Assembly: GCF_008807075.1 (NCBI RefSeq)
Contig: NZ_CP035632.1
Location: 2,728,001 to 2,792,000 of the forward strand
Direction of reading: 5' to 3'
Origin: Synechococcus sp. RSCCF101
GTDB taxonomy: Bacteria > Cyanobacteriota > Cyanobacteriia > PCC-6307 > Cyanobiaceae
Length of the DNA: 64,000 bases
The notes under the pieces are model-generated. The model saw only the letters and a list, made by a program, of their open reading frames with translations, was not told where the DNA came from and did no database searches. Below are positions 1 through 64,000 of this stretch, piece after piece; within the stretch, counting starts at the first letter, position 1, and each line of letters begins with the position of its first letter. Made by a program: the position numbers and the translations under genes.

Positions 1-2
1 TT

Positions 3-2003
3 GTGCTGCTTGGCCACATGCAGCAGATCGCGATCGAGGAGGCCCTGGCTGCACGCCTTGAGAAGGTCGACATCATCGTGGCGGGTGGCTCCAACACGCG
101 CCTCGTTGATGAGAACGACCGTCTGCGCGATGGTGACAGCGCTCAGGGTGAGTACCCCACCTTCATCACCAATGCTGGTGGCAGCCAGACAGCCGTGGTG
201 AACACGGATGGTTCCTACAAGTATGTGGGCCGCCTCGTGATCGACTTCGACGCCGATGGCAACATCGTGCCCCAGTCGTACGACCCTGATGTGTCCGGTG
301 CGTATGCCACCGATGATCAGGGTGTCGCCGACCTCAATGCATCGGGGCTGGTCGATCCCGAAGTCCAGGATATCGTTGATCGTATTGAGGCTGAGATCAT
401 CGCCACCGAGGGCAACGTTCTCGGTGTGAGCGATGTGTTCCTCAATGGCAACCGCTCCGGCACCTTTGCTGCCGACGATCCCGACGGTGTGCGCACCCAG
501 GAGACCAACCTGGGCAACCTCACTGCTGATGCGAATCTGGCTGCCGCTCAGGCGATCGACGACACGGTTGTCGTCTCCCTCAAGAACGGTGGTGGCATCC
601 GCGCCTCCATCGGAGAAACGGTGGTGCCGCCCGGTGGCAGCGAGGCCGTTCGCCAACCCAACCCCGAGTTGGTCGATGGCGACGGCATTGTGATCAAACC
701 CGAGGGCGGCATCTCCCAGACTGATATCCAGACCACCCTGGCCTTCAACAACGGTCTCACCCTGCTGACCCTGACCAAGGAGGAGCTCGTTGCCGCGCTT
801 GAGCACGGCGTGAGTGCTCTCCCCGATGTCTCCGGTCGCTTCCCGCAGATCGCGGGTGTCGAGTTTTCCTTTGATCCGGCCCAGGCGGATGGTGATCGCA
901 TCGAGAGTGCGGTCATCGTCGATGAGAACGGTGCCATCGTCACGCCGCTGGTTCAATCGGGCGAGCTGGTGGGTGATCCCGAGCAGGCCTTCCGGATCGT
1001 CACCCTCGACTTTCTCGCCCGCCCCCGGTTTGACGACAATGGTGCCTTCATCGGCGCCGGTGACGGTTATCCCCTCCCCAACTTCAACACCGATCCCAGC
1101 CTTGGAGAGGTGGCCTCTCAGGAGGATCTGGACCGCATCGATCCGGTGGCGCTTGAACAGGAGGGTGTGCAGACCGGGGATGCCACCTTTGCCGACGACG
1201 GCACCGAGCAGGATGCCCTCGCTGAATTCCTCCTCGACAACTTCCCTGATTCAGCCAATGCCTTCGATCAGGAGGATGTGGGACCTGATTCTGATGAGCG
1301 CATCCAGAACCTGGAGTTCAGCACCGACAGCGTCTTCCCGCCAGCACCCCCGTTGACACCCCCAACCGGCGGTGGTGACGACAGCAGCAGTGGTGGTGGC
1401 GAGGTGTCCGCTCCGGACGACAGCTCACCCAGCGGCCCTCCGGCGAACAGCCCGATTCCAGGCATCGCCAACAGCATCGTCGCTGGTTCCGGCGATGACA
1501 CGATCGCTGGTGGTGTCGAGAGCAGCTTCCTTGGTGGTGGTGCTGGCAACGACGCCATCACTGGCGGTGGATCGGATGATGACATCCGTGGCAATTCCGG
1601 TGACGACAACCTGGACGGCGGAGGTGGCAACGACTTCGTTCGAGGTGGTCAGGGTCGAGATGTGGTGACCGGCAACTCCGGTGACGACCAGCTCCTCGGC
1701 GACCTCGGCTCCGATAGTGTCATCGGCGGTGATGGTGACGACATCCTCAACGGCAATGTCGGTGCCGATAGTCTTACCGGCGGTGCCGGCGCTGACCAGT
1801 TCCGCCTGAGCAAGGGCAACGATGTGATCACCGATTTCAGCTTCGCTGAAGGAGACCTCATCGCCATCGTGAGCGGTCAGGAGTTCAGGCTCAACCAGGT
1901 CGGAAGCGACCTTGAGATCATCCGAGATGGCTTCGGAACCACGACCCTGCTCGATGTGAGCCTGGCAGCCTTCGAGGCTGCCAATCCCATCACCTTCCTC
2001 TGA
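3..2003 (+). CDS. 5'-nucleotidase family protein with RTX repeats (5' end cut by window)
   Basis: This is the C-terminal part of a metallophosphatase/5'-nucleotidase that continues upstream of the window. The 5'-nucleotidase C-terminal domain covers about residues 110-430 and shows GNLTADAN, NGGGIRASI and a VTLDFLA block. After a Pro/Ser/Gly linker, residues about 490-610 carry RTX nonapeptides (GGxGxDxhx, for example GGAGNDAIT and GGDGDDILN), which bind calcium and usually go with type I secretion. A role in scavenging phosphate from extracellular nucleotides is likely but inferred. At about residues 27-33 the stretch usually reading GGHSHT in this superfamily is GGSNT, so two expected metal-binding histidines are absent. 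The enzyme class is fairly sure; the substrate is not. Confidence 0.85.
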   Translation: MLLGHMQQIAIEEALAARLEKVDIIVAGGSNTRLVDENDRLRDGDSAQGEYPTFITNAGGSQTAVVNTDGSYKYVGRLVIDFDADGNIVPQSYDPDVSGAYATDDQGVADLNASGLVDPEVQDIVDRIEAEIIATEGNVLGVSDVFLNGNRSGTFAADDPDGVRTQETNLGNLTADANLAAAQAIDDTVVVSLKNGGGIRASIGETVVPPGGSEAVRQPNPELVDGDGIVIKPEGGISQTDIQTTLAFNNGLTLLTLTKEELVAALEHGVSALPDVSGRFPQIAGVEFSFDPAQADGDRIESAVIVDENGAIVTPLVQSGELVGDPEQAFRIVTLDFLARPRFDDNGAFIGAGDGYPLPNFNTDPSLGEVASQEDLDRIDPVALEQEGVQTGDATFADDGTEQDALAEFLLDNFPDSANAFDQEDVGPDSDERIQNLEFSTDSVFPPAPPLTPPTGGGDDSSSGGGEVSAPDDSSPSGPPANSPIPGIANSIVAGSGDDTIAGGVESSFLGGGAGNDAITGGGSDDDIRGNSGDDNLDGGGGNDFVRGGQGRDVVTGNSGDDQLLGDLGSDSVIGGDGDDILNGNVGADSLTGGAGADQFRLSKGNDVITDFSFAEGDLIAIVSGQEFRLNQVGSDLEIIRDGFGTTTLLDVSLAAFEAANPITFL

Positions 2004-2032
2004 CTCATCTCACAGAGTCCCATTCGCCCGTG

Positions 2033-2063
2033 GCTCTGGCCGGGCATGCGCCTTGGCCAGAGC
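2033..2063 (+). terminator. hairpin between convergent genes, possible terminator
   Basis: A perfect 9-bp inverted repeat (GCTCTGGCC and GGCCAGAGC, 13-nt loop) lies 30 bp after the nucleotidase stop codon. No clear T run follows, so intrinsic termination is only possible. The rest of 2004-2253, up to the convergent diguanylate cyclase stop, shows no supported gene. Confidence 0.4.
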
Positions 2064-2253
2064 TCCTCGCATTCACCACCAACCTGCTTCTCAATCCAGC
2101 CGGGCCTTGCAGCGCGGCTTTGTGATGGGCCTCAGGTCACGAGCGCTGTTCTGTGGCTGTGTGCCGGATCAGCGTTTCTGACGCGCCTGATCAGGGTTGC
2201 GCCCCACCTCCTTGCTGAGCGTCGTTCAGCGTTGAGCCTCATCGGCACACCCA

Positions 2254-3891
2254 TCAGGCCAAATGGCTCAGGCGGTCTTCGCCTGACCGCTCTGGTCGCT
2301 CGGACGCGGCGTCATGCCTGGCCGGGCGGTGAACGGTCGTGCAGTTGCGACCCGCTGCCTTGGATGCATACAGAGCCTGGTCAGCCCATGAGATCAGCGC
2401 AGCTGCAGACGGGCACGTTGGATCGGATGTGGCCACGCCAAGGCTCGCGGTGAGTTGCAGCATCTGTTGTCCGTAAGGGATCCTCTGGCCCTGGATGCGC
2501 TGGCGAACACGTTCTGCGAATCGCTCCGCATCCGCGGGCGGCGCATCGGGGAGTGCCATCACAATTTCTTCGCCGCCGTAGCGACCGCAGACATCAGACT
2601 GGCGTGTCTCCGAGAGGACGATGTCTGCAACGGCTCTGAGGACGGCATCGCCGGCCTGATGGCCATGCGCATCATTCATCAGCTTGAAGTGATCAAGATC
2701 CAACATGATCACTGAAAGAGGGCGTTTGTAGCGTTGTGAGCGCTGGTATTCATTGCTGTAACGCCGTTCAAACTCGCCTCGATTGAGCAGTGACGTCAGT
2801 GGGTCGTGAGTTGCGGCCTGTTGGAGCTCCAGCTCCAGTTCCTTTCGATAGGTGATGTTCTGAATGATACCCTCATTCACCAGTGAGCCGTCCAGATCTC
2901 TGGCGATGCGACTCGTGATCTCGACGTGCCGCAGGTGGCCGCTGGAATGATGAAAGCTGTATTCGTGGCATTGATGAGACGCCTCCCCGCTTGTCGTCTT
3001 CCTGTGATTCTCTCGCATGAGCCGCCTGCTGTCGTCGCTCCAGCGGATGACGTCCTCCAGGCGATGCGCCAGGGCGGACGAGGAAGGGAGGTCAAAGATC
3101 TGCTCGCAACCTGAGCTGATATACAGGAGCTCTCTGGTCTCCAGGCTCTCGCTGAATACGGCGAAGCGTTCGCCGAGATTGTTGATGAGACGCTTGTATT
3201 GATCTCTTGAGCCCTGCATCTCGATGGTTCGCTGAGTCAGCGTCTCGGCGACATCATTCATGACGCTGTAGGCTTCCTCGAGAACAGCTTGCAACAGGGC
3301 TGATTCGCTGTTCATCCACGCATGACGGGGTTTGGCCCCATTGCTCGTGCTGACACCAACCACGAACCGATGGGGGCAGTCACCGCTGTCATCAGGAGAC
3401 GGCTGGCTGATCGCCCAGGGCTCGTTCTCCGGGGCGAACGTCTTGCAGATTCCCCTGATGATCCCCAGATCCAGATAGGGCGGATAGGGAGTGTGGCAGG
3501 TCAGTTCATGGTGATCCGGCGAAAGCTGTCTGGCGGCGTAGAAGCCGATGTCGGCATCGCCTCTGTGATTGAGGTGGTAGGCCGCATCGATCGACGCGAG
3601 TGCAGCCCCTAGCGAGTCAATGCCAGCTGGCCAGAGGGCTTCACTCGACACATTGCAACCGATGGAAAACATGGTGGCATCGCCGAAGCGGTCTCGAACC
3701 TCCCAGATGGCGTCCAGGTAATCCTGGAAAGGGAACCATTCTCGTTCTGAATCCAGGTCGATGCCATGTTCAAGCAGGATGTCTCTGATGACACTGCCAA
3801 AGCAGCTCACGACCTTGAAACTCCCGACTCCCTGACGCGAGATCACAATGTCCGATGCGTAGGGACCAAGGGTTCCCTGATGCTCCCTCAT
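2254..3891 (-). CDS. diguanylate cyclase with N-terminal sensor and PAS-like region
   Basis: 545 residues. The C-terminal GGDEF domain (about 360-520) has the active-site sequence GGEEI at 439-443. The inhibitory I-site RQSD stands at 430-433, five residues before it. The enzyme should make cyclic di-GMP from two GTP and be product-inhibited. Residues about 230-350 look like a PAS domain joined to GGDEF through the usual helical linker (ELELELQQAATHDPLT). Residues 1-165 form a separate unrecognised sensor-like domain, rich in Cys and His. There is no obvious membrane segment, so it probably acts in the cytosol. GC content is visibly lower than in the metabolic genes further right. The input signal is unknown. 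Confidence 0.88.
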   Translation of the reverse strand: MREHQGTLGPYASDIVISRQGVGSFKVVSCFGSVIRDILLEHGIDLDSEREWFPFQDYLDAIWEVRDRFGDATMFSIGCNVSSEALWPAGIDSLGAALASIDAAYHLNHRGDADIGFYAARQLSPDHHELTCHTPYPPYLDLGIIRGICKTFAPENEPWAISQPSPDDSGDCPHRFVVGVSTSNGAKPRHAWMNSESALLQAVLEEAYSVMNDVAETLTQRTIEMQGSRDQYKRLINNLGERFAVFSESLETRELLYISSGCEQIFDLPSSSALAHRLEDVIRWSDDSRRLMRENHRKTTSGEASHQCHEYSFHHSSGHLRHVEITSRIARDLDGSLVNEGIIQNITYRKELELELQQAATHDPLTSLLNRGEFERRYSNEYQRSQRYKRPLSVIMLDLDHFKLMNDAHGHQAGDAVLRAVADIVLSETRQSDVCGRYGGEEIVMALPDAPPADAERFAERVRQRIQGQRIPYGQQMLQLTASLGVATSDPTCPSAAALISWADQALYASKAAGRNCTTVHRPARHDAASERPERSGEDRLSHLA

Positions 3892-3911
3892 GCTTCACTC
3901 CGAGCGTCACC

Positions 3912-4020
3912 CCCCAGACCCCAAGGGTATGTGCGCTCTTGTTTCCGGTCATCCCACGCGCCTGACCAGCCGATCAGACGCCTGTGAGTGTCAAGGCATG
4001 AGGTTCGAAGGGGTCTGGGG
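3912..4020. repeat. 11-bp inverted repeat with 87-bp spacer upstream of the diguanylate cyclase
   Basis: CCCCAGACCCC at 3912-3922 is exactly complementary to GGGGTCTGGGG at 4010-4020. The pair fills the gap between the start of the diguanylate cyclase and the stop of the next gene on the same strand. It could be an operator pair or a long-range stem in a leader transcript; function is unknown. Confidence 0.5.
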
Positions 4021-4032
4021 TCGACGTCCTCC

Positions 4033-4338
4033 TCAGCCTTCCGGCAGCCGGGGCTTCCGTCCGCGGCTCAGCAGCTCATTGGTGATGCGATCCACCGCAT
4101 CGCCCACCACTTCCGCCATCAGGGCCTGAGCCGCTGTCATCTCGGCCGGCTGCAGATCCCGGGGGAGGTTGAAGGTGCCGGCTTCGGCCTCACTGAGCAC
4201 GCGGTCCATCTCATCCGGCGTCAGCTGCCCGAAGATCAGCACCTTCCTCAGTGCGCACAGCAGCAGAGCTCGGGCGGAATCTCGATACCGGTCCAGGAAG
4301 GCCTGGCGGTCGTCGGGGAGTGTGTCGCGCTCATCCAT
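4033..4338 (-). CDS. conserved hypothetical small protein
   Basis: About 101 residues when started at the ATG at 4338 (MDERDTLPDD). The frame is open further upstream, but that part is a low-complexity Ser/Arg stretch and is probably untranslated. The protein is mostly helical and acidic, with LTPDEMDRVLSEAEAGTFNLP in the middle and a basic C-terminus (RGRKPRLPEG). No known domain is recognised. It lies upstream of the diguanylate cyclase on the same strand, with a 141-bp gap, so co-transcription is uncertain. Confidence 0.6.
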   Translation of the reverse strand: MDERDTLPDDRQAFLDRYRDSARALLLCALRKVLIFGQLTPDEMDRVLSEAEAGTFNLPRDLQPAEMTAAQALMAEVVGDAVDRITNELLSRGRKPRLPEG

Positions 4339-4465
4339 GGACCGTGAGGGTGAGCATCGCGATGGACGCGATCCAGCGGGCGACACTGCTCGATCGCTTC
4401 CACAGCTCACTGTCTAGCCGGCCGCGGGGGCCGGGCCTGGCCGTTGCGATCGGTAGGGTTGCGCC

Positions 4466-5206
4466 ATGCAAGCGCCGGCTGAACTGCTCGACACCCTCTC
4501 CGGGCGGCCATCGATGGCGCCCGGCCGCCGGCGCCTGGTGCTGCTCTTCGGGCAGCTGGGCGATTTCGATTCTCTCGAGTACGCCCAGGCTCTGGTGTCT
4601 GTGCTGCCCCAGCTGGAAGCCGCGGCGATCGGCCTGCTCGCCATCGGCATCGGAGATTCGAGCGGAGCGGATCGCTTCTGCGGCTTCACGGGCTTTCCCA
4701 GGGCCAGCCTCGAGGTGGTGCCGGATGCAGCGCTGCATCGGTCGCTGGGTCTCTACAGCGGGCTGGAGACCCCCGGCGGTCCCTGGCCGGCACTGCTGCT
4801 GATGTGCGCGGGGATCGGGTCGCCCGGCACCCTGGGGGAAGTGCTCCGCGGCTACACCGGCGATCGCCGGGCGCCCCAGCGCATCGCCGACGACGAGACG
4901 ATCCGAACCGGCGTGCTGCCGCCGATTCGCGGGGCGATGTTCCGCAATGCCGGTGGTGGCGGCTTCCAGAGGCCCTTCGAGCTGGCCACGGTTCGCCTGC
5001 GCAACATGAACGAGGTGCTGCGCCACTGGCGCACCTACGTGCCGCGGGACGACCACCTCACCCAGCGGGGAGGCACCTTCCTGCTCGATGCCGACGACAC
5101 CCTTCTGTACCAGCATCGCGATCGGGGCATCCTCGGCTTCTCCGAAACGATGCACCAGCCCCTCGCGTTTCTCGAGCCCTATCTGGCGGCCGTGCCATCA
5201 GCCTGA
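4466..5206 (+). CDS. AhpC/TSA-like (thioredoxin-fold) protein
   Basis: 246 residues with the layout of the AhpC-TSA_2 peroxiredoxin-like family: a beta strand (RRLVLLFGQLGDF) near residue 22, then a helix, and a GDDHLTQRGGTFLLD-type block near 205 where these proteins have their GG(T/D)FLlD strand. The usual peroxidatic or CxxC cysteine after the first strand is missing; the only cysteines are in RFCGF and LLLMCAG. It may therefore bind a partner or ligand rather than reduce peroxides. The ATG at 4466 has little room for alternatives. Confidence 0.65.
   Translation: MQAPAELLDTLSGRPSMAPGRRRLVLLFGQLGDFDSLEYAQALVSVLPQLEAAAIGLLAIGIGDSSGADRFCGFTGFPRASLEVVPDAALHRSLGLYSGLETPGGPWPALLLMCAGIGSPGTLGEVLRGYTGDRRAPQRIADDETIRTGVLPPIRGAMFRNAGGGGFQRPFELATVRLRNMNEVLRHWRTYVPRDDHLTQRGGTFLLDADDTLLYQHRDRGILGFSETMHQPLAFLEPYLAAVPSA
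4859..4868. repeat. HIP1 element (GGCGATCGCC)
   Basis: The sequence is the 10-bp form of the highly iterated palindrome HIP1, typical of many cyanobacterial genomes. Other copies of the GCGATCGC core were seen, for example at 62146-62153. It supports the cyanobacterial assignment. Confidence 0.75.
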
Positions 5207-5211
5207 TGGCC

Positions 5212-6156
5212 TCAGCCCCGGTCGAGCCCGGGACTCTCAGCCCGCTCCAGGGCCTGGCGATCCCAATCCGCCAGAGTGGCGGCTCCGGCGTAGGTGCTCT
5301 CCAGAAAGCGGAGCAGCGTTGCATCGGGGTCGGCCGAACAGCGCACCGCCTCGTAGGGAAGGATGAACTCCCCCAGACTCGTGTTGTAGGTCGCCGGTGC
5401 CGGTTCCACCGGCCATGCGCTGAAGCCGGTCGGCTCCGGGTAGGCGTAGGCATAGAAGGCGGCCTCCCCCAGCCCCGCGCCGGGCCAGAAGCCGGCACTG
5501 CAGACCTCGTGTGAGTAGGCCTCCTGCATGATCCAGTCGGCGCAGTGGGGGCTGCCGCCGGGATGCAGTGGCGCCGGCCGGCCCGAGAAGCGGGTCGCGG
5601 CCAGATCGAATGCCCCCCAGAAAAAATGCACCGGGCTGGCCTTGCCGAGGAAGCGTGAACGGAACAGCGTCAGCACGCGATGGCTCTGCAGCAGCGCCTG
5701 AAACAGTCGCGTCATGGCCGCAGCGTCATAGGACGCATGCTCCTCATCACTGGGGAGGGGAAGCACGGGGTCCGGCAGTTCCACCGGTGTCGGAGTGATC
5801 GCCGGTTGCAGTCCCAGCTGGGCGAGGGCCTCCATGGTCCGGCGGTAGAAGGTCGCCACGGACATCGGTTCCAGCGCGAAGGACTGATGCGCTCCGGATG
5901 AACTGTGGAGCCACAGGCGATGGTCGATGAAATCGAAGCGGATCTCGAAGCCCTGCTCGTGATGCGTGATCAGGGATGTGGTCAGGCCGGTGGCACTCAC
6001 GTAGAGGGGAACATGCCAGGAGTGGTTCAGCCAGGGCGTGAGCGCCAGGCGGATCTTCCCCACGATCTGCGTCCAGAGATGAACGGTGTCGTAGGTGTCC
6101 CGGTGCCGGCGATAGGACAACTCGGGCCAGGAATGGATCGAAGCCGTCATGGCCAT
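5212..6156 (-). CDS. DUF5996-type conserved protein
   Basis: About 314 residues from the ATG at 6156; a TTG at 6183 is possible but adds only Pro-rich residues. Recognisable family blocks are HLWTQIVGKIRLALTP near residue 25, FDFIDHRLW near 70, the run PVHFFWGAFDLAATRFSGR near 185, and EAYSHEVCSAGFWPG near 225. The family is uncharacterised. The gene follows pirin on the same strand with a 23-bp gap (4-bp overlap if the TTG start is used), so it probably belongs to the CDGSH-pirin operon. Confidence 0.75.
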   Translation of the reverse strand: MAMTASIHSWPELSYRRHRDTYDTVHLWTQIVGKIRLALTPWLNHSWHVPLYVSATGLTTSLITHHEQGFEIRFDFIDHRLWLHSSSGAHQSFALEPMSVATFYRRTMEALAQLGLQPAITPTPVELPDPVLPLPSDEEHASYDAAAMTRLFQALLQSHRVLTLFRSRFLGKASPVHFFWGAFDLAATRFSGRPAPLHPGGSPHCADWIMQEAYSHEVCSAGFWPGAGLGEAAFYAYAYPEPTGFSAWPVEPAPATYNTSLGEFILPYEAVRCSADPDATLLRFLESTYAGAATLADWDRQALERAESPGLDRG

Positions 6157-6179
6157 GGGAGTCGGAGAGGGTGGTGGCG

Positions 6180-6935
6180 TCAACCGAGATCAAACAGGAG
6201 CAGATCTGCTCCTTCGGGCCCCGCTGCGAGCGAGCCGTTCGCAGGGCCTGTGATGCCCATGCCGTCGCCCTTGCGCAGCAGCGTGCGGGCGTCGCTGCCG
6301 GTGAGGTCGAGCTCCATTGCACCATCGATCATCTGGATCCAGCGCTGTGCTGATGGCGTTGCGGGGAGCTGCAGCGTCTCCCCTGCTGCCGGGCGGGCGC
6401 GCCAGAGCGCGGCGTTCTGCCGGATCGCCATGGCGCCATCGATGCGCTCGGGATGAATCAGCGGTGTCCATTCCGACGCGACCGTGAACAGGCGTTGCTC
6501 GTACTCGGGCCTGAGGCCACGCTCCTGTGGCTCCAGCCAGATCTGCAGCAGACGGCAGGGCTCGCTGCTGTCGTTGATCTCGCTGTGAATCACGCCGGTG
6601 CCTGCGGTCATCCGTTGCACCTCGCCAGCGCGCAGATGGCCGGTGTGGCCCATCGAATCCTGATGCTTCAGCGCTCCCTCCACCATCACCGTGATGATTT
6701 CCATGTCGCGGTGCGGGTGCATGCCGAATCCACCTCCGGCCCCGAAGATGTCGTCGTTGATCACACGCAGCGGCCCGAATTCCATCCAGCGAGGGTCATA
6801 GTGGGAGGCGAAGCTGAAGCTGTGCCAGCTGTCGAGCCAGCCGTGGCGGCTGTGGAACCGCTCGGCCGCCGGGCGGATGAGCAGATTGGGGGTGGTTGCT
6901 GTTGGTTGCTGGGCAGGATGAATAGTGCTGACCAT
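6180..6935 (-). CDS. pirin family protein (quercetinase-like bicupin)
   Basis: 251 residues. The N-terminal cupin has the pirin metal ligands: His73 and His75 in GMHPHRDMEIIT, His117 and Glu119 in GTGVIHSEIN. This is the set found in YhaK/pirin proteins, some of which cleave quercetin with dioxygen and some of which act as redox-dependent binding proteins. The C-terminal cupin (about 150-250) is less conserved, as is usual. It lies between a CDGSH iron-sulfur protein gene and a DUF5996-type gene on the same strand, and all three face away from an HxlR regulator. Family assignment is firm; the substrate is unknown. Confidence 0.88.
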   Translation of the reverse strand: MVSTIHPAQQPTATTPNLLIRPAAERFHSRHGWLDSWHSFSFASHYDPRWMEFGPLRVINDDIFGAGGGFGMHPHRDMEIITVMVEGALKHQDSMGHTGHLRAGEVQRMTAGTGVIHSEINDSSEPCRLLQIWLEPQERGLRPEYEQRLFTVASEWTPLIHPERIDGAMAIRQNAALWRARPAAGETLQLPATPSAQRWIQMIDGAMELDLTGSDARTLLRKGDGMGITGPANGSLAAGPEGADLLLFDLG

Positions 6936-6995
6936 GGTGTTCAGCTCGCCGGAGGGTGATGAATGGAGGATGGTTGTGGCGAAGGAAAGCAGCGA

Positions 6996-7244
6996 TCAGC
7001 GCGCGTGGCTGCCATCGCAGAAGGGTTTGGTGTTGCTGCTGCCACAGCTGCAGCCATAGATGGTTGTCGCGGCATCGAGTTTGAGCATGTGCGGCGTGAG
7101 GCCGGTGCCGGCGTGGCTGCCATCACAGAAGGCTCCGTTGCTGCTGTTGCCACAGATGCACAGGGCATGGGTTCCAGCGTCCAGTTCCAGTGCGGCGGGA
7201 TGTGCCATCGCTGTTGATGAGTGACTGAAAAAAGTGTGTGTCAT
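6996..7244 (-). CDS. double CDGSH iron-sulfur protein
   Basis: 82 residues from the ATG at 7244, or 70 from the ATG at 7208. GGAGG stands only about one base before the 7244 ATG, which is unusually tight, so the start is not settled. Two CDGSH motifs are complete: CICGNSSNGAFCDGSH and CSCGSSNTKPFCDGSH. Each binds a [2Fe-2S] cluster with three Cys and one His. Such small two-cluster proteins are proposed electron carriers or redox/iron sensors. It is the first gene of a probable CDGSH-pirin-DUF5996 operon, divergent from an HxlR regulator. Confidence 0.88.
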   Translation of the reverse strand: MTHTFFSHSSTAMAHPAALELDAGTHALCICGNSSNGAFCDGSHAGTGLTPHMLKLDAATTIYGCSCGSSNTKPFCDGSHAR

Positions 7245-7301
7245 TCCTCCGTCGCGGCACAAGACCGTACGCGAAAGTGGGATCCTTACCGTTTGGTTCG
7301 C

Positions 7302-7637
7302 ATGGCTGAATCCGACAGCTTCCTCAACAGCCATCGGCACGACGACTGCCCGGCGGAACTCGCGCTCCAGGTCATGCGGGGGCGCTGGAAGGTGCAGATC
7401 CTGCGTGAGCTGGCCGACGGCATCCAGCGCTTCTCGGCCCTGCGCCGCGCCCTCAATGGCGTGAGTGAGAAGGTGCTGGCCAGCCAGCTGCGCGATCTGG
7501 AGCAGGCCGGTGTGGTGCACCGCCGCGTCTACCCGGAGGTGCCACCGAAGGTGGAGTATTCGCTCACGGCCAAGGGCTGTGATCTGATCCCCGTTCTCGA
7601 GAGCCTGCACGCCTGGGGAACGGCGGAACAGGCCTGA
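7302..7637 (+). CDS. HxlR family transcriptional regulator
   Basis: 111 residues from the ATG at 7302. It has the HxlR winged helix: CPAELALQVMRGRWKVQILREL, then the RFSALRRALNGVSEKVLASQLRDLE recognition region and a wing ending in KVEYSLTAKG. A single Cys just before the first helix (HDDCPAE) is at the position used for redox sensing in YodB/HypR/QorR-like members. It is divergent from the CDGSH-pirin-DUF5996 genes with only about 57 bp between starts, so control of that operon and of itself is likely. That target is an inference from position. Confidence 0.88.
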   Translation: MAESDSFLNSHRHDDCPAELALQVMRGRWKVQILRELADGIQRFSALRRALNGVSEKVLASQLRDLEQAGVVHRRVYPEVPPKVEYSLTAKGCDLIPVLESLHAWGTAEQA

Positions 7638-7654
7638 CCATCCGCTGCGGGCGC

Positions 7655-7927
7655 TCAGCCGTAGAAGAAGGCGATCTCCTTGGCCTTGAGCCCATCCCAG
7701 CCGGCATCGCGCAGCCGCTGATCGAGAGTGGCCTGATCCAGGTGCTTGGCGCCGCTGCGCACGATGCGGTTGCGCATCGACTTGGTCACCCCGCTGCGGG
7801 TGCGGGCGCCCTCCAGGGCCATCACCTCCCGATAGAGGCTGAGCATGGCCGGTGGGATCGGCGTTCCATCGAGGTCGATTCCGGCGGCGATGGCCGCGTC
7901 CACGCCATCGGGTCCAGTGATGCTCAT
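7655..7927 (-). CDS. conserved hypothetical protein
   Basis: 90 residues from the ATG at 7927 (MSITGPDGVD). Longer readings of this frame overlap the divergent membrane protein gene and look non-coding. The sequence is helical with a basic centre (SGVTKSMRNRIVRSGAKH) and ends in LKAKEIAFFYG. No domain is recognised. The gene is convergent with the HxlR gene, 17 bp from its stop. Confidence 0.6.
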   Translation of the reverse strand: MSITGPDGVDAAIAAGIDLDGTPIPPAMLSLYREVMALEGARTRSGVTKSMRNRIVRSGAKHLDQATLDQRLRDAGWDGLKAKEIAFFYG

Positions 7928-8000
7928 CCCGTTGCCCTGACCAGAGGTCAGCCTGCCATGCGGCCATGGGCCGTAGGGTTTGCGTCGCCATCGGGGATCC

Positions 8001-8210
8001 ATGAACAGCACCGTTCGCGGCGTCGTGTACGTGAGTGTGTGGGTGGTGCTCTGGGGCACCGCCGCCTCCCTGGCCGATTTCGTGCTGCTGGAGCGGGGCG
8101 CCTACGCCACCGGAACCCCCGGCCAGGCCGTCACGTTCGTGTCCTATGCCGCCGCCGCCATCTATCTGGCGGTGCGTCTATCCGGCCGCTTCCTCAAGCA
8201 GGACGACTGA
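8001..8210 (+). CDS. small two-helix membrane protein
   Basis: 69 residues from the ATG at 8001, preceded by GGGG a few bases upstream. Two hydrophobic segments (about residues 7-28 and 44-60) are separated by the polar turn ERGAYATGTPGQ, and the C-terminus is charged (SGRFLKQDD). It is probably an inner or thylakoid membrane protein. No family is recognised. Confidence 0.65.
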   Translation: MNSTVRGVVYVSVWVVLWGTAASLADFVLLERGAYATGTPGQAVTFVSYAAAAIYLAVRLSGRFLKQDD

Positions 8211-8365
8211 AGCCTCGCCACCAGTCCTGGTTGCCGGCGTTTGTGCAACGAAGCCTGGAAGCACCCAGACACCCTCTCTACAGTCTCTGAACGATGCGAT
8301 TCAGAGGACGATTGGAGTCGGCGTCTGTTCATCCCGGCAACGTGCTGCTGTTCGGCCGCTCGGCC

Positions 8366-9586
8366 ATGCTGTCGCGCTGGTTGCTGATTCTCTTCGGCCT
8401 CATCGTGATGCTCTGCATGGGCACGGTGTATGCCTGGAGCATCTTTCGCACGCCGCTGGAGCAGGAACTGGCCATCAGTGCAACGCAGAGCCTGCTGCCG
8501 TTCACGCTCGTTCTGGTGTTCTATGCGCTGGTGATGCCGATTGCGGGTTTCGCCATCCCCCGCGTCGGCACCAGGCGCACCACGGCCATCGGCGGCCTGG
8601 TGATCGGTTGCGGTTACATCCTGGCCAGCTTCGCTCAGGACATCGGCAGCCTGGCGTTCTGCTACGGCGCCATCGGCGGCACCGGCATCGGCATCGTTTA
8701 TGGCGTGCCGATTCTGGTGGTGTCGCGCTGGTTTCCCGACCGCAAGGGTCTGGCGGTGGGGCTCACCATCGTGGGCTTCGGGCTCTCGCCGCTGATCACC
8801 GCGCCACTGGCCAATCAGCTGCTCGCCGCCTACGGGGTACGCCCCACCCTTCGGCTGCTCGGCATCGCCATCGCCGTGATCATCGTGGCCCTGTCGCTGC
8901 TGATGCGTCTCCCGCCCCGCTGCTGGTTGCCAGACGGTTCCACCGAGCCAACACCTCAGGCGAGTGCTGTGGCCCCGGCCTGCCGGCCGCGGCCGTTGTG
9001 GCGTCAGCGGTCGTTCTATGCCCTCTGGAGCTGTTATGCGATCGGAACGCTGGTGGGGCTGAGTGCGATCGGCATCTCCAGCCCGGTGGGACAGGAGATC
9101 ATCGCCATCAATCCCGCTGTGGCCGCCTCCAGCGTGTCGCTCTTCGCCCTGTTCAATGGCGTCAGCCGGCCTCTGTTCGGCTGGCTGAGTGATCGCTTCC
9201 AGCCCCATCACGTGGCGCTGCTGTCCTATGGGCTGGTGCTGATCGCCTGTGTGCTCATGGTGAACGCCCAGCCGGGCCAGGTGGTCAGCTACCTCGTCGC
9301 CTTCAGCCTGTTCTGGTTCAGTCTGGGGGGATGGCTGGCCATGGCGCCCACCATCACGCTGCGCTTCTTCGATGCGGAGCGCTACTCCCAGAACTACGGC
9401 ATCGTGTTCACGGCCTACGGCGCCGGCGCCCTCGTGGGCACCCTCCTAGCCGGCCGTCTGCGCGATCTCTTCGGCAGTTATGGAGCCGTGTTCTATGTGA
9501 TGGCCGCCCTCGCCATTCTCGGCAGCGGCATCGCGGCGTTGTTCCTGCGGCGTGAGCGGCAACTGCTGCCAGGCACCTCAGCCTGA
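8366..9586 (+). CDS. MFS transporter, OFA (oxalate/formate antiporter-like) family
   Basis: About 406 residues from the ATG at 8366; an in-frame ATG at 8294 would add 24 non-hydrophobic residues. Twelve hydrophobic segments are visible. The first has the OFA-type pattern MLCMGTVYAWSIFRTPLE, and the loop GVPILVVSRWFPDRKGLAVG is the typical loop 4/5 signature. The family exchanges small carboxylates such as oxalate or formate, so organic acid traffic is plausible near a fermentation region, but the substrate cannot be read from the sequence. The 3' end overlaps the convergent VanW gene by 9 bp. Confidence 0.82.
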   Translation: MLSRWLLILFGLIVMLCMGTVYAWSIFRTPLEQELAISATQSLLPFTLVLVFYALVMPIAGFAIPRVGTRRTTAIGGLVIGCGYILASFAQDIGSLAFCYGAIGGTGIGIVYGVPILVVSRWFPDRKGLAVGLTIVGFGLSPLITAPLANQLLAAYGVRPTLRLLGIAIAVIIVALSLLMRLPPRCWLPDGSTEPTPQASAVAPACRPRPLWRQRSFYALWSCYAIGTLVGLSAIGISSPVGQEIIAINPAVAASSVSLFALFNGVSRPLFGWLSDRFQPHHVALLSYGLVLIACVLMVNAQPGQVVSYLVAFSLFWFSLGGWLAMAPTITLRFFDAERYSQNYGIVFTAYGAGALVGTLLAGRLRDLFGSYGAVFYVMAALAILGSGIAALFLRRERQLLPGTSA

Positions 9587-10552
9587 TGAGGAGTCCACGC
9601 GCTGCTCCTCGCCAGGATTGGAATCGAGCAGTGCCGAGTTGTCTTGGTCAGAGGTCGCTTCTGCGGCCTCGTTGACACCGGGCCACTCGTCCGAATCAAC
9701 TCGGTCTTGCGCTCTGTCTTCCGAGGATCGACTCTCCGTCTGGCATTCCATCAACACAGCCGGATCCACGGCATATTTCACCTCCGACCGGTTGTGCATC
9801 AACAACTCCTCACCCAGTTGTTTGCCGCTGGCTTTGTCGATGCGGGAGCGCCAGATCTCGTTGCTGCGGATGATGCGGTCGCCATCCCGCCTGAACCTGT
9901 GCTGGCGTTCGAAGACGTGGTAGCTCACCGGCCAGGTGTCCGAGGTGTGAATCGCGCCCTTGAGATGATGGTCCGTGAGCCACACCCGCAGCTGGAAGGG
10001 CTGGCTTGTGGGGTTGGTGAAGCGGAGGTCGATGTAGTTGTAGAAGACGCCGGCACCGCTGCCGAAGGGCAGGGTCCGCTGCTCGTCGGGGAAGGGATCG
10101 AAGCTGTGGTGGTGCCGCTCGCTCACCGTGAGTGGCGTGTGGAGGGCCATCCAGTACAGGAGATTCGCCAGCTGACAGAGGCCGCCTCCGATGCCCGTGC
10201 GCACCTCGCCGCGTGAGAGCTGCATGCCGTCCACATAGCCCCTGGCGGCGGTGGTGCGGCCCACGCAGCTCCAGAAGGAGAACACCTCACCGGGTTGGAG
10301 GATCAACCCGTCGATGTGGCGATTGGCCAGGCCCAGATTGATGATCTTGTTCTCCTGCAGCTGCGGGTCCGAATCCCCGAGCCGCCGCCGCAACAGCGAC
10401 TGATGCCGGGTCTGCCGGCAGGCCAGGCTCTCGCTCGATCCCGTGCGTGCGAAGGGTGTGCGCCCAAGCGCGTCCTGCCAGCGCCGCTCCAGTCGCTTCT
10501 GGTGCACCCGCGCCTGAAACAGCCATGGGTGGCGGTCGGTCAGGCGGGGCAT
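9578..10552 (-). CDS. VanW family protein
   Basis: About 324 residues from the ATG at 10552; the frame is open to 10678, but that extension is not conserved-looking and would overlap the divergent 73-residue gene. The VanW core is clear: LQPGEVFSFWSCVGRTTAARGY, then GIGGGLCQLANLLYWMAL and HHHSFDPFPDEQRTLPFGSGAGVFYNYIDLRF split over residues about 140-230. The last 50 residues are an acidic low-complexity tail. VanW proteins occur with glycopeptide resistance genes, but their own function is unknown, and no van genes are seen here. Confidence 0.85.
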   Translation of the reverse strand: MPRLTDRHPWLFQARVHQKRLERRWQDALGRTPFARTGSSESLACRQTRHQSLLRRRLGDSDPQLQENKIINLGLANRHIDGLILQPGEVFSFWSCVGRTTAARGYVDGMQLSRGEVRTGIGGGLCQLANLLYWMALHTPLTVSERHHHSFDPFPDEQRTLPFGSGAGVFYNYIDLRFTNPTSQPFQLRVWLTDHHLKGAIHTSDTWPVSYHVFERQHRFRRDGDRIIRSNEIWRSRIDKASGKQLGEELLMHNRSEVKYAVDPAVLMECQTESRSSEDRAQDRVDSDEWPGVNEAAEATSDQDNSALLDSNPGEEQRVDSSSG

Positions 10553-10670
10553 GGCGGCGACAGGAACCGCCCCAGTCAAGCCCCAGATGACGGTCGGGTG
10601 CACGAGTCGCCTGTGGTCGCTGCGGTGCGGCAACCGACAGGCCAGTCTTGGATCAACGGAAGGGAGCGCC

Positions 10671-10892
10671 ATGTCCACACCGACCGGTTACCGGATCGCT
10701 GTCGTGACTCCGGACGGTGAACGGCGCTGGCTCACGCTCAGGCGCGGCAAGAAGGTCCACACGGACGCCCCACCTCTGCCGATGACCCTGGAGAAGGCCA
10801 CCGAGCTCCAGCAGCAGTGCGTCGACGAGCGCCCCTGCGCCCACCTCGGCTGCGTCTGCTTCATCGAGGAGGTCGGGCTCGGGGTGACCTGA
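10671..10892 (+). CDS. conserved hypothetical small protein
   Basis: 73 residues from the ATG at 10671, with AGGGA about five bases upstream. It starts MSTPTGYRIAVVTPDGERRW and holds a Cys cluster near the end (QQQCVDERPCAHLGCVCF), which might bind metal. No family is recognised. It is divergent from the VanW gene. Confidence 0.65.
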   Translation: MSTPTGYRIAVVTPDGERRWLTLRRGKKVHTDAPPLPMTLEKATELQQQCVDERPCAHLGCVCFIEEVGLGVT

Positions 10893-10915
10893 CACGCATC
10901 AGTGGTCACCCCAGG

Positions 10916-10927
10916 AGCTGATCAGCT
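10916..10927. repeat. perfect 12-bp palindrome upstream of the acyl-CoA synthetase gene
   Basis: AGCTGATCAGCT reads the same on both strands and lies about 125 bp before the ATG of the synthetase. It could be an operator or chance; nothing else in 10893-11052 stands out. Confidence 0.3.
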
Positions 10928-11052
10928 GACATCCCCCTCCCTGCTTGGTTTCCTTTTGAGTTCGCCTTCCTACGCTGCAGGAGGCAAGGGCCCCGCGCCG
11001 ATCTCGAGGAGCCACGGACCCATGGCCTGCACACCGCTGCCGAGGTGGACCC

Positions 11053-13905
11053 ATGGCTGCTGAGTCGCATCGGGACCTTCAAGCGAGCGCCGCGCCGTCG
11101 GGGCGCATCACCGATCGCACTTACGACATCCTCCGCAGCGAGCACCAGCCGCTGGAGGCTCTGTTCGAGCCGCGCACGGTGGCGGTGATCGGGGCCTCCG
11201 AGCGGCGCGGCAGCGTCGGGCGCACCCTGCTCTGGAATCTGATCAGCCATCCCTTCGGTGGCACCGTCTACCCGGTGAATCCGAAGCGCCACAGCGTGCT
11301 CGGCATCCGCGCCTTCCCCTCCATCGCGGCGATCCCGGAAGCGGTGGATCTGGCTGTGATCGCCACACCCGCCGCCACCGTTCCCGATCTGATCCAGGAG
11401 TGCGTGGATGCGGGTGTGCGCGCCGCGGTGGTGCTCTCGGCGGGCTTCCGCGAGATCGGCCCGGAGGGCATCGCCCTCGAGGCCCGCATCAAGGACAGCC
11501 TGCGGCGCAGCGGCATGCGCCTGCTCGGGCCCAACTGCCTGGGGCTGATGAACCCCCGCCTCGGGCTCAACGCCACCTTCGCCGGCGCCAGCGCCCAGCC
11601 CGGCCATGTGGGCTTTCTCAGCCAGTCCGGCGCGGTGTGCACCTCGGTGCTCGACTGGAGCGCCCAGGAGAACGTGGGCTTCAGCGTCTTCGCCTCGATC
11701 GGCTCGATGATCGATGTGGGCTGGGGCGATCTGATCACCTACCTGGGCGACGACCCCCAGACCCACAGCATCGTGCTCTACATGGAGTCGATCGGGGACG
11801 CCCGCTCCTTCCTCTCGGCGGCGCGGGAGGTGGCGCTCACCAAGCCGATCGTGGTGATCAAGGGCGGCCGCACCAGCGAGGCGGCCCGGGCCGCCGCCTC
11901 CCACACCGGGGCGCTGGTGGTGAGCGATGCGGTGCTCGATGCCGCCTTCCGCCGCTGTGGCGTGCTGCGGGTCGATCGCCTCTCCGATCTGTTCGACATG
12001 GCCGAGCTGCTTTCGAAGCAGCCGCGCCGGCCGGCCGGGCCGCGCCTGGCGATCCTCACCAATGCCGGCGGCCCGGGTGTGCTGGCCACCGATGCCCTTG
12101 TGATGGAGGGCGGCCGGGTGGCGCTGCTGGAGCCGGCCACGACCGCCGCGCTCGATGCCCTGCTGCCGCCGCAGTGGAGCCACGGCAACCCGATCGACAT
12201 CCTTGGCGACGCCGATCCGGACCGCTACGCCGAGGCGGTGCGCATCGTGCTGGCCGATGCCACCAGCGACGGCCTGCTGGTGATCCTCACCCCCCAGGCC
12301 ATGACCGATCCCTCGGAAACGGCCGAGCGGCTGCTGGAGCTGGCCCGGTCGGCAACCAAGCCGCTGGTGGCCTGCTGGATGGGCGGCTCCCAGGTGGCCG
12401 CCGGTGAGGCCCGCCTCAATGCCGCGGGCATCGCCACCAACGCCTTCCCCGATGCCGCCGCCCGCCTGTTCTGCCGGCTCTGGCAGTACAGCTACAACCT
12501 GCGCGGCCTCTACGAGACGCCGGCCCTGCTGCCGGAATCGGAGTTCGGCGGTCCGCCGGAACGCCGCCGCGTCGATGAGGTGCTGCAGCAGGCCCGGGCC
12601 GGTGGTCGCACGCTGCTGAGCGAATGGGAGGCCAGTGAGGTGCTGGCCGGCTACGGCATCCCGGTGAACAGCATCCGTCTGGCCCACAGCGAGGAGGAGG
12701 CGGTGGCCGCCGCCCGGGATCTCGGCGACCCGGTGGTGCTGAAGCTGCACTCCTTCACCGTCACCCACAAGAGCGATGTGAAGGGGGTGTGGCTCAACCT
12801 GCGCGGTGAGGCGGCCGTGCGCGCCGCGTTCAGGGGCATCCGCGAGGCGGTGCTGGAGCGCCACGGTGAGGCCGCCTTCGCCGGGGTGAGCGTGCAGCCG
12901 ATGCTGCCGCTGCAGGGCGGCCTGGAGCTGATCGTGGGCAGCAGCCTCGATCCCCAGTTCGGCCCGGTGATCCTGTTCGGCACGGGCGGGCGCCTTGTGG
13001 AGGTCTACCGCGACAGCGCCGTGGCCCTGCCACCGCTGAACACCACCCTGGCCCGGCGCCTGATGGAGCAGACCCAGGTGCACCAGGCCCTGCAGGGGGT
13101 GCGCGGCGAGGCCGCCGCCGATCTGGAGGCGCTGGAACGGCTGCTGGTGCGCATCAGCCAGCTGGTGCTGGAGCACCCGGAGATCCGCGAGCTCGACATC
13201 AACCCCCTGGTGGCTTTCCCCGGCGATCACAGCCCCAGCCTGATGGCGCTGGATGCCCGCATCGTGCTGGAGGTCACCGAGGGGGCCACCTGCCTGGCTC
13301 CCCGGCCGGCCTTCCGGCCCTACCCGAGCCAGTACGTGCGCCAGCTGACCCTCAACGACGGCGGCGTGGCCACGGTGCGGCCGATCCGCCCCGAGGACGA
13401 GCCGCTGCTGGTGGCGTTCCACCGCACCCTCTCGGAGGAGAGCGTCTACCTGCGCTACTTCCACATGATGTCGCTCAGCCAGCGCACGGCCCATGAACGG
13501 CTGCTGCGCATCTGCTTCACCGACTACGACCGGGAGATGGCGGTGGTGGTGGACCGCAAGGATCCCGGCAGCGGCCGGCATGAGGTGCTGGCGGTGGGCC
13601 GCCTCAGCCGCAGCCACGGCACCAATGAGGCCGAATTCGCCCTGCTGGTGAGCGATCCCCACCAGCAGCAGGGCCTTGGCACGCGGGTGCTGGCTCTGCT
13701 GCTGGAGATCGGCCGCGACGAGGGCCTCAGCCGCATCACCGCCGAGATCCTCCACGAGAACCGGCCGATGCAGCGCATCGCCGAGAAGCTCGGATTCCGC
13801 CTCCAGCGCACTCCCGAGGTGGTGCTGGCCGCCTACGACCTGGAGGCGGAACCTCCCGCCGCGCCCGAGGCCGCATCCGCGGCCGCCACCAGCTCCGCCA
13901 CGTGA
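11053..13905 (+). CDS. ADP-forming acyl-CoA (acetyl-CoA) synthetase fused to GNAT acetyltransferase
   Basis: 950 residues. The order is CoA-binding domain (about 35-135, [19 protein letters not shown]), ligase domains (about 155-480), ATP-grasp domain (about 500-720, [17 protein letters not shown]) and a GNAT domain (about 775-930, with the acetyl-CoA loop [13 protein letters not shown]). The phosphate-carrying histidine of ADP-forming acetyl-CoA synthetases is present: His284 in [11 protein letters not shown]. From memory, this His is lost in the protein acetylase Pat/PatZ of enteric bacteria. The protein may thus be an active enzyme making acetate and ATP from acetyl-CoA, and also a protein lysine acetyltransferase. 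A GAGGTGG ribosome site precedes the ATG. The end overlaps the convergent deacetylase gene by 73 bp. Confidence 0.88.
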
Positions 13906-14840
13906 GCCTCCACCGCCGCCGCCAGGCTCGGCAGGTGATAGCCCCCCTCCAGCACCGAGAGCAGGCGGCCGCCGCTCAGCCGCTCCGCCAGCTCCAGCAC
14001 CAGCCGGCTCAGGGCCCCGAAATCGGCCGCCGTGAGCTGGAAATCGGCCAGCGGGTCGGCCGCGGCGGCATCGAACCCGGCTGAGATCAGCACCAGCTGC
14101 GGCGCGAAGGCGTCGGCGGCGGGCAGCAGCTGCTCGCGGACAGCGGCCAGCACCGCGGCGCCATCGCTGCCGGCCCGCAGCGGGCAGTTGATCGTGGTGC
14201 CCAGGCCCGCGCCGGCGCCGCGCTCCCGGCGGAAGCCGCTCATCGGATAGAGCAGCTCCTGGTGGGTGCCGAACACGAGCACCGAGGGATCGTCCCAGAA
14301 GATGGCCTGGGTGCCGTTGCCGTGGTGCACGTCCCAGTCCACGATCAGCACCCGCTCCAGGCCGTGCTGCTGCTGGGCGTGGCGGGCCGCCAGGGCGATG
14401 TTGTTGTAGAGGCAGAACCCCATGCCCACGTCGCGGCTGGCGTGATGCCCGGGCGGGCGCACCGCGGCGAAGGCGTTGCGGCATTGCCCGGAGAGCACCG
14501 CGTCCACTGCATTCAGCACACCGCCGGCGGCCAGCCGGGCCACGGCCGCGCTGGCCGGGCAAAGGGGCGTGTCGCCGCTGGAGAGCTCGCGCCGCCCTGC
14601 GGCCGCTTCGTGTTCCACCCGCGCCACGTGCTCGCGGCTGTGGCAGCGCTCCAGTTCCGCGTCGCTCGCCGGCCGCGGCAGCAGGGGCCGGCAGCGCCCG
14701 GCCAGGTCGCTGCGGCGCAGGGCGGCGGCGATCGCGTCGATGCGGGCGGGCGCTTCCGGATGCCAGGCGGGGGTGAGGTGGTCGCGGAAGCGCGCATCGA
14801 GCAGGAGCCCGGTGGGCGGTGCCGCGCTGGCGGAGGTCAT
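13833..14840 (-). CDS. histone deacetylase family protein (AcuC/acetylpolyamine amidohydrolase-like)
   Basis: 335 residues from the ATG at 14840. The zinc deacetylase motifs are intact: RPPGHHA (general base His pair), [11 protein letters not shown] (zinc ligands Asp and His), [15 protein letters not shown] (third zinc ligand) and EGGYH. The family removes acetyl groups from lysines or polyamines. Its gene is convergent with, and overlaps, the synthetase/GNAT fusion gene. This recalls Bacillus acuA/acuC, where an acetylase and a deacetylase control acetyl-CoA synthetase. Reversal of acetylation made by its neighbour is therefore a good guess. It is divergent from hoxE with about 67 bp between. 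Confidence 0.88.
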
Positions 14841-14907
14841 GGAGTGCTCATCTATGGACGGCTCCCTGACCCCATGGCTAGCCCGACAGTGGAGCGCGAG
14901 GGGCCCC

Positions 14908-15429
14908 ATGGCCACCAGTACCCCTGAATCCCCAGCCGACACGCGTCAGCGCATCAGCCGGCTGATCCGCCAGCAGGGCGGGCGGGCCGACAGCCTGATC
15001 GAGGTCCTGCACCGGGTGCAGGAGATGCATGGCTACCTGCCGAAGCCGGCCCTGCGCCAGGTGGCTGAGGAGCTGCGCATGCCCCTGAGCCGGGTCTTCG
15101 GGGTGGCCAGCTTCTACCACCTGTTCTCCCTCGATCCCCCGGCACGGCACCGTTGCGCCGTGTGCCTGGGCACGGCCTGCTTCGTGCGCGGCGGCGCCGA
15201 TCTGGCGGCTCAGCTCGAGGCCCGCCTCGGGGTGACGATGGACGCCCCGCCCGACGGCGGGGAGTGGATGCTCCAGCACGTGAGCTGCCTCGGGGCCTGC
15301 GGTCAGGCGCCGGTGGCCGTCATCGACGGCAACCTGATCACCAAGCTTCCGGCCGAGGACCCCGAGGCCCTCGATGCCCGCCTCGATGCGCTCGATCTGC
15401 CATCGGCCACCCGCGGAGCCGCCTCATGA
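14908..15429 (+). CDS. hoxE: bidirectional NiFe hydrogenase diaphorase subunit HoxE
   Basis: 173 residues from the ATG at 14908. It is a NuoE-type thioredoxin-fold protein with one [2Fe-2S] cluster held by CLGTAC and CLGAC, and the FGVASFYHLF block near residue 70. HoxE is part of the HoxEFU diaphorase that links the hydrogenase to NAD(P)H and ferredoxin/flavodoxin. Its stop overlaps the hoxF start as ATGA, so translation is probably coupled. The promoter must lie in the 67 bp shared with the deacetylase gene; no clear -35/-10 pair or known regulator site was found there. Confidence 0.95.
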   Translation: MATSTPESPADTRQRISRLIRQQGGRADSLIEVLHRVQEMHGYLPKPALRQVAEELRMPLSRVFGVASFYHLFSLDPPARHRCAVCLGTACFVRGGADLAAQLEARLGVTMDAPPDGGEWMLQHVSCLGACGQAPVAVIDGNLITKLPAEDPEALDARLDALDLPSATRGAAS

Positions 15430-17045
15430 CCTCTCCTCAGCTGCGCTGCTGCGATTCCAGCGGCTGCCGCTCCGCCGGCAGCGGCGCCCTGCGCCAGGCC
15501 CTGCTGGAGGCCCGCGATGCGGCGGGCCTCAGCGCCGCCGACCTGCCGATCAAGCCGGTGGGCTGTCTGCGCCTGTGCGGCCGCGGGCCGCTGGTGGCCT
15601 GCGACGACACCTCCGGTGCCAGCTCTCTCTATGGCGGCGTGCCCTCCAGTGAGGCCGCCGAACTGATCCGGGCCACCGGCGCGGGCCTGCCCGCCGCCCC
15701 CTCGCCGATCCGGGCCGCCACCGCCGATCAGCTGGCCCCGCACCACCTGGATCCCGCCCACCCCTTTTTCCATCTGCAGCGGCCCGTGGTGCTGGAGACC
15801 TGCGGCCGCATCGACCCCTCCTCCATCGCCGATGCGCTGGAGCACGGCGCCTACGGCCAGCTGCGCCGCTGCCTCGAACAGCTCAGCCCGGAGGAGGTGC
15901 GCGACCAGGTGCGCCGCAGCGGTCTGCGGGGCCGCGGCGGCGCGGGCTACCCCACCGGCCTGAAGTGGGACACGGTCGCCCTGCAGCCACCGGGTCCCCG
16001 TTATGTGGTGTGCAACGCCGATGAGGGCGATCCCGGCGCCTTCATGGACCGCAGCGTGCTGGAGGGCGACCCCCACCGGCTGCTGGAGGGGATGGCGATC
16101 GCGGCCTTCGCCGTGGGCGCCGAGCGGGGCTTCGTCTATGTGCGCGCCGAGTACCCCCTGGCGATCGAGCGCCTGCAGCTGGCCATCCGCCAGGCCCGCC
16201 AGAAGCACTTCCTCGGCCATGCCATCTGCGGCAGCCGCTTCAATCTCCAGATCGACATCCGGGTGGGCGCCGGGGCCTACGTGTGCGGTGAGGAGACCGC
16301 CCTGCTCCAGTCGATCCAGGGTCAGCGCGGCCAGCCGCGCCCGCGGCCGCCCTACCCGGCCCAGTCGGGCCTCTGGGGGGCGCCGACCCTGATCAACAAC
16401 GTGGAGACCTTCACCTCCATTCCCGTAATCCTGCGGGAGGGCGGCGACTGGTATGCCGCCATGGGCACCGAGGGCAGCAAAGGCACCAAGGTGTTCGCCC
16501 TCTCCGGCGCCATCCACAACACCGGCCTGGTGGAGGTGCCGATGGGCATCCCCCTGCGCACGGTGGTGGAGGAGATGGGCGGCGGCGTCACCGACGGCAC
16601 CTCGGTGAAGGCGGTGCAGACCGGTGGACCCTCCGGCGGCTGCATCCCCGCCTCCGAGCTGGACACCCCGGTGGATTACGAGAGCCTCAAGGCGCTCGGT
16701 TCGATGATGGGCTCCGGCGGGATGGTGGTGATGAGCCAGACCACCTCCATGCCGGATGTGGCGCGCCACTTCATGCGCTTCAGCGTCAACGAGAGCTGCG
16801 GCAAGTGCCTGCCCTGCCGGGCCGGCACGGTGCAGATGCTGGAGCTGCTCAACGGCTTCGCCGATCACCGCGCCGGTCCGGGCGATCTGGAGCGGCTGGA
16901 GGAGCTCTGCGGCATGGTGCGCGCCACCAGCCTCTGCGGCCTCGGTCAGGCGGCTCCCAATCCGGTGCTGAGCACCCTGCGCTTCTTCCGCGCCGAGTAC
17001 GAAGCCGCCGGCGGCGTCCCGTCACAGGGAGGTTCCGCGTCATGA
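15426..17045 (+). CDS. hoxF: bidirectional NiFe hydrogenase diaphorase subunit HoxF
   Basis: 539 residues. An N-terminal thioredoxin-like [2Fe-2S] domain (Cys residues in CCDSSGC and GCLRLCG) precedes the NuoF-like part. The latter has FMN-binding GLRGRGGAGYPTGLKW near 165, NADH-binding CNADEGDPGAFMDRS near 195, GAGAYVCGEETALL near 280 and the [4Fe-4S] ligands in ESCGKCLPCRAGT and SLCGLG. It oxidises or reduces NAD(P)H for the Hox enzyme. ATGA overlaps join it to hoxE before and hoxU after, which makes a tightly coupled operon. Confidence 0.96.
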   Translation: MTSPQLRCCDSSGCRSAGSGALRQALLEARDAAGLSAADLPIKPVGCLRLCGRGPLVACDDTSGASSLYGGVPSSEAAELIRATGAGLPAAPSPIRAATADQLAPHHLDPAHPFFHLQRPVVLETCGRIDPSSIADALEHGAYGQLRRCLEQLSPEEVRDQVRRSGLRGRGGAGYPTGLKWDTVALQPPGPRYVVCNADEGDPGAFMDRSVLEGDPHRLLEGMAIAAFAVGAERGFVYVRAEYPLAIERLQLAIRQARQKHFLGHAICGSRFNLQIDIRVGAGAYVCGEETALLQSIQGQRGQPRPRPPYPAQSGLWGAPTLINNVETFTSIPVILREGGDWYAAMGTEGSKGTKVFALSGAIHNTGLVEVPMGIPLRTVVEEMGGGVTDGTSVKAVQTGGPSGGCIPASELDTPVDYESLKALGSMMGSGGMVVMSQTTSMPDVARHFMRFSVNESCGKCLPCRAGTVQMLELLNGFADHRAGPGDLERLEELCGMVRATSLCGLGQAAPNPVLSTLRFFRAEYEAAGGVPSQGGSAS

Positions 17046-17761
17046 GCGTCGTCACCCTCACCGTGAACGGCCAGGAGGTGGCCGTTCCCGCCGGCACCTC
17101 CCTGATGGGAGCGATCAAGGCCGCCGGCGCCTCCGTTCCCGCCCTCTGCCATCTGGAGGGGCTCACCCCCGTTGGCGCCTGCCGCCTCTGCCTGGTGGAG
17201 CAGGAGGGCACCGGCCGCCTCTTCCCCGCCTGCACCACCGAGGCCAGCGAGGGCATGGCCATCGCCACCCACACCCCCGAGCTGCAGGCCTACCGCCGCA
17301 TGGCCGTGGAGCTGTTCTTCGCGGAGGGCAACCACGTGTGTGCCTTCTGCGTGGCCAACGGGGCCTGCGAGCTGCAGAACGTGGCCACCGAGGTGGGCAT
17401 GGACCACAGCCGCTACCCGTACCGCTACCCGCAGCGGCAGGTGGATGCCTCCCATCCCCAGTTCACGATCGACCACCACCGCTGCATCCTCTGCACGCGC
17501 TGCGTGCGGGTCTGCGACGAGATCGAGGGCGCTCACGTCTGGGATGTGGCCAGCCGCGGCGGCAGCTGCAGCATCATCGCCGGGCTCGATCAGCCCTGGG
17601 GGGAGGTGGAGGCCTGCACCTCCTGCGGCAAGTGTGTGGAGGTGTGCCCCACCGGCGCCATCGTGCGCCGGGAGGACACCACCGCCGAGAAGCGCCCCCA
17701 TCGCAACTGGCCCGAACTGCTGCGATCGGCCCGCGAGCAGCACGTCTGGCTCAACCAGTGA
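17042..17761 (+). CDS. hoxU: bidirectional NiFe hydrogenase diaphorase subunit HoxU
   Basis: 239 residues, like the N-terminal part of NuoG. An N-terminal plant-type [2Fe-2S] domain has Cys in ALCHLEG, GACRLC and FPACTT. The His-Cys3 cluster follows in GNHVCAFCVANGACELQ near 100. Two [4Fe-4S] motifs, CILCTRCVRVCDE and CTSCGKCVEVCPTGA, are near 150 and 195. It passes electrons between HoxF and the hydrogenase module. It overlaps hoxF by ATGA and ends 5 bp before hoxY. Confidence 0.96.
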   Translation: MSVVTLTVNGQEVAVPAGTSLMGAIKAAGASVPALCHLEGLTPVGACRLCLVEQEGTGRLFPACTTEASEGMAIATHTPELQAYRRMAVELFFAEGNHVCAFCVANGACELQNVATEVGMDHSRYPYRYPQRQVDASHPQFTIDHHRCILCTRCVRVCDEIEGAHVWDVASRGGSCSIIAGLDQPWGEVEACTSCGKCVEVCPTGAIVRREDTTAEKRPHRNWPELLRSAREQHVWLNQ

Positions 17762-17766
17762 CCGCC

Positions 17767-18315
17767 ATGCCCAAGATCCGTCTCGCCACCGTCTGGCTCG
17801 CCGGCTGCTCCGGCTGCCACATGTCCTTCCTCGATCTCGATGAGTTCCTCTTCGATCTGGCCGAGAAGGTGGATGTGGTGTTCTCGCCCGTTGCCAGCGA
17901 CCTGAAGACCTACCCCGAGGGGGTGGATGTGGCCCTGGTGGAGGGTGCCGTGGCCAATGAGGAGAACCTGGAGCTGGCGCGGATCGTGCGCGAGCGCACC
18001 AGCACGGTGATCTCCTTCGGCGATTGCGCCATCAGTGCCAATGTGCCCGGCCTGCGCAATCTGCTCGCCAGTCCGGAGGACGTGCTGCGGCGCAGCTACC
18101 TCGAGCTGGCCGACGACACGGCCCGCCTGCCCCACTCCCCCGGCGTGGTTCCCGAGCTGCTCGAGCGGGTGCTGCCGCTGCATGCGGTGATCCCGGTGGA
18201 TGTCTATCTGCCGGGCTGCCCGCCTCCCGCCGACCGCATCCGTGAGGCCATCGCTCCGCTGCTGGCGGGGCAGCGGCCCGCCATGGAGGGGGCCGACATG
18301 CTCCGCTTCGGCTGA
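17767..18315 (+). CDS. hoxY: bidirectional NiFe hydrogenase small subunit HoxY
   Basis: 182 residues. It carries the proximal [4Fe-4S] cluster of the hydrogenase with Cys in WLAGCSGCHMSF, SFGDCAIS and LPGCPPPAD. There is no Tat signal, as expected for this soluble cytosolic type. It pairs with HoxH, whose gene starts 51 bp downstream. Confidence 0.96.
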   Translation: MPKIRLATVWLAGCSGCHMSFLDLDEFLFDLAEKVDVVFSPVASDLKTYPEGVDVALVEGAVANEENLELARIVRERTSTVISFGDCAISANVPGLRNLLASPEDVLRRSYLELADDTARLPHSPGVVPELLERVLPLHAVIPVDVYLPGCPPPADRIREAIAPLLAGQRPAMEGADMLRFG

Positions 18316-18366
18316 GGCTGCGCCGCCCCCTCGTTCCAGCGCCCGTTCCGTTCTCCCGCGATCCCC

Positions 18367-19827
18367 ATGGCCCGCACCGTTGTGATCGATCCGGTGACCC
18401 GCATCGAGGGTCACGCCAAGATCACCCTCCATCTCGGCGAGGACGGGCGCCTGGACGATGCCCGCTTCCACGTGGTGGAGTACCGCGGCTTCGAGAAGTT
18501 CTGCGAGGGGCGGCCCTTCACCGAGATGGCGGGCATCACGGCCCGCATCTGCGGCATCTGCCCGGTGAGCCATCTGCTGGCCGCCGCCAAGACCGGCGAC
18601 AAGCTGCTGGCGGTGCAGCCGCCACCGGCGGCCCGCAAGCTGCGGCGGCTGCTCAACCTGGCCCAGCTCTGCCAGAGCCACGCCCTGTCGTTCTTTCATC
18701 TCAGCAGCCCCGATTTCCTGCTGGGCTGGGAGAGCGATCCGGCCCGCCGCAACGTGTTCGGCCTGATGGCGGCCGATCCCGATCTGGCCCGCGCCGGCAT
18801 CCGCCTTCGTCAGTTCGGCCAGCAGATCCTCGAGCTGCTGGGAGGGCGCAAGATCCATTCGGCCTGGGCAGTGCCCGGTGGGGTGCGCTCGCATCTCAGC
18901 GCCGAGGCCCGGGCCTGGATTCTGGAGCGGCTGCCGGAGGCGAAGGCCACGATCACCACGGCGCTGGAGCTGTTCAAGGGCCTGCTCGACGGGCCGCTGC
19001 AGCACGAACAGCGCTGCTTCGGCGACTTCCCCTCCCTGTTCATGGGGCTGGTGGGGCCCGGCGGCCGCTGGGAGTGCATCGACGGCCTGATCCGCTTCGT
19101 GGACAGCGAGGGCCGGATCGTGGCCGATGGCCTCTCGGAGGACGACTACGCCGATTACCTCGGTGAGGCGGTGGAGGAGTGGAGCTATCTCAAGTTCCCC
19201 TACTACAAACCGATGGGCTACCCGGCGGGGATCTACCGGGTGGGGCCGCTGGCGCGGCTCAACGTGTGCGAGTCGATCGGCAGCCCATGGGCCGATGCCG
19301 AACTGAAGGAGTTCCGCCAGCGCAGCGGCACGGAGGCCAGCGGCGGCCGCATCGTCACGTCGTCGTTCGCCTTCCACCACGCCCGGCTGGTGGAGATCGT
19401 GGCCTGCCTGGAGGGCATCGAGCAGCTGGTGGCGGACGACAGCCTGATGACCGACCGCATCCGTGCCAGCGCCTCACTCAATGCCAACGAGGCGGTGGGC
19501 GTGAGCGAAGCACCGCGCGGCACCCTGTTTCACCACTACCGCGTCGACGACAACGGCCTGATCACTCGGGTGAATCTGATCATCGCCACCGGCCAGAACA
19601 ACCTGGCGATGAACCGCACCGTGGCCCAGATCGCCCGCGAATTCATCAACGAGCCCGTGGCCGCCGATGCCGAGATCCCCGAGCCCCTGCTCAACCGGGT
19701 GGAAGCCGGCATCCGCTGCTTCGATCCCTGCCTGTCCTGCAGCACCCACGCCGCCGGCCAGATGCCGCTCCACATCGAGCTGCGCGATGCCGGCGGTGCG
19801 CTGCTGGCGGAGCGGATGCGGGAGTGA
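18367..19827 (+). CDS. hoxH: bidirectional NiFe hydrogenase large subunit HoxH
   Basis: 486 residues. Both NiFe site motifs are intact: [10 protein letters not shown] near residue 60 and [13 protein letters not shown] near 455. The protein continues about 24 residues past the second motif. This tail is what the HoxW protease removes after nickel insertion. The start is the ATG at 18367 ([19 protein letters not shown]). The 201 bp after the stop hold no supported gene and no T-tailed terminator. The next gene on the strand is of unrelated, lower-GC origin. Confidence 0.97.
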
Positions 19828-20028
19828 GGGTGGCAGGGGGGCTTGGTGGTTCGCACATCCGTCCAAGAGCAGCGCTTGTGTGAGGTGCTGGGCTGAGCCG
19901 CTGATAAAGCACAGCCTCTTTGATCAAGGGCCGCGACTCACTCGGGAGTCTTAGGGTGTCAGAGCATCGCCTCAGTCGGTAATCGACGGATCCGGCTAGT
20001 GCTTGTGCGATCTTCGTGAGGAATACTT

Positions 20029-20907
20029 GTGAGCGAAACAGGCGAGGCTTCAGTCGGAGGGCTTGTTGGTAACAAGCTCTACCAAAGGCGCGCTCGACAA
20101 GCGCTACCAATTCTCGTCAGGCAGGCCAAGGCCAGACAAACAATTCTCTACAGTCAGCTCGCGTCTGAGCTAAGGATCTCAAACCCCCGCACGCTGAACT
20201 GGCCGCTAGGTGCAATTGGGAATGAAATGCTGGCGCTTGCAAGCAAGTGGGGATGCAAAGTGCCGCCGATTCAAGCTTTAGTTGTAAGCAAAGCCTCTGG
20301 CTTGCCAGGAGATGGGATCTCATGGTTTGCGCCTGATGCAGCAAGGTTCAAGGCTGCAGCTAATTCAGTACGCAGGCAGATTGTGGATACGATGCTGTTC
20401 GAGGTTTACGAGTTCAATCGTTGGGATGAGGTGCTGAGGGCCTACGATTTAAGCCCGCTACCCCCATTAAGTGATGGCCTGCCAGGTGTCAGCGAAATAT
20501 TCTCCACAACTGGACATGACGAGGGAGAAGGCGATGAGCACCGCCGCCTCAAGATTGCCGTTGCTGGTCACCCTGAGTGGCTCGGCCTCCCTCAATCGCT
20601 TGGCAAAGGCAAGATGGAGTTCTCTCTTTACTCTGCAGATCGAGTAGACATCGTGTTCTCGGATGATCGACACCAAATCGCAGTTGAAATCAAGCCTGAA
20701 GGCGCGTCACTAGCAGATTTGGTAAGAGGGGTCTTCCAGTGCGTGAAATATGAGGCGGTGTTGCGTGCCGAAGAAGCCATGAAGCAAGGGCGAAGAGAAT
20801 GCTCATCAATTCTTGTGCTTGGAGGTTTGATTCCACCGCAGATTGTCTCTCTTAAGCTGGTACTTGGTGTGGATGTTAGAGATGAAATTGCCAAGTGCGG
20901 GATCTAG
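20029..20907 (+). CDS. predicted PD-(D/E)xK nuclease-like protein
   Basis: 292 residues from a GTG at 20029, chosen because GAGG lies seven bases upstream. The C-terminal half has an apparent PD-(D/E)xK core: Glu in DEHRRLKIAV near 180, Asp in DRVDIVFSDD near 210, ExK in AVEIKPEG near 225 and a RecB-like QxxxY in FQCVKYEAV. The N-terminal half (KARQTILYSQLASEL, then GAIGNEMLAL) looks like a small helical, perhaps winged-helix, domain. No named family is recognised. GC is about 50 percent against about 70 percent in hoxH, so recent transfer is likely. The next gene encodes an EVE-HNH nuclease of the same composition, which suggests a joint defence role. Confidence 0.6.
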   Translation: MSETGEASVGGLVGNKLYQRRARQALPILVRQAKARQTILYSQLASELRISNPRTLNWPLGAIGNEMLALASKWGCKVPPIQALVVSKASGLPGDGISWFAPDAARFKAAANSVRRQIVDTMLFEVYEFNRWDEVLRAYDLSPLPPLSDGLPGVSEIFSTTGHDEGEGDEHRRLKIAVAGHPEWLGLPQSLGKGKMEFSLYSADRVDIVFSDDRHQIAVEIKPEGASLADLVRGVFQCVKYEAVLRAEEAMKQGRRECSSILVLGGLIPPQIVSLKLVLGVDVRDEIAKCGI

Positions 20908-21001
20908 CATCGAGATTCGGCGAGCGGGGCTGACATGCGCGATGACTGCCGCCTTGAGCTGCTTCCCGCCGCTGAGCTTAAGTCTTGTCAGCTACTAAAC
21001 C

Positions 21002-21814
21002 ATGAGTGCATACCTCCTGACCTGGAAACCATCCGAATGGGCCGAAGAGAAACTTGATGAGTACATCAGTGAGTTTCGTTCCGGCCAGAACGAGCAGCGG
21101 TGGAGTTGCGGCGGCACGAAGAATATTCCTAATGGCTCCCGGTTCTTCCTGATGCGTCAGGGGTCTGGATTAACGGGCTTATTCGGTTCAGGGGAAGTTG
21201 TTCGCGAGCCGTTTGCCGATGACCATTACAACGAAGCTAAGCGGCTTGAGGGAAAGAAGGCCAACTACGTCATGGTGCGCTTTGATCGGTTATTCGATCC
21301 GACCTCTGGAATTAAGATCACTCCTGACGAGTTTAAGCGGTTTCATCCGTCTTTGTGGCGGTCTCAGGGATCAGGGAAATCCATACCACTTGATGTCGCG
21401 GTACAGATTGAACGACTATGGTCGGAGAGGTGCGGAGACTATTCCCTTCCATATGCAGATGAGCTGCTTGAGGGATTGACTTATTCAGAGGGAACCAAGA
21501 AGCAGGTCACAGTCAATGCCTATGAGCGAGATCCAAGAGCAAGGGACAGGTGCATCGGCAGATGGGGGCATAGTTGCAGTGTTTGTGGCTTCCATTTTCA
21601 GAGCTTTTATGGCGAACTAGGAAAGGGCTATATCCACGTGCATCATTTAAAGCCTTTGTTAGAGATTGGGGAGGAATACAAAGTTGATCCTATTATCGAC
21701 CTTCGCCCGGTTTGTCCAAACTGCCATGCAATGCTTCATCGCGGGAAGTCAGTCCTGTCGATTAAAGAACTGAAATCCTTGATTATAAGTTGCGGTGGGG
21801 AAGGCCGCGACTAG
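21002..21814 (+). CDS. EVE-like domain plus HNH endonuclease (candidate modification-dependent restriction enzyme)
   Basis: 270 residues. Residues about 1-135 resemble an EVE domain (YLLTWKPSEW, then RFFLMRQGSGLTGLFGSGEV), a fold that reads modified bases such as 5-methylcytosine. Residues about 175-255 form a McrA-type HNH nuclease with two zinc CxxC pairs (CSVC, CPNC) and catalytic HVHHLKPL. EVE-HNH fusions are known type IV, modification-dependent restriction enzymes, so defence against modified phage DNA is likely. GC is about 48-50 percent, matching the gene before it and unlike the surroundings. A two-stem hairpin follows the gene. Confidence 0.78.
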   Translation: MSAYLLTWKPSEWAEEKLDEYISEFRSGQNEQRWSCGGTKNIPNGSRFFLMRQGSGLTGLFGSGEVVREPFADDHYNEAKRLEGKKANYVMVRFDRLFDPTSGIKITPDEFKRFHPSLWRSQGSGKSIPLDVAVQIERLWSERCGDYSLPYADELLEGLTYSEGTKKQVTVNAYERDPRARDRCIGRWGHSCSVCGFHFQSFYGELGKGYIHVHHLKPLLEIGEEYKVDPIIDLRPVCPNCHAMLHRGKSVLSIKELKSLIISCGGEGRD

Positions 21815-21864
21815 CCAATCGCGCAGCAGGGTGTATTTGACCCTCTAGGCGGTTTAGTTGCCGG

Positions 21865-21904
21865 AAAGCCTTCGTCACCTTGACGACTGGTGAGCTCAGG
21901 CTTT
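21865..21904. terminator. bidirectional hairpin terminator
   Basis: AAAGCCT (21865-21871) pairs with AGGCTTT (21898-21904), and an inner TCACC/GGTGA stem strengthens the fold. The outer arms end in TTT on both strands. It lies between the EVE-HNH gene and the convergent FAD enzyme gene, overlapping the latter's stop codon, so it can serve both. Confidence 0.6.
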
Positions 21905-23522
21905 AATCGTCCAACCAAGGCAGCTTCAGCCCCAAAGCCTCAATCGGATCCATCACCAGCTTGTTCAGTGCCCGGCCCAGAATCACCTGCGGTTCATCGG
22001 GGCGAATCGGGATCACGGCATGCTGAGCGGAGACCGTTGTGCCCGTGCCGCTGACGATCCCGCGCCGGATCAGGGAGTTGGCCGCTTCCAGGCCGCACAC
22101 ATAGGCGCGTTCCTGACACAGGCCTTTGGCGCCATGTTCCCGCTCGCCCATCCGCACCCAGTCACCGGCGCAGACGATCGTCTCTGCTGAGCTCTCCAGC
22201 GGCGGCCGCTTGTGGAAACTGCCGGGCGAGAAGAGCGACACCGAGCCTGGATAGCGGCGGACCTCGGAATCCAGCACCCTGGCAGCCCGGAAGTCTGGAT
22301 GGGCCGTGGGCAGCAGGTTGTGCATCAGTCGATCGATGATGGCCTCATCGCTCAGCGTTGCAATTGTCGTTGTGTTGTAGAAGTCGCTGGCGATCACGGA
22401 ACCCTGGGGTTCATCGCCGCCCCAGAGCTCTCGCTCCCATCCCTTCTGCAGCTGGTCGAGCATGAAGAAGGTGCCGCCTGCTCCCTCAAGCGATTCAAAG
22501 CGCGAGAACACATTGGCCGGGTGGGCGACCGGCACGTAGCGGTCCAGCCACAGGCGCGTGGACACGACATCGATCGAGCCGAGCGATGCGGCAGCGCTCA
22601 GCTCGGGCACCGCCGCGCTGCAGTCCGGTGATTCAGCCAGCAGCGACCGGAGGCCTTTGGCTCCCACGGCCAGCACCACGGCGTCCACATCATCCAGGCT
22701 CTCGACTTCGTTGGTGGTCGTGTTCTTCAGCTCAACCGAGGTGATGGCCTTCGTCGCCGGGGAAACGTTCAGCCGGGTCACCAGGGTTCCTCCCAGCACC
22801 CGGAGCTGATGCTGTGCGATCAGCCTCTGGCTCAGGGGTTGAAACAGGTGTTCCGCAATGCTCTTCGATCGGATCCAGCGGACATCGAACGAGTCCTGAT
22901 GGGCCAGGGCGTAGTAGTAGAGGAGCTCCATCGTCACCGCGGCTGAGAGCTCTTCGGGTGGCTTGAACAGGCCCACCAGCAGGGTTGGCCTGAGGAAATC
23001 ATTGATCAGTCGTTCACTGATGCCCAGCCTGGTGAAGAGCGACTGTGCCGTCAGCGCGTCGTAGTCCTCGAAGACCTCCTCGCTCCGGTACAGATCGAGC
23101 ATCGCGTAGAGAAGCCCGGCGATGGTGAGGCGATCCTGAATCGGGAGGCGCTTGAAGTGTTCGATCGTGGCCACCATCTGGCCCAGGGGACTGGGCCACT
23201 GCGGTGAGGCCCCGAACACAGGAGCAGTGGCTTCCAGCCCATCGGGAGACCAGAACGCGCTGCTGGTGAAGTCCGTGAAGATGCCGTCCAGCCCCAGTTC
23301 GTCGGTGAGGGCATTGATGTTGGGATAGTCCTTCCAGAACCCTCTGGTTCCCGCCTCGAAGGGCTTGCCGCTTGCGGTTGTGACTGGCTGGCGGCCGGTC
23401 GGATCGGCCATCCCATCAACCAGGGTCACGCGAACCCCCGCCTCGCAGAGGGCCTTGGCGGCGCCCCAGCCCGCCCAGCCGGCTCCGATCACGACCACAT
23501 GCGATGGGCTGCTGGAGGTCAT
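21903..23522 (-). CDS. FAD-dependent amine oxidase/phytoene dehydrogenase-like oxidoreductase
   Basis: 539 residues from the ATG at 23522. It opens with the dinucleotide-binding motif VVVIGAGWAGWGAAKALCEAG and an acidic strand end (VTLVDGMAD), followed by GTRGFWKDYPN. A second flavin-binding block lies near the C-terminus (CAGDWVRMGEREHGAKGLCQERAYVCGLEAA, residues about 460-495). This is the amine oxidase/carotenoid desaturase fold. The substrate is not evident. The sequence around the start (23514-23531) is identical over 18 bp to that of the deacetylase gene. It is divergent from selO with about 270 bp between; that gap shows no gene. Confidence 0.8.
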   Translation of the reverse strand: MTSSSPSHVVVIGAGWAGWGAAKALCEAGVRVTLVDGMADPTGRQPVTTASGKPFEAGTRGFWKDYPNINALTDELGLDGIFTDFTSSAFWSPDGLEATAPVFGASPQWPSPLGQMVATIEHFKRLPIQDRLTIAGLLYAMLDLYRSEEVFEDYDALTAQSLFTRLGISERLINDFLRPTLLVGLFKPPEELSAAVTMELLYYYALAHQDSFDVRWIRSKSIAEHLFQPLSQRLIAQHQLRVLGGTLVTRLNVSPATKAITSVELKNTTTNEVESLDDVDAVVLAVGAKGLRSLLAESPDCSAAVPELSAAASLGSIDVVSTRLWLDRYVPVAHPANVFSRFESLEGAGGTFFMLDQLQKGWERELWGGDEPQGSVIASDFYNTTTIATLSDEAIIDRLMHNLLPTAHPDFRAARVLDSEVRRYPGSVSLFSPGSFHKRPPLESSAETIVCAGDWVRMGEREHGAKGLCQERAYVCGLEAANSLIRRGIVSGTGTTVSAQHAVIPIRPDEPQVILGRALNKLVMDPIEALGLKLPWLDD

Positions 23523-23795
23523 GGAGTGCTCTGGCAATGATCGTTCTAGCTGGTGTCACGTTCGCCCTGATTCCACGGATGCGTTTCTGGTGGTCTGTCT
23601 GCACACACAGCTGGCCAGAGCGGATCGGGCGCTTTCCAGCGCCAGGCGAGCCGGTCGGAATCGGGTGGTGGGTTCCGCAACCGATTGAGGACGGACACCG
23701 TCCTTCCCCTGCCCCGTCCGGGGCGTCGCTGGCGGCGACACGTCTTGTGGCCACGCCATTACGATGGCTTTTCACGATCGATAGCTGCCGTTTCG

Positions 23796-25526
23796 ATGTC
23801 CAGCACAGAGCAGACGGCCACGCTGCCTCCTTCGCCGGCGACGTCGGAACAGGCGCGCATCTCCAGTGTTGAGGAGTTTGCTCAGGCGGCCGATTACTCC
23901 CTGATGGAGTCTCTCAACGCCGATCCGGATGCGAGTGACGACGGCATCGATCATCATCCCCGCCAGGTGTTTTCTGGTCACTTCGTGCCGGTGAAGCCCA
24001 CGCCGCTGCCGGCATCCACCTATGTAGCCCACAGCTCTTCCCTGTTCAGTGAACTCGGCCTGAGCAATGAGCTGGCGTTCGATGATCGCTTCCGCCGCAT
24101 CTTCTCCGGTGACCTCAGCGCCGCGGTGGCGCCGATGCGCCCCGTGGGCTGGGCCACAGGCTATGCCCTGTCGATCTACGGCACGGAGTACACGCGCCAG
24201 TGTCCCTTCGGCACCGGCAATGGCTACGGCGATGGCCGGGCGATCTCGGTCTTTGAGGGGCTGTTCAACGGGCAGCGCTGGGAACTGCAACTCAAGGGTG
24301 GCGGCCCCACCCCTTACTGCCGCGGTGCCGATGGGCGCGCCGTGCTTCGCTCCAGCGTGCGGGAGTTCCTGGCTCAGGAGCACATGCATGCCCTGGGCGT
24401 GCCCACATCGCGGTCGCTGACGCTGTACGTGTCCGGCCTGGAGACGGTGATGCGGCCCTGGTACTCGGAGGATTCCCGGGCCTCCGACCCCGACATCCTT
24501 GTGGAAAACCCAGCGGCGATCTCCACCCGCGTCGCCCCATCGTTTCTGCGCGTCGGCCAGCTTGAGCTCTTCGCGCGTCGCAGTCGCGGCGGCTCGCAGC
24601 CGCAGGCCCTGAAGGAGCTGCGGATGATCGTTTCCCATCTGATCGACAGGGAATACCGCCGCGAGATCGATCCCGCGCTGACCTTCCCTGAGCAGGTGGT
24701 GGCCCTGGCCCGCTGCTTCCGCGATCGCCTGACGGCCCTGGTGGCCGACTGGCTCCGGGTGGGGTATTGCCAGGGCAACTTCAACAGCGACAACTGTGCC
24801 GCCGGTGGCTTCACGCTCGACTACGGCCCATTCGGCTTCTGCGAGCTCTTCGATCCCGGCTTCCAGCCCTGGGTCGGTGGGGGTGACCACTTCTCCTTCT
24901 TCAACCAGCCGGTGGCGGCGGAAGCCAACTACCACATGTTCTGGTCGGCCCTGAAGCCCCTGATCGACGATGCCTCGCCGCTGTGTGAGGAATTCGATCA
25001 GATCCGCCTCGGCTTTGACGATGCCATGCACGAGCGGGTTGATCGCATGTGGGCCGCCAAGCTGGGACTGCCCGAGGTGAACAGCAAGCTCGTGCATCGC
25101 CTGCTGCAGCTGATGGCCCACACCAAGGTGGATTTCACCATCTTCTTCCGCGAACTCTCCCGCATCCCGGAGTCGGTTTCGGCTCTGAAGGAGAGTTTTT
25201 ACCTGCCGCCCTCTGAGCCGCTCAGCCAGGAGTGGCAGGAGTGGCTCAGCAGCTGGCGCCATCAGGTGCTGAAGAGTGCTTCCGCAGCCGATGTGTCCGC
25301 CGCGATGCTGCAGGTGAATCCCAAGTACACCTGGCGTGAGTGGTTGGTGGTGCCCGCCTACGAGCAGGCGATGGAGGGGGACTTCACCCTGGTCCGGGAG
25401 CTGCAGGAGGTGCTGAGTCGCCCCTACGACGAGCAATCCAAGGAGATCGAAGACACCTACTACCGACGCAGGCCGCGCCGCTTCTTCAATGCGGGCGGTG
25501 TGTCGCACTACAGCTGTTCCTCCTGA
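23796..25526 (+). CDS. selO: protein adenylyltransferase SelO (YdiU family)
   Basis: 576 residues from the ATG at 23796. Family blocks are [38 protein letters not shown] and [19 protein letters not shown] in the ATP-binding part, and [19 protein letters not shown] with the metal-binding Asn and Asp residues. The C-terminal Cys motif (HYSCSS) is also conserved. SelO is a pseudokinase that transfers AMP to Ser, Thr or Tyr of target proteins and is linked to oxidative stress responses. It lies between hoxH and hoxW with no evident tie to hydrogenase. Confidence 0.92.
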
Positions 25527-25677
25527 GCGGATTCAGCGTCTGAGCCAGCATCTGCTGCCCGCGGCCGACACGGCTGCTTCTGGGCTGATTCCTGCTCACT
25601 GCGCGAGGAGGGCGCTCCAAGTTTTCACTTCATCACGCTGATGTGCACACGCCCTGGCTGCTTCCCAGCCTGATCTC

Positions 25678-26193
25678 ATGGCGACGCCACAGCGCTCTGG
25701 CCCGGCTGCTCTTGTGATCGGGATCGGCAATCCCCTGCGCGGCGACGACGGTGTGGGGGCGCTCCTCGCCGAGGAGGCGGGCGGGCGCAGCGTGCACCAG
25801 CTCACGCCGGAACTCGCTGCCGAGCTGGCGCCGCTGCAGCGGGTGCTGTTCATCGATGCCTGGTTGGCGCCGCCGGACCCGTCGGATGCCCATGCGCATG
25901 TGGAGGCCCCGGTCCCGGAGCCCCGGCTCGACCCGCTCCCGGCTGGCGCATGCGGTGGCGTCGATGGCGTCAGCCACCGGCTCGAGCCCCCCCAGCTGCT
26001 GGCGATCAGCGCGGCGCTCTACGGACGGGCTCCAGCCGCGGCCTGGCTGCGGGTTCCCGGCCATGCCTTCGCCCACGGCACGGAGTTCTCGGCCCGGTTG
26101 GAGTACTCCCTGCCGGTGGCGCGCGATCTGCTGCAGCGCTGGCTGCAGGAGGGCTGCGTGGTGGCCGGTAACGCGAGGGGCGGCCATGCATGA
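25678..26193 (+). CDS. hoxW: HoxH-specific maturation protease HoxW
   Basis: 171 residues. The N-terminus has the hydrogenase protease motif VIGIGNPLRGDDGVG, whose Asp helps bind nickel, and the second conserved acidic site is in FIDAW near 60. The family cleaves the C-terminal tail of the large subunit after the NiFe site is built. It is first in a long operon with the hyp genes and nifJ, and its end overlaps hypA by 8 bp. The 151 bp upstream, after selO, should hold the promoter; TGTGCACA is present there, but no known regulator site could be assigned. Confidence 0.92.
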   Translation: MATPQRSGPAALVIGIGNPLRGDDGVGALLAEEAGGRSVHQLTPELAAELAPLQRVLFIDAWLAPPDPSDAHAHVEAPVPEPRLDPLPAGACGGVDGVSHRLEPPQLLAISAALYGRAPAAAWLRVPGHAFAHGTEFSARLEYSLPVARDLLQRWLQEGCVVAGNARGGHA

Positions 26194-26542
26194 GCTGAGC
26201 CTGATGGAGGCGGTGCGCGACCAGGTGCTCGAGCAGGCCGAGCAGCATGGCGGCGGTTGCATCACGGCCATCGCGCTGCGGATCGGCAGCCTGGCGGGCG
26301 TGGAGGTGGATGCCCTCACGCTCGCCTTCAGCGTGGTGATGGCCGGCACAGCGGCCGCGGGGGCGCGTCTGGAGATCGAGACGGTGGCCGCCGAGTGTTT
26401 CTGCGGCAGTTGCCGGACGCCGTTTCCTGCTCAGGATGGAGTGTGTGAGTGCCCCCGCTGCGGGGCCATCAGCCGCCAGCTCCTGCGCGGCCGCGAACTG
26501 CAGCTGGCCTCCATCGAGCTGGACGATCCCGCTCCCCGCTGA
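26186..26542 (+). CDS. hypA: hydrogenase nickel insertion protein HypA
   Basis: 118 residues. It begins MHELSLMEAV, where His2 is the nickel ligand, and has the zinc site CGSC plus CPRC near residues 75-95. HypA delivers nickel to the large subunit together with HypB. The ATG lies inside the end of hoxW (8-bp overlap), so translation is probably coupled. Confidence 0.95.
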   Translation: MHELSLMEAVRDQVLEQAEQHGGGCITAIALRIGSLAGVEVDALTLAFSVVMAGTAAAGARLEIETVAAECFCGSCRTPFPAQDGVCECPRCGAISRQLLRGRELQLASIELDDPAPR

Positions 26543-26566
26543 CTCCCCGCCGAGAGGACCGCTGCG

Positions 26567-27271
26567 ATGTGCACCACCTGCAACTGCGGCGTGATCGCCG
26601 CGCCGGCCCCGTCACCCCAGCGCCTGGAGCTCGGCAGGGCCCTGCTGTCCCGCAACGACGCCCACGCCGCCGCCCTGCGCCTGCGCTTCGAGGCGGCCGG
26701 GCTGCCGGTGATCAACCTGCTCTCCTCTCCCGGTTCGGGCAAGACGGCCCTGCTGGAACGGCTGGGTCGCGACTGGACCGGCCCTGGCCGGCTCGGGGTG
26801 ATCGTGGGCGATCTGGCCACCGACAACGACGCCCGCCGTCTGCGGGCCGCCGGCATCGACGCGGTGCAGATCACCACCGGCCAGGCTTGTCACCTGGAGG
26901 CGTCGATGCTGGAGCCGGCGCTGGAGCAGCTCGATCTGGGCAGCCTGGGGCTGCTGGTGATCGAGAACGTGGGCAACCTGGTCTGCCCGGCCGCCTACGA
27001 CCTGGGCGAAAGCCTGCGGCTGGTGCTGCTGGCGGTGACCGAAGGGGAGGACAAGCCCCTGAAGTACCCGGCCATGTTCCACAGCGCCGATCTGGTGCTG
27101 ATCAACAAGATCGATCTGGCGGAGGCGGTGGCGTTCGATCGCCCCCACGCCCGCCGCCACATCGCTCAGGTGGCGCCCACCGCCCGCATTCTCGAAGGAT
27201 CGGCCCGAACCGGTGCGGGCATGGCCGAGCTGCGGGAGGCGATCACGGCCCGGGCCCTGGCCGTGCGCTGA
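26567..27271 (+). CDS. hypB: hydrogenase nickel incorporation GTPase HypB
   Basis: 234 residues. A metal-binding N-terminus (MCTTCNCG) precedes the GTPase domain with P-loop SSPGSGKT near 53, GDLATDND near 85, and NKID near 178. The long His-rich stretch found in many HypB proteins is absent, so nickel storage is unlikely. GTP hydrolysis drives nickel transfer with HypA. It starts 24 bp after hypA and ends 9 bp before hypF. Confidence 0.95.
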   Translation: MCTTCNCGVIAAPAPSPQRLELGRALLSRNDAHAAALRLRFEAAGLPVINLLSSPGSGKTALLERLGRDWTGPGRLGVIVGDLATDNDARRLRAAGIDAVQITTGQACHLEASMLEPALEQLDLGSLGLLVIENVGNLVCPAAYDLGESLRLVLLAVTEGEDKPLKYPAMFHSADLVLINKIDLAEAVAFDRPHARRHIAQVAPTARILEGSARTGAGMAELREAITARALAVR

Positions 27272-27280
27272 GCGGAGCCC

Positions 27281-29803
27281 GTGCCCCGGCCCGCTCGCCT
27301 GCTGCTGCACTGCCGCGGCACCGTGCAGGGTGTGGGCTTCCGGCCGTTCGTGCATCGGCTGGCCAGCCAGCTCGCCCTGGCGGGGGAGGTGGAGAACGTC
27401 GCCGGCTCGGTGCGGGTGGATCTGCAGGGCGAGCGCCGGGCCCTGCAGCGCTTTCTGCATCGCCTCGGCCGTGAGCTGCCCGGCCCGGCCCGGCTGGAGC
27501 GGCTGCAGCCGCGCTGGCTGCCGCCCCGTGCCGACGGCCCCACCGGCGTGCACATCGGCGCGTCCGCGGCCCGGCCCCTGGGCGCCGGGCTGATCGCCCC
27601 GGCCCTGGTGCCCGATCTGGCGCCCTGTCCGGCCTGCCGCGCCGAGCTGGCCGATCCCGCCAGCCGCCGCCACCGCTATCCCTTCATCAGCTGCAGCTGC
27701 TGCGGGCCCCGCTACTCGATCGCCACCGCCGAGCCCTACGCCCGGGCCCACACCACCCTCGCCGCCTTTCCCCTCTGCGAGGACTGCCGGCGTGAATTCC
27801 ACGATCCCGCCGATCGCCGCTTCCACGCCGAGACCATCGGCTGCCAGCGCTGCGGCCCGCGTCTGAGGCACCTGGACCGCAGTGGGCAGCCGCTGCCCGG
27901 TGATCCGATCGATGGGGCCGTCGCCCTGCTGCGGCGTGGCGGCATCGTGGCGCTGCAGGGGGTGGGCGGCTTCCAGCTGCTGGTGGATGCGGGATCGGAG
28001 GCCGCCGTGGCCCGGCTGCGCCGCCGCAAGCGCAGGCCCGCCAAACCCCTGGCCCTGCTGGTGGCCGATCCGGGAGCGATCGAGCCGCTCTGTTGCATCG
28101 GGCCCGAGGAGCGCCGGCTGCTGCACAGCCCCCAGGCTCCGATCGTGCTGCTGCGTCGCCGCGACCGGGCCGGCGACGCCTCCATCGCAGGCGGCGTGGC
28201 GCCGGGCTCGCCCTGCCTGGGCGTGATGCTGCCCGCCTCCGGCCTGCACCTGCTGCTGGCGGAGGCCTTCGCCGGGCCGCTGGTGGCCACCAGCGGCAAC
28301 CGCTCGGGCGAGCAGCTGGCCATCGATCCGGCCGAAGCGCTGGAACGCCTGCAGCAGGTGGCCGATGGCTTTTTGGTGCACAACCGGCCCATCGCCCGGC
28401 CCCTGGACGACTCCCTGGTGCAGGTGATCGCCGGCCGGCCCAGCCTGCTGCGCCGTGCCCGCGGCCATGCCCCCCGGCCGCTGGAACTGGCCCTGCCGGA
28501 GCAGCGTCCGCTCATCGCCCTGGGCGGCGATCTCAAGCTGGCCCCGGCACTGGCTCTGGAGGGGAGGGTCTGGCCCGCGCCCCACATGGGTGATGCGGCT
28601 GATCCCCGCGCGCTGCAGCGCCTCGGTGCGGGGGTGCGGGCTGCCCTGGCCCAGCAGGCCGGCGCCGTGGATCTCGCCTGCGATGCCCACCCCGGCTACC
28701 TCAGCCATGCCCTGGCCCGCCAGCTGCAGCAGCAGGAGGCCGTGGCCCGTCTGCTGCCGGTGCCGCACCACCTGGCCCATGCCCTGGCGGTGGCCGCCGA
28801 GCACGGTCTGCCCCTGCCGCTGGCGGCCCTCTGCTGCGACGGTCTGGGCTTCGGGCCCGGGGCCGGTTCGCCGCTCTGGGGCGGTGAACTGCTGCACATC
28901 AGCCGCTCCGGCTGGCGGCGCCGCGGCCAGCTGCTGCCCTTCCCCCTGCCGGGTGGTGAACAGGCCCACCGGGAGCCGCCGCGGGTCGCGCTCGGGCTGC
29001 TCCAGGTGCTGGGTGCCGTTCCCTCGCCGGCGGCGGCGGGCCGGCTGCTGGCCCTGCCGGAGCCGGATGTGGCCCTGCTGCTCCGCTCGCTCGAGCGAGG
29101 GCTGAACGCGCCACTCACCAGCAGCCTCGGCCGCCTGTTCGATGGTGTGGCGGCCCTGCTGCAGCTGAGCCGTCGCAACAGCTTCGAGGGGGAGTCCGCC
29201 CTGGCGCTCCAGGCCGCCGCCGAGCGGCACCGGCCGGCTTCGCTGCGATCGGGAGCCAGCGGCTGCCCCGCGCTCGCGGCGATGCCCGTGCGGCGGGAGG
29301 GCGGCCGGGTCCTGCTCGACTGGCGTCCCTGGCTCGGGGCGCTGCTGGACCGCCTCGCGCCCCTGGCCGCAGCGGGGATGGCGCCCGATCAGCCCTCGCC
29401 CGCCCGCGATGCGCTGGCCTGGGCGTTTCACCGCGATCTGGCCCGCGGTCTGGCGGATCTGGTGGAGGCCGCCGGGCCCTGCGATGGGGCCGCGGCGGAG
29501 CCTGCGGCCGGGCGGCCCCGGCCGGTGCTGCTGGCCGGCGGTTGCTTTCAGAACCGGCTGCTGGTGGAGGAATGCCAGCAGGTCCTCACCGCCCGGAAGG
29601 CTGTTCCCCACTGGGCTGAGGCCCTCCCGGCCGGTGACGGCGGCCTGGCGCTCGGCCAGCTCTGGGCGCTGGCGGGCGATCTGGCTATGACCCCTGTAGA
29701 GCCCCGTTCAGGCCCCAGCGCGTCCCATGTGCCTGGCCACCCCCGGTCGCATCGTCTCGATCGAGATCTCGCCCCCGGAGGGGGTGGCGGCCGCAGAGGC
29801 TGA
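27281..29803 (+). CDS. hypF: carbamoyltransferase HypF
   Basis: 840 residues from a GTG. Domains in order: acylphosphatase (GTVQGVGFRPFVHRLA near 14), zinc fingers (CPACRAEL, CSCCGPRYS, CEDCRREF, CQRCGPR), YrdC-like (about 205-390) and a Kae1-like carbamoyltransferase part with VPHHLAHAL near 490. With HypE it turns carbamoyl phosphate into the cyanide ligands of the active-site iron. The last 40 or so residues lie past the usual end (GDGGLALGQLW). They are Gly/Pro/Arg rich and encoded over the start of hypC (77-bp overlap). Confidence 0.95.
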   Translation: MPRPARLLLHCRGTVQGVGFRPFVHRLASQLALAGEVENVAGSVRVDLQGERRALQRFLHRLGRELPGPARLERLQPRWLPPRADGPTGVHIGASAARPLGAGLIAPALVPDLAPCPACRAELADPASRRHRYPFISCSCCGPRYSIATAEPYARAHTTLAAFPLCEDCRREFHDPADRRFHAETIGCQRCGPRLRHLDRSGQPLPGDPIDGAVALLRRGGIVALQGVGGFQLLVDAGSEAAVARLRRRKRRPAKPLALLVADPGAIEPLCCIGPEERRLLHSPQAPIVLLRRRDRAGDASIAGGVAPGSPCLGVMLPASGLHLLLAEAFAGPLVATSGNRSGEQLAIDPAEALERLQQVADGFLVHNRPIARPLDDSLVQVIAGRPSLLRRARGHAPRPLELALPEQRPLIALGGDLKLAPALALEGRVWPAPHMGDAADPRALQRLGAGVRAALAQQAGAVDLACDAHPGYLSHALARQLQQQEAVARLLPVPHHLAHALAVAAEHGLPLPLAALCCDGLGFGPGAGSPLWGGELLHISRSGWRRRGQLLPFPLPGGEQAHREPPRVALGLLQVLGAVPSPAAAGRLLALPEPDVALLLRSLERGLNAPLTSSLGRLFDGVAALLQLSRRNSFEGESALALQAAAERHRPASLRSGASGCPALAAMPVRREGGRVLLDWRPWLGALLDRLAPLAAAGMAPDQPSPARDALAWAFHRDLARGLADLVEAAGPCDGAAAEPAAGRPRPVLLAGGCFQNRLLVEECQQVLTARKAVPHWAEALPAGDGGLALGQLWALAGDLAMTPVEPRSGPSASHVPGHPRSHRLDRDLAPGGGGGRRG

Positions 29804-29954
29804 TGCCGATCTCTGGCGCCGGGCCCAGGTGGATTTCGGCGGCGTGCGGCAGCCGGTGAGCCTGGCCTGCCTGCCCCAGGCCCGCATCGGTGATGCCGTG
29901 CTCGTGCACGTGGGCGTGGCTCTGAGCATCGTTGAGGAGGACCCGGCCCCATGA
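29727..29954 (+). CDS. hypC: hydrogenase assembly chaperone HypC
   Basis: 75 residues starting MCLATPGRIVSIE; Cys2 binds the iron with its CN/CO ligands while HypC works with HypD. The C-terminus is short and acidic. The gene begins inside the end of hypF and its stop overlaps the nifJ start as ATGA. Confidence 0.95.
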   Translation: MCLATPGRIVSIEISPPEGVAAAEADADLWRRAQVDFGGVRQPVSLACLPQARIGDAVLVHVGVALSIVEEDPAP

Positions 29955-32900
29955 CCTCCACAGTCCCAAGGCCTTCGGCGGACACCACCGCGCTCCAGCC
30001 GATCACCGTGGACGGCAACGAGGCCGTGGCGCGGGTGGCCTATCGCCTCAGCGAGGTGATCGCCATCTACCCGATCACCCCCGCCTCGCCGATGGGCGAA
30101 TGGGCCGACAGCTGGGCCAGTGCCGGCCGGCCCAACCTCTGGGGCCAGTCGCCCGGGGTGGTGGAGCTGCAGAGCGAGGCCGGCGCCGCCGGCACCATCC
30201 ACGGCGCCCTGCAGGCCGGGGCCCTCACCACCAGCTTCACCGCCTCCCAGGGGCTGCTGCTGATGGTGCCGAACCTCTACAAGATCGCCGGCGAGCTCAC
30301 CCCTTCCGTGCTGCACGTGGCGGCCCGGTCGCTTGCGGCCCAGGGACTCTCGATCTTCGGGGACCACAGCGATGTGATGGCCACCCGCGGCACCGGCTGG
30401 GGCGTTCTGGTGTCCGCCTCGGTGCAGGAGGCCGCCGATCTGGCGGCCATCGCCACCAGCGTCAGCGTTCGCAGCCGGCTGCCCTTCCTGCACGTCTTCG
30501 ACGGCTTCCGCACCTCCCATGAGATCCAGAAGGTGCAGCCGATCGATGACGCCACCCTGCGCGAGCTGATCCCGGAGGACGCGCTGCGGGAGCTGCATGA
30601 GCGGCGGCTGACGCCGGATCGCCCCGTGATCCGCGGCACCAGCCAGAACCCGGATGTGTACTTCCAGGCCCGCGAGTCGGTGAATCCCTTCTACCGGCGC
30701 GCACCGGAGCTGGTGGCCGGGGCGATGGCCCGGTTCGCCTCCCTCACCGGACGCCGCTACGCGCCCTACGAGTACGTGGGGTCGCCCGAGGCCGAGCGGG
30801 TGCTGGTGCTGATGGGCTCCGGCTGCGAGACCGCCCACGAGACCGTCGATGCCCTCACGGCCGCCGGTGAGGCGGTGGGTGTGCTCAAGGTGCGTCTGTT
30901 CCGGCCCTTCGATGGCTCGGCTCTGGTGGACGCCCTGCCCGCCTCGGTGCGGCAGCTGGCCGTGCTCGACCGCTGCAAGGACCCCGGCGCCCCGGCCGAA
31001 CCCCTCTGCCTCGATCTGCTGGCGGCTCTGAGCGAGCACTGGAGCAGCGGCCATCCGGGCCGCCCGATGCCGCGGGTGATCGGCGGCCGCTACGGCCTCT
31101 CCTCCAAGGAGTTCACCCCCGCGATGGTGAAGGCGGTGTTCGACCACCTCGCCGCCGGCGGCCGGGGCGGGTTCACCGTCGGCATCGAGGACGATGTGAG
31201 CGGCACCTCGATCGCCGTCGACGACGGCTTCCGCATCGAGCCCGACGACGAGGTGCGGGCCGTGTTCTACGGCCTCGGCTCCGACGGCACGGTGGGCGCC
31301 AACAAGAGCAGCATCAAGATCATCGGCGAGAGCACCCCGCTCCATGCCCAGGGGTACTTCGTCTACGACTCGAAGAAATCGGGCTCGGTCACCGTCTCCC
31401 ATCTTCGCTTCGGGCCCAGACCGATCCGCTCGGCCTACCTGATCCAGAACCCCACCCTGGTGGCCTGCCACCAGTGGGAGTTCCTTGAGCGCTTCGATGT
31501 GCTGGACGGCCTGGGCCGCGGCGGCACCCTGCTGCTCAACAGCCCCTACGGCATCGAGGAGAGCTGGCGGCGCATGCCGGCGGACCTGCGTGTGCGGATC
31601 CTGGAGCTGGGGCTCACGGTCTGGGTCATCGATGCCTCCCGGGTGGCGCGCGAGGCCGGCATGGGACGCCACATCAACACCGTGATGCAGGCCGGCTTCT
31701 TCGCCGTGAGCGGCGTGCTGCCGCGGGAGGAGGCGATCGAGCGCATCCGTGCCTCCATCCGCAAGGTCTATGGCCGCAAGGGTGAGGCCGTGGTGACCCG
31801 CAACCTGCAGGCCCTGGAGGCGGCCCTCGACCATCTGCTGCCGCTGGATCCCCTGGCCTGTGAGCGCGATCGGCTCGAGCGCGATGCGGCGGGTGCCGAT
31901 GCCGACCCTGAGGACGCGGATCCGCCCCTGTCCGAGCGCCTGGCCGCTGCGCCCCCCTTCGTGCGCGATGTGATCGGCCCGATGCTGCAGCGCCGGGGCG
32001 ACAACCTGCCGGTCAGCGCCCTCCCCTGCGACGGCACCTGGCCGGTGGGCACCTCCCGCTGGGAGAAGCGCAACATCGCCGAGGAGGTTCCCGTCTGGGA
32101 TGAGGACCTGTGCGTGCAGTGCGGCAAGTGCCTGATGGTCTGCCCCCACGCCGTGATCCGCGCCAAGACCGTGGAGCCCGCTGCGCTGCAGGACGCCCCC
32201 GCCGGCTTCCGCCACGCCCCGGCCCGCCCGCCCGCCCCCCGCGAGCAGCGCTTCACGATCCAGGTGGCGGTGGAGGACTGCACCGGCTGCCACCTCTGCG
32301 TGGAGGTCTGCCCGGTGCGCGACCGGCAGGAGCCGCGGCGCAAGGCGCTGAACATGGAGGAGCAGCGTCCGTTGCGGGCCTCCGGCCGCGCCAGCTGGGA
32401 CTTCTTCCTCGGCCTGCCGGAGCGCGACCGGCGCTCGCTCGATCTGCACCGCATCGGTCAGCAGCAGCAGCAGCAGCCCCTGTTCGAGTTCTCCGGAGCC
32501 TGTGCCGGCTGCGGCGAAACCCCCTACATCAAGCTCGCCACCCAGCTCTTCGGCGATCGGATGCTGGTGGCCAATGCAACCGGCTGTTCCTCGATCTACG
32601 GCGGCAACCTTCCCACCACTCCCTGGGCGGCCAATGCGGCCGGCCAGGGACCGGCCTGGAGCAACTCCCTGTTCGAGGACAACGCCGAGTTCGGCTTCGG
32701 CATGCGCGTGGCGCTGGATCAGCGCCGCAGCACGGCCCTCAACCTGCTCGAGGCCCTCGGCGAGGCGTTGCCGCTGCAGCTGAGGGAGGCCCTGGTGCGG
32801 GCGGATCAGTCGAGTGAGGCGGGCCTGGCCGAGCAGCGCCAGCGGGTCGAGGAGCTGCGCGATCGCCTGCGGGCGCTGATCGCCGCCGCCGGACCGGAGC

Positions 32901-33661
32901 AGCGGGAGTCGCGCCGGCAGGCGGAGCGGCTGCTCGACTGCTGCGATGGCCTGCTGCGCCGCAGCGTCTGGCTGATCGGCGGCGACGGCTGGGCCTACGA
33001 CATCGGCTACGGCGGCCTCGATCACGTGCTGGCCTCCGGCCGTGACGTGAATGTGCTCGTGCTCGACACCGAGGTGTACTCCAACACCGGCGGGCAGATG
33101 TCCAAGGCCACGCCGCTGGGAGCGGTGGCCAAGTTCGCCGCCGGCGGCAAGGCCATGCCCAAGAAGGATCTGGGGCTGATGGCCATGACCTACGGCCACG
33201 TCTATGTGGCCAGCGTGGCGATGGGGGCCCGCGATGAGCACACCCTGCGCGCCTTCCTCGAGGCCGAGAGCTACCCGGGTCCCTCGCTGATCCTGGCCTA
33301 CAGCCACTGCATCGCCCACGGCATCGACATGACCCAGGGCCTGGCGCACCAGAAATCGGCCGTGGATTCGGGCCGCTGGCTGCTCTACCGCTACGACCCG
33401 CGCCGGCTGGAGCGGGGCGAGAGCCCGCTGCAGATCGACAGCCGCTCCAACCCCCGCGGCCTGGCGGCCTCGATGGAGGGTGAGAACCGCTTCCGCATGC
33501 TGCGCTTCTCCCAGCCCGAGCGGGCCCGGGCGCTGGTGCAGCAGGCCGAGCGGAACCACGCCCGCCGCATGGCCCTCTACCGGGCCCTGGCCGACAGCGC
33601 CCAGCCGGGGGACAGCCGCCCCGCCGCCGACACCCGTCCCGCCCGGGAGGAGCAGCCATGA
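29951..33661 (+). CDS. nifJ: pyruvate:ferredoxin (flavodoxin) oxidoreductase
   Basis: 1236 residues, full length for the single-chain enzyme. The N-terminal pyrimidine-binding domain starts with DGNEAVARVAYRLSEVIAIYPITPASPMGEW. Two [4Fe-4S] motifs, CVQCGKCLMVCP near 720 and CTGCHLCVEVCP near 776, form the ferredoxin domain. The TPP domain has CAGCGETPYIKL near 850 and GDGWAYDIGYGGLDH near 1011, ending in a DTEVYSNTGGQMSKATP block. It converts pyruvate and CoA to acetyl-CoA, CO2 and reduced ferredoxin. A run of six Gln codons (CAG) lies between the last two domains. ATGA overlaps tie it to hypC and to the DHOD-like gene. Confidence 0.97.
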   Translation: MTSTVPRPSADTTALQPITVDGNEAVARVAYRLSEVIAIYPITPASPMGEWADSWASAGRPNLWGQSPGVVELQSEAGAAGTIHGALQAGALTTSFTASQGLLLMVPNLYKIAGELTPSVLHVAARSLAAQGLSIFGDHSDVMATRGTGWGVLVSASVQEAADLAAIATSVSVRSRLPFLHVFDGFRTSHEIQKVQPIDDATLRELIPEDALRELHERRLTPDRPVIRGTSQNPDVYFQARESVNPFYRRAPELVAGAMARFASLTGRRYAPYEYVGSPEAERVLVLMGSGCETAHETVDALTAAGEAVGVLKVRLFRPFDGSALVDALPASVRQLAVLDRCKDPGAPAEPLCLDLLAALSEHWSSGHPGRPMPRVIGGRYGLSSKEFTPAMVKAVFDHLAAGGRGGFTVGIEDDVSGTSIAVDDGFRIEPDDEVRAVFYGLGSDGTVGANKSSIKIIGESTPLHAQGYFVYDSKKSGSVTVSHLRFGPRPIRSAYLIQNPTLVACHQWEFLERFDVLDGLGRGGTLLLNSPYGIEESWRRMPADLRVRILELGLTVWVIDASRVAREAGMGRHINTVMQAGFFAVSGVLPREEAIERIRASIRKVYGRKGEAVVTRNLQALEAALDHLLPLDPLACERDRLERDAAGADADPEDADPPLSERLAAAPPFVRDVIGPMLQRRGDNLPVSALPCDGTWPVGTSRWEKRNIAEEVPVWDEDLCVQCGKCLMVCPHAVIRAKTVEPAALQDAPAGFRHAPARPPAPREQRFTIQVAVEDCTGCHLCVEVCPVRDRQEPRRKALNMEEQRPLRASGRASWDFFLGLPERDRRSLDLHRIGQQQQQQPLFEFSGACAGCGETPYIKLATQLFGDRMLVANATGCSSIYGGNLPTTPWAANAAGQGPAWSNSLFEDNAEFGFGMRVALDQRRSTALNLLEALGEALPLQLREALVRADQSSEAGLAEQRQRVEELRDRLRALIAAAGPEQRESRRQAERLLDCCDGLLRRSVWLIGGDGWAYDIGYGGLDHVLASGRDVNVLVLDTEVYSNTGGQMSKATPLGAVAKFAAGGKAMPKKDLGLMAMTYGHVYVASVAMGARDEHTLRAFLEAESYPGPSLILAYSHCIAHGIDMTQGLAHQKSAVDSGRWLLYRYDPRRLERGESPLQIDSRSNPRGLAASMEGENRFRMLRFSQPERARALVQQAERNHARRMALYRALADSAQPGDSRPAADTRPAREEQP
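32459..32476 (+). repeat. (CAG)6 microsatellite in nifJ
   Basis: Six CAG codons in a row encode a glutamine run in the linker between the ferredoxin and TPP domains. It is in frame and probably tolerated as a flexible linker; such tracts can vary in length between strains. Confidence 0.85.
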
Positions 33662-34719
33662 CCACCACCACGCCCGGGCCCGCCGGCCCACAGCAGCACG
33701 ATGCCTTCGGGCCGGACCTCTCGGTCGAGTACCTCGGCCTCCGGCTGGCCAATCCGCTGGTGGTGGGCGCGGCGGCACCCCTGAGCGAGAGCCCCGAGGC
33801 CCTGCCGGCCCTGGAGGCCGCCGGTGCCGGTGCGGTGGTGCTCCACTCCCTCTTCCAGGAGGAGATCGAGCGCGAGCAGATGATGCTGCACAGCCACTGG
33901 ATGCAGGGGGCCGAGAGCTATGCCGAGGCCCTCAGCTACCTGCCGGAGGAGTCGGCCGTGCACGGCGGCGAGGACCTCTACCTGCGCGATGTGGAGGAGG
34001 CCCGGCGGCGGCTGAGCATCCCCGTGATCGCCAGCCTCAACGGCCTTCACCCCGGCAGCTGGGTCCACACGGCCCGGCGGATCGAGGCGGCCGGAGCCTC
34101 GGCGCTCGAGCTCAACGTCTACAGCGTGCCCACCGACCCAGGCCTTTCCTCCGAGGCGATTGAGCAGGAGCTGGTGTCGCTGGTGGCCGACGTGCGCCGG
34201 GACACCCGCCTGCCGCTCGCCGTGAAGCTGGGCCCCTACTACACCAATCTCAGTGCCCTGGCCCGGCGCCTGGCCGAGGCCGGCGCGGATGCCCTGGTGC
34301 TGTTCAACCGCTTCTACCAGCCGGACATCGACATCGAGACGCTGGAGATCCGCCCGAATCTGATTCTCAGCAACAGCCATGAGCTGCGGCTGCCGCTGCG
34401 CTGGATCGCCCTGCTCCATGGTCGTGTGCCAATGGACCTGGCCGCCAGCGGCGGCGTGCAGCGGGGCGCCGATGTGGTGCGGCTGCTGATGGCGGGGGCC
34501 AGCGTCACCCAGGTGGTGGGTGCCCTGCTCCGCCACGGCCCGGCCCGCCTCAGCCTGCTGCGCCGCGAGCTGAGCGACTGGCTGCACCAGCACGAGTACG
34601 CCTCCGCCCGCTCCCTGATCGGCTGCATGAGCCAGCGTCGCTGCCCCGAACCCAGTGCCTTCGAGCGGGCCCAGTACGTGCGCGCCCTGCACAGCCTGCA
34701 CGCCGGCCCCCACGCATGA
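33658..34719 (+). CDS. dihydroorotate dehydrogenase-like flavoprotein
   Basis: 353 residues with the FMN TIM-barrel fold of class 1 dihydroorotate dehydrogenases: LGLRLANPLVVGAAAPLSES at the start, LAVKLGPYYTN near 183 and the phosphate-binding ASGGVQRGADVVRLLMAGA near 262. The catalytic loop, LNxSCPN in true class 1 enzymes, reads LNVYSVPTDP, so the base Cys and a substrate Asn are lost; the second Asn region is FNRFYQP. It is thus probably not a pyrimidine enzyme. ATGA overlaps with nifJ and hypD suggest a role in pyruvate or hydrogen electron transfer. The function is unknown. Confidence 0.82.
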   Translation: MTTTTPGPAGPQQHDAFGPDLSVEYLGLRLANPLVVGAAAPLSESPEALPALEAAGAGAVVLHSLFQEEIEREQMMLHSHWMQGAESYAEALSYLPEESAVHGGEDLYLRDVEEARRRLSIPVIASLNGLHPGSWVHTARRIEAAGASALELNVYSVPTDPGLSSEAIEQELVSLVADVRRDTRLPLAVKLGPYYTNLSALARRLAEAGADALVLFNRFYQPDIDIETLEIRPNLILSNSHELRLPLRWIALLHGRVPMDLAASGGVQRGADVVRLLMAGASVTQVVGALLRHGPARLSLLRRELSDWLHQHEYASARSLIGCMSQRRCPEPSAFERAQYVRALHSLHAGPHA

Positions 34720-35855
34720 CTCTCCTCACCGGATCCCCCGTGGCGGCCGATGCGCCGCCCACGCGCGTCAATGCCCTCGCCGCTGAGCTGGAGGACCTCG
34801 CCAGTCGTCCCTGGACCCTGATGGAGGTCTGCGGGGGCCAGACCCACGCCATCGTGCGCTGGGGGCTCGATCAGCTGCTGCCCTCTGGCATGCGGCTGAT
34901 CCACGGGCCCGGCTGCCCGGTCTGCGTCACCCCGGCCGCCACGGTGGATGCCGCCCTGGCCCTGGCCCGGCGGCCGGAGGTGATCCTGGCCTCCTATGGC
35001 GACATGCTGCGGGTGCCGGGCAGCGATCCGGTCGGTGGTGCGGACCTGCTGGGGCTGCGGGCAACGGGCGGCGATGTGCGCCTGCTCACCTCGCCGCTGG
35101 AGGCGCTGAGCCTGGCCCGGCGCCATCCCGACCGGCTGGTGGTGTTCCTGGCCGTGGGCTTCGAGACCACGGCTCCGGCCACCGCCGTGGCCCTGCTGCA
35201 GGCCCGGCGGCAGGGGATCGAGAACCTGCGGGTGCTCGCCTCGCACGTGCGGGTGGTGCCGGCGATGGAGGCGGTGCTCTCGGAGCCGGACTGCGCCATC
35301 GACGGCTTCCTCGCCGCCGGCCACGTGGCGGCGGTGATGGGGCTCGGTGAGCTGCAGGCCCTGGCCGAGCGGCATCGGCTGCCGGTGGTGGTGACCGGCT
35401 TCCAGCCCGAGGAGCTGATGCAGGGGGTGGTCACCTGCGTGCGGCTGCTGGAGGAGGGTGGCTGCGGGGTCCGCAACGCCTATGGCGCCGTGGTGCGGCC
35501 CGACGGCAACCCGCAGGCGCGCTCCGCCATGGAGGCGGTGTTCGAGCCGGTGTCGGCGCCCTGGCGGGGGCTGGGGACCATCACCGGTGGTGCCCTGGCC
35601 CTGCGGGAGGACTACCGCCGCTTCGATGCGTTTCCGCTGCTGGATCCGCCGGGGCCGACAGCCGCCGCCCCGGAGGACAACCCCTGCATCAGCGGCCGCA
35701 TCCTGCAGGGTCGTGCCCTGCCGAGCGACTGCCCGGCCTTCGGTGGCCGCTGTCGCCCCGAGCATCCCCTCGGTGCGCCGATGGTGTCGTCCGAGGGGGC
35801 CTGCGCGGCCTACCACCGCTACCGCGGTGCCGGGATCCCCGCCCGCTGCGGATGA
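34716..35855 (+). CDS. hypD: hydrogenase formation protein HypD
   Basis: 379 residues with the HypD signatures MEVCGGQTHAI near 36, HGPGCPVCVTP near 64 and GFETTAP near 148, plus C-terminal cysteines (SSEGACAAYHRY) for its [4Fe-4S] cluster. It is the scaffold on which Fe(CN)2CO is put together with HypC and HypE. It overlaps both neighbours by ATGA. Confidence 0.95.
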   Translation: MTLLTGSPVAADAPPTRVNALAAELEDLASRPWTLMEVCGGQTHAIVRWGLDQLLPSGMRLIHGPGCPVCVTPAATVDAALALARRPEVILASYGDMLRVPGSDPVGGADLLGLRATGGDVRLLTSPLEALSLARRHPDRLVVFLAVGFETTAPATAVALLQARRQGIENLRVLASHVRVVPAMEAVLSEPDCAIDGFLAAGHVAAVMGLGELQALAERHRLPVVVTGFQPEELMQGVVTCVRLLEEGGCGVRNAYGAVVRPDGNPQARSAMEAVFEPVSAPWRGLGTITGGALALREDYRRFDAFPLLDPPGPTAAAPEDNPCISGRILQGRALPSDCPAFGGRCRPEHPLGAPMVSSEGACAAYHRYRGAGIPARCG

Positions 35856-36853
35856 GCGAGTGCATCCGCCTCGCCCATGGCGGCGGTGGACAGCTGATGC
35901 GGCAGCTGATCGCCGAGGAGTTCCGTCCCCTCCACGGCGGCGGGTCTCCCCTTCACGACGCGGCCACCATCGAACCGCCCGGGGGGCGGCTGGCCTTCAC
36001 CACCGATGGCTACGTGGTGCAGCCGCTGGAGTTCCCCGGTGGCGACATCGGCCGGCTGGCGGTGACCGGCACGGCCAACGACCTGGCCATGGCCGGTGCC
36101 CGACCCCTGCACCTCAGCGTGGCGATGGTGCTGGAGGAAGGGCTGCCCCTGGCCCAGCTGCGGCGGATCGTGGCGTCGATGGCCGCAGCCGCCCGGGAGT
36201 GCGGCGTTGTGATCCGCACCGGCGACACCAAGGTGGTGGAGCGGGGCAAGGGCGATGGCCTGTTCATCACCACCAGCGGCGTGGGGCAGGTGGAGGCCTC
36301 GCGGCCGATCGGCCCGGGCTCGATCCGCCCGGGTGACCGGCTTGTGGTGAGCGGTGACCTGGGCCGCCATGGCCTGGCGATCCTGGCCATCCGCCACGGC
36401 CTGGAGCTTGAGCCACCGGTGGCCAGCGACTGCGCGCCCCTCTGGCCCGCCGTGGAACGGCTGCTGCAGGCCGGGGTGCATCCCCACCTCCTGCGGGATC
36501 TCACCAGGGGCGGCCTGGCGGCGGTGCTGCAGGAACTGGCGGAGGACAGCGGCTGCCCCTTCCGGATCGAGGAGGGTGCCCTGCCGCTCCATCCGGCCGT
36601 GGAGCGGGTCTGCGATCTGCTCGGCCTCGACCCCCTGCAGCTGGCCAACGAAGGTCGCTTTCTGCTGGTGGTGGCCCCGGACCAGCTGGAGGCGGCCATG
36701 GCCGTGCTCGGACCCGAGGGCGGGGTGTGCATCGGTGAGGTGGGCCGGCCCGCTGAGGCCGGCCCGGTGCCGGATGTGGTGCTGCGCACGCCCTACGGCA
36801 CCCAGCGCTGCCTGCCACCGGTGAGCGGCGAACTGCTGCCCCGCATCTGCTGA
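35852..36853 (+). CDS. hypE: carbamoyl dehydratase HypE
   Basis: 333 residues. It has the PurM-like start LAHGGGGQLMRQLI, the ATP-binding block TGTANDLAMAGARPL, and GDTKVVERG. It ends PRIC, the C-terminal Cys that carries the thiocarboxamide and then thiocyanate group donated to iron. It is the last gene of the hyp operon; the dnaJ-like gene follows 48 bp later on the same strand without a visible terminator. Confidence 0.96.
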   Translation: MSECIRLAHGGGGQLMRQLIAEEFRPLHGGGSPLHDAATIEPPGGRLAFTTDGYVVQPLEFPGGDIGRLAVTGTANDLAMAGARPLHLSVAMVLEEGLPLAQLRRIVASMAAAARECGVVIRTGDTKVVERGKGDGLFITTSGVGQVEASRPIGPGSIRPGDRLVVSGDLGRHGLAILAIRHGLELEPPVASDCAPLWPAVERLLQAGVHPHLLRDLTRGGLAAVLQELAEDSGCPFRIEEGALPLHPAVERVCDLLGLDPLQLANEGRFLLVVAPDQLEAAMAVLGPEGGVCIGEVGRPAEAGPVPDVVLRTPYGTQRCLPPVSGELLPRIC

Positions 36854-36901
36854 GCCCAGCTGGGAGACTGGTCCGGCGGTTCGGAATCGGGCAGGGTCTC
36901 C

Positions 36902-37861
36902 ATGGCGGCAGGCGACTACCGCGATTACTTCAAGGTGCTGGGCGTGGATCGCGGCGCCGATGCCGACACGATCAAGCGGGCCTTCCGCAAGCTGGCGCGC
37001 CAGTACCACCCCGATGTGAATCCGGGCGATGCCTCGGCCGAGGCCCGCTTCAAGGAGATCAGCGAGGCCTATGAGGTGCTCTCCGATCCCGACAAGCGCC
37101 GCCGCTACGAGCAGTTCGGCCAGTACTGGAACCAGGTGGGCGGCGGCGCCGGGCCCGCTGGCGTGGATGTGGATTTCGGCCGCTACGGCAGCTTCGACGA
37201 TTTCATCAACGACCTGCTCGGTCGCTTCGGCGGCGGCGGAGCCGCACCGGGCGGCTTCGGCTTCGGCAGCGGTTTCCCCCGCAGCGGCGGCTTCGGCGGT
37301 CCCGCCGGCGGGCGGGGCGGGGTGTCCCTCGATGCGGAGGCCACCCTGTCCCTGTCGCTGCGGGATGCCTTCCGCGGCTGCGAGCGGACCCTCTCGGTCA
37401 ACGATGAGCGCGTGCAGGTGCGCATCCCCGCCGGCGTCCAGGACGGCACCCGTCTGCGCCTCAAGGGCAAGGGCAATCTGCAGCCGAGCCGCGACCGGCG
37501 CGGCGACCTCTACCTGCTGATCCGCCTCGAGCCCCACCCCATCTGGCGGGTGACGGATCAGCAGCTCCGGGCCGAACTGCCGGTGAGCGTCGATGAGCTG
37601 GTGCTGGGCGGAGACGTGTCGGTGGCCACCCCCGATGGCCCCGCCACGATCACGGTGCCGCCGGCCACCCGCCCCGGTGCGGTGCTGCGGGTCAAGGGCA
37701 AGGGCTGGCCCTCGCCCAAGGGTCGCGGTGATCTGCTCCTGAGCCTGCGGCTGGAGACCCCGCGCTCGATCAGCGAGCGGGAGCGCCAGCTGCTCAGGGA
37801 GCTGCGGGAGGCCCGCCGGGAGGACCTGCGGGCCGACTGGGTGCGCCAGGCCGCGCTCTGA
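36902..37861 (+). CDS. DnaJ-class (type II) J-domain cochaperone
   Basis: 319 residues. The J domain occupies residues 8-70 with the HPD motif at 36-38. A Gly/Phe-rich region (about 85-140) follows, then two C-terminal substrate-binding domains ([18 protein letters not shown] and [12 protein letters not shown]). The zinc-finger domain of classical DnaJ is absent, so it is CbpA/DnaJ2-like. It would stimulate an Hsp70. It lies between hypE and hemB on the same strand. Confidence 0.9.
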
Positions 37862-37895
37862 CGCTGCCTAGGATCGCCCCAGGACACGGCCCTCG

Positions 37896-38906
37896 ATGGA
37901 GCTCACCTACCGCCCCCGCCGTCTGCGGCGCACCCCTGCCCTGCGTGAGATGGTGCGGGAGTGCCATGTGCGGCCGGCCGATTTCATTTATCCCCTGTTC
38001 GTGCACGAGGGGACCGACAACGAGCCGATCGGTGCCATGCCCGGCGCTGTCCGCTGGAGCCTGGATGGCCTGATCGGTGAGGTGCAGCGGGCCTGGGATC
38101 TGGGCATCCGCTGCGTGGTGCTCTTCCCCAAAGTCGCCGATGGCCTCAAGAGTGAGGACGGAGCCGAGTGCTTCAACGAGGGCGGCCTGATCCCGCGCGC
38201 CATACGCCGGCTGCGCGAGTCCCACCCGGGCATGACGATCATGACCGACGTGGCCCTCGACCCCTATTCCTGCGACGGCCATGACGGCATCGTCAGTTCC
38301 GAGGGCGTGGTGCTCAACGACGAGACAGTGGAGATCCTCTGCCGGCAGGCGGTGGCCCAGGCCCGCGCCGGAGCCGATCTGATCGGTCCCAGCGACATGA
38401 TGGACGGCCGTGTGGGGGCCATCCGCGAGGCGCTCGATGAGCACGGCTTCGAGCACGTGGGCATCATCAGCTACGCCGCCAAGTACGCCTCCGCCTACTA
38501 CGGCCCCTTCCGCGAGGCGCTCGATTCCGCCCCCCGCACGGATGCCTCCAAGCCGATCCCGGAGGACAAGAGCACGTATCAGATGGATCCGGCCAATGCG
38601 CGGGAGGCCCTGACCGAAGCTCTGCTCGATGAGCAGGAGGGTGCCGACATCCTCATGGTCAAGCCCGGCCTGGCCTATCTCGATGTGATCCATCGGCTGC
38701 GCCAGGAGAGCGAGCAGCCGATCGCGGCTTACAACGTGAGTGGCGAATACGCCATGGTCAAGGCGGCGGCCGAGCGCGGCTGGATCGACGAGAAGGCCGT
38801 GGTGCTGGAGACCCTGCTCTGCTTCAAGCGGGCGGGTGCGGATCTGATCCTCACCTACCACGCCTGCGATGCGGCCACCTGGTTGCGCGAGCCCGGCGGG
38901 GCGTGA
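37896..38906 (+). CDS. hemB: delta-aminolevulinic acid dehydratase (porphobilinogen synthase)
   Basis: 336 residues. It joins two 5-aminolevulinate molecules to porphobilinogen for heme and chlorophyll. The two active-site lysines are in SYAAKYASAYYGPFR and ILMVKPGLAYLD. The metal loop reads DVALDPYSCDGHDGIV, lacking the three-Cys zinc site, so it is the magnesium type usual in photosynthetic organisms. The stop overlaps the mutS2 start as GTGA. Confidence 0.96.
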   Translation: MELTYRPRRLRRTPALREMVRECHVRPADFIYPLFVHEGTDNEPIGAMPGAVRWSLDGLIGEVQRAWDLGIRCVVLFPKVADGLKSEDGAECFNEGGLIPRAIRRLRESHPGMTIMTDVALDPYSCDGHDGIVSSEGVVLNDETVEILCRQAVAQARAGADLIGPSDMMDGRVGAIREALDEHGFEHVGIISYAAKYASAYYGPFREALDSAPRTDASKPIPEDKSTYQMDPANAREALTEALLDEQEGADILMVKPGLAYLDVIHRLRQESEQPIAAYNVSGEYAMVKAAAERGWIDEKAVVLETLLCFKRAGADLILTYHACDAATWLREPGGA

Positions 38907-41344
38907 GCGGCGCGGCCTGTCTCAGCCCCCCGCCGACCGCCGGCGCTGAGGCCGCGGCGGTGATGGAGGAGGCGCTGGCCCTGCTGGAGTGGCCCCGCCT
39001 GCTCGAGCACCTCGCCCATTTCGCCGGCACCGCTGCCGGACGCGATCGCTGCCTGCATCTGCAGCTCCCCGGCAGCCTGGAGGCCAGCCAGGCCCGTCTC
39101 TCGGAGACCCGTGAGCTGCTCGCCCTCGATGGTCTGCTGGAGGGAGGTCTCAGCTTCGACGGGGTGGTGACGCTCACCCCCCTGCTCGATCACTGCGAGA
39201 AGGAGGGCACGGCTCAGGGTGAGGACCTGCTGGCCCTGGCCGGAACCCTGGGCGCGGGGCGCCGGCTGCGGCGGCAGATTCTCGATCCGGAGCTGCGGCC
39301 GGTCTGCAGCGCCCTGGTGGAGCCGGTGGCCTCCCTGCCGGAGCTGGAACAGCGGCTGCGCTTCTGCCTGGAGGAGGGAGGGCGCCTGGCCGATCGGGCC
39401 AGCCCGGATCTCGCCGCCGTGCGGCTGCAGCTGGAGGCCAGCCGTGAGCAGCGCCGCCAGCGGCTGCAGGAGGTGATGCGGCGCCATGCCTCGATCCTGC
39501 AGGACACGGTGATCAGCGAGCGCCGCGGCCGGCCCGTGCTCGCGGTCAAGGCCGGAGCCCAGTCCCAGCTGGCGGGCCTGGTGCACGACAGCTCGGCCTC
39601 CGGTCAGACCGTCTTCATCGAACCCCAGGCCCTCGTTCCCCTGGGCAACCGCATCCGCGATCTGGAGAGCCGGGAGCGGGAGGAGGAACAGAAGCTGCTG
39701 CGTCAGCTCAGTGGCCTGGTGGCCACGCACGTGCCGGCTCTGCGCCGGCTGCAGGATGTGCTGGAGCAGCTGGATGCGGGCACGGCCCGGGCCTGCTACA
39801 GCCAGTGGATCGGCGGTGTGCCGCCGGTGCTGGAGTCCGATCCGCAGGCGCCGTTCCAGCTGCGCGGTCTGCGCCATCCGCTGCTGCTCTGGCAGCAGCG
39901 CCGCCAGGGGGGTGCGCCGGTGGTGCCGGTCGATCTGCAGGTGTCGGCCGCGATCCGGGTGGTGGCGATCACCGGCCCCAACACCGGCGGCAAGACCGTG
40001 ACCCTCAAGAGTGTGGGTCTGGTGGCGCTGATGGCCCGCGCCGGCCTGTTCCTGCCCTGCCACGGCACCGCCAGCCTGCCCTGGTGTGCCCAGGTGCTGG
40101 CGGACATCGGCGATGAGCAGTCGCTGCAGCAGAACCTCTCCACCTTCAGCGGCCACATCCGCCGCATCAGTCGCATCCTGGCCGCCCTGGCCGCTTCGAC
40201 CGCACCGGCCCTCGTGCTGCTCGACGAGGTGGGAGCCGGCACCGATCCCTCGGAGGGGGCCGCCCTGGCCACCGCCCTGCTGCGCCACCTCGCCGGCGCG
40301 GCCCGCCTCACGATCGCCACCACCCATTTCGGTGAGCTCAAGGCGCTCAAGTACAACGACGAGCGCTTCGAGAACGCCTCCGTTGCCTTTGACGACGACA
40401 CCCTCTCGCCCACCTATCACCTGCAATGGGGCATCCCCGGCCGCAGCAATGCGCTCGCCATCGCCGCCCGCCTCGGCCTGGACTCCGCTGTGGTGGATGC
40501 GGCCGGGGAGCTGCTGGCTCCGGCGGCCGTGGGAGAGGTCAACGCGGTGATCGCCGGCCTGGAGGACCAGCGGCAGCGCCAGCAGGAAGCGGCGGAGGAG
40601 GCCGCGGCGCTGCTGATGCGCGCCGAGCTGCTGCATGAGGAGCTGATGGAGGGCTGGCGCCGGCAGCAGCACCGCACCGCCGAGCAGCAGCAGGAGGGGC
40701 GCCGTCAGCTGGAGGATTCGATCCGCTCCGGCCAGAAGGAGGTGCGCCGCATCATCCGGCGCCTGCGGGAGGGAACTCCGGATGGAGAGCAGGCCCGCCA
40801 GGCCGGCCAGCGGCTCAAGCGCCTCCAGCAGCAGCACAGGCCCCACCCGGAACGGCGCGACCACAGCGGCTGGCGGCCTGTGCCCGGCGAGCGGGTGCGG
40901 GTGCTCTCCCTCGGTAAGGCGGCCGAGGTGCTGGAACTGGTGGAGGGAGGACGCCAGCTGGTGGTGCGCTGCGGTGTGATGCGGATGACGGTGGAGCTGA
41001 GCGCGATCGAGGCCCTCGATGGCCGCCGCCCGGCTCCTCCCGATCCACCGGCAGCGGCGGTGCAGGTGCGTCACCGCCTGCCGGCGACCGGAGCCGGACC
41101 TCAGGTGCGCACTGCCGCCAACACCATCGATGTCCGCGGCCTGCGGGTGCACGAGGCGGAGGCGATGGTGGAGGAGCAGCTGCGCCATGCCCGCGGACCG
41201 CTCTGGGTCATCCACGGCATCGGCACCGGACGCCTCAAGCGCGGCCTCCGCTCCTGGCTCGACACCGTTCCCTACGTCGAGAGGGTCAGCGATGCGGAAC
41301 CCGGCGATGGCGGCACCGGCTGCAGCGTGATCTGGCCGCGCTGA
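38903..41344 (+). CDS. mutS2: endonuclease MutS2
   Basis: 813 residues from a GTG overlapping the hemB stop. The MutS core and ATPase domain has Walker A ITGPNTGGKTVTLKS near 355, Walker B LVLLDEVGAGTDPSEG near 435, and the TTHFGELK switch. A long coiled-coil of Gln/Arg/Glu follows (about 550-650), and a C-terminal Smr nuclease domain starts with TIDVRGLRVHEAE near 742 and includes HGIGTGRLK. MutS2 lacks a mismatch-recognition domain and acts in suppressing recombination or in ribosome rescue. Confidence 0.94.
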   Translation: MSGAACLSPPPTAGAEAAAVMEEALALLEWPRLLEHLAHFAGTAAGRDRCLHLQLPGSLEASQARLSETRELLALDGLLEGGLSFDGVVTLTPLLDHCEKEGTAQGEDLLALAGTLGAGRRLRRQILDPELRPVCSALVEPVASLPELEQRLRFCLEEGGRLADRASPDLAAVRLQLEASREQRRQRLQEVMRRHASILQDTVISERRGRPVLAVKAGAQSQLAGLVHDSSASGQTVFIEPQALVPLGNRIRDLESREREEEQKLLRQLSGLVATHVPALRRLQDVLEQLDAGTARACYSQWIGGVPPVLESDPQAPFQLRGLRHPLLLWQQRRQGGAPVVPVDLQVSAAIRVVAITGPNTGGKTVTLKSVGLVALMARAGLFLPCHGTASLPWCAQVLADIGDEQSLQQNLSTFSGHIRRISRILAALAASTAPALVLLDEVGAGTDPSEGAALATALLRHLAGAARLTIATTHFGELKALKYNDERFENASVAFDDDTLSPTYHLQWGIPGRSNALAIAARLGLDSAVVDAAGELLAPAAVGEVNAVIAGLEDQRQRQQEAAEEAAALLMRAELLHEELMEGWRRQQHRTAEQQQEGRRQLEDSIRSGQKEVRRIIRRLREGTPDGEQARQAGQRLKRLQQQHRPHPERRDHSGWRPVPGERVRVLSLGKAAEVLELVEGGRQLVVRCGVMRMTVELSAIEALDGRRPAPPDPPAAAVQVRHRLPATGAGPQVRTAANTIDVRGLRVHEAEAMVEEQLRHARGPLWVIHGIGTGRLKRGLRSWLDTVPYVERVSDAEPGDGGTGCSVIWPR

Positions 41345-41358
41345 GGCACCGGCCGGAT

Positions 41359-42591
41359 TCAGGTCGTGAAGCTGGGCAGCACCGGCTCGGATGAGGCCGC
41401 CTGCGGGCGGGGAATGGCAATCGCTTCGCCGTCGGCTTCGAACAGGCGCCAGCCGGCGGCATTCACCTCGAGATGCAGCCGCTGGCCGATCGCCAGCTCC
41501 GGACTGGCGGGCGCACGAACATGCACCAGATGGTCCCCATCCAGAAGTCGGGCGCTGACGATCTGCTCATTGCCCAGGGCCTCGCAGTGCACCACATCCG
41601 CCGGCAGGTTGCGGTTGGTGGCCGGGGCCACGCTCAGATCCTCCGGCCGCAGGCCAGCGGTGAGGCATGCACCCACCCGGCCCTCCACCGCCGCCTCGAG
41701 CACGCCATCGATCGGGAAACGCCGCTCTCCCAGCAGCAGCGTGCCGCCGGCGGCCACCTGCACCGGCAGGAGGTTCATCGGCGGGCTGCCGATGAACTGC
41801 GCCACGAACAGGTTCGAGGGCCAGCGGTAGAGCTCCATCGGGGTACCGAGCTGTTGCAGCCGCCCCTGGTTGAGCACGGCGATGCGATGGCCCATGGTCA
41901 TCGCCTCCACCTGGTCGTGAGTCACGTAGATCGTGGTGGTGCCGAGGCTGCGCTGCAGGCCCACGATCTGGGCCCGGGTGCCGGAGCGAAGCTTGGCGTC
42001 GAGGTTGCTCAGGGGTTCATCCATCAGAAACACCGACGGCTCCCGGGCGATGGCCCGACCCAGAGCCACCCGCTGCTTCTGACCGCCGGAAAGCTCTTTG
42101 GGCCGTCGCTGCCGCACCGCGTCCAGTTCCAGCAGTTCGGCCACCTCGGCCACCCGCCGTTCGACGCGCTCCTCGCGGAGGGATCGCACCCGCATCGCCC
42201 GGGGCCAGCGGCGTGACCAGCGGTGCAGCTGGTCGACCAGCACCTCACGCGGTCCGCGCTTCTGCCGCCGCCTCAGCCCGAAGCCGATGTTGTCCTCCAC
42301 GCTCAGGTGGGGATAGAGCGCGTAGCTCTGGAACACCATCGCCACATCGCGCCGGGCCGGCGGGCGCCGACTGATGGGCTGGCCGTCGAGCAGGATCTCC
42401 CCGCCTGTGGGTTCATCGAGTCCGGCGAGCAACCGCAGCAGGGTGCTCTTGCCGCAACCGGAGGGCCCCACCAGCACGAGGAACTCGCCGTCGGGAACCG
42501 TGAGATCCACCCGATCGAGAACCTGCACCGGCTCGCCACCGCCGCGGCCGGGGAAGCTCTTGCTGACCTGCTCGAAGCGGACCTCGGCCAA
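41359..42591 (-). CDS. sugar-type ABC transporter ATP-binding protein (UgpC/MalK-like)
   Basis: 410 residues from a TTG at 42591 ([13 protein letters not shown]), the only start giving the conserved N-terminus. Motifs are Walker [11 protein letters not shown]-loop [12 protein letters not shown], signature LSGGQKQR, Walker [18 protein letters not shown]-loop [12 protein letters not shown], and a C-terminal TOBE-type regulatory domain. A basic insert of roughly 30 residues (about 100-130, [11 protein letters not shown] and onward) lies before the signature. The family powers uptake of sugars or compatible solutes; permease genes are not next to it, so the substrate is unknown. Confidence 0.9.
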
Positions 42592-42623
42592 GGTCTGACT
42601 GCGGTGACGCCGATCCTAGGGTT

Positions 42624-43643
42624 GTGGATCGGCTGCCCCACCCGGCCTTGCAGTTCATCGATCAGGCCACGATCAACGTGCGTGCCGGCCGCGGTGGGGA
42701 CGGCATCGTGGCGTTCCGCCGCGAGAAGTACGTGCCCGCCGGAGGGCCGGCCGGCGGGAATGGCGGGAAAGGCGGCGACGTGTGGCTGCAGGCCGATGCC
42801 AACCTCCAGACGCTGCTGGATTTCCGCTACCAGCGGGAGTTCAAGGCCGGCGATGGCCGCCGCGGCGGGCCCAACCGCTGCACCGGCGCCGGCGGCGAGG
42901 ATCGCCTGATCACCGTTCCCTGCGGCACCGAGGTGCGCCATGCGGACAACGGTGAACTGCTGGGTGACCTGACCGCCGCCGGCGATCGGCTGCGGGTGGC
43001 GAGCGGCGGCCGCGGCGGCTGGGGCAATGCCCACTATCTGAGCAATCGCAACCGGGCTCCCGAGCGTTGCACCGAGGGAGTCGAGGGCGAGTGCCTGCCG
43101 CTGCAGCTGGAACTGAAGCTGCTGGCGGAGGTGGGCATCATCGGTCTGCCCAACGCCGGCAAAAGCAGCCTGATCAGCGTGCTGTCGGCGGCGCGTCCCC
43201 GGATCGCCGCCTACCCCTTCAGCACGCTGGTGCCCAATCTCGGTGTGGTGCGCCGGCCCAGTGGCGATGGCACCGTCTTCGCCGACATCCCCGGCCTGAT
43301 CGCCGGGGCCTCGCAGGGGGCGGGCCTCGGCCATGCGTTCCTGCGCCACATCGAACGCACCCGATTGCTGCTGCATCTGGTGGATGCCTCGGCTGAATCG
43401 GTGGAGCAGGACCACCGGGTGGTGCTGCAGGAGCTGGAGGCCTACGGCCACGGACTGGCTGAGCGGCCAAGGCTGCTGGTGCTCAGCAAGTGCGACCTGA
43501 TCGATGAGGAGGAGTGCCGCCGGCGTTGTGATCTGTTGTCAGCCGCATCCGGACGGGCGGTGTTGCCCATCGCTGCGGTCACCGGGCAGGGCCTTCAGGC
43601 GCTGACCGCCTCGGTCTGGGAGGCGCTGGCCGAGCAACGGTGA
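42624..43643 (+). CDS. obg: GTPase Obg (CgtA)
   Basis: 339 residues from a GTG at 42624. A TTG at 42648, giving M-QFIDQATI, fits the usual Obg N-terminus better and may be the real start. The Gly-rich Obg fold ([22 protein letters not shown] onward) is followed by the G domain with G1 GLPNAGKSS near 170, DIPGLIAGA and SKCD. Obg binds the 50S subunit and helps ribosome assembly and stress control. It is divergent from the ABC ATPase gene with 32 bp between. Confidence 0.93.
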
Positions 43644-43714
43644 GGGCTTGGTTACAGCGGCTTGTGGCCGATTGCATCCATGGCCATAACGGGGTTACGC
43701 CAGGTCTGTCCACC

Positions 43715-43897
43715 ATGACCTTCTACACCGCTTACCACAAGGATGGTCGGGTGATCGCCCGCTGCCAGACACGAGAGGAGATCAATCAGCTCCGGGCCAT
43801 GGGTCGCCCCATCGCCAAGGTCGCGCCGCTGCGCGAAGAGGAGTCGGTCACCTGCCGCCTGACGGACACACCCGCCGGATTCAACGAGGACGTCTGA
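43715..43897 (+). CDS. small conserved hypothetical protein
   Basis: 60 residues from the ATG at 43715 (MTFYTAYHKDGRVIARCQT). It is a compact polar protein without membrane segments, with FYTAYHKDGRVI and LRAMGRPIAKV as the most structured parts. No family is named. It lies 71 bp after obg on the same strand and is probably co-transcribed. Confidence 0.65.
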   Translation: MTFYTAYHKDGRVIARCQTREEINQLRAMGRPIAKVAPLREEESVTCRLTDTPAGFNEDV

Positions 43898-43942
43898 TCT
43901 CGCTCATCGGCGGGGAGCCTGAAGACCCCGTCAGGTGGTGGG

Positions 43943-43970
43943 TTTCGCCGCAACAATTTCGCCGCAACAA
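43943..43970 (+). repeat. tandem repeat, two copies of a 14-bp unit
   Basis: TTTCGCCGCAACAA occurs twice head to tail (43943-43956 and 43957-43970) and is flanked on both sides by GTGGTGGGT. Two copies are too few for a CRISPR or satellite array. Confidence 0.8.
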
Positions 43971-44238
43971 GTGGTGGGTGACGCCGGAAGGGGGCGGAGA
44001 CATGCGCTTGAGAACAGGCTTTCGCTGGTTGGCTTCTCTTCACCCGCCAGGGATCTCCGCGGCAGCCCCGAAGCGCCGCCAGCGATGAGATGCAGTGGTG
44101 GTGTGAGGAGGTTATCTTTTATTCCTGCTTGGTTGAAGCTCCCTTTTTTTCTGTTTCGTTGAAGCACCTTGAAACAGGTGAGTGATCTGTCGGGCTGCCG
44201 GTCCCAAGTACTTCGGTTCACCAGTCATGCAATCGGTG

Positions 44239-44258
44239 GTATCCGTTTCATCGGATAC
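44239..44258. other. perfect hairpin in gene-poor region
   Basis: GTATCCG and CGGATAC form a 7-bp stem around a TTTCAT loop. No T run follows on either strand, so it is more likely part of a structured RNA or an operator than a terminator. Confidence 0.4.
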
Positions 44259-44420
44259 AGACTGATGCATTGAGGGCTGATGGATCCGCTTGCTAAGCAA
44301 CCCAGACGCGTGGATTGTGACGACGTCGTCTCAATCCAGGTGATCCAATTCGGCCTGGAGGCGACAGATCAGCTCATTCTCTCCTGGAGCAGCCCTCGAA
44401 AACCATGCTGCCCGCGGTGA

Positions 44421-44447
44421 TACAGAAACGCCCGGCTTCAGCCGGGC
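44421..44447 (-). terminator. rho-independent terminator of the CP12-like gene
   Basis: On the minus strand, GCCCGGC-TGAA-GCCGGGC (44447-44430) is followed by a T-rich run (GTTTCTGTA, 44429-44421). It starts 13 bp after the stop codon of the CP12-like gene. Confidence 0.8.
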
Positions 44448-44459
44448 TGCAGGACTGTT

Positions 44460-44708
44460 TCAGTCGTCGTAGACCCTGCACTCCGGCGCTTCAGGGTTGG
44501 TGTCGCAATACATTTCCAGCGAGGTGGGATCGTGCTGGTCACCGGGATGGTGGTCCTTGTACTCCTTGAGGGATTGCAGTTCCTCCTCAAGGTGGCGGAC
44601 TTTGCCGGTATTGCCTTCGGCGCGTGCCTGCTGGATCTCGCTCTGATCCTTCTGGATGTGCTCGTCGATGGATTTCATGAGAAAGGCCGGCGTGTCCTGC
44701 CGCTCCAT
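44460..44708 (-). CDS. CP12-like protein lacking the N-terminal Cys pair
   Basis: 82 residues. The C-terminus is the CP12 GAPDH-binding element: MYCDTNPEAPECRVYDD, with the redox Cys pair near residues 68 and 77. In canonical CP12 an N-terminal Cys pair and an AWD-VEEL core bind phosphoribulokinase. Here both Cys are missing and the core is only distantly echoed (RHLEEELQSLKEY). It is therefore a variant that may bind GAPDH under oxidising conditions but probably not phosphoribulokinase in the usual way. The protein is otherwise charged and probably partly disordered. It has its own terminator. Confidence 0.82.
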   Translation of the reverse strand: MERQDTPAFLMKSIDEHIQKDQSEIQQARAEGNTGKVRHLEEELQSLKEYKDHHPGDQHDPTSLEMYCDTNPEAPECRVYDD

Positions 44709-44860
44709 GTCTGTTCCACCTTACGGGCAGTCCTCCATCGGCGGAACGCCCGCATCATCAGCTGATGCCGAGGATCAGGAAAGAAGCACAAAGCAGCGCA
44801 GGCAGGCCCATCGCTGCCCCCGGATCTCCGGGGCGCTCCGAGGGCGGGGGCAGAAGCCGG

Positions 44861-45535
44861 TCAGGCGGCAATGCCGGGGGCGGCCCCATCCAGATGGGCG
44901 AAGACGCTCTTGTCGCCGACGTCCGCCGCCGCCTCCATCGGCAGCTTGCGGAGGCCCAGCACCAGGAGCAAGGCAGCCGCGATCAGCATCAGCCGGTAGC
45001 TGGCCAGTGGCGGCAGGACCCCCAGCAGAAGGCCAAGCAGGGCCAGGGGCAGCAGCAGGGTCACGCCGATGGCCTCCGGCCGGCGAAAGCAGAAGAACTC
45101 CTTGAAGCCGATGCCGGTGAGCGCGGCGAAGAAGGGGCCCACCGCCAGAAGCCAGAGGCGCTGGTCCAGCAGGGTTGCGGGCAGCTCGCCCGCATCGGAG
45201 CGGACCAGCAGGGCGGCCATCCCCATCGATCCGACCAGCCAGAAGACCTGCAGCAGACGGTGGAGCGGGCGGAGATAGATGTGGATCCAGTTCAGAGCCA
45301 GCCCGAGGCTGATCACCATGCCGGCGGGCCAGAGCCACGGGCGGATCTCCAGGGATGGGAGATCCCAGCTGATCAGAAGCCCTCCCAGGCACAGAGCCAG
45401 GCTGATCAGGCTCAGCCGGTAGGCCAGCACCTCACGCCGGTCCGCGGGGGTGATGGTGAAGCTGCCGTACACGCCCTCGAACACCTCGGTCCTGGCTTCC
45501 GCTGGGGCAGGGTCGGGGCTACCGGAGCGCGTCAT
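44861..45535 (-). CDS. DUF2301 family integral membrane protein
   Basis: 224 residues. After a polar N-terminus (FEGVYGSFTITPADRREVLAYR) there are about seven hydrophobic segments, with a conserved GIGFKEFFCFRRPEAIG loop near 142. The family is found in cyanobacteria and plastid-bearing organisms and has no known function. Its ATG overlaps the stop of the GST-like gene (ATGA), so the two are translationally coupled. Confidence 0.82.
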   Translation of the reverse strand: MTRSGSPDPAPAEARTEVFEGVYGSFTITPADRREVLAYRLSLISLALCLGGLLISWDLPSLEIRPWLWPAGMVISLGLALNWIHIYLRPLHRLLQVFWLVGSMGMAALLVRSDAGELPATLLDQRLWLLAVGPFFAALTGIGFKEFFCFRRPEAIGVTLLLPLALLGLLLGVLPPLASYRLMLIAAALLLVLGLRKLPMEAAADVGDKSVFAHLDGAAPGIAA

Positions 45536-46506
45536 GGTCGGGCCGGTGCTGGTGCGGACATGCCGGTGACGATCTGCTCGAGTGGCGCCGGCAGCGGAAC
45601 GATACCCCCGGGATTCAGGGGGAACAGGCCGGCGAAGTAGTGCTGCCGCCAGGCGGCGCCATCACAGGTGGCGCGCACCTCCGGCAGGTTGTAGAGGGCC
45701 GCCCGCCAGCGGTACAGGGAACTGAACGACCAGAGCGGTCGGCCGGAACAGCCGAAGAGCGGTTCGTACACCAGCTCCCAGCGGATCAGGGTGGTGAACA
45801 GGCACAGGTCCGCCAGCGTCAGTGATGCTCCGCAGAGCCAGGGACCGGCCTGGCTCAGCTCCCGGTCCGCGGATTCGAGCGCCTGCATCAGCTCAGCGTG
45901 GGCCTGCTCGTAGGCGCTCTGGCAGCGGGCGAAGCCGCAGCGGTAAACGCCGTCGTTCACCGTGTCCTGCAACCGCAGGCGCCAGCGTTGGCTGGCCTCC
46001 CGGCAGTCGGGTGGGTCGAGATCGATGCTCCCGGGCTCAGCGGGCCAGCGGTTGAGCAGGTCCATCATCCCGGCGCTGTCGTTGCAGAGCACCCGCTCTC
46101 CGATCCGATCCAGCAGCACCGGCACCGTTGGCCGGTGCTGCCTGGGCGTCCGGTGGGCCCGGTAGAGGTCAGCGAGGGTGCTGAACCCATCGCGGGGAGG
46201 ATCGAGGATCCACCGGCCTCCCCGCAGGTCGGGACTGGCTTCCGCCAGGGTCAGCGTGGAGCCGAGGCCCCGCAGCGACCACACCAGCCAGACGCGGTGG
46301 GCCCACGGGCAGCTGCGACCGATCACCAGCCAGTGCCGGCCGGCCTCATCGGCGCTCGCCGGGACCGCTCCCGCCTCCGGCACCGCACTCGCCGGTCGGC
46401 GGTAGTTGCCCTGGCGGTCCGCCGGACCCAGCCCGCCCATCAGCTGCAGCCATTGCCAGTGCCATCCCGCTCGAACGGAAGCGACCAGCCATCGGGGCAG
46501 GCTCAT
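45532..46506 (-). CDS. glutathione S-transferase, glutathionyl-hydroquinone reductase-like
   Basis: 324 residues from the ATG at 46506. The active-site motif CPWAHRVWLVWSLRGL near residue 66 is the Xi-class CPWAHR signature, in which Cys takes glutathione from glutathionyl-hydroquinones. A helical C-terminal domain (GASLTLADLCLFTTLIRWE near 245) follows. It probably reduces glutathionylated quinones in the cytosol. It is upstream of and overlaps a DUF2301 membrane protein gene. Confidence 0.87.
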   Translation of the reverse strand: MSLPRWLVASVRAGWHWQWLQLMGGLGPADRQGNYRRPASAVPEAGAVPASADEAGRHWLVIGRSCPWAHRVWLVWSLRGLGSTLTLAEASPDLRGGRWILDPPRDGFSTLADLYRAHRTPRQHRPTVPVLLDRIGERVLCNDSAGMMDLLNRWPAEPGSIDLDPPDCREASQRWRLRLQDTVNDGVYRCGFARCQSAYEQAHAELMQALESADRELSQAGPWLCGASLTLADLCLFTTLIRWELVYEPLFGCSGRPLWSFSSLYRWRAALYNLPEVRATCDGAAWRQHYFAGLFPLNPGGIVPLPAPLEQIVTGMSAPAPARP

Positions 46507-46564
46507 GGGAGCGCTGGTGCAATGCACTTCGTAGTGTGCAGCGAACCGCTGGGCTGACCCGTCG

Positions 46565-47596
46565 ATGCAGAGGCCATCCGGCGAGGACGGCACGCCGCAG
46601 GTGCTCATCACAGCCGCCACTCACGGCAATGAGCCCAATGCCGCCTGGCTGCTTGAGTCCTGGCCGGAGCCCTCGTGGCCCGGGGCCATCAGGGTGCGGC
46701 CGGTGACGGCCAATCCCGACGCCCTGGCGTGCAACCGCCGCTACATCGACTGCGATCTCAACCGCAGTTTTCTGAAGGCGCGGAATGCCCCTGCTGCTGC
46801 CGGCGATCCGCTCGAGGTGCGGCGCGCCCGGGATCTGCTGCGGTTCTGGGGCACAGGCGGTGAGCAGCCCTGTTCCGTCGCCATCGATCTGCACAGCACC
46901 ACGGCCGCCATGGGGGCCTGCCTGGTGGTGTACGGCCGCCGCGGAGGCGATCTCGCCCTGGCCGCGGGCATTCAGCGACGCCTGGGGCTGCCGGTCTATC
47001 TGCACGAAGGCGATGCCTCCCAGACCGGCTTTCTGGTGGAGGCCTGGCCCTGCGGGGTGGTGATCGAGGTGGGACCGGTGGCGCAGGGCGTGCTCGACTC
47101 CCGCATCATCCGCCAGACGCGACTGGCGCTCGAGACCGCGATCGAGGTCCTCCAGGATTGCCGCTCCGGCGCGCCGCTGAACTGGCCGGCTCACCTGGAG
47201 GTGCACCGCCACCTGGGTAGTCTTGATGTGCCCAGGGATGGCAGCGGCGAAGCGATGGCCTGCATCCATCCGGCCCGCCAGGGGCGGGACTGGCAGCCTC
47301 TGGCCCTGGGGGATCCGCTGTTCGAGGCCCATGGCGGTGAGGACATGGTGCTGGAGCCGCATCACCTCGCCCAGTGGAGCGAGGGGGGAGGGGCGGCCGG
47401 GCCCCTGGTGCCGGTGTTCATCAATGAAGCGGCCTACCGGGAGAAGGGCATCGCCATGAGCTTCACCGTGAGAGAGTGCTGGCCTGTCGAGCCGGCATGG
47501 ATCGAAGCGCTCCAGCGGGTGCTTGCTGTCCCGCCTTCGCCTCAGCTGTCCCCGGCCGCCGCCGGCTCATCGTCCGGCACGAGCGGGCCGTTGTAG
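46565..47596 (+). CDS. aspartoacylase/succinylglutamate desuccinylase family protein
   Basis: 343 residues. This zinc carboxypeptidase-fold family is shown by ATHGNEPNA (His and Glu ligands near 20), CNRRYIDCDLNRSF near 58 and AIDLHSTTAAMG near 103. Aspartoacylases split N-acetylaspartate into acetate and aspartate; cyanobacterial members are labelled probable aspartoacylase without firm substrate data. The gene is divergent from the GST-like gene, and its last 55 bp overlap the convergent secreted-protein gene. Confidence 0.87.
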   Translation: MQRPSGEDGTPQVLITAATHGNEPNAAWLLESWPEPSWPGAIRVRPVTANPDALACNRRYIDCDLNRSFLKARNAPAAAGDPLEVRRARDLLRFWGTGGEQPCSVAIDLHSTTAAMGACLVVYGRRGGDLALAAGIQRRLGLPVYLHEGDASQTGFLVEAWPCGVVIEVGPVAQGVLDSRIIRQTRLALETAIEVLQDCRSGAPLNWPAHLEVHRHLGSLDVPRDGSGEAMACIHPARQGRDWQPLALGDPLFEAHGGEDMVLEPHHLAQWSEGGGAAGPLVPVFINEAAYREKGIAMSFTVRECWPVEPAWIEALQRVLAVPPSPQLSPAAAGSSSGTSGPL

Positions 47597-47961
47597 GGCA
47601 CGGCGACCACGGAGCGGCCGTCGAGGGCGATGGTCACCACGCTCTCGACCGTCGGGACCGGCGGCACCTCCTGCTCCCAGCCCGGGGGGCCTCCGCGGAA
47701 GCGGAAGGTGTAGCCCTCACCGTCCTCACCGATGAGACAGTCCGTGCTGCCGGTTCTGTGCATGCAGGCGGCGGCCCGGTAGCCGGAGAGCCCGCCGTTG
47801 AGGCGTTCGGCGTGCATGCGCGCCAGATTCACGGCCCGTGCCCGTGCGAACACGGCTTCGCTGTCCACCTGGGCCACAGCGGCCCCTGCCTGCACAAGAG
47901 CCGCGACCAGACTCAAGGCCGGCGGGCCCAGCCGTGTCCTTGCCGGTCCGAGCTGGGTCAT
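47542..47961 (-). CDS. predicted secreted protein
   Basis: 139 residues from the ATG at 47961, which overlaps the stop of the lipoprotein gene as ATGA; an ATG six bases earlier is also possible. A Sec signal peptide is likely (RTRLGPPALSLVAALVQAGAAVAQ). The mature part has an even number of Cys (ACMHRTGSTDCLIG) and a beta-rich C-terminal half. No family is recognised. It is probably exported together with the lipoprotein encoded upstream. Confidence 0.62.
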   Translation of the reverse strand: MTQLGPARTRLGPPALSLVAALVQAGAAVAQVDSEAVFARARAVNLARMHAERLNGGLSGYRAAACMHRTGSTDCLIGEDGEGYTFRFRGGPPGWEQEVPPVPTVESVVTIALDGRSVVAVPYNGPLVPDDEPAAAGDS

Positions 47962-48290
47962 CCGCATGCCCACACCGCCTGCTCCTTGGTGCAGGGCAGG
48001 TCGCTGGTGCTGCCGTCGGCCCAATACACCCTCAGCCGGTCGTCCTCGGTGCCCATGCGGAAGGTGAGCGACTGAATCGCACCGGCGGGCACCGTCGGGT
48101 CCTCCTCGCCGGAACCGCCTTCGTTGCCCGAGCCGCTGAGACGCTGTTCGAGCTGGTCGATTCTCAGCTCCAGCCGCTTCAGCTCCTCGGTCAGGGCCGT
48201 CGCGTCGCCTCCCGGCTGGCATGCGGTCAGCGCGAGCGTGCCGGCGGCGGCCATGACGGCGGTCGCAAGGTTCCGCAGGGAGAAGGTCAT
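47958..48290 (-). CDS. predicted lipoprotein
   Basis: 110 residues from the ATG at 48290. The signal ends in a lipobox (LALTACQPG, Cys at about 24), then a short coiled-coil (LTEELKRLELRIDQLEQRL), an acidic Gly/Ser linker and a small C-terminal domain with two Cys (LPCTKEQAVWACG). It is probably anchored to a membrane facing the periplasm. It is the first gene of a two-gene unit with the secreted protein. Confidence 0.68.
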   Translation of the reverse strand: MTFSLRNLATAVMAAAGTLALTACQPGGDATALTEELKRLELRIDQLEQRLSGSGNEGGSGEEDPTVPAGAIQSLTFRMGTEDDRLRVYWADGSTSDLPCTKEQAVWACG

Positions 48291-48370
48291 GGCCGGGGCC
48301 GCGTGCGCGAATTTCAGGATGCACCCTCCCGGCACCGGCTGGAAGGCCCCTGCCCCCGCCTCCCGATCCT

Positions 48371-48482
48371 TAAATCCATGTAACGAACCCGCAATGTTCT
48401 GTTACAGTCGTTGTGGACGTGGGACGGGTTTCCGCCCGCGCCCCTTCCATCCCGCCTGCTGGCGGGGCTGGGTTTCGCCCCG
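48371..48482 (+). promoter_or_regulatory. psbA upstream region with inverted repeat and leader hairpin
   Basis: TGTAAC at 48379-48384 and GTTACA at 48401-48406 are inverted repeats 16 bp apart, a promoter-like or operator-like spacing. In the presumed leader, CGGGGC (48463-48468) pairs with GCCCCG (48477-48482). No confident -10/-35 pair can be named. Confidence 0.4.
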
Positions 48483-48511
48483 GTTCCGTTGCAGACATCT
48501 TTTCCGATCTC

Positions 48512-49591
48512 ATGACCACCACCATTCAGCAGCGCTCCGGCGCTTCGGTGTGGGACCAGTTCTGTGCATGGGTCACCTCCACCAACAACCGTCTGTATGT
48601 CGGTTGGTTCGGTGTGCTGATGATCCCCACGCTGCTGGCCGCCACCATCTGCTACATCGTCGCCTTCATCGCGGCACCCCCCGTCGACATCGACGGCATC
48701 CGTGAGCCGGTTGCCGGCTCGCTGCTTTACGGCAACAACATCATCTCCGGTGCTGTTGTGCCTTCGAGCAACGCCATCGGCCTGCACTTCTACCCCATCT
48801 GGGAAGCCGCTTCTCTGGATGAGTGGCTGTACAACGGCGGTCCTTACCAGCTGGTTGTCTTCCACTTCCTGATCGGCGTCTTCTGCTACATGGGCCGTGA
48901 GTGGGAACTCTCCTACCGCCTGGGCATGCGCCCCTGGATCTGCGTCGCCTACAGCGCCCCCGTGGCTGCTGCCAGCGCCGTGTTCCTGGTGTACCCCTTC
49001 GGTCAGGGCTCCTTCTCCGACGGCATGCCCCTCGGCATCAGCGGCACCTTCAACTTCATGCTGGTGTTCCAGGCTGAGCACAACATCCTGATGCACCCCT
49101 TCCACATGCTGGGTGTGGCCGGTGTGTTCGGCGGCAGCCTGTTCTCCGCCATGCACGGTTCGCTGGTGACCTCCTCGCTGGTTCGTGAGACCACCGAGAG
49201 CGAGAGCCAGAACTATGGCTACAAGTTCGGCCAGGAAGAGGAGACCTACAACATCGTGGCTGCCCACGGTTACTTCGGTCGCCTGATCTTCCAATACGCC
49301 AGCTTCAACAACAGCCGCAGCCTGCACTTCTTCCTGGCTGCCTGGCCTGTGATCGGCATCTGGTTCACCGCCCTTGGCGTGAGCACGATGGCGTTCAACC
49401 TGAACGGCTTCAACTTCAACCAGTCCATCCTTGATGGACAGGGCCGTGTGCTGAACACCTGGGCTGACGTGCTGAACCGCGCCAACCTGGGCATGGAAGT
49501 GATGCACGAGCGCAACGCTCACAACTTCCCGCTGGACCTGGCTGCTGCCGAGTCCACGCCTGTGGCCCTGACCGCTCCGGCGATCGGCTGA
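48512..49591 (+). CDS. psbA: photosystem II D1 protein
   Basis: 359 residues from the ATG at 48512; there is no clear Shine-Dalgarno, as is common for psbA. Five transmembrane helices and the conserved [15 protein letters not shown] segment with chlorophyll and iron ligands are present. The C-terminus [10 protein letters not shown]... carries the usual processing site after Ala344. Residue 130 is Glu, the form linked in cyanobacteria with high-light D1 and more efficient charge separation, rather than Gln of the low-light form. A strong terminator follows. Codon use differs from neighbours, as expected for a very highly expressed gene. Confidence 0.98.
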
Positions 49592-49636
49592 TCCACCCCC
49601 ACTGCCAGGGCCGGATCACCCGGCTGCCTGCAGACG

Positions 49637-49662
49637 GCCCCCGCACAAGCGGGGGCTCTTTT
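49637..49662 (+). terminator. rho-independent terminator of psbA
   Basis: GCCCCCGC-ACAA-GCGGGGGC forms a perfect 8-bp stem followed by TCTTTT. It begins 45 bp after the psbA stop codon. Confidence 0.92.
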
Positions 49663-49675
49663 CATGATGAGGGCC

Positions 49676-50371
49676 CTAGATGACGCGGTAGTTGAGGATC
49701 TCGATCAGGCGCTTGAGGGTGGCATCGTCCGAGATGCGGTAGTTGAGCATGTCGATCAGACGCTTCAGGGACGCGTCGTCGCTGTCCCGCTTGAGGATGC
49801 GCACCCGTACCGGAGTGGTTTCGCCGTCCGCACTGAGCGTTCCGTCCTGCAGATCCGCCTGGATCTCAGATCGGAACGCGGCACGCACCTGATTCCAGAT
49901 CGCCCGTCGCTCCCTGGCTGAAGCCCGTGAGATCCCGGCGAGGACCAGCTCCAGGCCTGCGGACTCGCCGGAGCACCAGCGCTGTGCAACCTCTCGGCCC
50001 GCCTGCTCCAGGGCTGCCGCGGCCTCACCCGGGGCGATCGAATAGCAGTAGCGCCTCGGTTGCTCCGGATCTGCACCGCGCTGCACGCGCTCCTGGTCAT
50101 ACAGAGCCAGGAGGATGCGGGCGACCTGTCCCTGGTCGTAGCCCGTCACATCCTGCAGCTGGCGTGCTGTGATGCCGGGAGTGGCGGCAATCAGGCTGAG
50201 CACCCGGAATTCGCGGTACCCCAGATCGGGAAATCGGGCCCTGGCGCTCTCGAGAGCATCCACCGTCAGACCGATCGCCCTCGGATGAGGACTCGCCGAG
50301 GTCGGTGGCTCTGAACGTTCGCCCAACCGAAACGGAAAACCACCATTAACGTACCGGCTTCCCCTGATCAA
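49676..50371 (-). CDS. winged-helix (MarR-like) regulator with C-terminal tandem repeat
   Basis: 231 residues from a TTG at 50371, placed 5 bp after the stop of the upstream DUF389 gene; a later GTG start cannot be excluded. Residues about 50-115 form a winged helix (FRVLSLIAATPGITARQLQDVTG, then a wing ending RRYCYSIAPGE). The last 34 residues are two 17-residue copies, DDASLKRLIDMLNYRIS and DDATLKRLIEILNYRVI. The middle region is helical and acidic. Targets are unknown. It is convergent with psbA. Confidence 0.68.
   Translation of the reverse strand: MIRGSRYVNGGFPFRLGERSEPPTSASPHPRAIGLTVDALESARARFPDLGYREFRVLSLIAATPGITARQLQDVTGYDQGQVARILLALYDQERVQRGADPEQPRRYCYSIAPGEAAAALEQAGREVAQRWCSGESAGLELVLAGISRASARERRAIWNQVRAAFRSEIQADLQDGTLSADGETTPVRVRILKRDSDDASLKRLIDMLNYRISDDATLKRLIEILNYRVI
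49679..49780 (-). repeat. 51-bp tandem duplication inside the winged-helix gene
   Basis: Two in-frame 51-bp units encode the repeated (I/D)-rich amphipathic helix motif DDA(S/T)LKRLI(D/E)(M/I)LNYR at the very end of the protein. The units differ by several bases, so the duplication is not recent. Confidence 0.85.
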
Positions 50372-50376
50372 TCAAG

Positions 50377-51543
50377 TCAGGGCGCGACCTCTCGGGCGCC
50401 TTCCGTTGGCTCCCGGTCGCCCTGTTCCGTGATCGAGTCGAACGACGGCAGAGGCTCGTCCGGCGGCAGGGGGGGAAGAGGCGGTGGGGGCTCGAGCGGA
50501 TAGCGCTGTGCCTCGGTGCGTTCGCCCTCCCGCACCGGCAGGTCCTCCGGGGCGTTGGGCCGTGTCTCCGGACCGATGATCACCACGGCGGATCGCTCCA
50601 CCAGCAGGCGGAACCGCAGGCCCAGCCGCTCATTCAGGTAGGCCTGCACCGCCGCCACCTGCTTGGGCGTCGGCAGGTCCGGATCGCTCACCCGCACCGC
50701 CGTCCGCACCAGCGGCGGGTTCTGGGACCAGTCGATGCGGACGGATTCGATGGTCGCCTCCTCGCCCAGGGTGAGCGTTTCGCGCCGGAGGATTTCGGAG
50801 ATGGTTTCAGCGACCTTCTGGCGCGTGGATTCGCGCCTGGCACTGCCCACCAGATCCCAGAAGCTGCCGGTCAATGGCACCAGCAGCAGGGCCGTGAGCA
50901 CAAAGCTGGTGTAGCTCATGCGGCTCCGCTTCAGGCGCTGGCGGAAGGCCGGCTCCAGTGCCCCCATCACCAGAAGGCCGCCGCTGAGGATGCCGAGCAG
51001 GTTCGTGGTGAACAGGAGTCCGGCACCGGCCGCCTCCTGCCAGAGGCGATGCGACAGCAGCAGGCCCATCACACAGACCGGTGGCACCAGCGCCACGGCG
51101 ATCGCCGTTCCCGCCACGGAGCTCACCGCACCGCGCCGCAACTTCGCGTAGGTGGCGATGGCTCCGGCCACCAGGGCGATGGCCAGATCGAGCAGATTGG
51201 GACGGATCCGGTTGCTCACCTCGCTCCCGAAGCTGGGCAGTCCGGCCGCCAGGCCCAGTCCGATGGCCAGGAGTGTGGTGAGAGCCACACCGGTCATCAG
51301 GGTGATCAGGGCACGCCGAAGCAGGGGCAGATCGCCCTGGATCACGGCGAAGGCGCCCGCTCCCAGGGGGAGGATCCAGGGGGCGATCACCATGGCCCCG
51401 ATCACCACGGCGGCACTGTTGGCCAGCAGCCCGAGGGTGCCGATCAGGCTGGCCCCGAGGGTCAGCACGAGGAAGGTTTCGCTGAGGGCTGCGTCGAGGC
51501 GGTAGCTCCGCCTCAGCGTCTCCAGCCGTGAGGGCTCCATCAA
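50377..51543 (-). CDS. DUF389 family membrane protein
   Basis: 388 residues. Around six or seven hydrophobic segments lie between residues 20 and 235, including the DUF389 block NSAAVVIGAMVIAPWILPLGA. A soluble C-terminal domain (about 240-340) resembles a BON-like or OsmY-like fold (TPKQVAAVQAYLNERLGLRFRL). The end is Pro/Glu rich. The family has no established function. It lies 5 bp before the winged-helix gene, so the two are probably one unit. Confidence 0.85.
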   Translation of the reverse strand: MMEPSRLETLRRSYRLDAALSETFLVLTLGASLIGTLGLLANSAAVVIGAMVIAPWILPLGAGAFAVIQGDLPLLRRALITLMTGVALTTLLAIGLGLAAGLPSFGSEVSNRIRPNLLDLAIALVAGAIATYAKLRRGAVSSVAGTAIAVALVPPVCVMGLLLSHRLWQEAAGAGLLFTTNLLGILSGGLLVMGALEPAFRQRLKRSRMSYTSFVLTALLLVPLTGSFWDLVGSARRESTRQKVAETISEILRRETLTLGEEATIESVRIDWSQNPPLVRTAVRVSDPDLPTPKQVAAVQAYLNERLGLRFRLLVERSAVVIIGPETRPNAPEDLPVREGERTEAQRYPLEPPPPLPPLPPDEPLPSFDSITEQGDREPTEGAREVAP

Positions 51544-51600
51544 CCAGGCAGTGAGGCACGGATCCCGGCGGCCTGGAGCCGCCGTGGGTTGGCCATTGTT

Positions 51601-52974
51601 TCAGCCGCCGGATTGCCGCACTGGCGCGGGCGCTCCGCCCACCAGGGGCCACCAGCGCAGCCCCTGCACCAGCTGGGCTGGTGTCCGCCCCGCGCTGCGC
51701 TGGAGTTCCGCGGCCATGCTGTCCAGCAGGGACCCGTGCAGGCTCTCCCCCATCGCCTGCACCAGCACCGTTGAGGCGGCGAAGGCGGCGGACGATTCCT
51801 CCAGGGAGCGGGGCAGCCGCAGCTGGCGGGCGTTCGGGTCGCGCTCCGGATCGCCGTGCACCGGGGCCGGCAGTTGCCGGAGCGGCTGCAGCGCGCCGCC
51901 GACCACCGCCTGCAGGGCCCCGAGCACCAGGTAGGGATTGGCCATCAGATCCACCACCTTGATCTCCGCATGGGCGGGCGCGTGATCCGCTGCCGCGGGG
52001 ATCAGCCTGAGAGCGGCCTCCCGGTTCTCCACCCCCCACACCTGGAACGGGGCCGCCCAGGTGCCCGGCACCAGCCTCAAATAGGACACAGCCGACGGGG
52101 CCGTGAGCGCCATCAGGCCCGGCAGCTCGTCCAGAACCGCAGCCAGGATCGAGGCTCCCTCCGCCGTGAGGCCGGCCTCACCCCCACCCCCTTCAAGGAG
52201 GGGTGTGCCGTTGCGCTGCACGCTGAAGTGCAGGTGACCGCCATTGCCGACGCCGTCCAGGCACGGTTTCGGGCTGAAGCTGCAGTGGGCACCGATCCGC
52301 TCACTCACGCGCTGGATGACCAACCGGGCCCGCACCAGCCGATCGGCGGCCTCCAGTGCTGCAGCCGGAGCCAGAGACAGCTCGAACTGGGAGGCTCCGT
52401 ATTCGGGGTGGAACTGCAGCCAGGGCAGATCGGCATCCTCGAGTGCGTCCAGGAGCGCGCTGGCGTAGTCGAGTCCGTTGACCAGGCGATCCCCTCCGTA
52501 GGGACCGCCGGCAACGGTGGGCCGGCAGCTCCCGTCCGCGCCGGGCTCCGCGAGCATCCACTCCAGCTCGAAACCCGCGCTCAGACTCAGTCCGGCGGCG
52601 GCCAGCCGCTGCGACTGGGCGCGGCAGAACAGGCGCTGATCAGCGGCATAGGGCACGTCGTCGCGCTGCCAGCGATCACCCGCTGCCCAGCCCCAGCCCG
52701 TCGCTGGTTCCAGGGGGGCGAGGGAGGCGGGATCAGCCCTCAGGCGCAGGTCTCCATCGGGAACCGCCAGACGGTGTCCCGACGCGATGGCGCCATCCGT
52801 GCGGAACGCGTCCGACACCGGCGAGAAGCCCACGCCCTCCGTCACACTGCGCCGGAAGGCGTGCATGGGAACCACCTTCACCAGCGTGGCTCCGGCGTGA
52901 TTCACCCAGGTGAGGGCCACCCGCCGCAGACCGCTGCCGTCGGCGGTGTCGGAGTCCTCCAGTGGCGCGCGCAT
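51601..52974 (-). CDS. glutamine synthetase family protein
   Basis: 457 residues. The catalytic fold is shown by SAGFELEWML near 140, QFHPEYGASQFELSLAP near 200, GNGGHLHFSVQRNG near 250, the VENREAALRLIP block near 330, and HAEIKVVDLMANPYLVLGAL near 355. These match glutamate-amine ligases of the GS superfamily rather than the classical GlnA of nitrogen assimilation, for example gamma-glutamyl-polyamine synthetases. The amine substrate cannot be read here. It lies 57 bp upstream of DUF389 on the same strand. Confidence 0.83.
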   Translation of the reverse strand: MRAPLEDSDTADGSGLRRVALTWVNHAGATLVKVVPMHAFRRSVTEGVGFSPVSDAFRTDGAIASGHRLAVPDGDLRLRADPASLAPLEPATGWGWAAGDRWQRDDVPYAADQRLFCRAQSQRLAAAGLSLSAGFELEWMLAEPGADGSCRPTVAGGPYGGDRLVNGLDYASALLDALEDADLPWLQFHPEYGASQFELSLAPAAALEAADRLVRARLVIQRVSERIGAHCSFSPKPCLDGVGNGGHLHFSVQRNGTPLLEGGGGEAGLTAEGASILAAVLDELPGLMALTAPSAVSYLRLVPGTWAAPFQVWGVENREAALRLIPAAADHAPAHAEIKVVDLMANPYLVLGALQAVVGGALQPLRQLPAPVHGDPERDPNARQLRLPRSLEESSAAFAASTVLVQAMGESLHGSLLDSMAAELQRSAGRTPAQLVQGLRWWPLVGGAPAPVRQSGG

Positions 52975-53123
52975 GCTCGGGCCGGTGTCTGATCTTCATG
53001 ATCGGTGCTGTCGCCGCCGCTGCTGCCAGAGCCTGCGCCGCGGCAAGCCAGCCGCCATCGAGAAGGCCAAAGATCATTTCCGCTGGGCAGAATCCCGGCA
53101 GAACGAACAAAGCAGGGTAGTCA

Positions 53124-53139
53124 ATCGTCAGTTGACGAT
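53124..53139 (-). terminator. short palindrome just past the tRNA 3' end
   Basis: ATCGTCA-GT-TGACGAT is a near-perfect palindrome 4 bp beyond the tRNA 3' end. It could fold as a short hairpin for tRNA transcript end formation. No T run follows. Confidence 0.35.
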
Positions 53140-53143
53140 GTAA

Positions 53144-53214
<71 letters not shown>

Positions 53215-53252
53215 GCTGGTGTGAAATTAGCAGGTCAGCCACTGGGCAGCGC

Positions 53253-53537
53253 ATGGGTGAACAGGACCGCTCCTCCGGCCTTGATCCGGAGCTGCGCCGC
53301 CGCCTGCTGGCTGAATCACGCACCCCCTGGCGGGGACTCCGGCGGGGGCTCTGGCTCGCCTTCGCTGGCTCCGGCGCCATCGGCCTGATGGTCATGCTCT
53401 CCCGTCTGCTCGGTGGCGGGGAGGTCGCCGGCAGCGATCTGCTCCTGCAACTCGGCGCCTTCCTCCTCTTCGCCGCGCTGCTCTGGTGGGACCGCAACCG
53501 CGACTCCGGCAGTCCCGGGGGGGATCTCGACAGATGA
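53253..53537 (+). CDS. DUF3493-like small membrane protein
   Basis: 94 residues. The soluble start LDPELRRRLLAESRTPWRGLRRGLW leads into two hydrophobic segments (about 34-52 and 64-80). This matches a cyanobacterial and plastid family of unknown function. The last 222 bp of the gene run antisense through the 3' end of the next, convergent membrane-protein gene. Confidence 0.72.
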   Translation: MGEQDRSSGLDPELRRRLLAESRTPWRGLRRGLWLAFAGSGAIGLMVMLSRLLGGGEVAGSDLLLQLGAFLLFAALLWWDRNRDSGSPGGDLDR

Positions 53538-54227
53538 GTCCTCCGGAGCGGGCTGGGGTGCGACATCCTGCCCGGCTGCTCTGGCCCAGGACAGGGGCTG
53601 CAGCAGCAGCAGCGGCAGGCCGAGGCTGAGCCGCTCGCCAGCGGGACTGCCGGCATCGAAACCCGGCGTGCCGGGCTGAGGCTCCTCAGATCCGGGAGAT
53701 GGGCCCCGGGTCAGGAGCCAGAGCGCCTGAACCCATTGCTGCCATTGCCAGAGCATCACGGCCAGCAGCCCGGCCGCCAGCAGCAGACCCAGGAGCCGGG
53801 GGCTGTCGCGGAACGGCGACCAGCTGAAGGCCTGGGGGGCCATGCCGTCGATCCGGCTCAGGAGGGCGAGGAGGGGCAGGAGTCCTGCGGCGGCAAGGAC
53901 GCGCACCGGCCGCGGCATGGCATCGGGCCTGAGCAGGCGCTGCTGCCAGGCGCTCAACGCCTGTTCAGGCCTCTGGATCAGCAGCAGGGAGAACGGACTC
54001 GGGGGCATGCGCCAGAGGAGCGTCGCCGGCAGCACGGCCCCGATCCCCCAGGCGAACAAGCGCTCGAGTGCCGGCAGGCCGACCGGGCCGTCGTTGGCCA
54101 GAACCAGCAGCAGCAGCAGGGTCTCAAGCGGCCAGATGGTCGGGCCGAGCAGCTGCAGCCAGATCAGGGGGTCCTCACGGCTCGCCCGGACGGGTGAGAG
54201 AGAAGGCGAGGCCGGGCTGACGGTCAC
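53316..54227 (-). CDS. membrane protein with acidic low-complexity tail
   Basis: 303 residues. About four to five hydrophobic segments occupy residues 20-215 (for example IWPLETLLLLLVLA and LLGLLLAAGLLAVMLW). The last 80 residues are Glu/Pro/Gly/Ala rich and contain no structured motif. This tail is encoded on the strand opposite the DUF3493-like gene. From memory there is a named cyanobacterial family of low-complexity-tail membrane proteins with this collision; that link should be checked. It follows infB by 14 bp. Confidence 0.72.
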   Translation of the reverse strand: MTVSPASPSLSPVRASREDPLIWLQLLGPTIWPLETLLLLLVLANDGPVGLPALERLFAWGIGAVLPATLLWRMPPSPFSLLLIQRPEQALSAWQQRLLRPDAMPRPVRVLAAAGLLPLLALLSRIDGMAPQAFSWSPFRDSPRLLGLLLAAGLLAVMLWQWQQWVQALWLLTRGPSPGSEEPQPGTPGFDAGSPAGERLSLGLPLLLLQPLSWARAAGQDVAPQPAPEDSSVEIPPGTAGVAVAVPPEQRGEEEEGAELQEQIAAGDLPATEQTGEHDHQADGAGASEGEPEPPPESPPGGA

Positions 54228-54241
54228 GCTGGCGTCTCAGG

Positions 54242-57200
54242 TCAGGTGCTCAGGGAGCGGCGCTGCGTGACCAGTCGGTACGCGGCGATGCGATCCCCGT
54301 TCTGCCAGTTGGCGAAACGATCGCAGCCGATGCCGCATTCGAAGCCGGTGGCCACTTCCTTGACGTCGTCCTTGCCGCGGCGGAGGGAGTCGAGGTCGCC
54401 TTCGAAGACGATCTCCTTGCCCCGGTGCACCCGCACCTTGGAATTCCGCAGCACCTTGCCGCTGGTGATGTAGCAGCCGGCCACGGCGGATTTGCCGATG
54501 GTGAAGACGGCCCGCACCTCGGCTTCCCCGAGGGCTTCCTCGACCAGTTCGGGTTCGAGCAGGCCCTCCATGGCGAGCTGGATGTCCTCCAGCAGCTTGT
54601 AGATGACGTCGTAGTCGCGCACGTCGACACCGTTGGCATCCGCCGCCCGCTTGGCGCCGGAGGCCATGGAGGTGTTGAAGCCCACGATCACGGCACCCGA
54701 GGCGGCAGCCAGATCCACGTCGGTTTCGGTGATCTCGCCCGGTGCGGAGAGCAGCACCCTCACCTGAACCTCGCCCTGGGGCAGCTGCTCGAGGGAGCCG
54801 AGGATGGCCTCCACCGAGCCCTGCACGTCGGCCTTGAGGATCAGGTTGAGCTCCTTGAGTTCCCCGTCGCTGGCCTGACCGGAGAGGGCTGTGAGGCTGA
54901 CCCTGCGGGACGCCATCTGCTGGGCGAGGCGGCTCGCCCGCGCTTCCGAAGCGCGTTCGCCGACCACGGCCCGGGCGGATTTCTCATCGGGATAGACCTC
55001 GAATTCATCGCCGGCCGATGGGACCTCGCTGAAGCCCAGGGCCTCGACGGCGGAGGAGGGGCCGGCCTGTTTGACGCGCTGGCCGGAGTCATCCACCATG
55101 GCCCGCACCTTGCCCAGAACAGGGCCGGCCGCCACGACATTGCCGGCTCTGAGGGTGCCGTTCTGCACGAGCAGGGTGGCCACCGGACCCTTGGCCTTGT
55201 CGAGGTGGGCTTCGATGACGGTGCCCTTCGCCAGCCGGTCGGGATTGGCCTGGAGATCCTCCACCTCGCTGACCAGGAGGATCATCTCCAGGAGCTTGTC
55301 GATGTTCTCGCCCCGGATGGCACTCACCGGCACCATGACGGTGTCACCACCCCACTCCTCAGCCACCAGCTCACGCTCGGAGAGCTCCTGCTTGACCCGG
55401 TCGGGCTGAGCGCCTTCCTTGTCGATCTTGTTGATGGCCACCACGATCGGCACCTCGGCGGCGCGGGCGTGGCTGATGGCCTCCAGGGTCTGGGGCCGGA
55501 CGCCATCGTCTGCGGCCACCACCAGAACAGCCACGTCCGTGACCCGTGTGCCCCGCGCCCGCATGGCGGTGAAGGCTTCGTGCCCGGGGGTGTCCAGGAA
55601 GGTGAGGCGGCGCGATTCGCCGCCGTGGTCGACGGCCACCTGATAGGCGCCGATGTGCTGGGTGATGCCGCCGGCTTCTCCGGCGGCATCACGGGTCTGA
55701 CGGATGGCGTCCAGCAGACTCGTCTTGCCGTGGTCGACGTGACCCATGACGGTCACCACCGGCGGGCGACGGATGAGGTGAGCCAGGTCGCTCTCCTCGA
55801 TCATCTCGCCGGTCTTCTTGGCGGCCTCCTCGACGTCGTCCTCCAGCACCGGCACGCCGAACTCCTGGGAGACGGCTTCGATCGAGGGCAGATCGAGTGT
55901 CTGCGTGACTGTGGCGATGATGCCCTTGAAGAAGAGCGACTTGATGATGTCGGAGCTCTCCACGCCGAGCTTGTCGGCCAGCTCCTGCACGGTGAGATTG
56001 CCCTCGGGAACGATGAGCATCTCGGGCCGGACCAGCTTGGCCTCCCGGGCGGCTCGCAGCTCCATGGCGCGGCGTCGCTGGCGCTGGCGCGTGGTCTCCT
56101 TGCGGCGCTTGCGCAGGGCCGCCACCGGCTTGGAGCCGCTGACCTTCTGCTGGCCGCGGGGCCTGGCCGGGCGGGCCAGGCTCGCCTGGAGCACCGATGA
56201 ATCCTGCCCACCGGCGAAGCCGCCGGTCTGGGTGGCCAGCTGATCATCGTTCTCACCGATGATGTGAACCTTCTGGCGCTGCCGCTGCGGTGCCCGGCTG
56301 CGCAGGGCTTCCAGGCGGGCGCTGTCGTCCCAGTCGGGCCGCCTGGGTCGCCCGGCCGCACCTGGGCCTGCAGGCCTGTAAGCGGGGCGCCTCGGCGCTG
56401 ATGGCGGTGTCGCCGACGGTGCCGTGGCCTGGGCTCCGCCCGCGGCTCCGGGGGCACCGGCCGGGGCACTGCCCGGGCGCCTCGGCGGCGGAGCCGGTTG
56501 CCGGGCCCCGGGCTTCTGCAGCTGCATCAGCTCGCCGGGGGCGACCGGCCGGCGCATGCCGGCGGGCATGCCACCGGGACGGGTCGGGGCACCGGGGCGG
56601 CCACCGCTGCCCTCGGGTTGGCGCCGGATGGGCTTGCCCACCAGCTCCAGCGATCGCGCCGGACGCCGGACGGGCGCCTGACCCCGGCCGGCGCCAGTTG
56701 GGGTCGGTGCGCCTGGACGCAGGGGAGCCTGAGCTCTCTGGGGCTGACCGGCGCGCTGAGGCGACGCCGGCCGCCCTGCCGGTGCCGGGCGGCCGGCGGC
56801 TCCCGTGGGTCGACCCCCGGCCGGAGCGCCCGGGCGCGTGGGCTGAGGCCTGCCCACCAGCTGGGGCTTGGCCGGCGTGCGGGGTCGGCCGGTTCCCGTT
56901 GCCGGGGTGGGGGCCGGAGCGCCCGGCCGCCGGGGTGCGGGCCTGGCGGGGGCGGGTCGGGCCGGCGGTGGCGGCGTGGCGGCGGCGGGGCGTCTGGCCG
57001 GGGTTGCCGGGCTCGGGGGGCGTCCTGGCGCGGGCCGGGCCGGCGTGGCAGCCGGTGATGCGGGCCTGGAGGGAGGGCTGGTCCGGCTCTGGGATGGGGC
57101 GGCGGGTCGCGCGGGCGCCGCAGGTCGATCCGGGCGGCTGGGAGCCGGCTTGCGCGCCACGGGACGCTCGGGTGGGCTCTGGGGCGCGCTGCGCCTCGCG

Positions 57201-57571
57201 GGAGCGGCCGGGCTGGAGGCGGACGGAGCAGTGGCCGGTTGCGGGGCGGATCGCTTCGGGGCAGCGGCCGAGGGAGCGCCCTCGCCGCTGGCCTGGCGCA
57301 CCTGGGCCGGCTTGCGGGCGGCCGACGGAGCGGTCGGGGCGGCCTTGCGCACCGACAGGATCGCTTTCGGCGCAGCCGGCGCTGGGGCGTCGCCGCCGCC
57401 CTTCCTGCCGCTCACGAGCTGGCGGATCCGTCCGGCTTCGGCCTCGCTGATCGAGCTGCTGTGGCTGCGCGCGGCGATGGAGAGTTTCTCGGCAGCGTCC
57501 AGCACGTCCTTGTTCTCCAGGCCCAGGTCCCGGGAGAGCTCATAAATTCTGACTTTGCCGCTGCTGGTCAT
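54242..57571 (-). CDS. infB: translation initiation factor IF-2
   Basis: 1109 residues. The IF2 N-terminal domain ([20 protein letters not shown]) is followed by about 350 residues of Pro/Ala/Arg low complexity, as in other cyanobacteria, and a second IF2N domain near 520. The G domain has [12 protein letters not shown] near 608, DTPGHEAF and NKID, and domains II-IV end the protein. It places initiator tRNA on the 30S subunit. It is the last gene of the rimP-nusA-ylxR-infB operon. The low-complexity part gives long artificial open frames on the other strand. Confidence 0.96.
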
Positions 57572-57631
57572 TCAGGTCTCCAATGGATCCGGGCACGGTG
57601 TGGCGCCGGGGCCCTCCCTAGGGGCCAGTGG

Positions 57632-57907
57632 TCATCTTGCCTCAGCGTCCGCGGTGGCGTCAGCGCGCAGACGCTCCTCGAGAGCGGCGATCACAGCCTG
57701 CGGCACCGGGCAGCGAAGAGCCCTCTGAAGCCGCTTGCGGCGTATGGCCTCCCCGAGGCACTCGGTGCTCCGGCAGAGGTAGGCCGAACGGCCGAACCCC
57801 TGATCGAGCACCACTCCATCCTCATGATCCCGGATCACCCGCCAGAGGGTGCTCCGGTCAGCGAGCAGGCGGCAGGCCGCACAGCGCCTGAGGACGGGAC
57901 GGGCCAT
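57632..57907 (-). CDS. ylxR: YlxR family RNA-binding protein
   Basis: 91 residues from the ATG at 57907, overlapping the nusA stop by one base. The family pattern is RRCAACRLLADRSTLWRVIR near the start, then GRSAYLCRSTECLGEAIRRKRL. YlxR proteins bind RNA and are linked to RNase P or nucleoid functions. The operon position between nusA and infB is typical. Confidence 0.9.
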   Translation of the reverse strand: MARPVLRRCAACRLLADRSTLWRVIRDHEDGVVLDQGFGRSAYLCRSTECLGEAIRRKRLQRALRCPVPQAVIAALEERLRADATADAEAR

Positions 57908-59343
57908 CACCGGACCTCGCCCTCGCCCTCGCCTTCGACCGGGCCCTCGCCCTCGACCCCCTGGGCGGGAGCAGGCTCCGGCTCGGCTTCCCCGGAGTGC
58001 TCCCCGGCGTCCTCCACCGCCGCCATGCTCTCGTCCAGGTACTCCTCCTCGTCCTCAGGCAGGGGGTAAAGCTCGCGCAGCCTGGCGTCCTCCTCGGCCC
58101 GTGCAGCCTGCTCGGCGGCCAGTCGAGCCTCCGCTTCCGCCTGAAGCTGTTCCTCCTCCTGACGCTGGGCGATCAGTTCGGCCACGGTGGCGTCCTCACT
58201 GGCCTGGTCGTATTCACGAGCGTTCTTGATGTCGATCTTCCAGCCGGTGAGCCGGGCCGCCAGGCGGACGTTCTGACCTTCCCGGCCGATGGCCAGGCTG
58301 AGCTGATCCGGCGGCACGAGCACGTGGGCGTGGTGGCCGTCGGGATCCACCAGGCGCACCACCTCCACGCGGGCCGGACTGAGGGAGTTGGCGATGTACT
58401 GGCCGGGGTCCGGTGACCAGCGGATCACGTCGATCTTCTCGCCACGAAGTTCATTCACCACCTGCTGGATGCGCGAGCCGCGTGCGCCGATGCAGGCGCC
58501 CACCGGATCCACCTCACGCTCGTTGCTGTCGACAGCGACCTTGGTGCGGGGGCCCACGGAACGGGAGGGTGGGTTCGCTTCCCGGGCCACAGCCACGATT
58601 CGGACCGAGCCTTCCTGGATTTCGGGCACCTCGTTCTCGAAGAGATACACAACCAGGCCCGCATTGGCCCGCGACACGAAGAGCTGCGGCCCACGCCGCG
58701 GCACTTCGGAGACCTCCTTCAGGAACACCTTGAAGGTGGCATTGGCCCGGTAGTTGTCGTTCGGGAGCTGGTCGCGTCGGGGCAGCTCGGCTTCCACCTC
58801 CGGCCGGCCCAGACCGGAACTCACCGCCATGATGATCGACTGACGCTCGAAGCGGATGACCCGTGAGGTCAGCACCGGGTCGTCGAGGTCGGCGAACTCC
58901 TCCTGGATCATCCGCCTCTGCTGGTCTCGCAGCTTCTGAGCCAGAACCTGTTTGGTGGTCGCAGCGGCCATGCGGCCGAAGTCGTCCTTCTCAGGAGTGA
59001 CGTCCAGGACAACCGTGTCTCCGACCTGGGCGTCTTCAGCGACCTGCATCACTTCGGCCAGGGCGATCTGGTGGTCCTCGCTTTCAACCTCCTCGACGAT
59101 GATCTTGCTGGCGAGAACGCGGTAGCCCTCTTCGTCCAGGTCGAGGCCCACATCGAAATTACTGAAGTAATCCTCTTCAAACGGGTCCTCACTGATGCCC
59201 AGATAGAGGGTGCGCCGATAGCGCTCGTAGCCCTTGAGCAGCGCCTCGCGCAGGGCCGCTTCCACCACCTGTGGCGGCAGCTTCTTCTCCTCGCTGATGT
59301 CGTCGATCAGGTTGGCGAGTCCTGGGAGCAGTACGAGAGCCAT
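57907..59343 (-). CDS. nusA: transcription termination/antitermination factor NusA
   Basis: 478 residues. The N-terminal RNA polymerase-binding domain is followed by S1 (residues about 135-200) and two KH domains (VGACIGARGSRIQQVVNELRGEKID near 285 and LAIGREGQNVRLAARLTGWKID near 350). The C-terminus is a Glu-rich tail (about 390-478) without the acidic repeats of enteric NusA. It controls pausing and termination. It lies between rimP and ylxR. Confidence 0.95.
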   Translation of the reverse strand: MALVLLPGLANLIDDISEEKKLPPQVVEAALREALLKGYERYRRTLYLGISEDPFEEDYFSNFDVGLDLDEEGYRVLASKIIVEEVESEDHQIALAEVMQVAEDAQVGDTVVLDVTPEKDDFGRMAAATTKQVLAQKLRDQQRRMIQEEFADLDDPVLTSRVIRFERQSIIMAVSSGLGRPEVEAELPRRDQLPNDNYRANATFKVFLKEVSEVPRRGPQLFVSRANAGLVVYLFENEVPEIQEGSVRIVAVAREANPPSRSVGPRTKVAVDSNEREVDPVGACIGARGSRIQQVVNELRGEKIDVIRWSPDPGQYIANSLSPARVEVVRLVDPDGHHAHVLVPPDQLSLAIGREGQNVRLAARLTGWKIDIKNAREYDQASEDATVAELIAQRQEEEQLQAEAEARLAAEQAARAEEDARLRELYPLPEDEEEYLDESMAAVEDAGEHSGEAEPEPAPAQGVEGEGPVEGEGEGEVR

Positions 59344-59412
59344 GGGTCGTTCGGGCTTGCGCGGGACGCGCGGTGAAGGGTGGAGGGGAGGCTGGCGGTG
59401 GTTCCAGCGGGT

Positions 59413-59886
59413 TCAGGGCTCCTCGTCGCTCTGACGCAGCCGGACCTGGAGGATGGTCTCGCGCGGGATTCGGGTCACCCGGCCGCGGATCGTCAGCAGC
59501 AGGTCCGTCTCGGTGCGCTCCAGCAACCGGCCCTCGCGGCTGCGGCTGGCTCCCTCGGCGTCGCGGAGACTCACTTCGACCGGGAACCCCCTGAAACTGC
59601 GGAAATCGCGGTCATCCCTGAGCACATCGCCCAGGCCGGGACTGCTGATCTCCAGCACGTAGGCCTCCCGGATCAGTTCGCTGGCCTCGAGCAGCCGGTC
59701 GAGAACCGCGCTGAATCCGGCGCAGTCGTCCAGGCTCACATCGGAGCCATCGGCCTGGCGGATCTGGACCTGGATGGTCATCGGCGCGCTGTGGGTGAAC
59801 AGATGGACGCCACAGACCTGCTTGGCATCGCTGGCTGCGGCGTCCGCCGCCAGGCGCTCCAGATCAGGGATCAGGGGGTGAGGCAA
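59413..59886 (-). CDS. rimP: ribosome maturation factor RimP
   Basis: 157 residues if the TTG at 59886 (M-PHPLIPDLERLA) is used; an ATG at 59937 would add 17 basic residues not usual in the family. Conserved blocks are VLEISSPGLGDVLRDDRDF near 90 and GRLLERTETDLLL near 125. RimP helps mature the 30S subunit. It is the first gene of the nusA-infB operon. Confidence 0.9.
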   Translation of the reverse strand: MPHPLIPDLERLAADAAASDAKQVCGVHLFTHSAPMTIQVQIRQADGSDVSLDDCAGFSAVLDRLLEASELIREAYVLEISSPGLGDVLRDDRDFRSFRGFPVEVSLRDAEGASRSREGRLLERTETDLLLTIRGRVTRIPRETILQVRLRQSDEEP

Positions 59887-60047
59887 GAGGGCGGACGCAC
59901 GGAAGGGCGGCCTCCGGCATCTGGGGCGATGTGCCATCTGCGTGGAACCGCCCCTCGCGCTGCTCGGGAACGGATCAGCACAGACATGCCATCCGGCGCA
60001 TCCAACCTAGGGGATCGCCCTCCAATGCCCCGGACGGTTCAGTTGGC

Positions 60048-60311
60048 TCACTGCTGGGGCAGGTCCAGCCGAGGAGCTTCAGCGTAGTAATCCGTCTCCT
60101 GGACGGCTCCGCGCCGGCCCGGATCCTGGTTGATGCACTGGGCGCACTGCTCCGGCGTCCGCAAGTACTGGCAGACGCGGGCCCAGAGCTTGGCCCGGCT
60201 GCCGGGCTCCCCCTGGCTGAACAGCACCTGCTCGCGGCCTCCTGGCAGGGCTTCGATCTCCACCTTGCACAGGCTGCAGCGCTGGCGGTTGGCGGAGGCG
60301 GCGGAGACCAT
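60048..60311 (-). CDS. conserved hypothetical protein with two CxxC pairs
   Basis: 87 residues from the ATG at 60311 (MVSAASANRQRCSLC). CSLCKVE near 12 and CAQCINQ near 58 form two CxxC pairs that could hold one zinc or iron centre; a further Cys is in RVCQYL. No family name is known. It lies upstream of rimP on the same strand, 161 bp away, and is divergent from the phosphodiesterase gene. Confidence 0.62.
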   Translation of the reverse strand: MVSAASANRQRCSLCKVEIEALPGGREQVLFSQGEPGSRAKLWARVCQYLRTPEQCAQCINQDPGRRGAVQETDYYAEAPRLDLPQQ

Positions 60312-60346
60312 GAACGGACCACTCAACACAGCATCAACCTAAGTCG

Positions 60347-62291
<1,945 letters not shown>

Positions 62292-62350
62292 GGCCATCCC
62301 CTCCACAGCGCAGGCCCGCTGCTACGGTCGCGCCGCTCTGAGGACGGGAT

Positions 62351-63070
62351 GTGTCGGATCTGCAGGACCGGATGAAGCAAGCCGTGGCGCGTGCGGCGGT
62401 TGACCTCATCTCCGATGGCATGGTCGTGGGTCTGGGGTCCGGCTCCACGGCGGCCCACATGATCCGTTTTCTCGCCGAACGTCTGGCGTCCGGCTCGCTG
62501 CGCGATGTTCTGGGTGTCACCACCTCGTTTCAGGGTGAGGTGCTGGCCTCCGAGCTCGGGATTCCCCTCAAGGGTCTCAACGCCGTGGACCGGATCGATC
62601 TCGCCATCGACGGTGCCGATGAGGTGGACCCCGCCTTCCAGCTGATCAAGGGCGGCGGCGCCTGTCATGTGCAGGAGAAGCTGGTGGCGGCCCGTGCCGA
62701 TCGCTTCGTGATCGTCGTGGATGCCAGCAAGCTCGTCACCCGTCTGAATCTGTCCTTCCCGCTGCCCGTCGAGGTGCTCTCCGGGGCCTGGCGTCAGGTC
62801 CAGGCCACGCTGATGGGGATGGGATGCTCCAGCGCCGACCTGCGGATGGCCACGCGCAAGGCCGGCCCCGTCGTGACCGACCAGGGCAACCTTGTGCTGG
62901 ATGTGATGGTCGAGGGCGGGATCGGGGATCCCGCTGCCCTGGAGGCCCGCATCAACAACATCCCCGGCGTCCTCGAGAACGGGCTGTTCACCGGCCTGGC
63001 CGACCGCGTCCTCGTCGGGGACATCGTCGAAGGGGAGCCTGCCGTGCGCGAGATGGCCCGGCAGGTCTGA
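62351..63070 (+). CDS. rpiA: ribose-5-phosphate isomerase A
   Basis: 239 residues from a GTG with GAGG eight bases upstream. Motifs are [12 protein letters not shown] near 27, AIDGADEVD near 85, and [14 protein letters not shown] near 98 with the catalytic Glu. It interconverts ribose-5-P and ribulose-5-P in the Calvin cycle and pentose phosphate pathway. Confidence 0.96.
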
Positions 63071-63086
63071 GCGGGGGGGCTCCCGC
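63071..63086. terminator. short GC hairpin between rpiA and hisD
   Basis: GCGGG and CCCGC form a 5-bp stem right after the rpiA stop, in the 49-bp gap between convergent genes. No T run is present, so the call is weak. Confidence 0.25.
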
Positions 63087-63119
63087 GCTGCGGAGGCCGC
63101 CCCGGGGATGCCGCCGGTG

Positions 63120-64000
63120 TCAGCTCAAACGCTGGCGCACCGACTGGGCGTGGCTGTGCAGCCCCTCGCTCTCGGCCAGGGCGATCACCGCGGCGCCGGT
63201 GGCCTCCAGGGCTGCCTGGCTGAACCGGATCAGGCTGGTGTGATTCATGAAGGTCTCCACGCTGAGGGCGCCGGCGAAACGGGCGGTACCGGACGTGGGC
63301 AGGGTGTGGTTGGGACCGGCCAGGTAGTCCCCCACCGCTTCCGGAGACCAGGGGCCCATGAAGATCGCTCCGGCATGACGGATGTGGTCGGCCAGCTGTG
63401 CGGGCCGTTCCACCAGCAGCTCGAGATGCTCGGGGGCGAACCGATCGCTCAGCTGGGCCGCTGCCTCCAGCGAGGGGCAGTGAGCGATCAGCCCCCAGCG
63501 CTGCAGCGACGCCCGGCACACCTCGGCCCGGGGATGGCGTTCCAGCTGCGTGGCCAGAGCGATCGGCACCGCTTCCGCCAGAGAACGGGAGGTGGTGAGC
63601 AGGATCGCCGCCGCGAGGGGGTCGTGCTCCGCCTGGGCGAGCAGGTCGGCCGCCACCTGTTCGGGATCGGCGCTCTGGTCCGCGATGATCAGGACCTCGC
63701 TGGGACCGGCGAGGGAATCGATCCCCACCTCTCCGTACACCGCCTTCTTGGCCAGGGTGACCCAGAGGTTGCCGGGCCCGCTGATCACGTCGACCCGGTC
63801 GATGCTCTCGGTGCCATGAGCCAGCGCGGCGATCGCCTGGGCCCCTCCGACCCTGTAGACCTCATTGATGCCGCAGAGATGGGCGGCCGCCAGGACCGTG
63901 GCGTTCACCGAGCCGTCGGCGGAGGGCGGCGTCACCATCACGATCCGCTGGACCCCGGCCACCCTGGCGGGCACGGCGTTCATCAGCACCGTGCTGGGGT
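63120..64000 (-). CDS. hisD: histidinol dehydrogenase (5' end beyond window)
   Basis: At least 293 residues of the C-terminal part. Recognisable blocks are [59 protein letters not shown] with the zinc ligand, and [10 protein letters not shown]. It catalyses the last two steps of histidine synthesis. The reading frame is open to the window end, so the gene begins further right. Confidence 0.95.

Follow-up and report, generated by a model that had tools for sequence, protein, structure and literature searches.

EVE-HNH endonucleases such as VcaM4I, TspA15I and CmeDI (PMC7897488; EVE census, PMC7641849) are encoded by single genes and measure about 270-310 aa, with an N-terminal EVE domain and a C-terminal HNH nuclease. 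The EVE domain of VcaM4I flips 5mC/5hmC, and enzymes of this type act alone (PMC7897488). Other type IV enzymes, namely DpnI and the wH fusion endonucleases (PMC11037411), join a winged-helix sensor to a nuclease within one gene. Integrons have been reported to hold many unrecognised anti-phage genes in studies cited in PMC12444791 (Darracq 2025, Getz 2025, Kieffer 2025). Here we describe a low-GC segment of a Synechococcus genome in which two neighbouring genes recall these systems. Gene 2 resembles the EVE-HNH endonucleases in domain order, size and single-gene format, and gene 1 likewise combines a putative winged-helix-like sensor with a nuclease in one gene, although the domain order is reversed relative to DpnI (sensor, then PD-(D/E)xK), to which it is likened in architecture. 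We consider it probable that the segment consists of two separately mobile, self-sufficient restriction-type nucleases, EVE-HNH gene 2 and sensor-nuclease gene 1, that are adjacent by happenstance.

The segment lies within the window, the whole 64,000-nucleotide stretch of DNA that was analysed, and comprises the following features:

20029..20907, + strand: gene 1 (P0001), predicted 292-aa nuclease of an uncatalogued family; intact open reading frame, GTG start
20065..20415, + strand: gene 1 N-terminal winged-helix-like region, residues about 13-129; high-confidence model
20524..20904, + strand: gene 1 predicted PD-(D/E)xK domain, residues 166-292; fold match and invariant residues
20527-20529 (E167), 20647-20649 (D207), 20686-20688 (E220) and 20692-20694 (K222), + strand: gene 1 catalytic candidates, invariant
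20737-20751, + strand: gene 1 QC-x-KY motif, invariant in 65 aligned homologues
20908..21001, no strand: intergenic spacer of 94 bases, gene 1 to gene 2
21002..21814, + strand: gene 2 (P0002), predicted 270-aa EVE-HNH endonuclease; intact open reading frame, ATG start
21002..21427, + strand: gene 2 EVE-like, putative modified-base-sensing domain, residues 1-142; aligns with the EVE domain of orthologue L123
21575..21742, + strand: gene 2 HNH nuclease core; Pfam match at residues 192-247, alignment with EcoKMcrA (6ghc)
21815..21902 (folded stretch 21815-21905), no strand: two short hairpins 3' of gene 2, without a T-run

The two genes are bounded by hoxH and a convergent oxidoreductase gene, and a GAGGA sequence stands just 5' of the GTG start of gene 1. 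The original prediction of a low-GC, same-strand gene couple next to DNA of about 70% GC toward hoxH is confirmed in coordinates and composition: GC content is 52.7% in gene 1 and 50.1% in gene 2 against 68.7% in hoxH and 63.7% in the gene after the island, and the 1-kb windows with the lowest GC anywhere in the 64 kb fall at gene 1/gene 2 (minimum 0.503; median 0.696, or 69.6%). The segment is of foreign origin by compositional and phyletic signs, and gene 1 shows signs of horizontal gain, namely its anomalous GC and its occurrence in 386 cyanobacterial genomes as a single copy, that of the window itself. PsaA and PsaB are encoded on the same 2.98-Mb contig, in keeping with a cyanobacterial host. 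The gene downstream of the island is found in one close relative only (L150; 71% identity). Within the spacer between the genes, we found neither a promoter match nor a recognisable attC. The two-stem terminator proposed at the 3' end held up in part: two hairpins are present, and the 21815-21905 stretch folds somewhat better than its shuffled versions (z -2.0; equal or better in 10/200 shuffles), but a T-run is absent and a terminator scan 3' of gene 2 returned nothing. An 8-base inverted repeat, ACTAAACC / GGTTTAGT, brackets gene 2 at 20994-21001 and 21851-21858; it may be a chance occurrence.

Judged by its architecture, gene 2 is a predicted EVE-HNH modification-dependent (type IV) restriction enzyme, in agreement with the initial EVE plus HNH assignment. 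Its C-terminal part (residues 192-247) matches the Pfam HNH family PF01844 above the cut-off (25.4 bits vs 21.4), and PADLOC identifies the protein as mREase_IV (7.8e-8). The HNH core residues are C192-x2-C195, C238-x2-C241, H214/H215, N240 and H246, and the two cysteine pairs are probable zinc ligands. Pfam gave no direct EVE match for gene 2 itself; a second cyanobacterium, however, encodes an orthologue (L123; 44% identity across 265 aa) that exceeds the Pfam cut-offs for both EVE (PF01878, 24.1 bits vs 23) and HNH, and the N-terminal part of gene 2 has a weak profile match to the EVE structure 2eve. Additionally, the EVE-like domain is homologous to domains inside AAA ATPases encoded on Sinorhizobium and Fuscovulum plasmids, where the ATPase genes directly precede a gene annotated as 'restriction endonuclease' in a McrBC-like arrangement. 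It also makes up the N-terminal part of an HNH protein from Gluconobacter whose gene lies near helicase and DNA methyltransferase genes. A search of viral contigs with an EVE-HNH alignment gave no match. Compared with VcaM4I, which the sequence search from gene 2 did not reach, the HNH part of gene 2 is closest by sequence, among solved structures, to EcoKMcrA. By analogy with VcaM4I, the EVE domain of gene 2 would flip and read modified cytosine and an HNH dimer would cut the DNA, giving the enzyme its presumed restriction activity.

Gene 1 had no match in Pfam, PADLOC, NCBIfam, PDB sequences or PHROGs. An AlphaFold model built from a homologue alignment of 65 rows reached a pLDDT of 93.5 and contains an alpha-beta core with D...(D/E)xK plus a helix-A acid, as the PD-(D/E)xK superfamily demands. 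In VIA-align, this model was closest to NucS/EndoMS (2vld_B, Z 13.3; 5gke_A, Z 12.9), followed by XisH, Can2/Card1 and others, in a match list that covers the nuclease domain only (residues 168-292). Gene 1 thus shares with NucS/EndoMS the C-terminal PD-(D/E)xK core, over 107-110 aligned residues at Z 13 and with no PDB sequence match. Invariant in the 65 homologues are E167, H171, K175, D207, E220, K222, R233, G234, Q237, C238, K240 and Y241. Fold and conserved active site together identify the modelled gene 1 product as a PD-(D/E)xK nuclease, and because the invariant residues E167, H171, K175, D207, E220, K222, Q237, K240 and Y241 fit an intact active site, it is very probably a working one, with DNA as its likely substrate. 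These results bear out the prediction of a PD-(D/E)xK nuclease of no known family, and the best reading is that gene 1 represents a new family, uncatalogued in the libraries searched. The proposal of two different foreign nucleases side by side is upheld as well.

The N-terminal region of gene 1 bears a suggestive resemblance, which we think probably genuine, to the DNA-binding domain of MGMT/ATL proteins (PF01035). Its conserved motifs (Y41-x2-LA, NPR, P79-[PH]-[IL]-[QN] and P93-G-x-G, with Y41, G61 and P93 invariant) follow an order near that of the MGMT/ATL winged helix, with which it appears to share the Y-x2-LA helix and the G-x-PG turn. A local hhalign comparison with MGMT scored 32.7 (E 2.7e-5; 74% over 18 columns), whereas none of 60 column-shuffled controls exceeded 19.1. 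Among the weak matches of the gene 1 family, PF01035 turns up more often than any other non-nuclease domain (4/65 members, best 0.018). Foldseek with the gene 1 model lists MGMTs at probabilities of 0.57-0.77 and low TM-scores, and the region folded alone, without an alignment, reached a pLDDT of 43. Unlike MGMT/ATL proteins, gene 1 has P-[PH]-[IL]-[QN] in place of P-C-H-R, and its N-terminal domain is fused to a nuclease. Provided that the motifs are correctly aligned, position 80, which corresponds to the acceptor cysteine of MGMT, is occupied by P, H, L, Q and other residues and by cysteine in 0/65 members; gene 1 would therefore not be an active alkyltransferase, which carries the acceptor cysteine in PCHR. 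Proteins consisting of the gene 1 N-terminal domain only are encoded at L007:5758-6396, near a DNA methyltransferase gene, and at L008:5809-6480, adjoining an exonuclease-domain gene. In two Bacteroidota relatives (L083:5497-6795 and L088:5554-6804), a 150-aa N-terminal extra domain looked PUA/EVE-like by eye; we rejected an EVE fusion, as Pfam, PDB and hhalign gave no support.

A search of genome contigs with the single gene 1 sequence gave no match, whereas a four-sequence alignment recovered relatives on at least 153 contigs. Relatives are also encoded on 7 plasmids and 9 viral contigs, and none was found among phage records. The family extends over Pseudomonadota, Bacteroidota, Planctomycetota, Chloroflexota, Myxococcota, Thermodesulfobacteriota and Poribacteria, and three copies are broken (L081, L085, L094). 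Among the immediate same-strand neighbours (n=87), any given Pfam family occurs at most three times, and gene 1 is therefore mostly solitary, with varied neighbours. In five loci (L023, L025, L036, L073 and L089, the last comprising the downstream part only), a gene-1 relative is flanked, in an order that is conserved, by a type ISP/IIG restriction-methyltransferase gene (with SNF2 helicase) on one side and by an AIPR-like gene on the other, possibly as a multi-gene system that includes the gene-1 nuclease. Other relatives neighbour a type III RM system with Shedu nearby, type I HsdM and GmrSD_N protein genes, and two Abi genes. As a raw tally read without a random-gene baseline, these neighbours fit a defence role, which remains the likeliest function, as originally supposed. 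In Methylobacterium, the same 250-300-aa protein, belonging to no Pfam family, is encoded immediately after gene 1 in two loci (L002:6883-7791, L055:6883-7626). One plasmid labelled Lactiplantibacillus plantarum (L004, NZ_CP110863.1) has 64% GC and alphaproteobacterial-looking genes and is probably contamination.

The gene-1 family is repeatedly carried as single-gene integron cassettes. With a stop-anchored attC score, for which shuffled flanks served as calibration, we detected an attC directly after the stop codon in 9/91 family genes, each at p<0.001 (L012, L019, L028, L033, L037, L043, L052, L081, L094), and the relative in L012 sits inside an array of nine attC repeats. Furthermore, attC-like sites follow neighbouring genes in L046, L048, L051 and L096, and attC-like ends were recognised by eye in L035 and L049. 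An unanchored attC scan hardly exceeded chance (34 vs 24 in shuffles) and was dropped. On the gene-1 tree, the cassette label changes 6 times, at least 4 of them forced by well-supported branches, against a shuffled mean of 12.0. In one clade of close relatives with short branches, 8/10 rows lie in arrays, and this cassette-rich clade spans Gamma- and Betaproteobacteria and Thermodesulfobacteriota, that is, two phyla. The spread of the clade across phyla, together with the forced tree changes, thus indicates that integrons carry the family between phyla and that uptake occurred more than once. These relatives are similar to the integron-borne anti-phage cassettes reported in the studies cited in PMC12444791 in being single-gene cassettes that end in attC, whereas the window copy is no recognisable cassette. 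Because integrons are reported there to hold many unrecognised anti-phage genes, we regard defence as the leading hypothesis for gene 1.

Could the two genes form one system, as originally proposed? The search for the two side by side in other genomes, set beforehand as the test of the pair, came out against it. A tblastn search of gene 2 against 97 gene-1 loci found the window's own locus only, plus a weak 65-residue match in L056 that belongs to a divergently transcribed MTaX1-HNH_2 protein; this match aside, a gene-2 homologue is absent from the examined flanks in all 96 remaining loci of the gene-1 family. Conversely, the gene-1 profile found the window's own member only in the gene-2-related loci fetched, of which the cyanobacterial ones were examined with ~1.5 kb flanks, and the best gene-2 orthologue, in L123, stands without gene 1 over that distance. 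We therefore rejected the couple as a recurrent system, since gene 1 and gene 2 did not recur together in unrelated genomes among the loci compared. A dedicated two-component anti-phage system, in which the EVE-HNH enzyme recognises phage DNA that carries modifications and the PD-(D/E)xK protein finishes degrading it, would agree with the shared strand, the 94-base spacing, the common low GC and the nuclease nature of both products. It is nevertheless very unlikely, given that no second locus among those compared contains both genes, that each family usually occurs without the other, and that VcaM4I and similar EVE-HNH enzymes work on their own (PMC7897488). Their adjacency in this genome could still be locally functional. 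The frequent cassette state of the gene-1 family raises another account of the neighbourhood, in which two single-gene cassettes were captured in series and the resulting array, which has no integrase, has since decayed. The same genome does contain an integron-integrase remnant, a 58-aa C-terminal fragment at G000:C1:390515-391007 (L156:1501-1993; TIGR02249 best, 73.7 bits vs 42.8 for XerD). An attC-like site lies 3' of this fragment, as does a long open frame without an NCBIfam match. However, this remnant at 390.5-391.0 kb lies about 630 kb away with the contig taken as a circle, window gene 1 falls outside the cassette-rich clade, and the stop-anchored search gave no attC candidate after either window gene, neither 3' flank reaching a significant score (PWM p 0.07-0.26). 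We thus rejected the window genes as integron cassettes and find a decayed array distinctly improbable.

The fold of gene 1 also bears on its function. NucS/EndoMS proteins are its best fold matches and its N-terminus resembles MGMT/ATL repair proteins, as would be expected if gene 1 served DNA repair and not defence, travelling on mobile DNA as a nuclease that either acts like NucS/EndoMS or incises alkylation damage. Yet NucS/EndoMS is a housekeeping gene, whereas gene 1 is mobile, patchy and solitary; its single copy in cyanobacteria, the integron cassettes, the restriction-gene neighbours and the broken copies all make a repair function unlikely. In the preferred reading of two self-sufficient nucleases, gene 1 would be a stand-alone sensor-nuclease, whose N-terminal winged helix, probably of the MGMT/ATL kind without the acceptor cysteine, would present modified, alkylated or odd DNA to the C-terminal PD-(D/E)xK nuclease. 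Such sensing of modified bases is inferred, and the anti-phage role of both genes is likewise a presumption. A bolder version, which we offer tentatively and think possible rather than probable, makes gene 1 the founder of a new class of restriction enzyme that depends on modifications or lesions in its target. Its base-reading winged helix, derived from MGMT/ATL and lacking the acceptor cysteine, would direct the PD-(D/E)xK nuclease to altered bases in phage DNA, and the gene would move from phylum to phylum as a single-gene integron defence cassette.

Gene 2 extends the known EVE-HNH type IV enzymes by a member from a cyanobacterium. The gene 1 family is widespread, mostly solitary, mobile and repeatedly packed into integrons, yet it is unmodelled in the domain and defence libraries searched. 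If gene 1 restricts phages, it would add a single-gene type of defence, one that may use a base-reading domain taken over from DNA repair, and would provide a further link between integrons and anti-phage defence.
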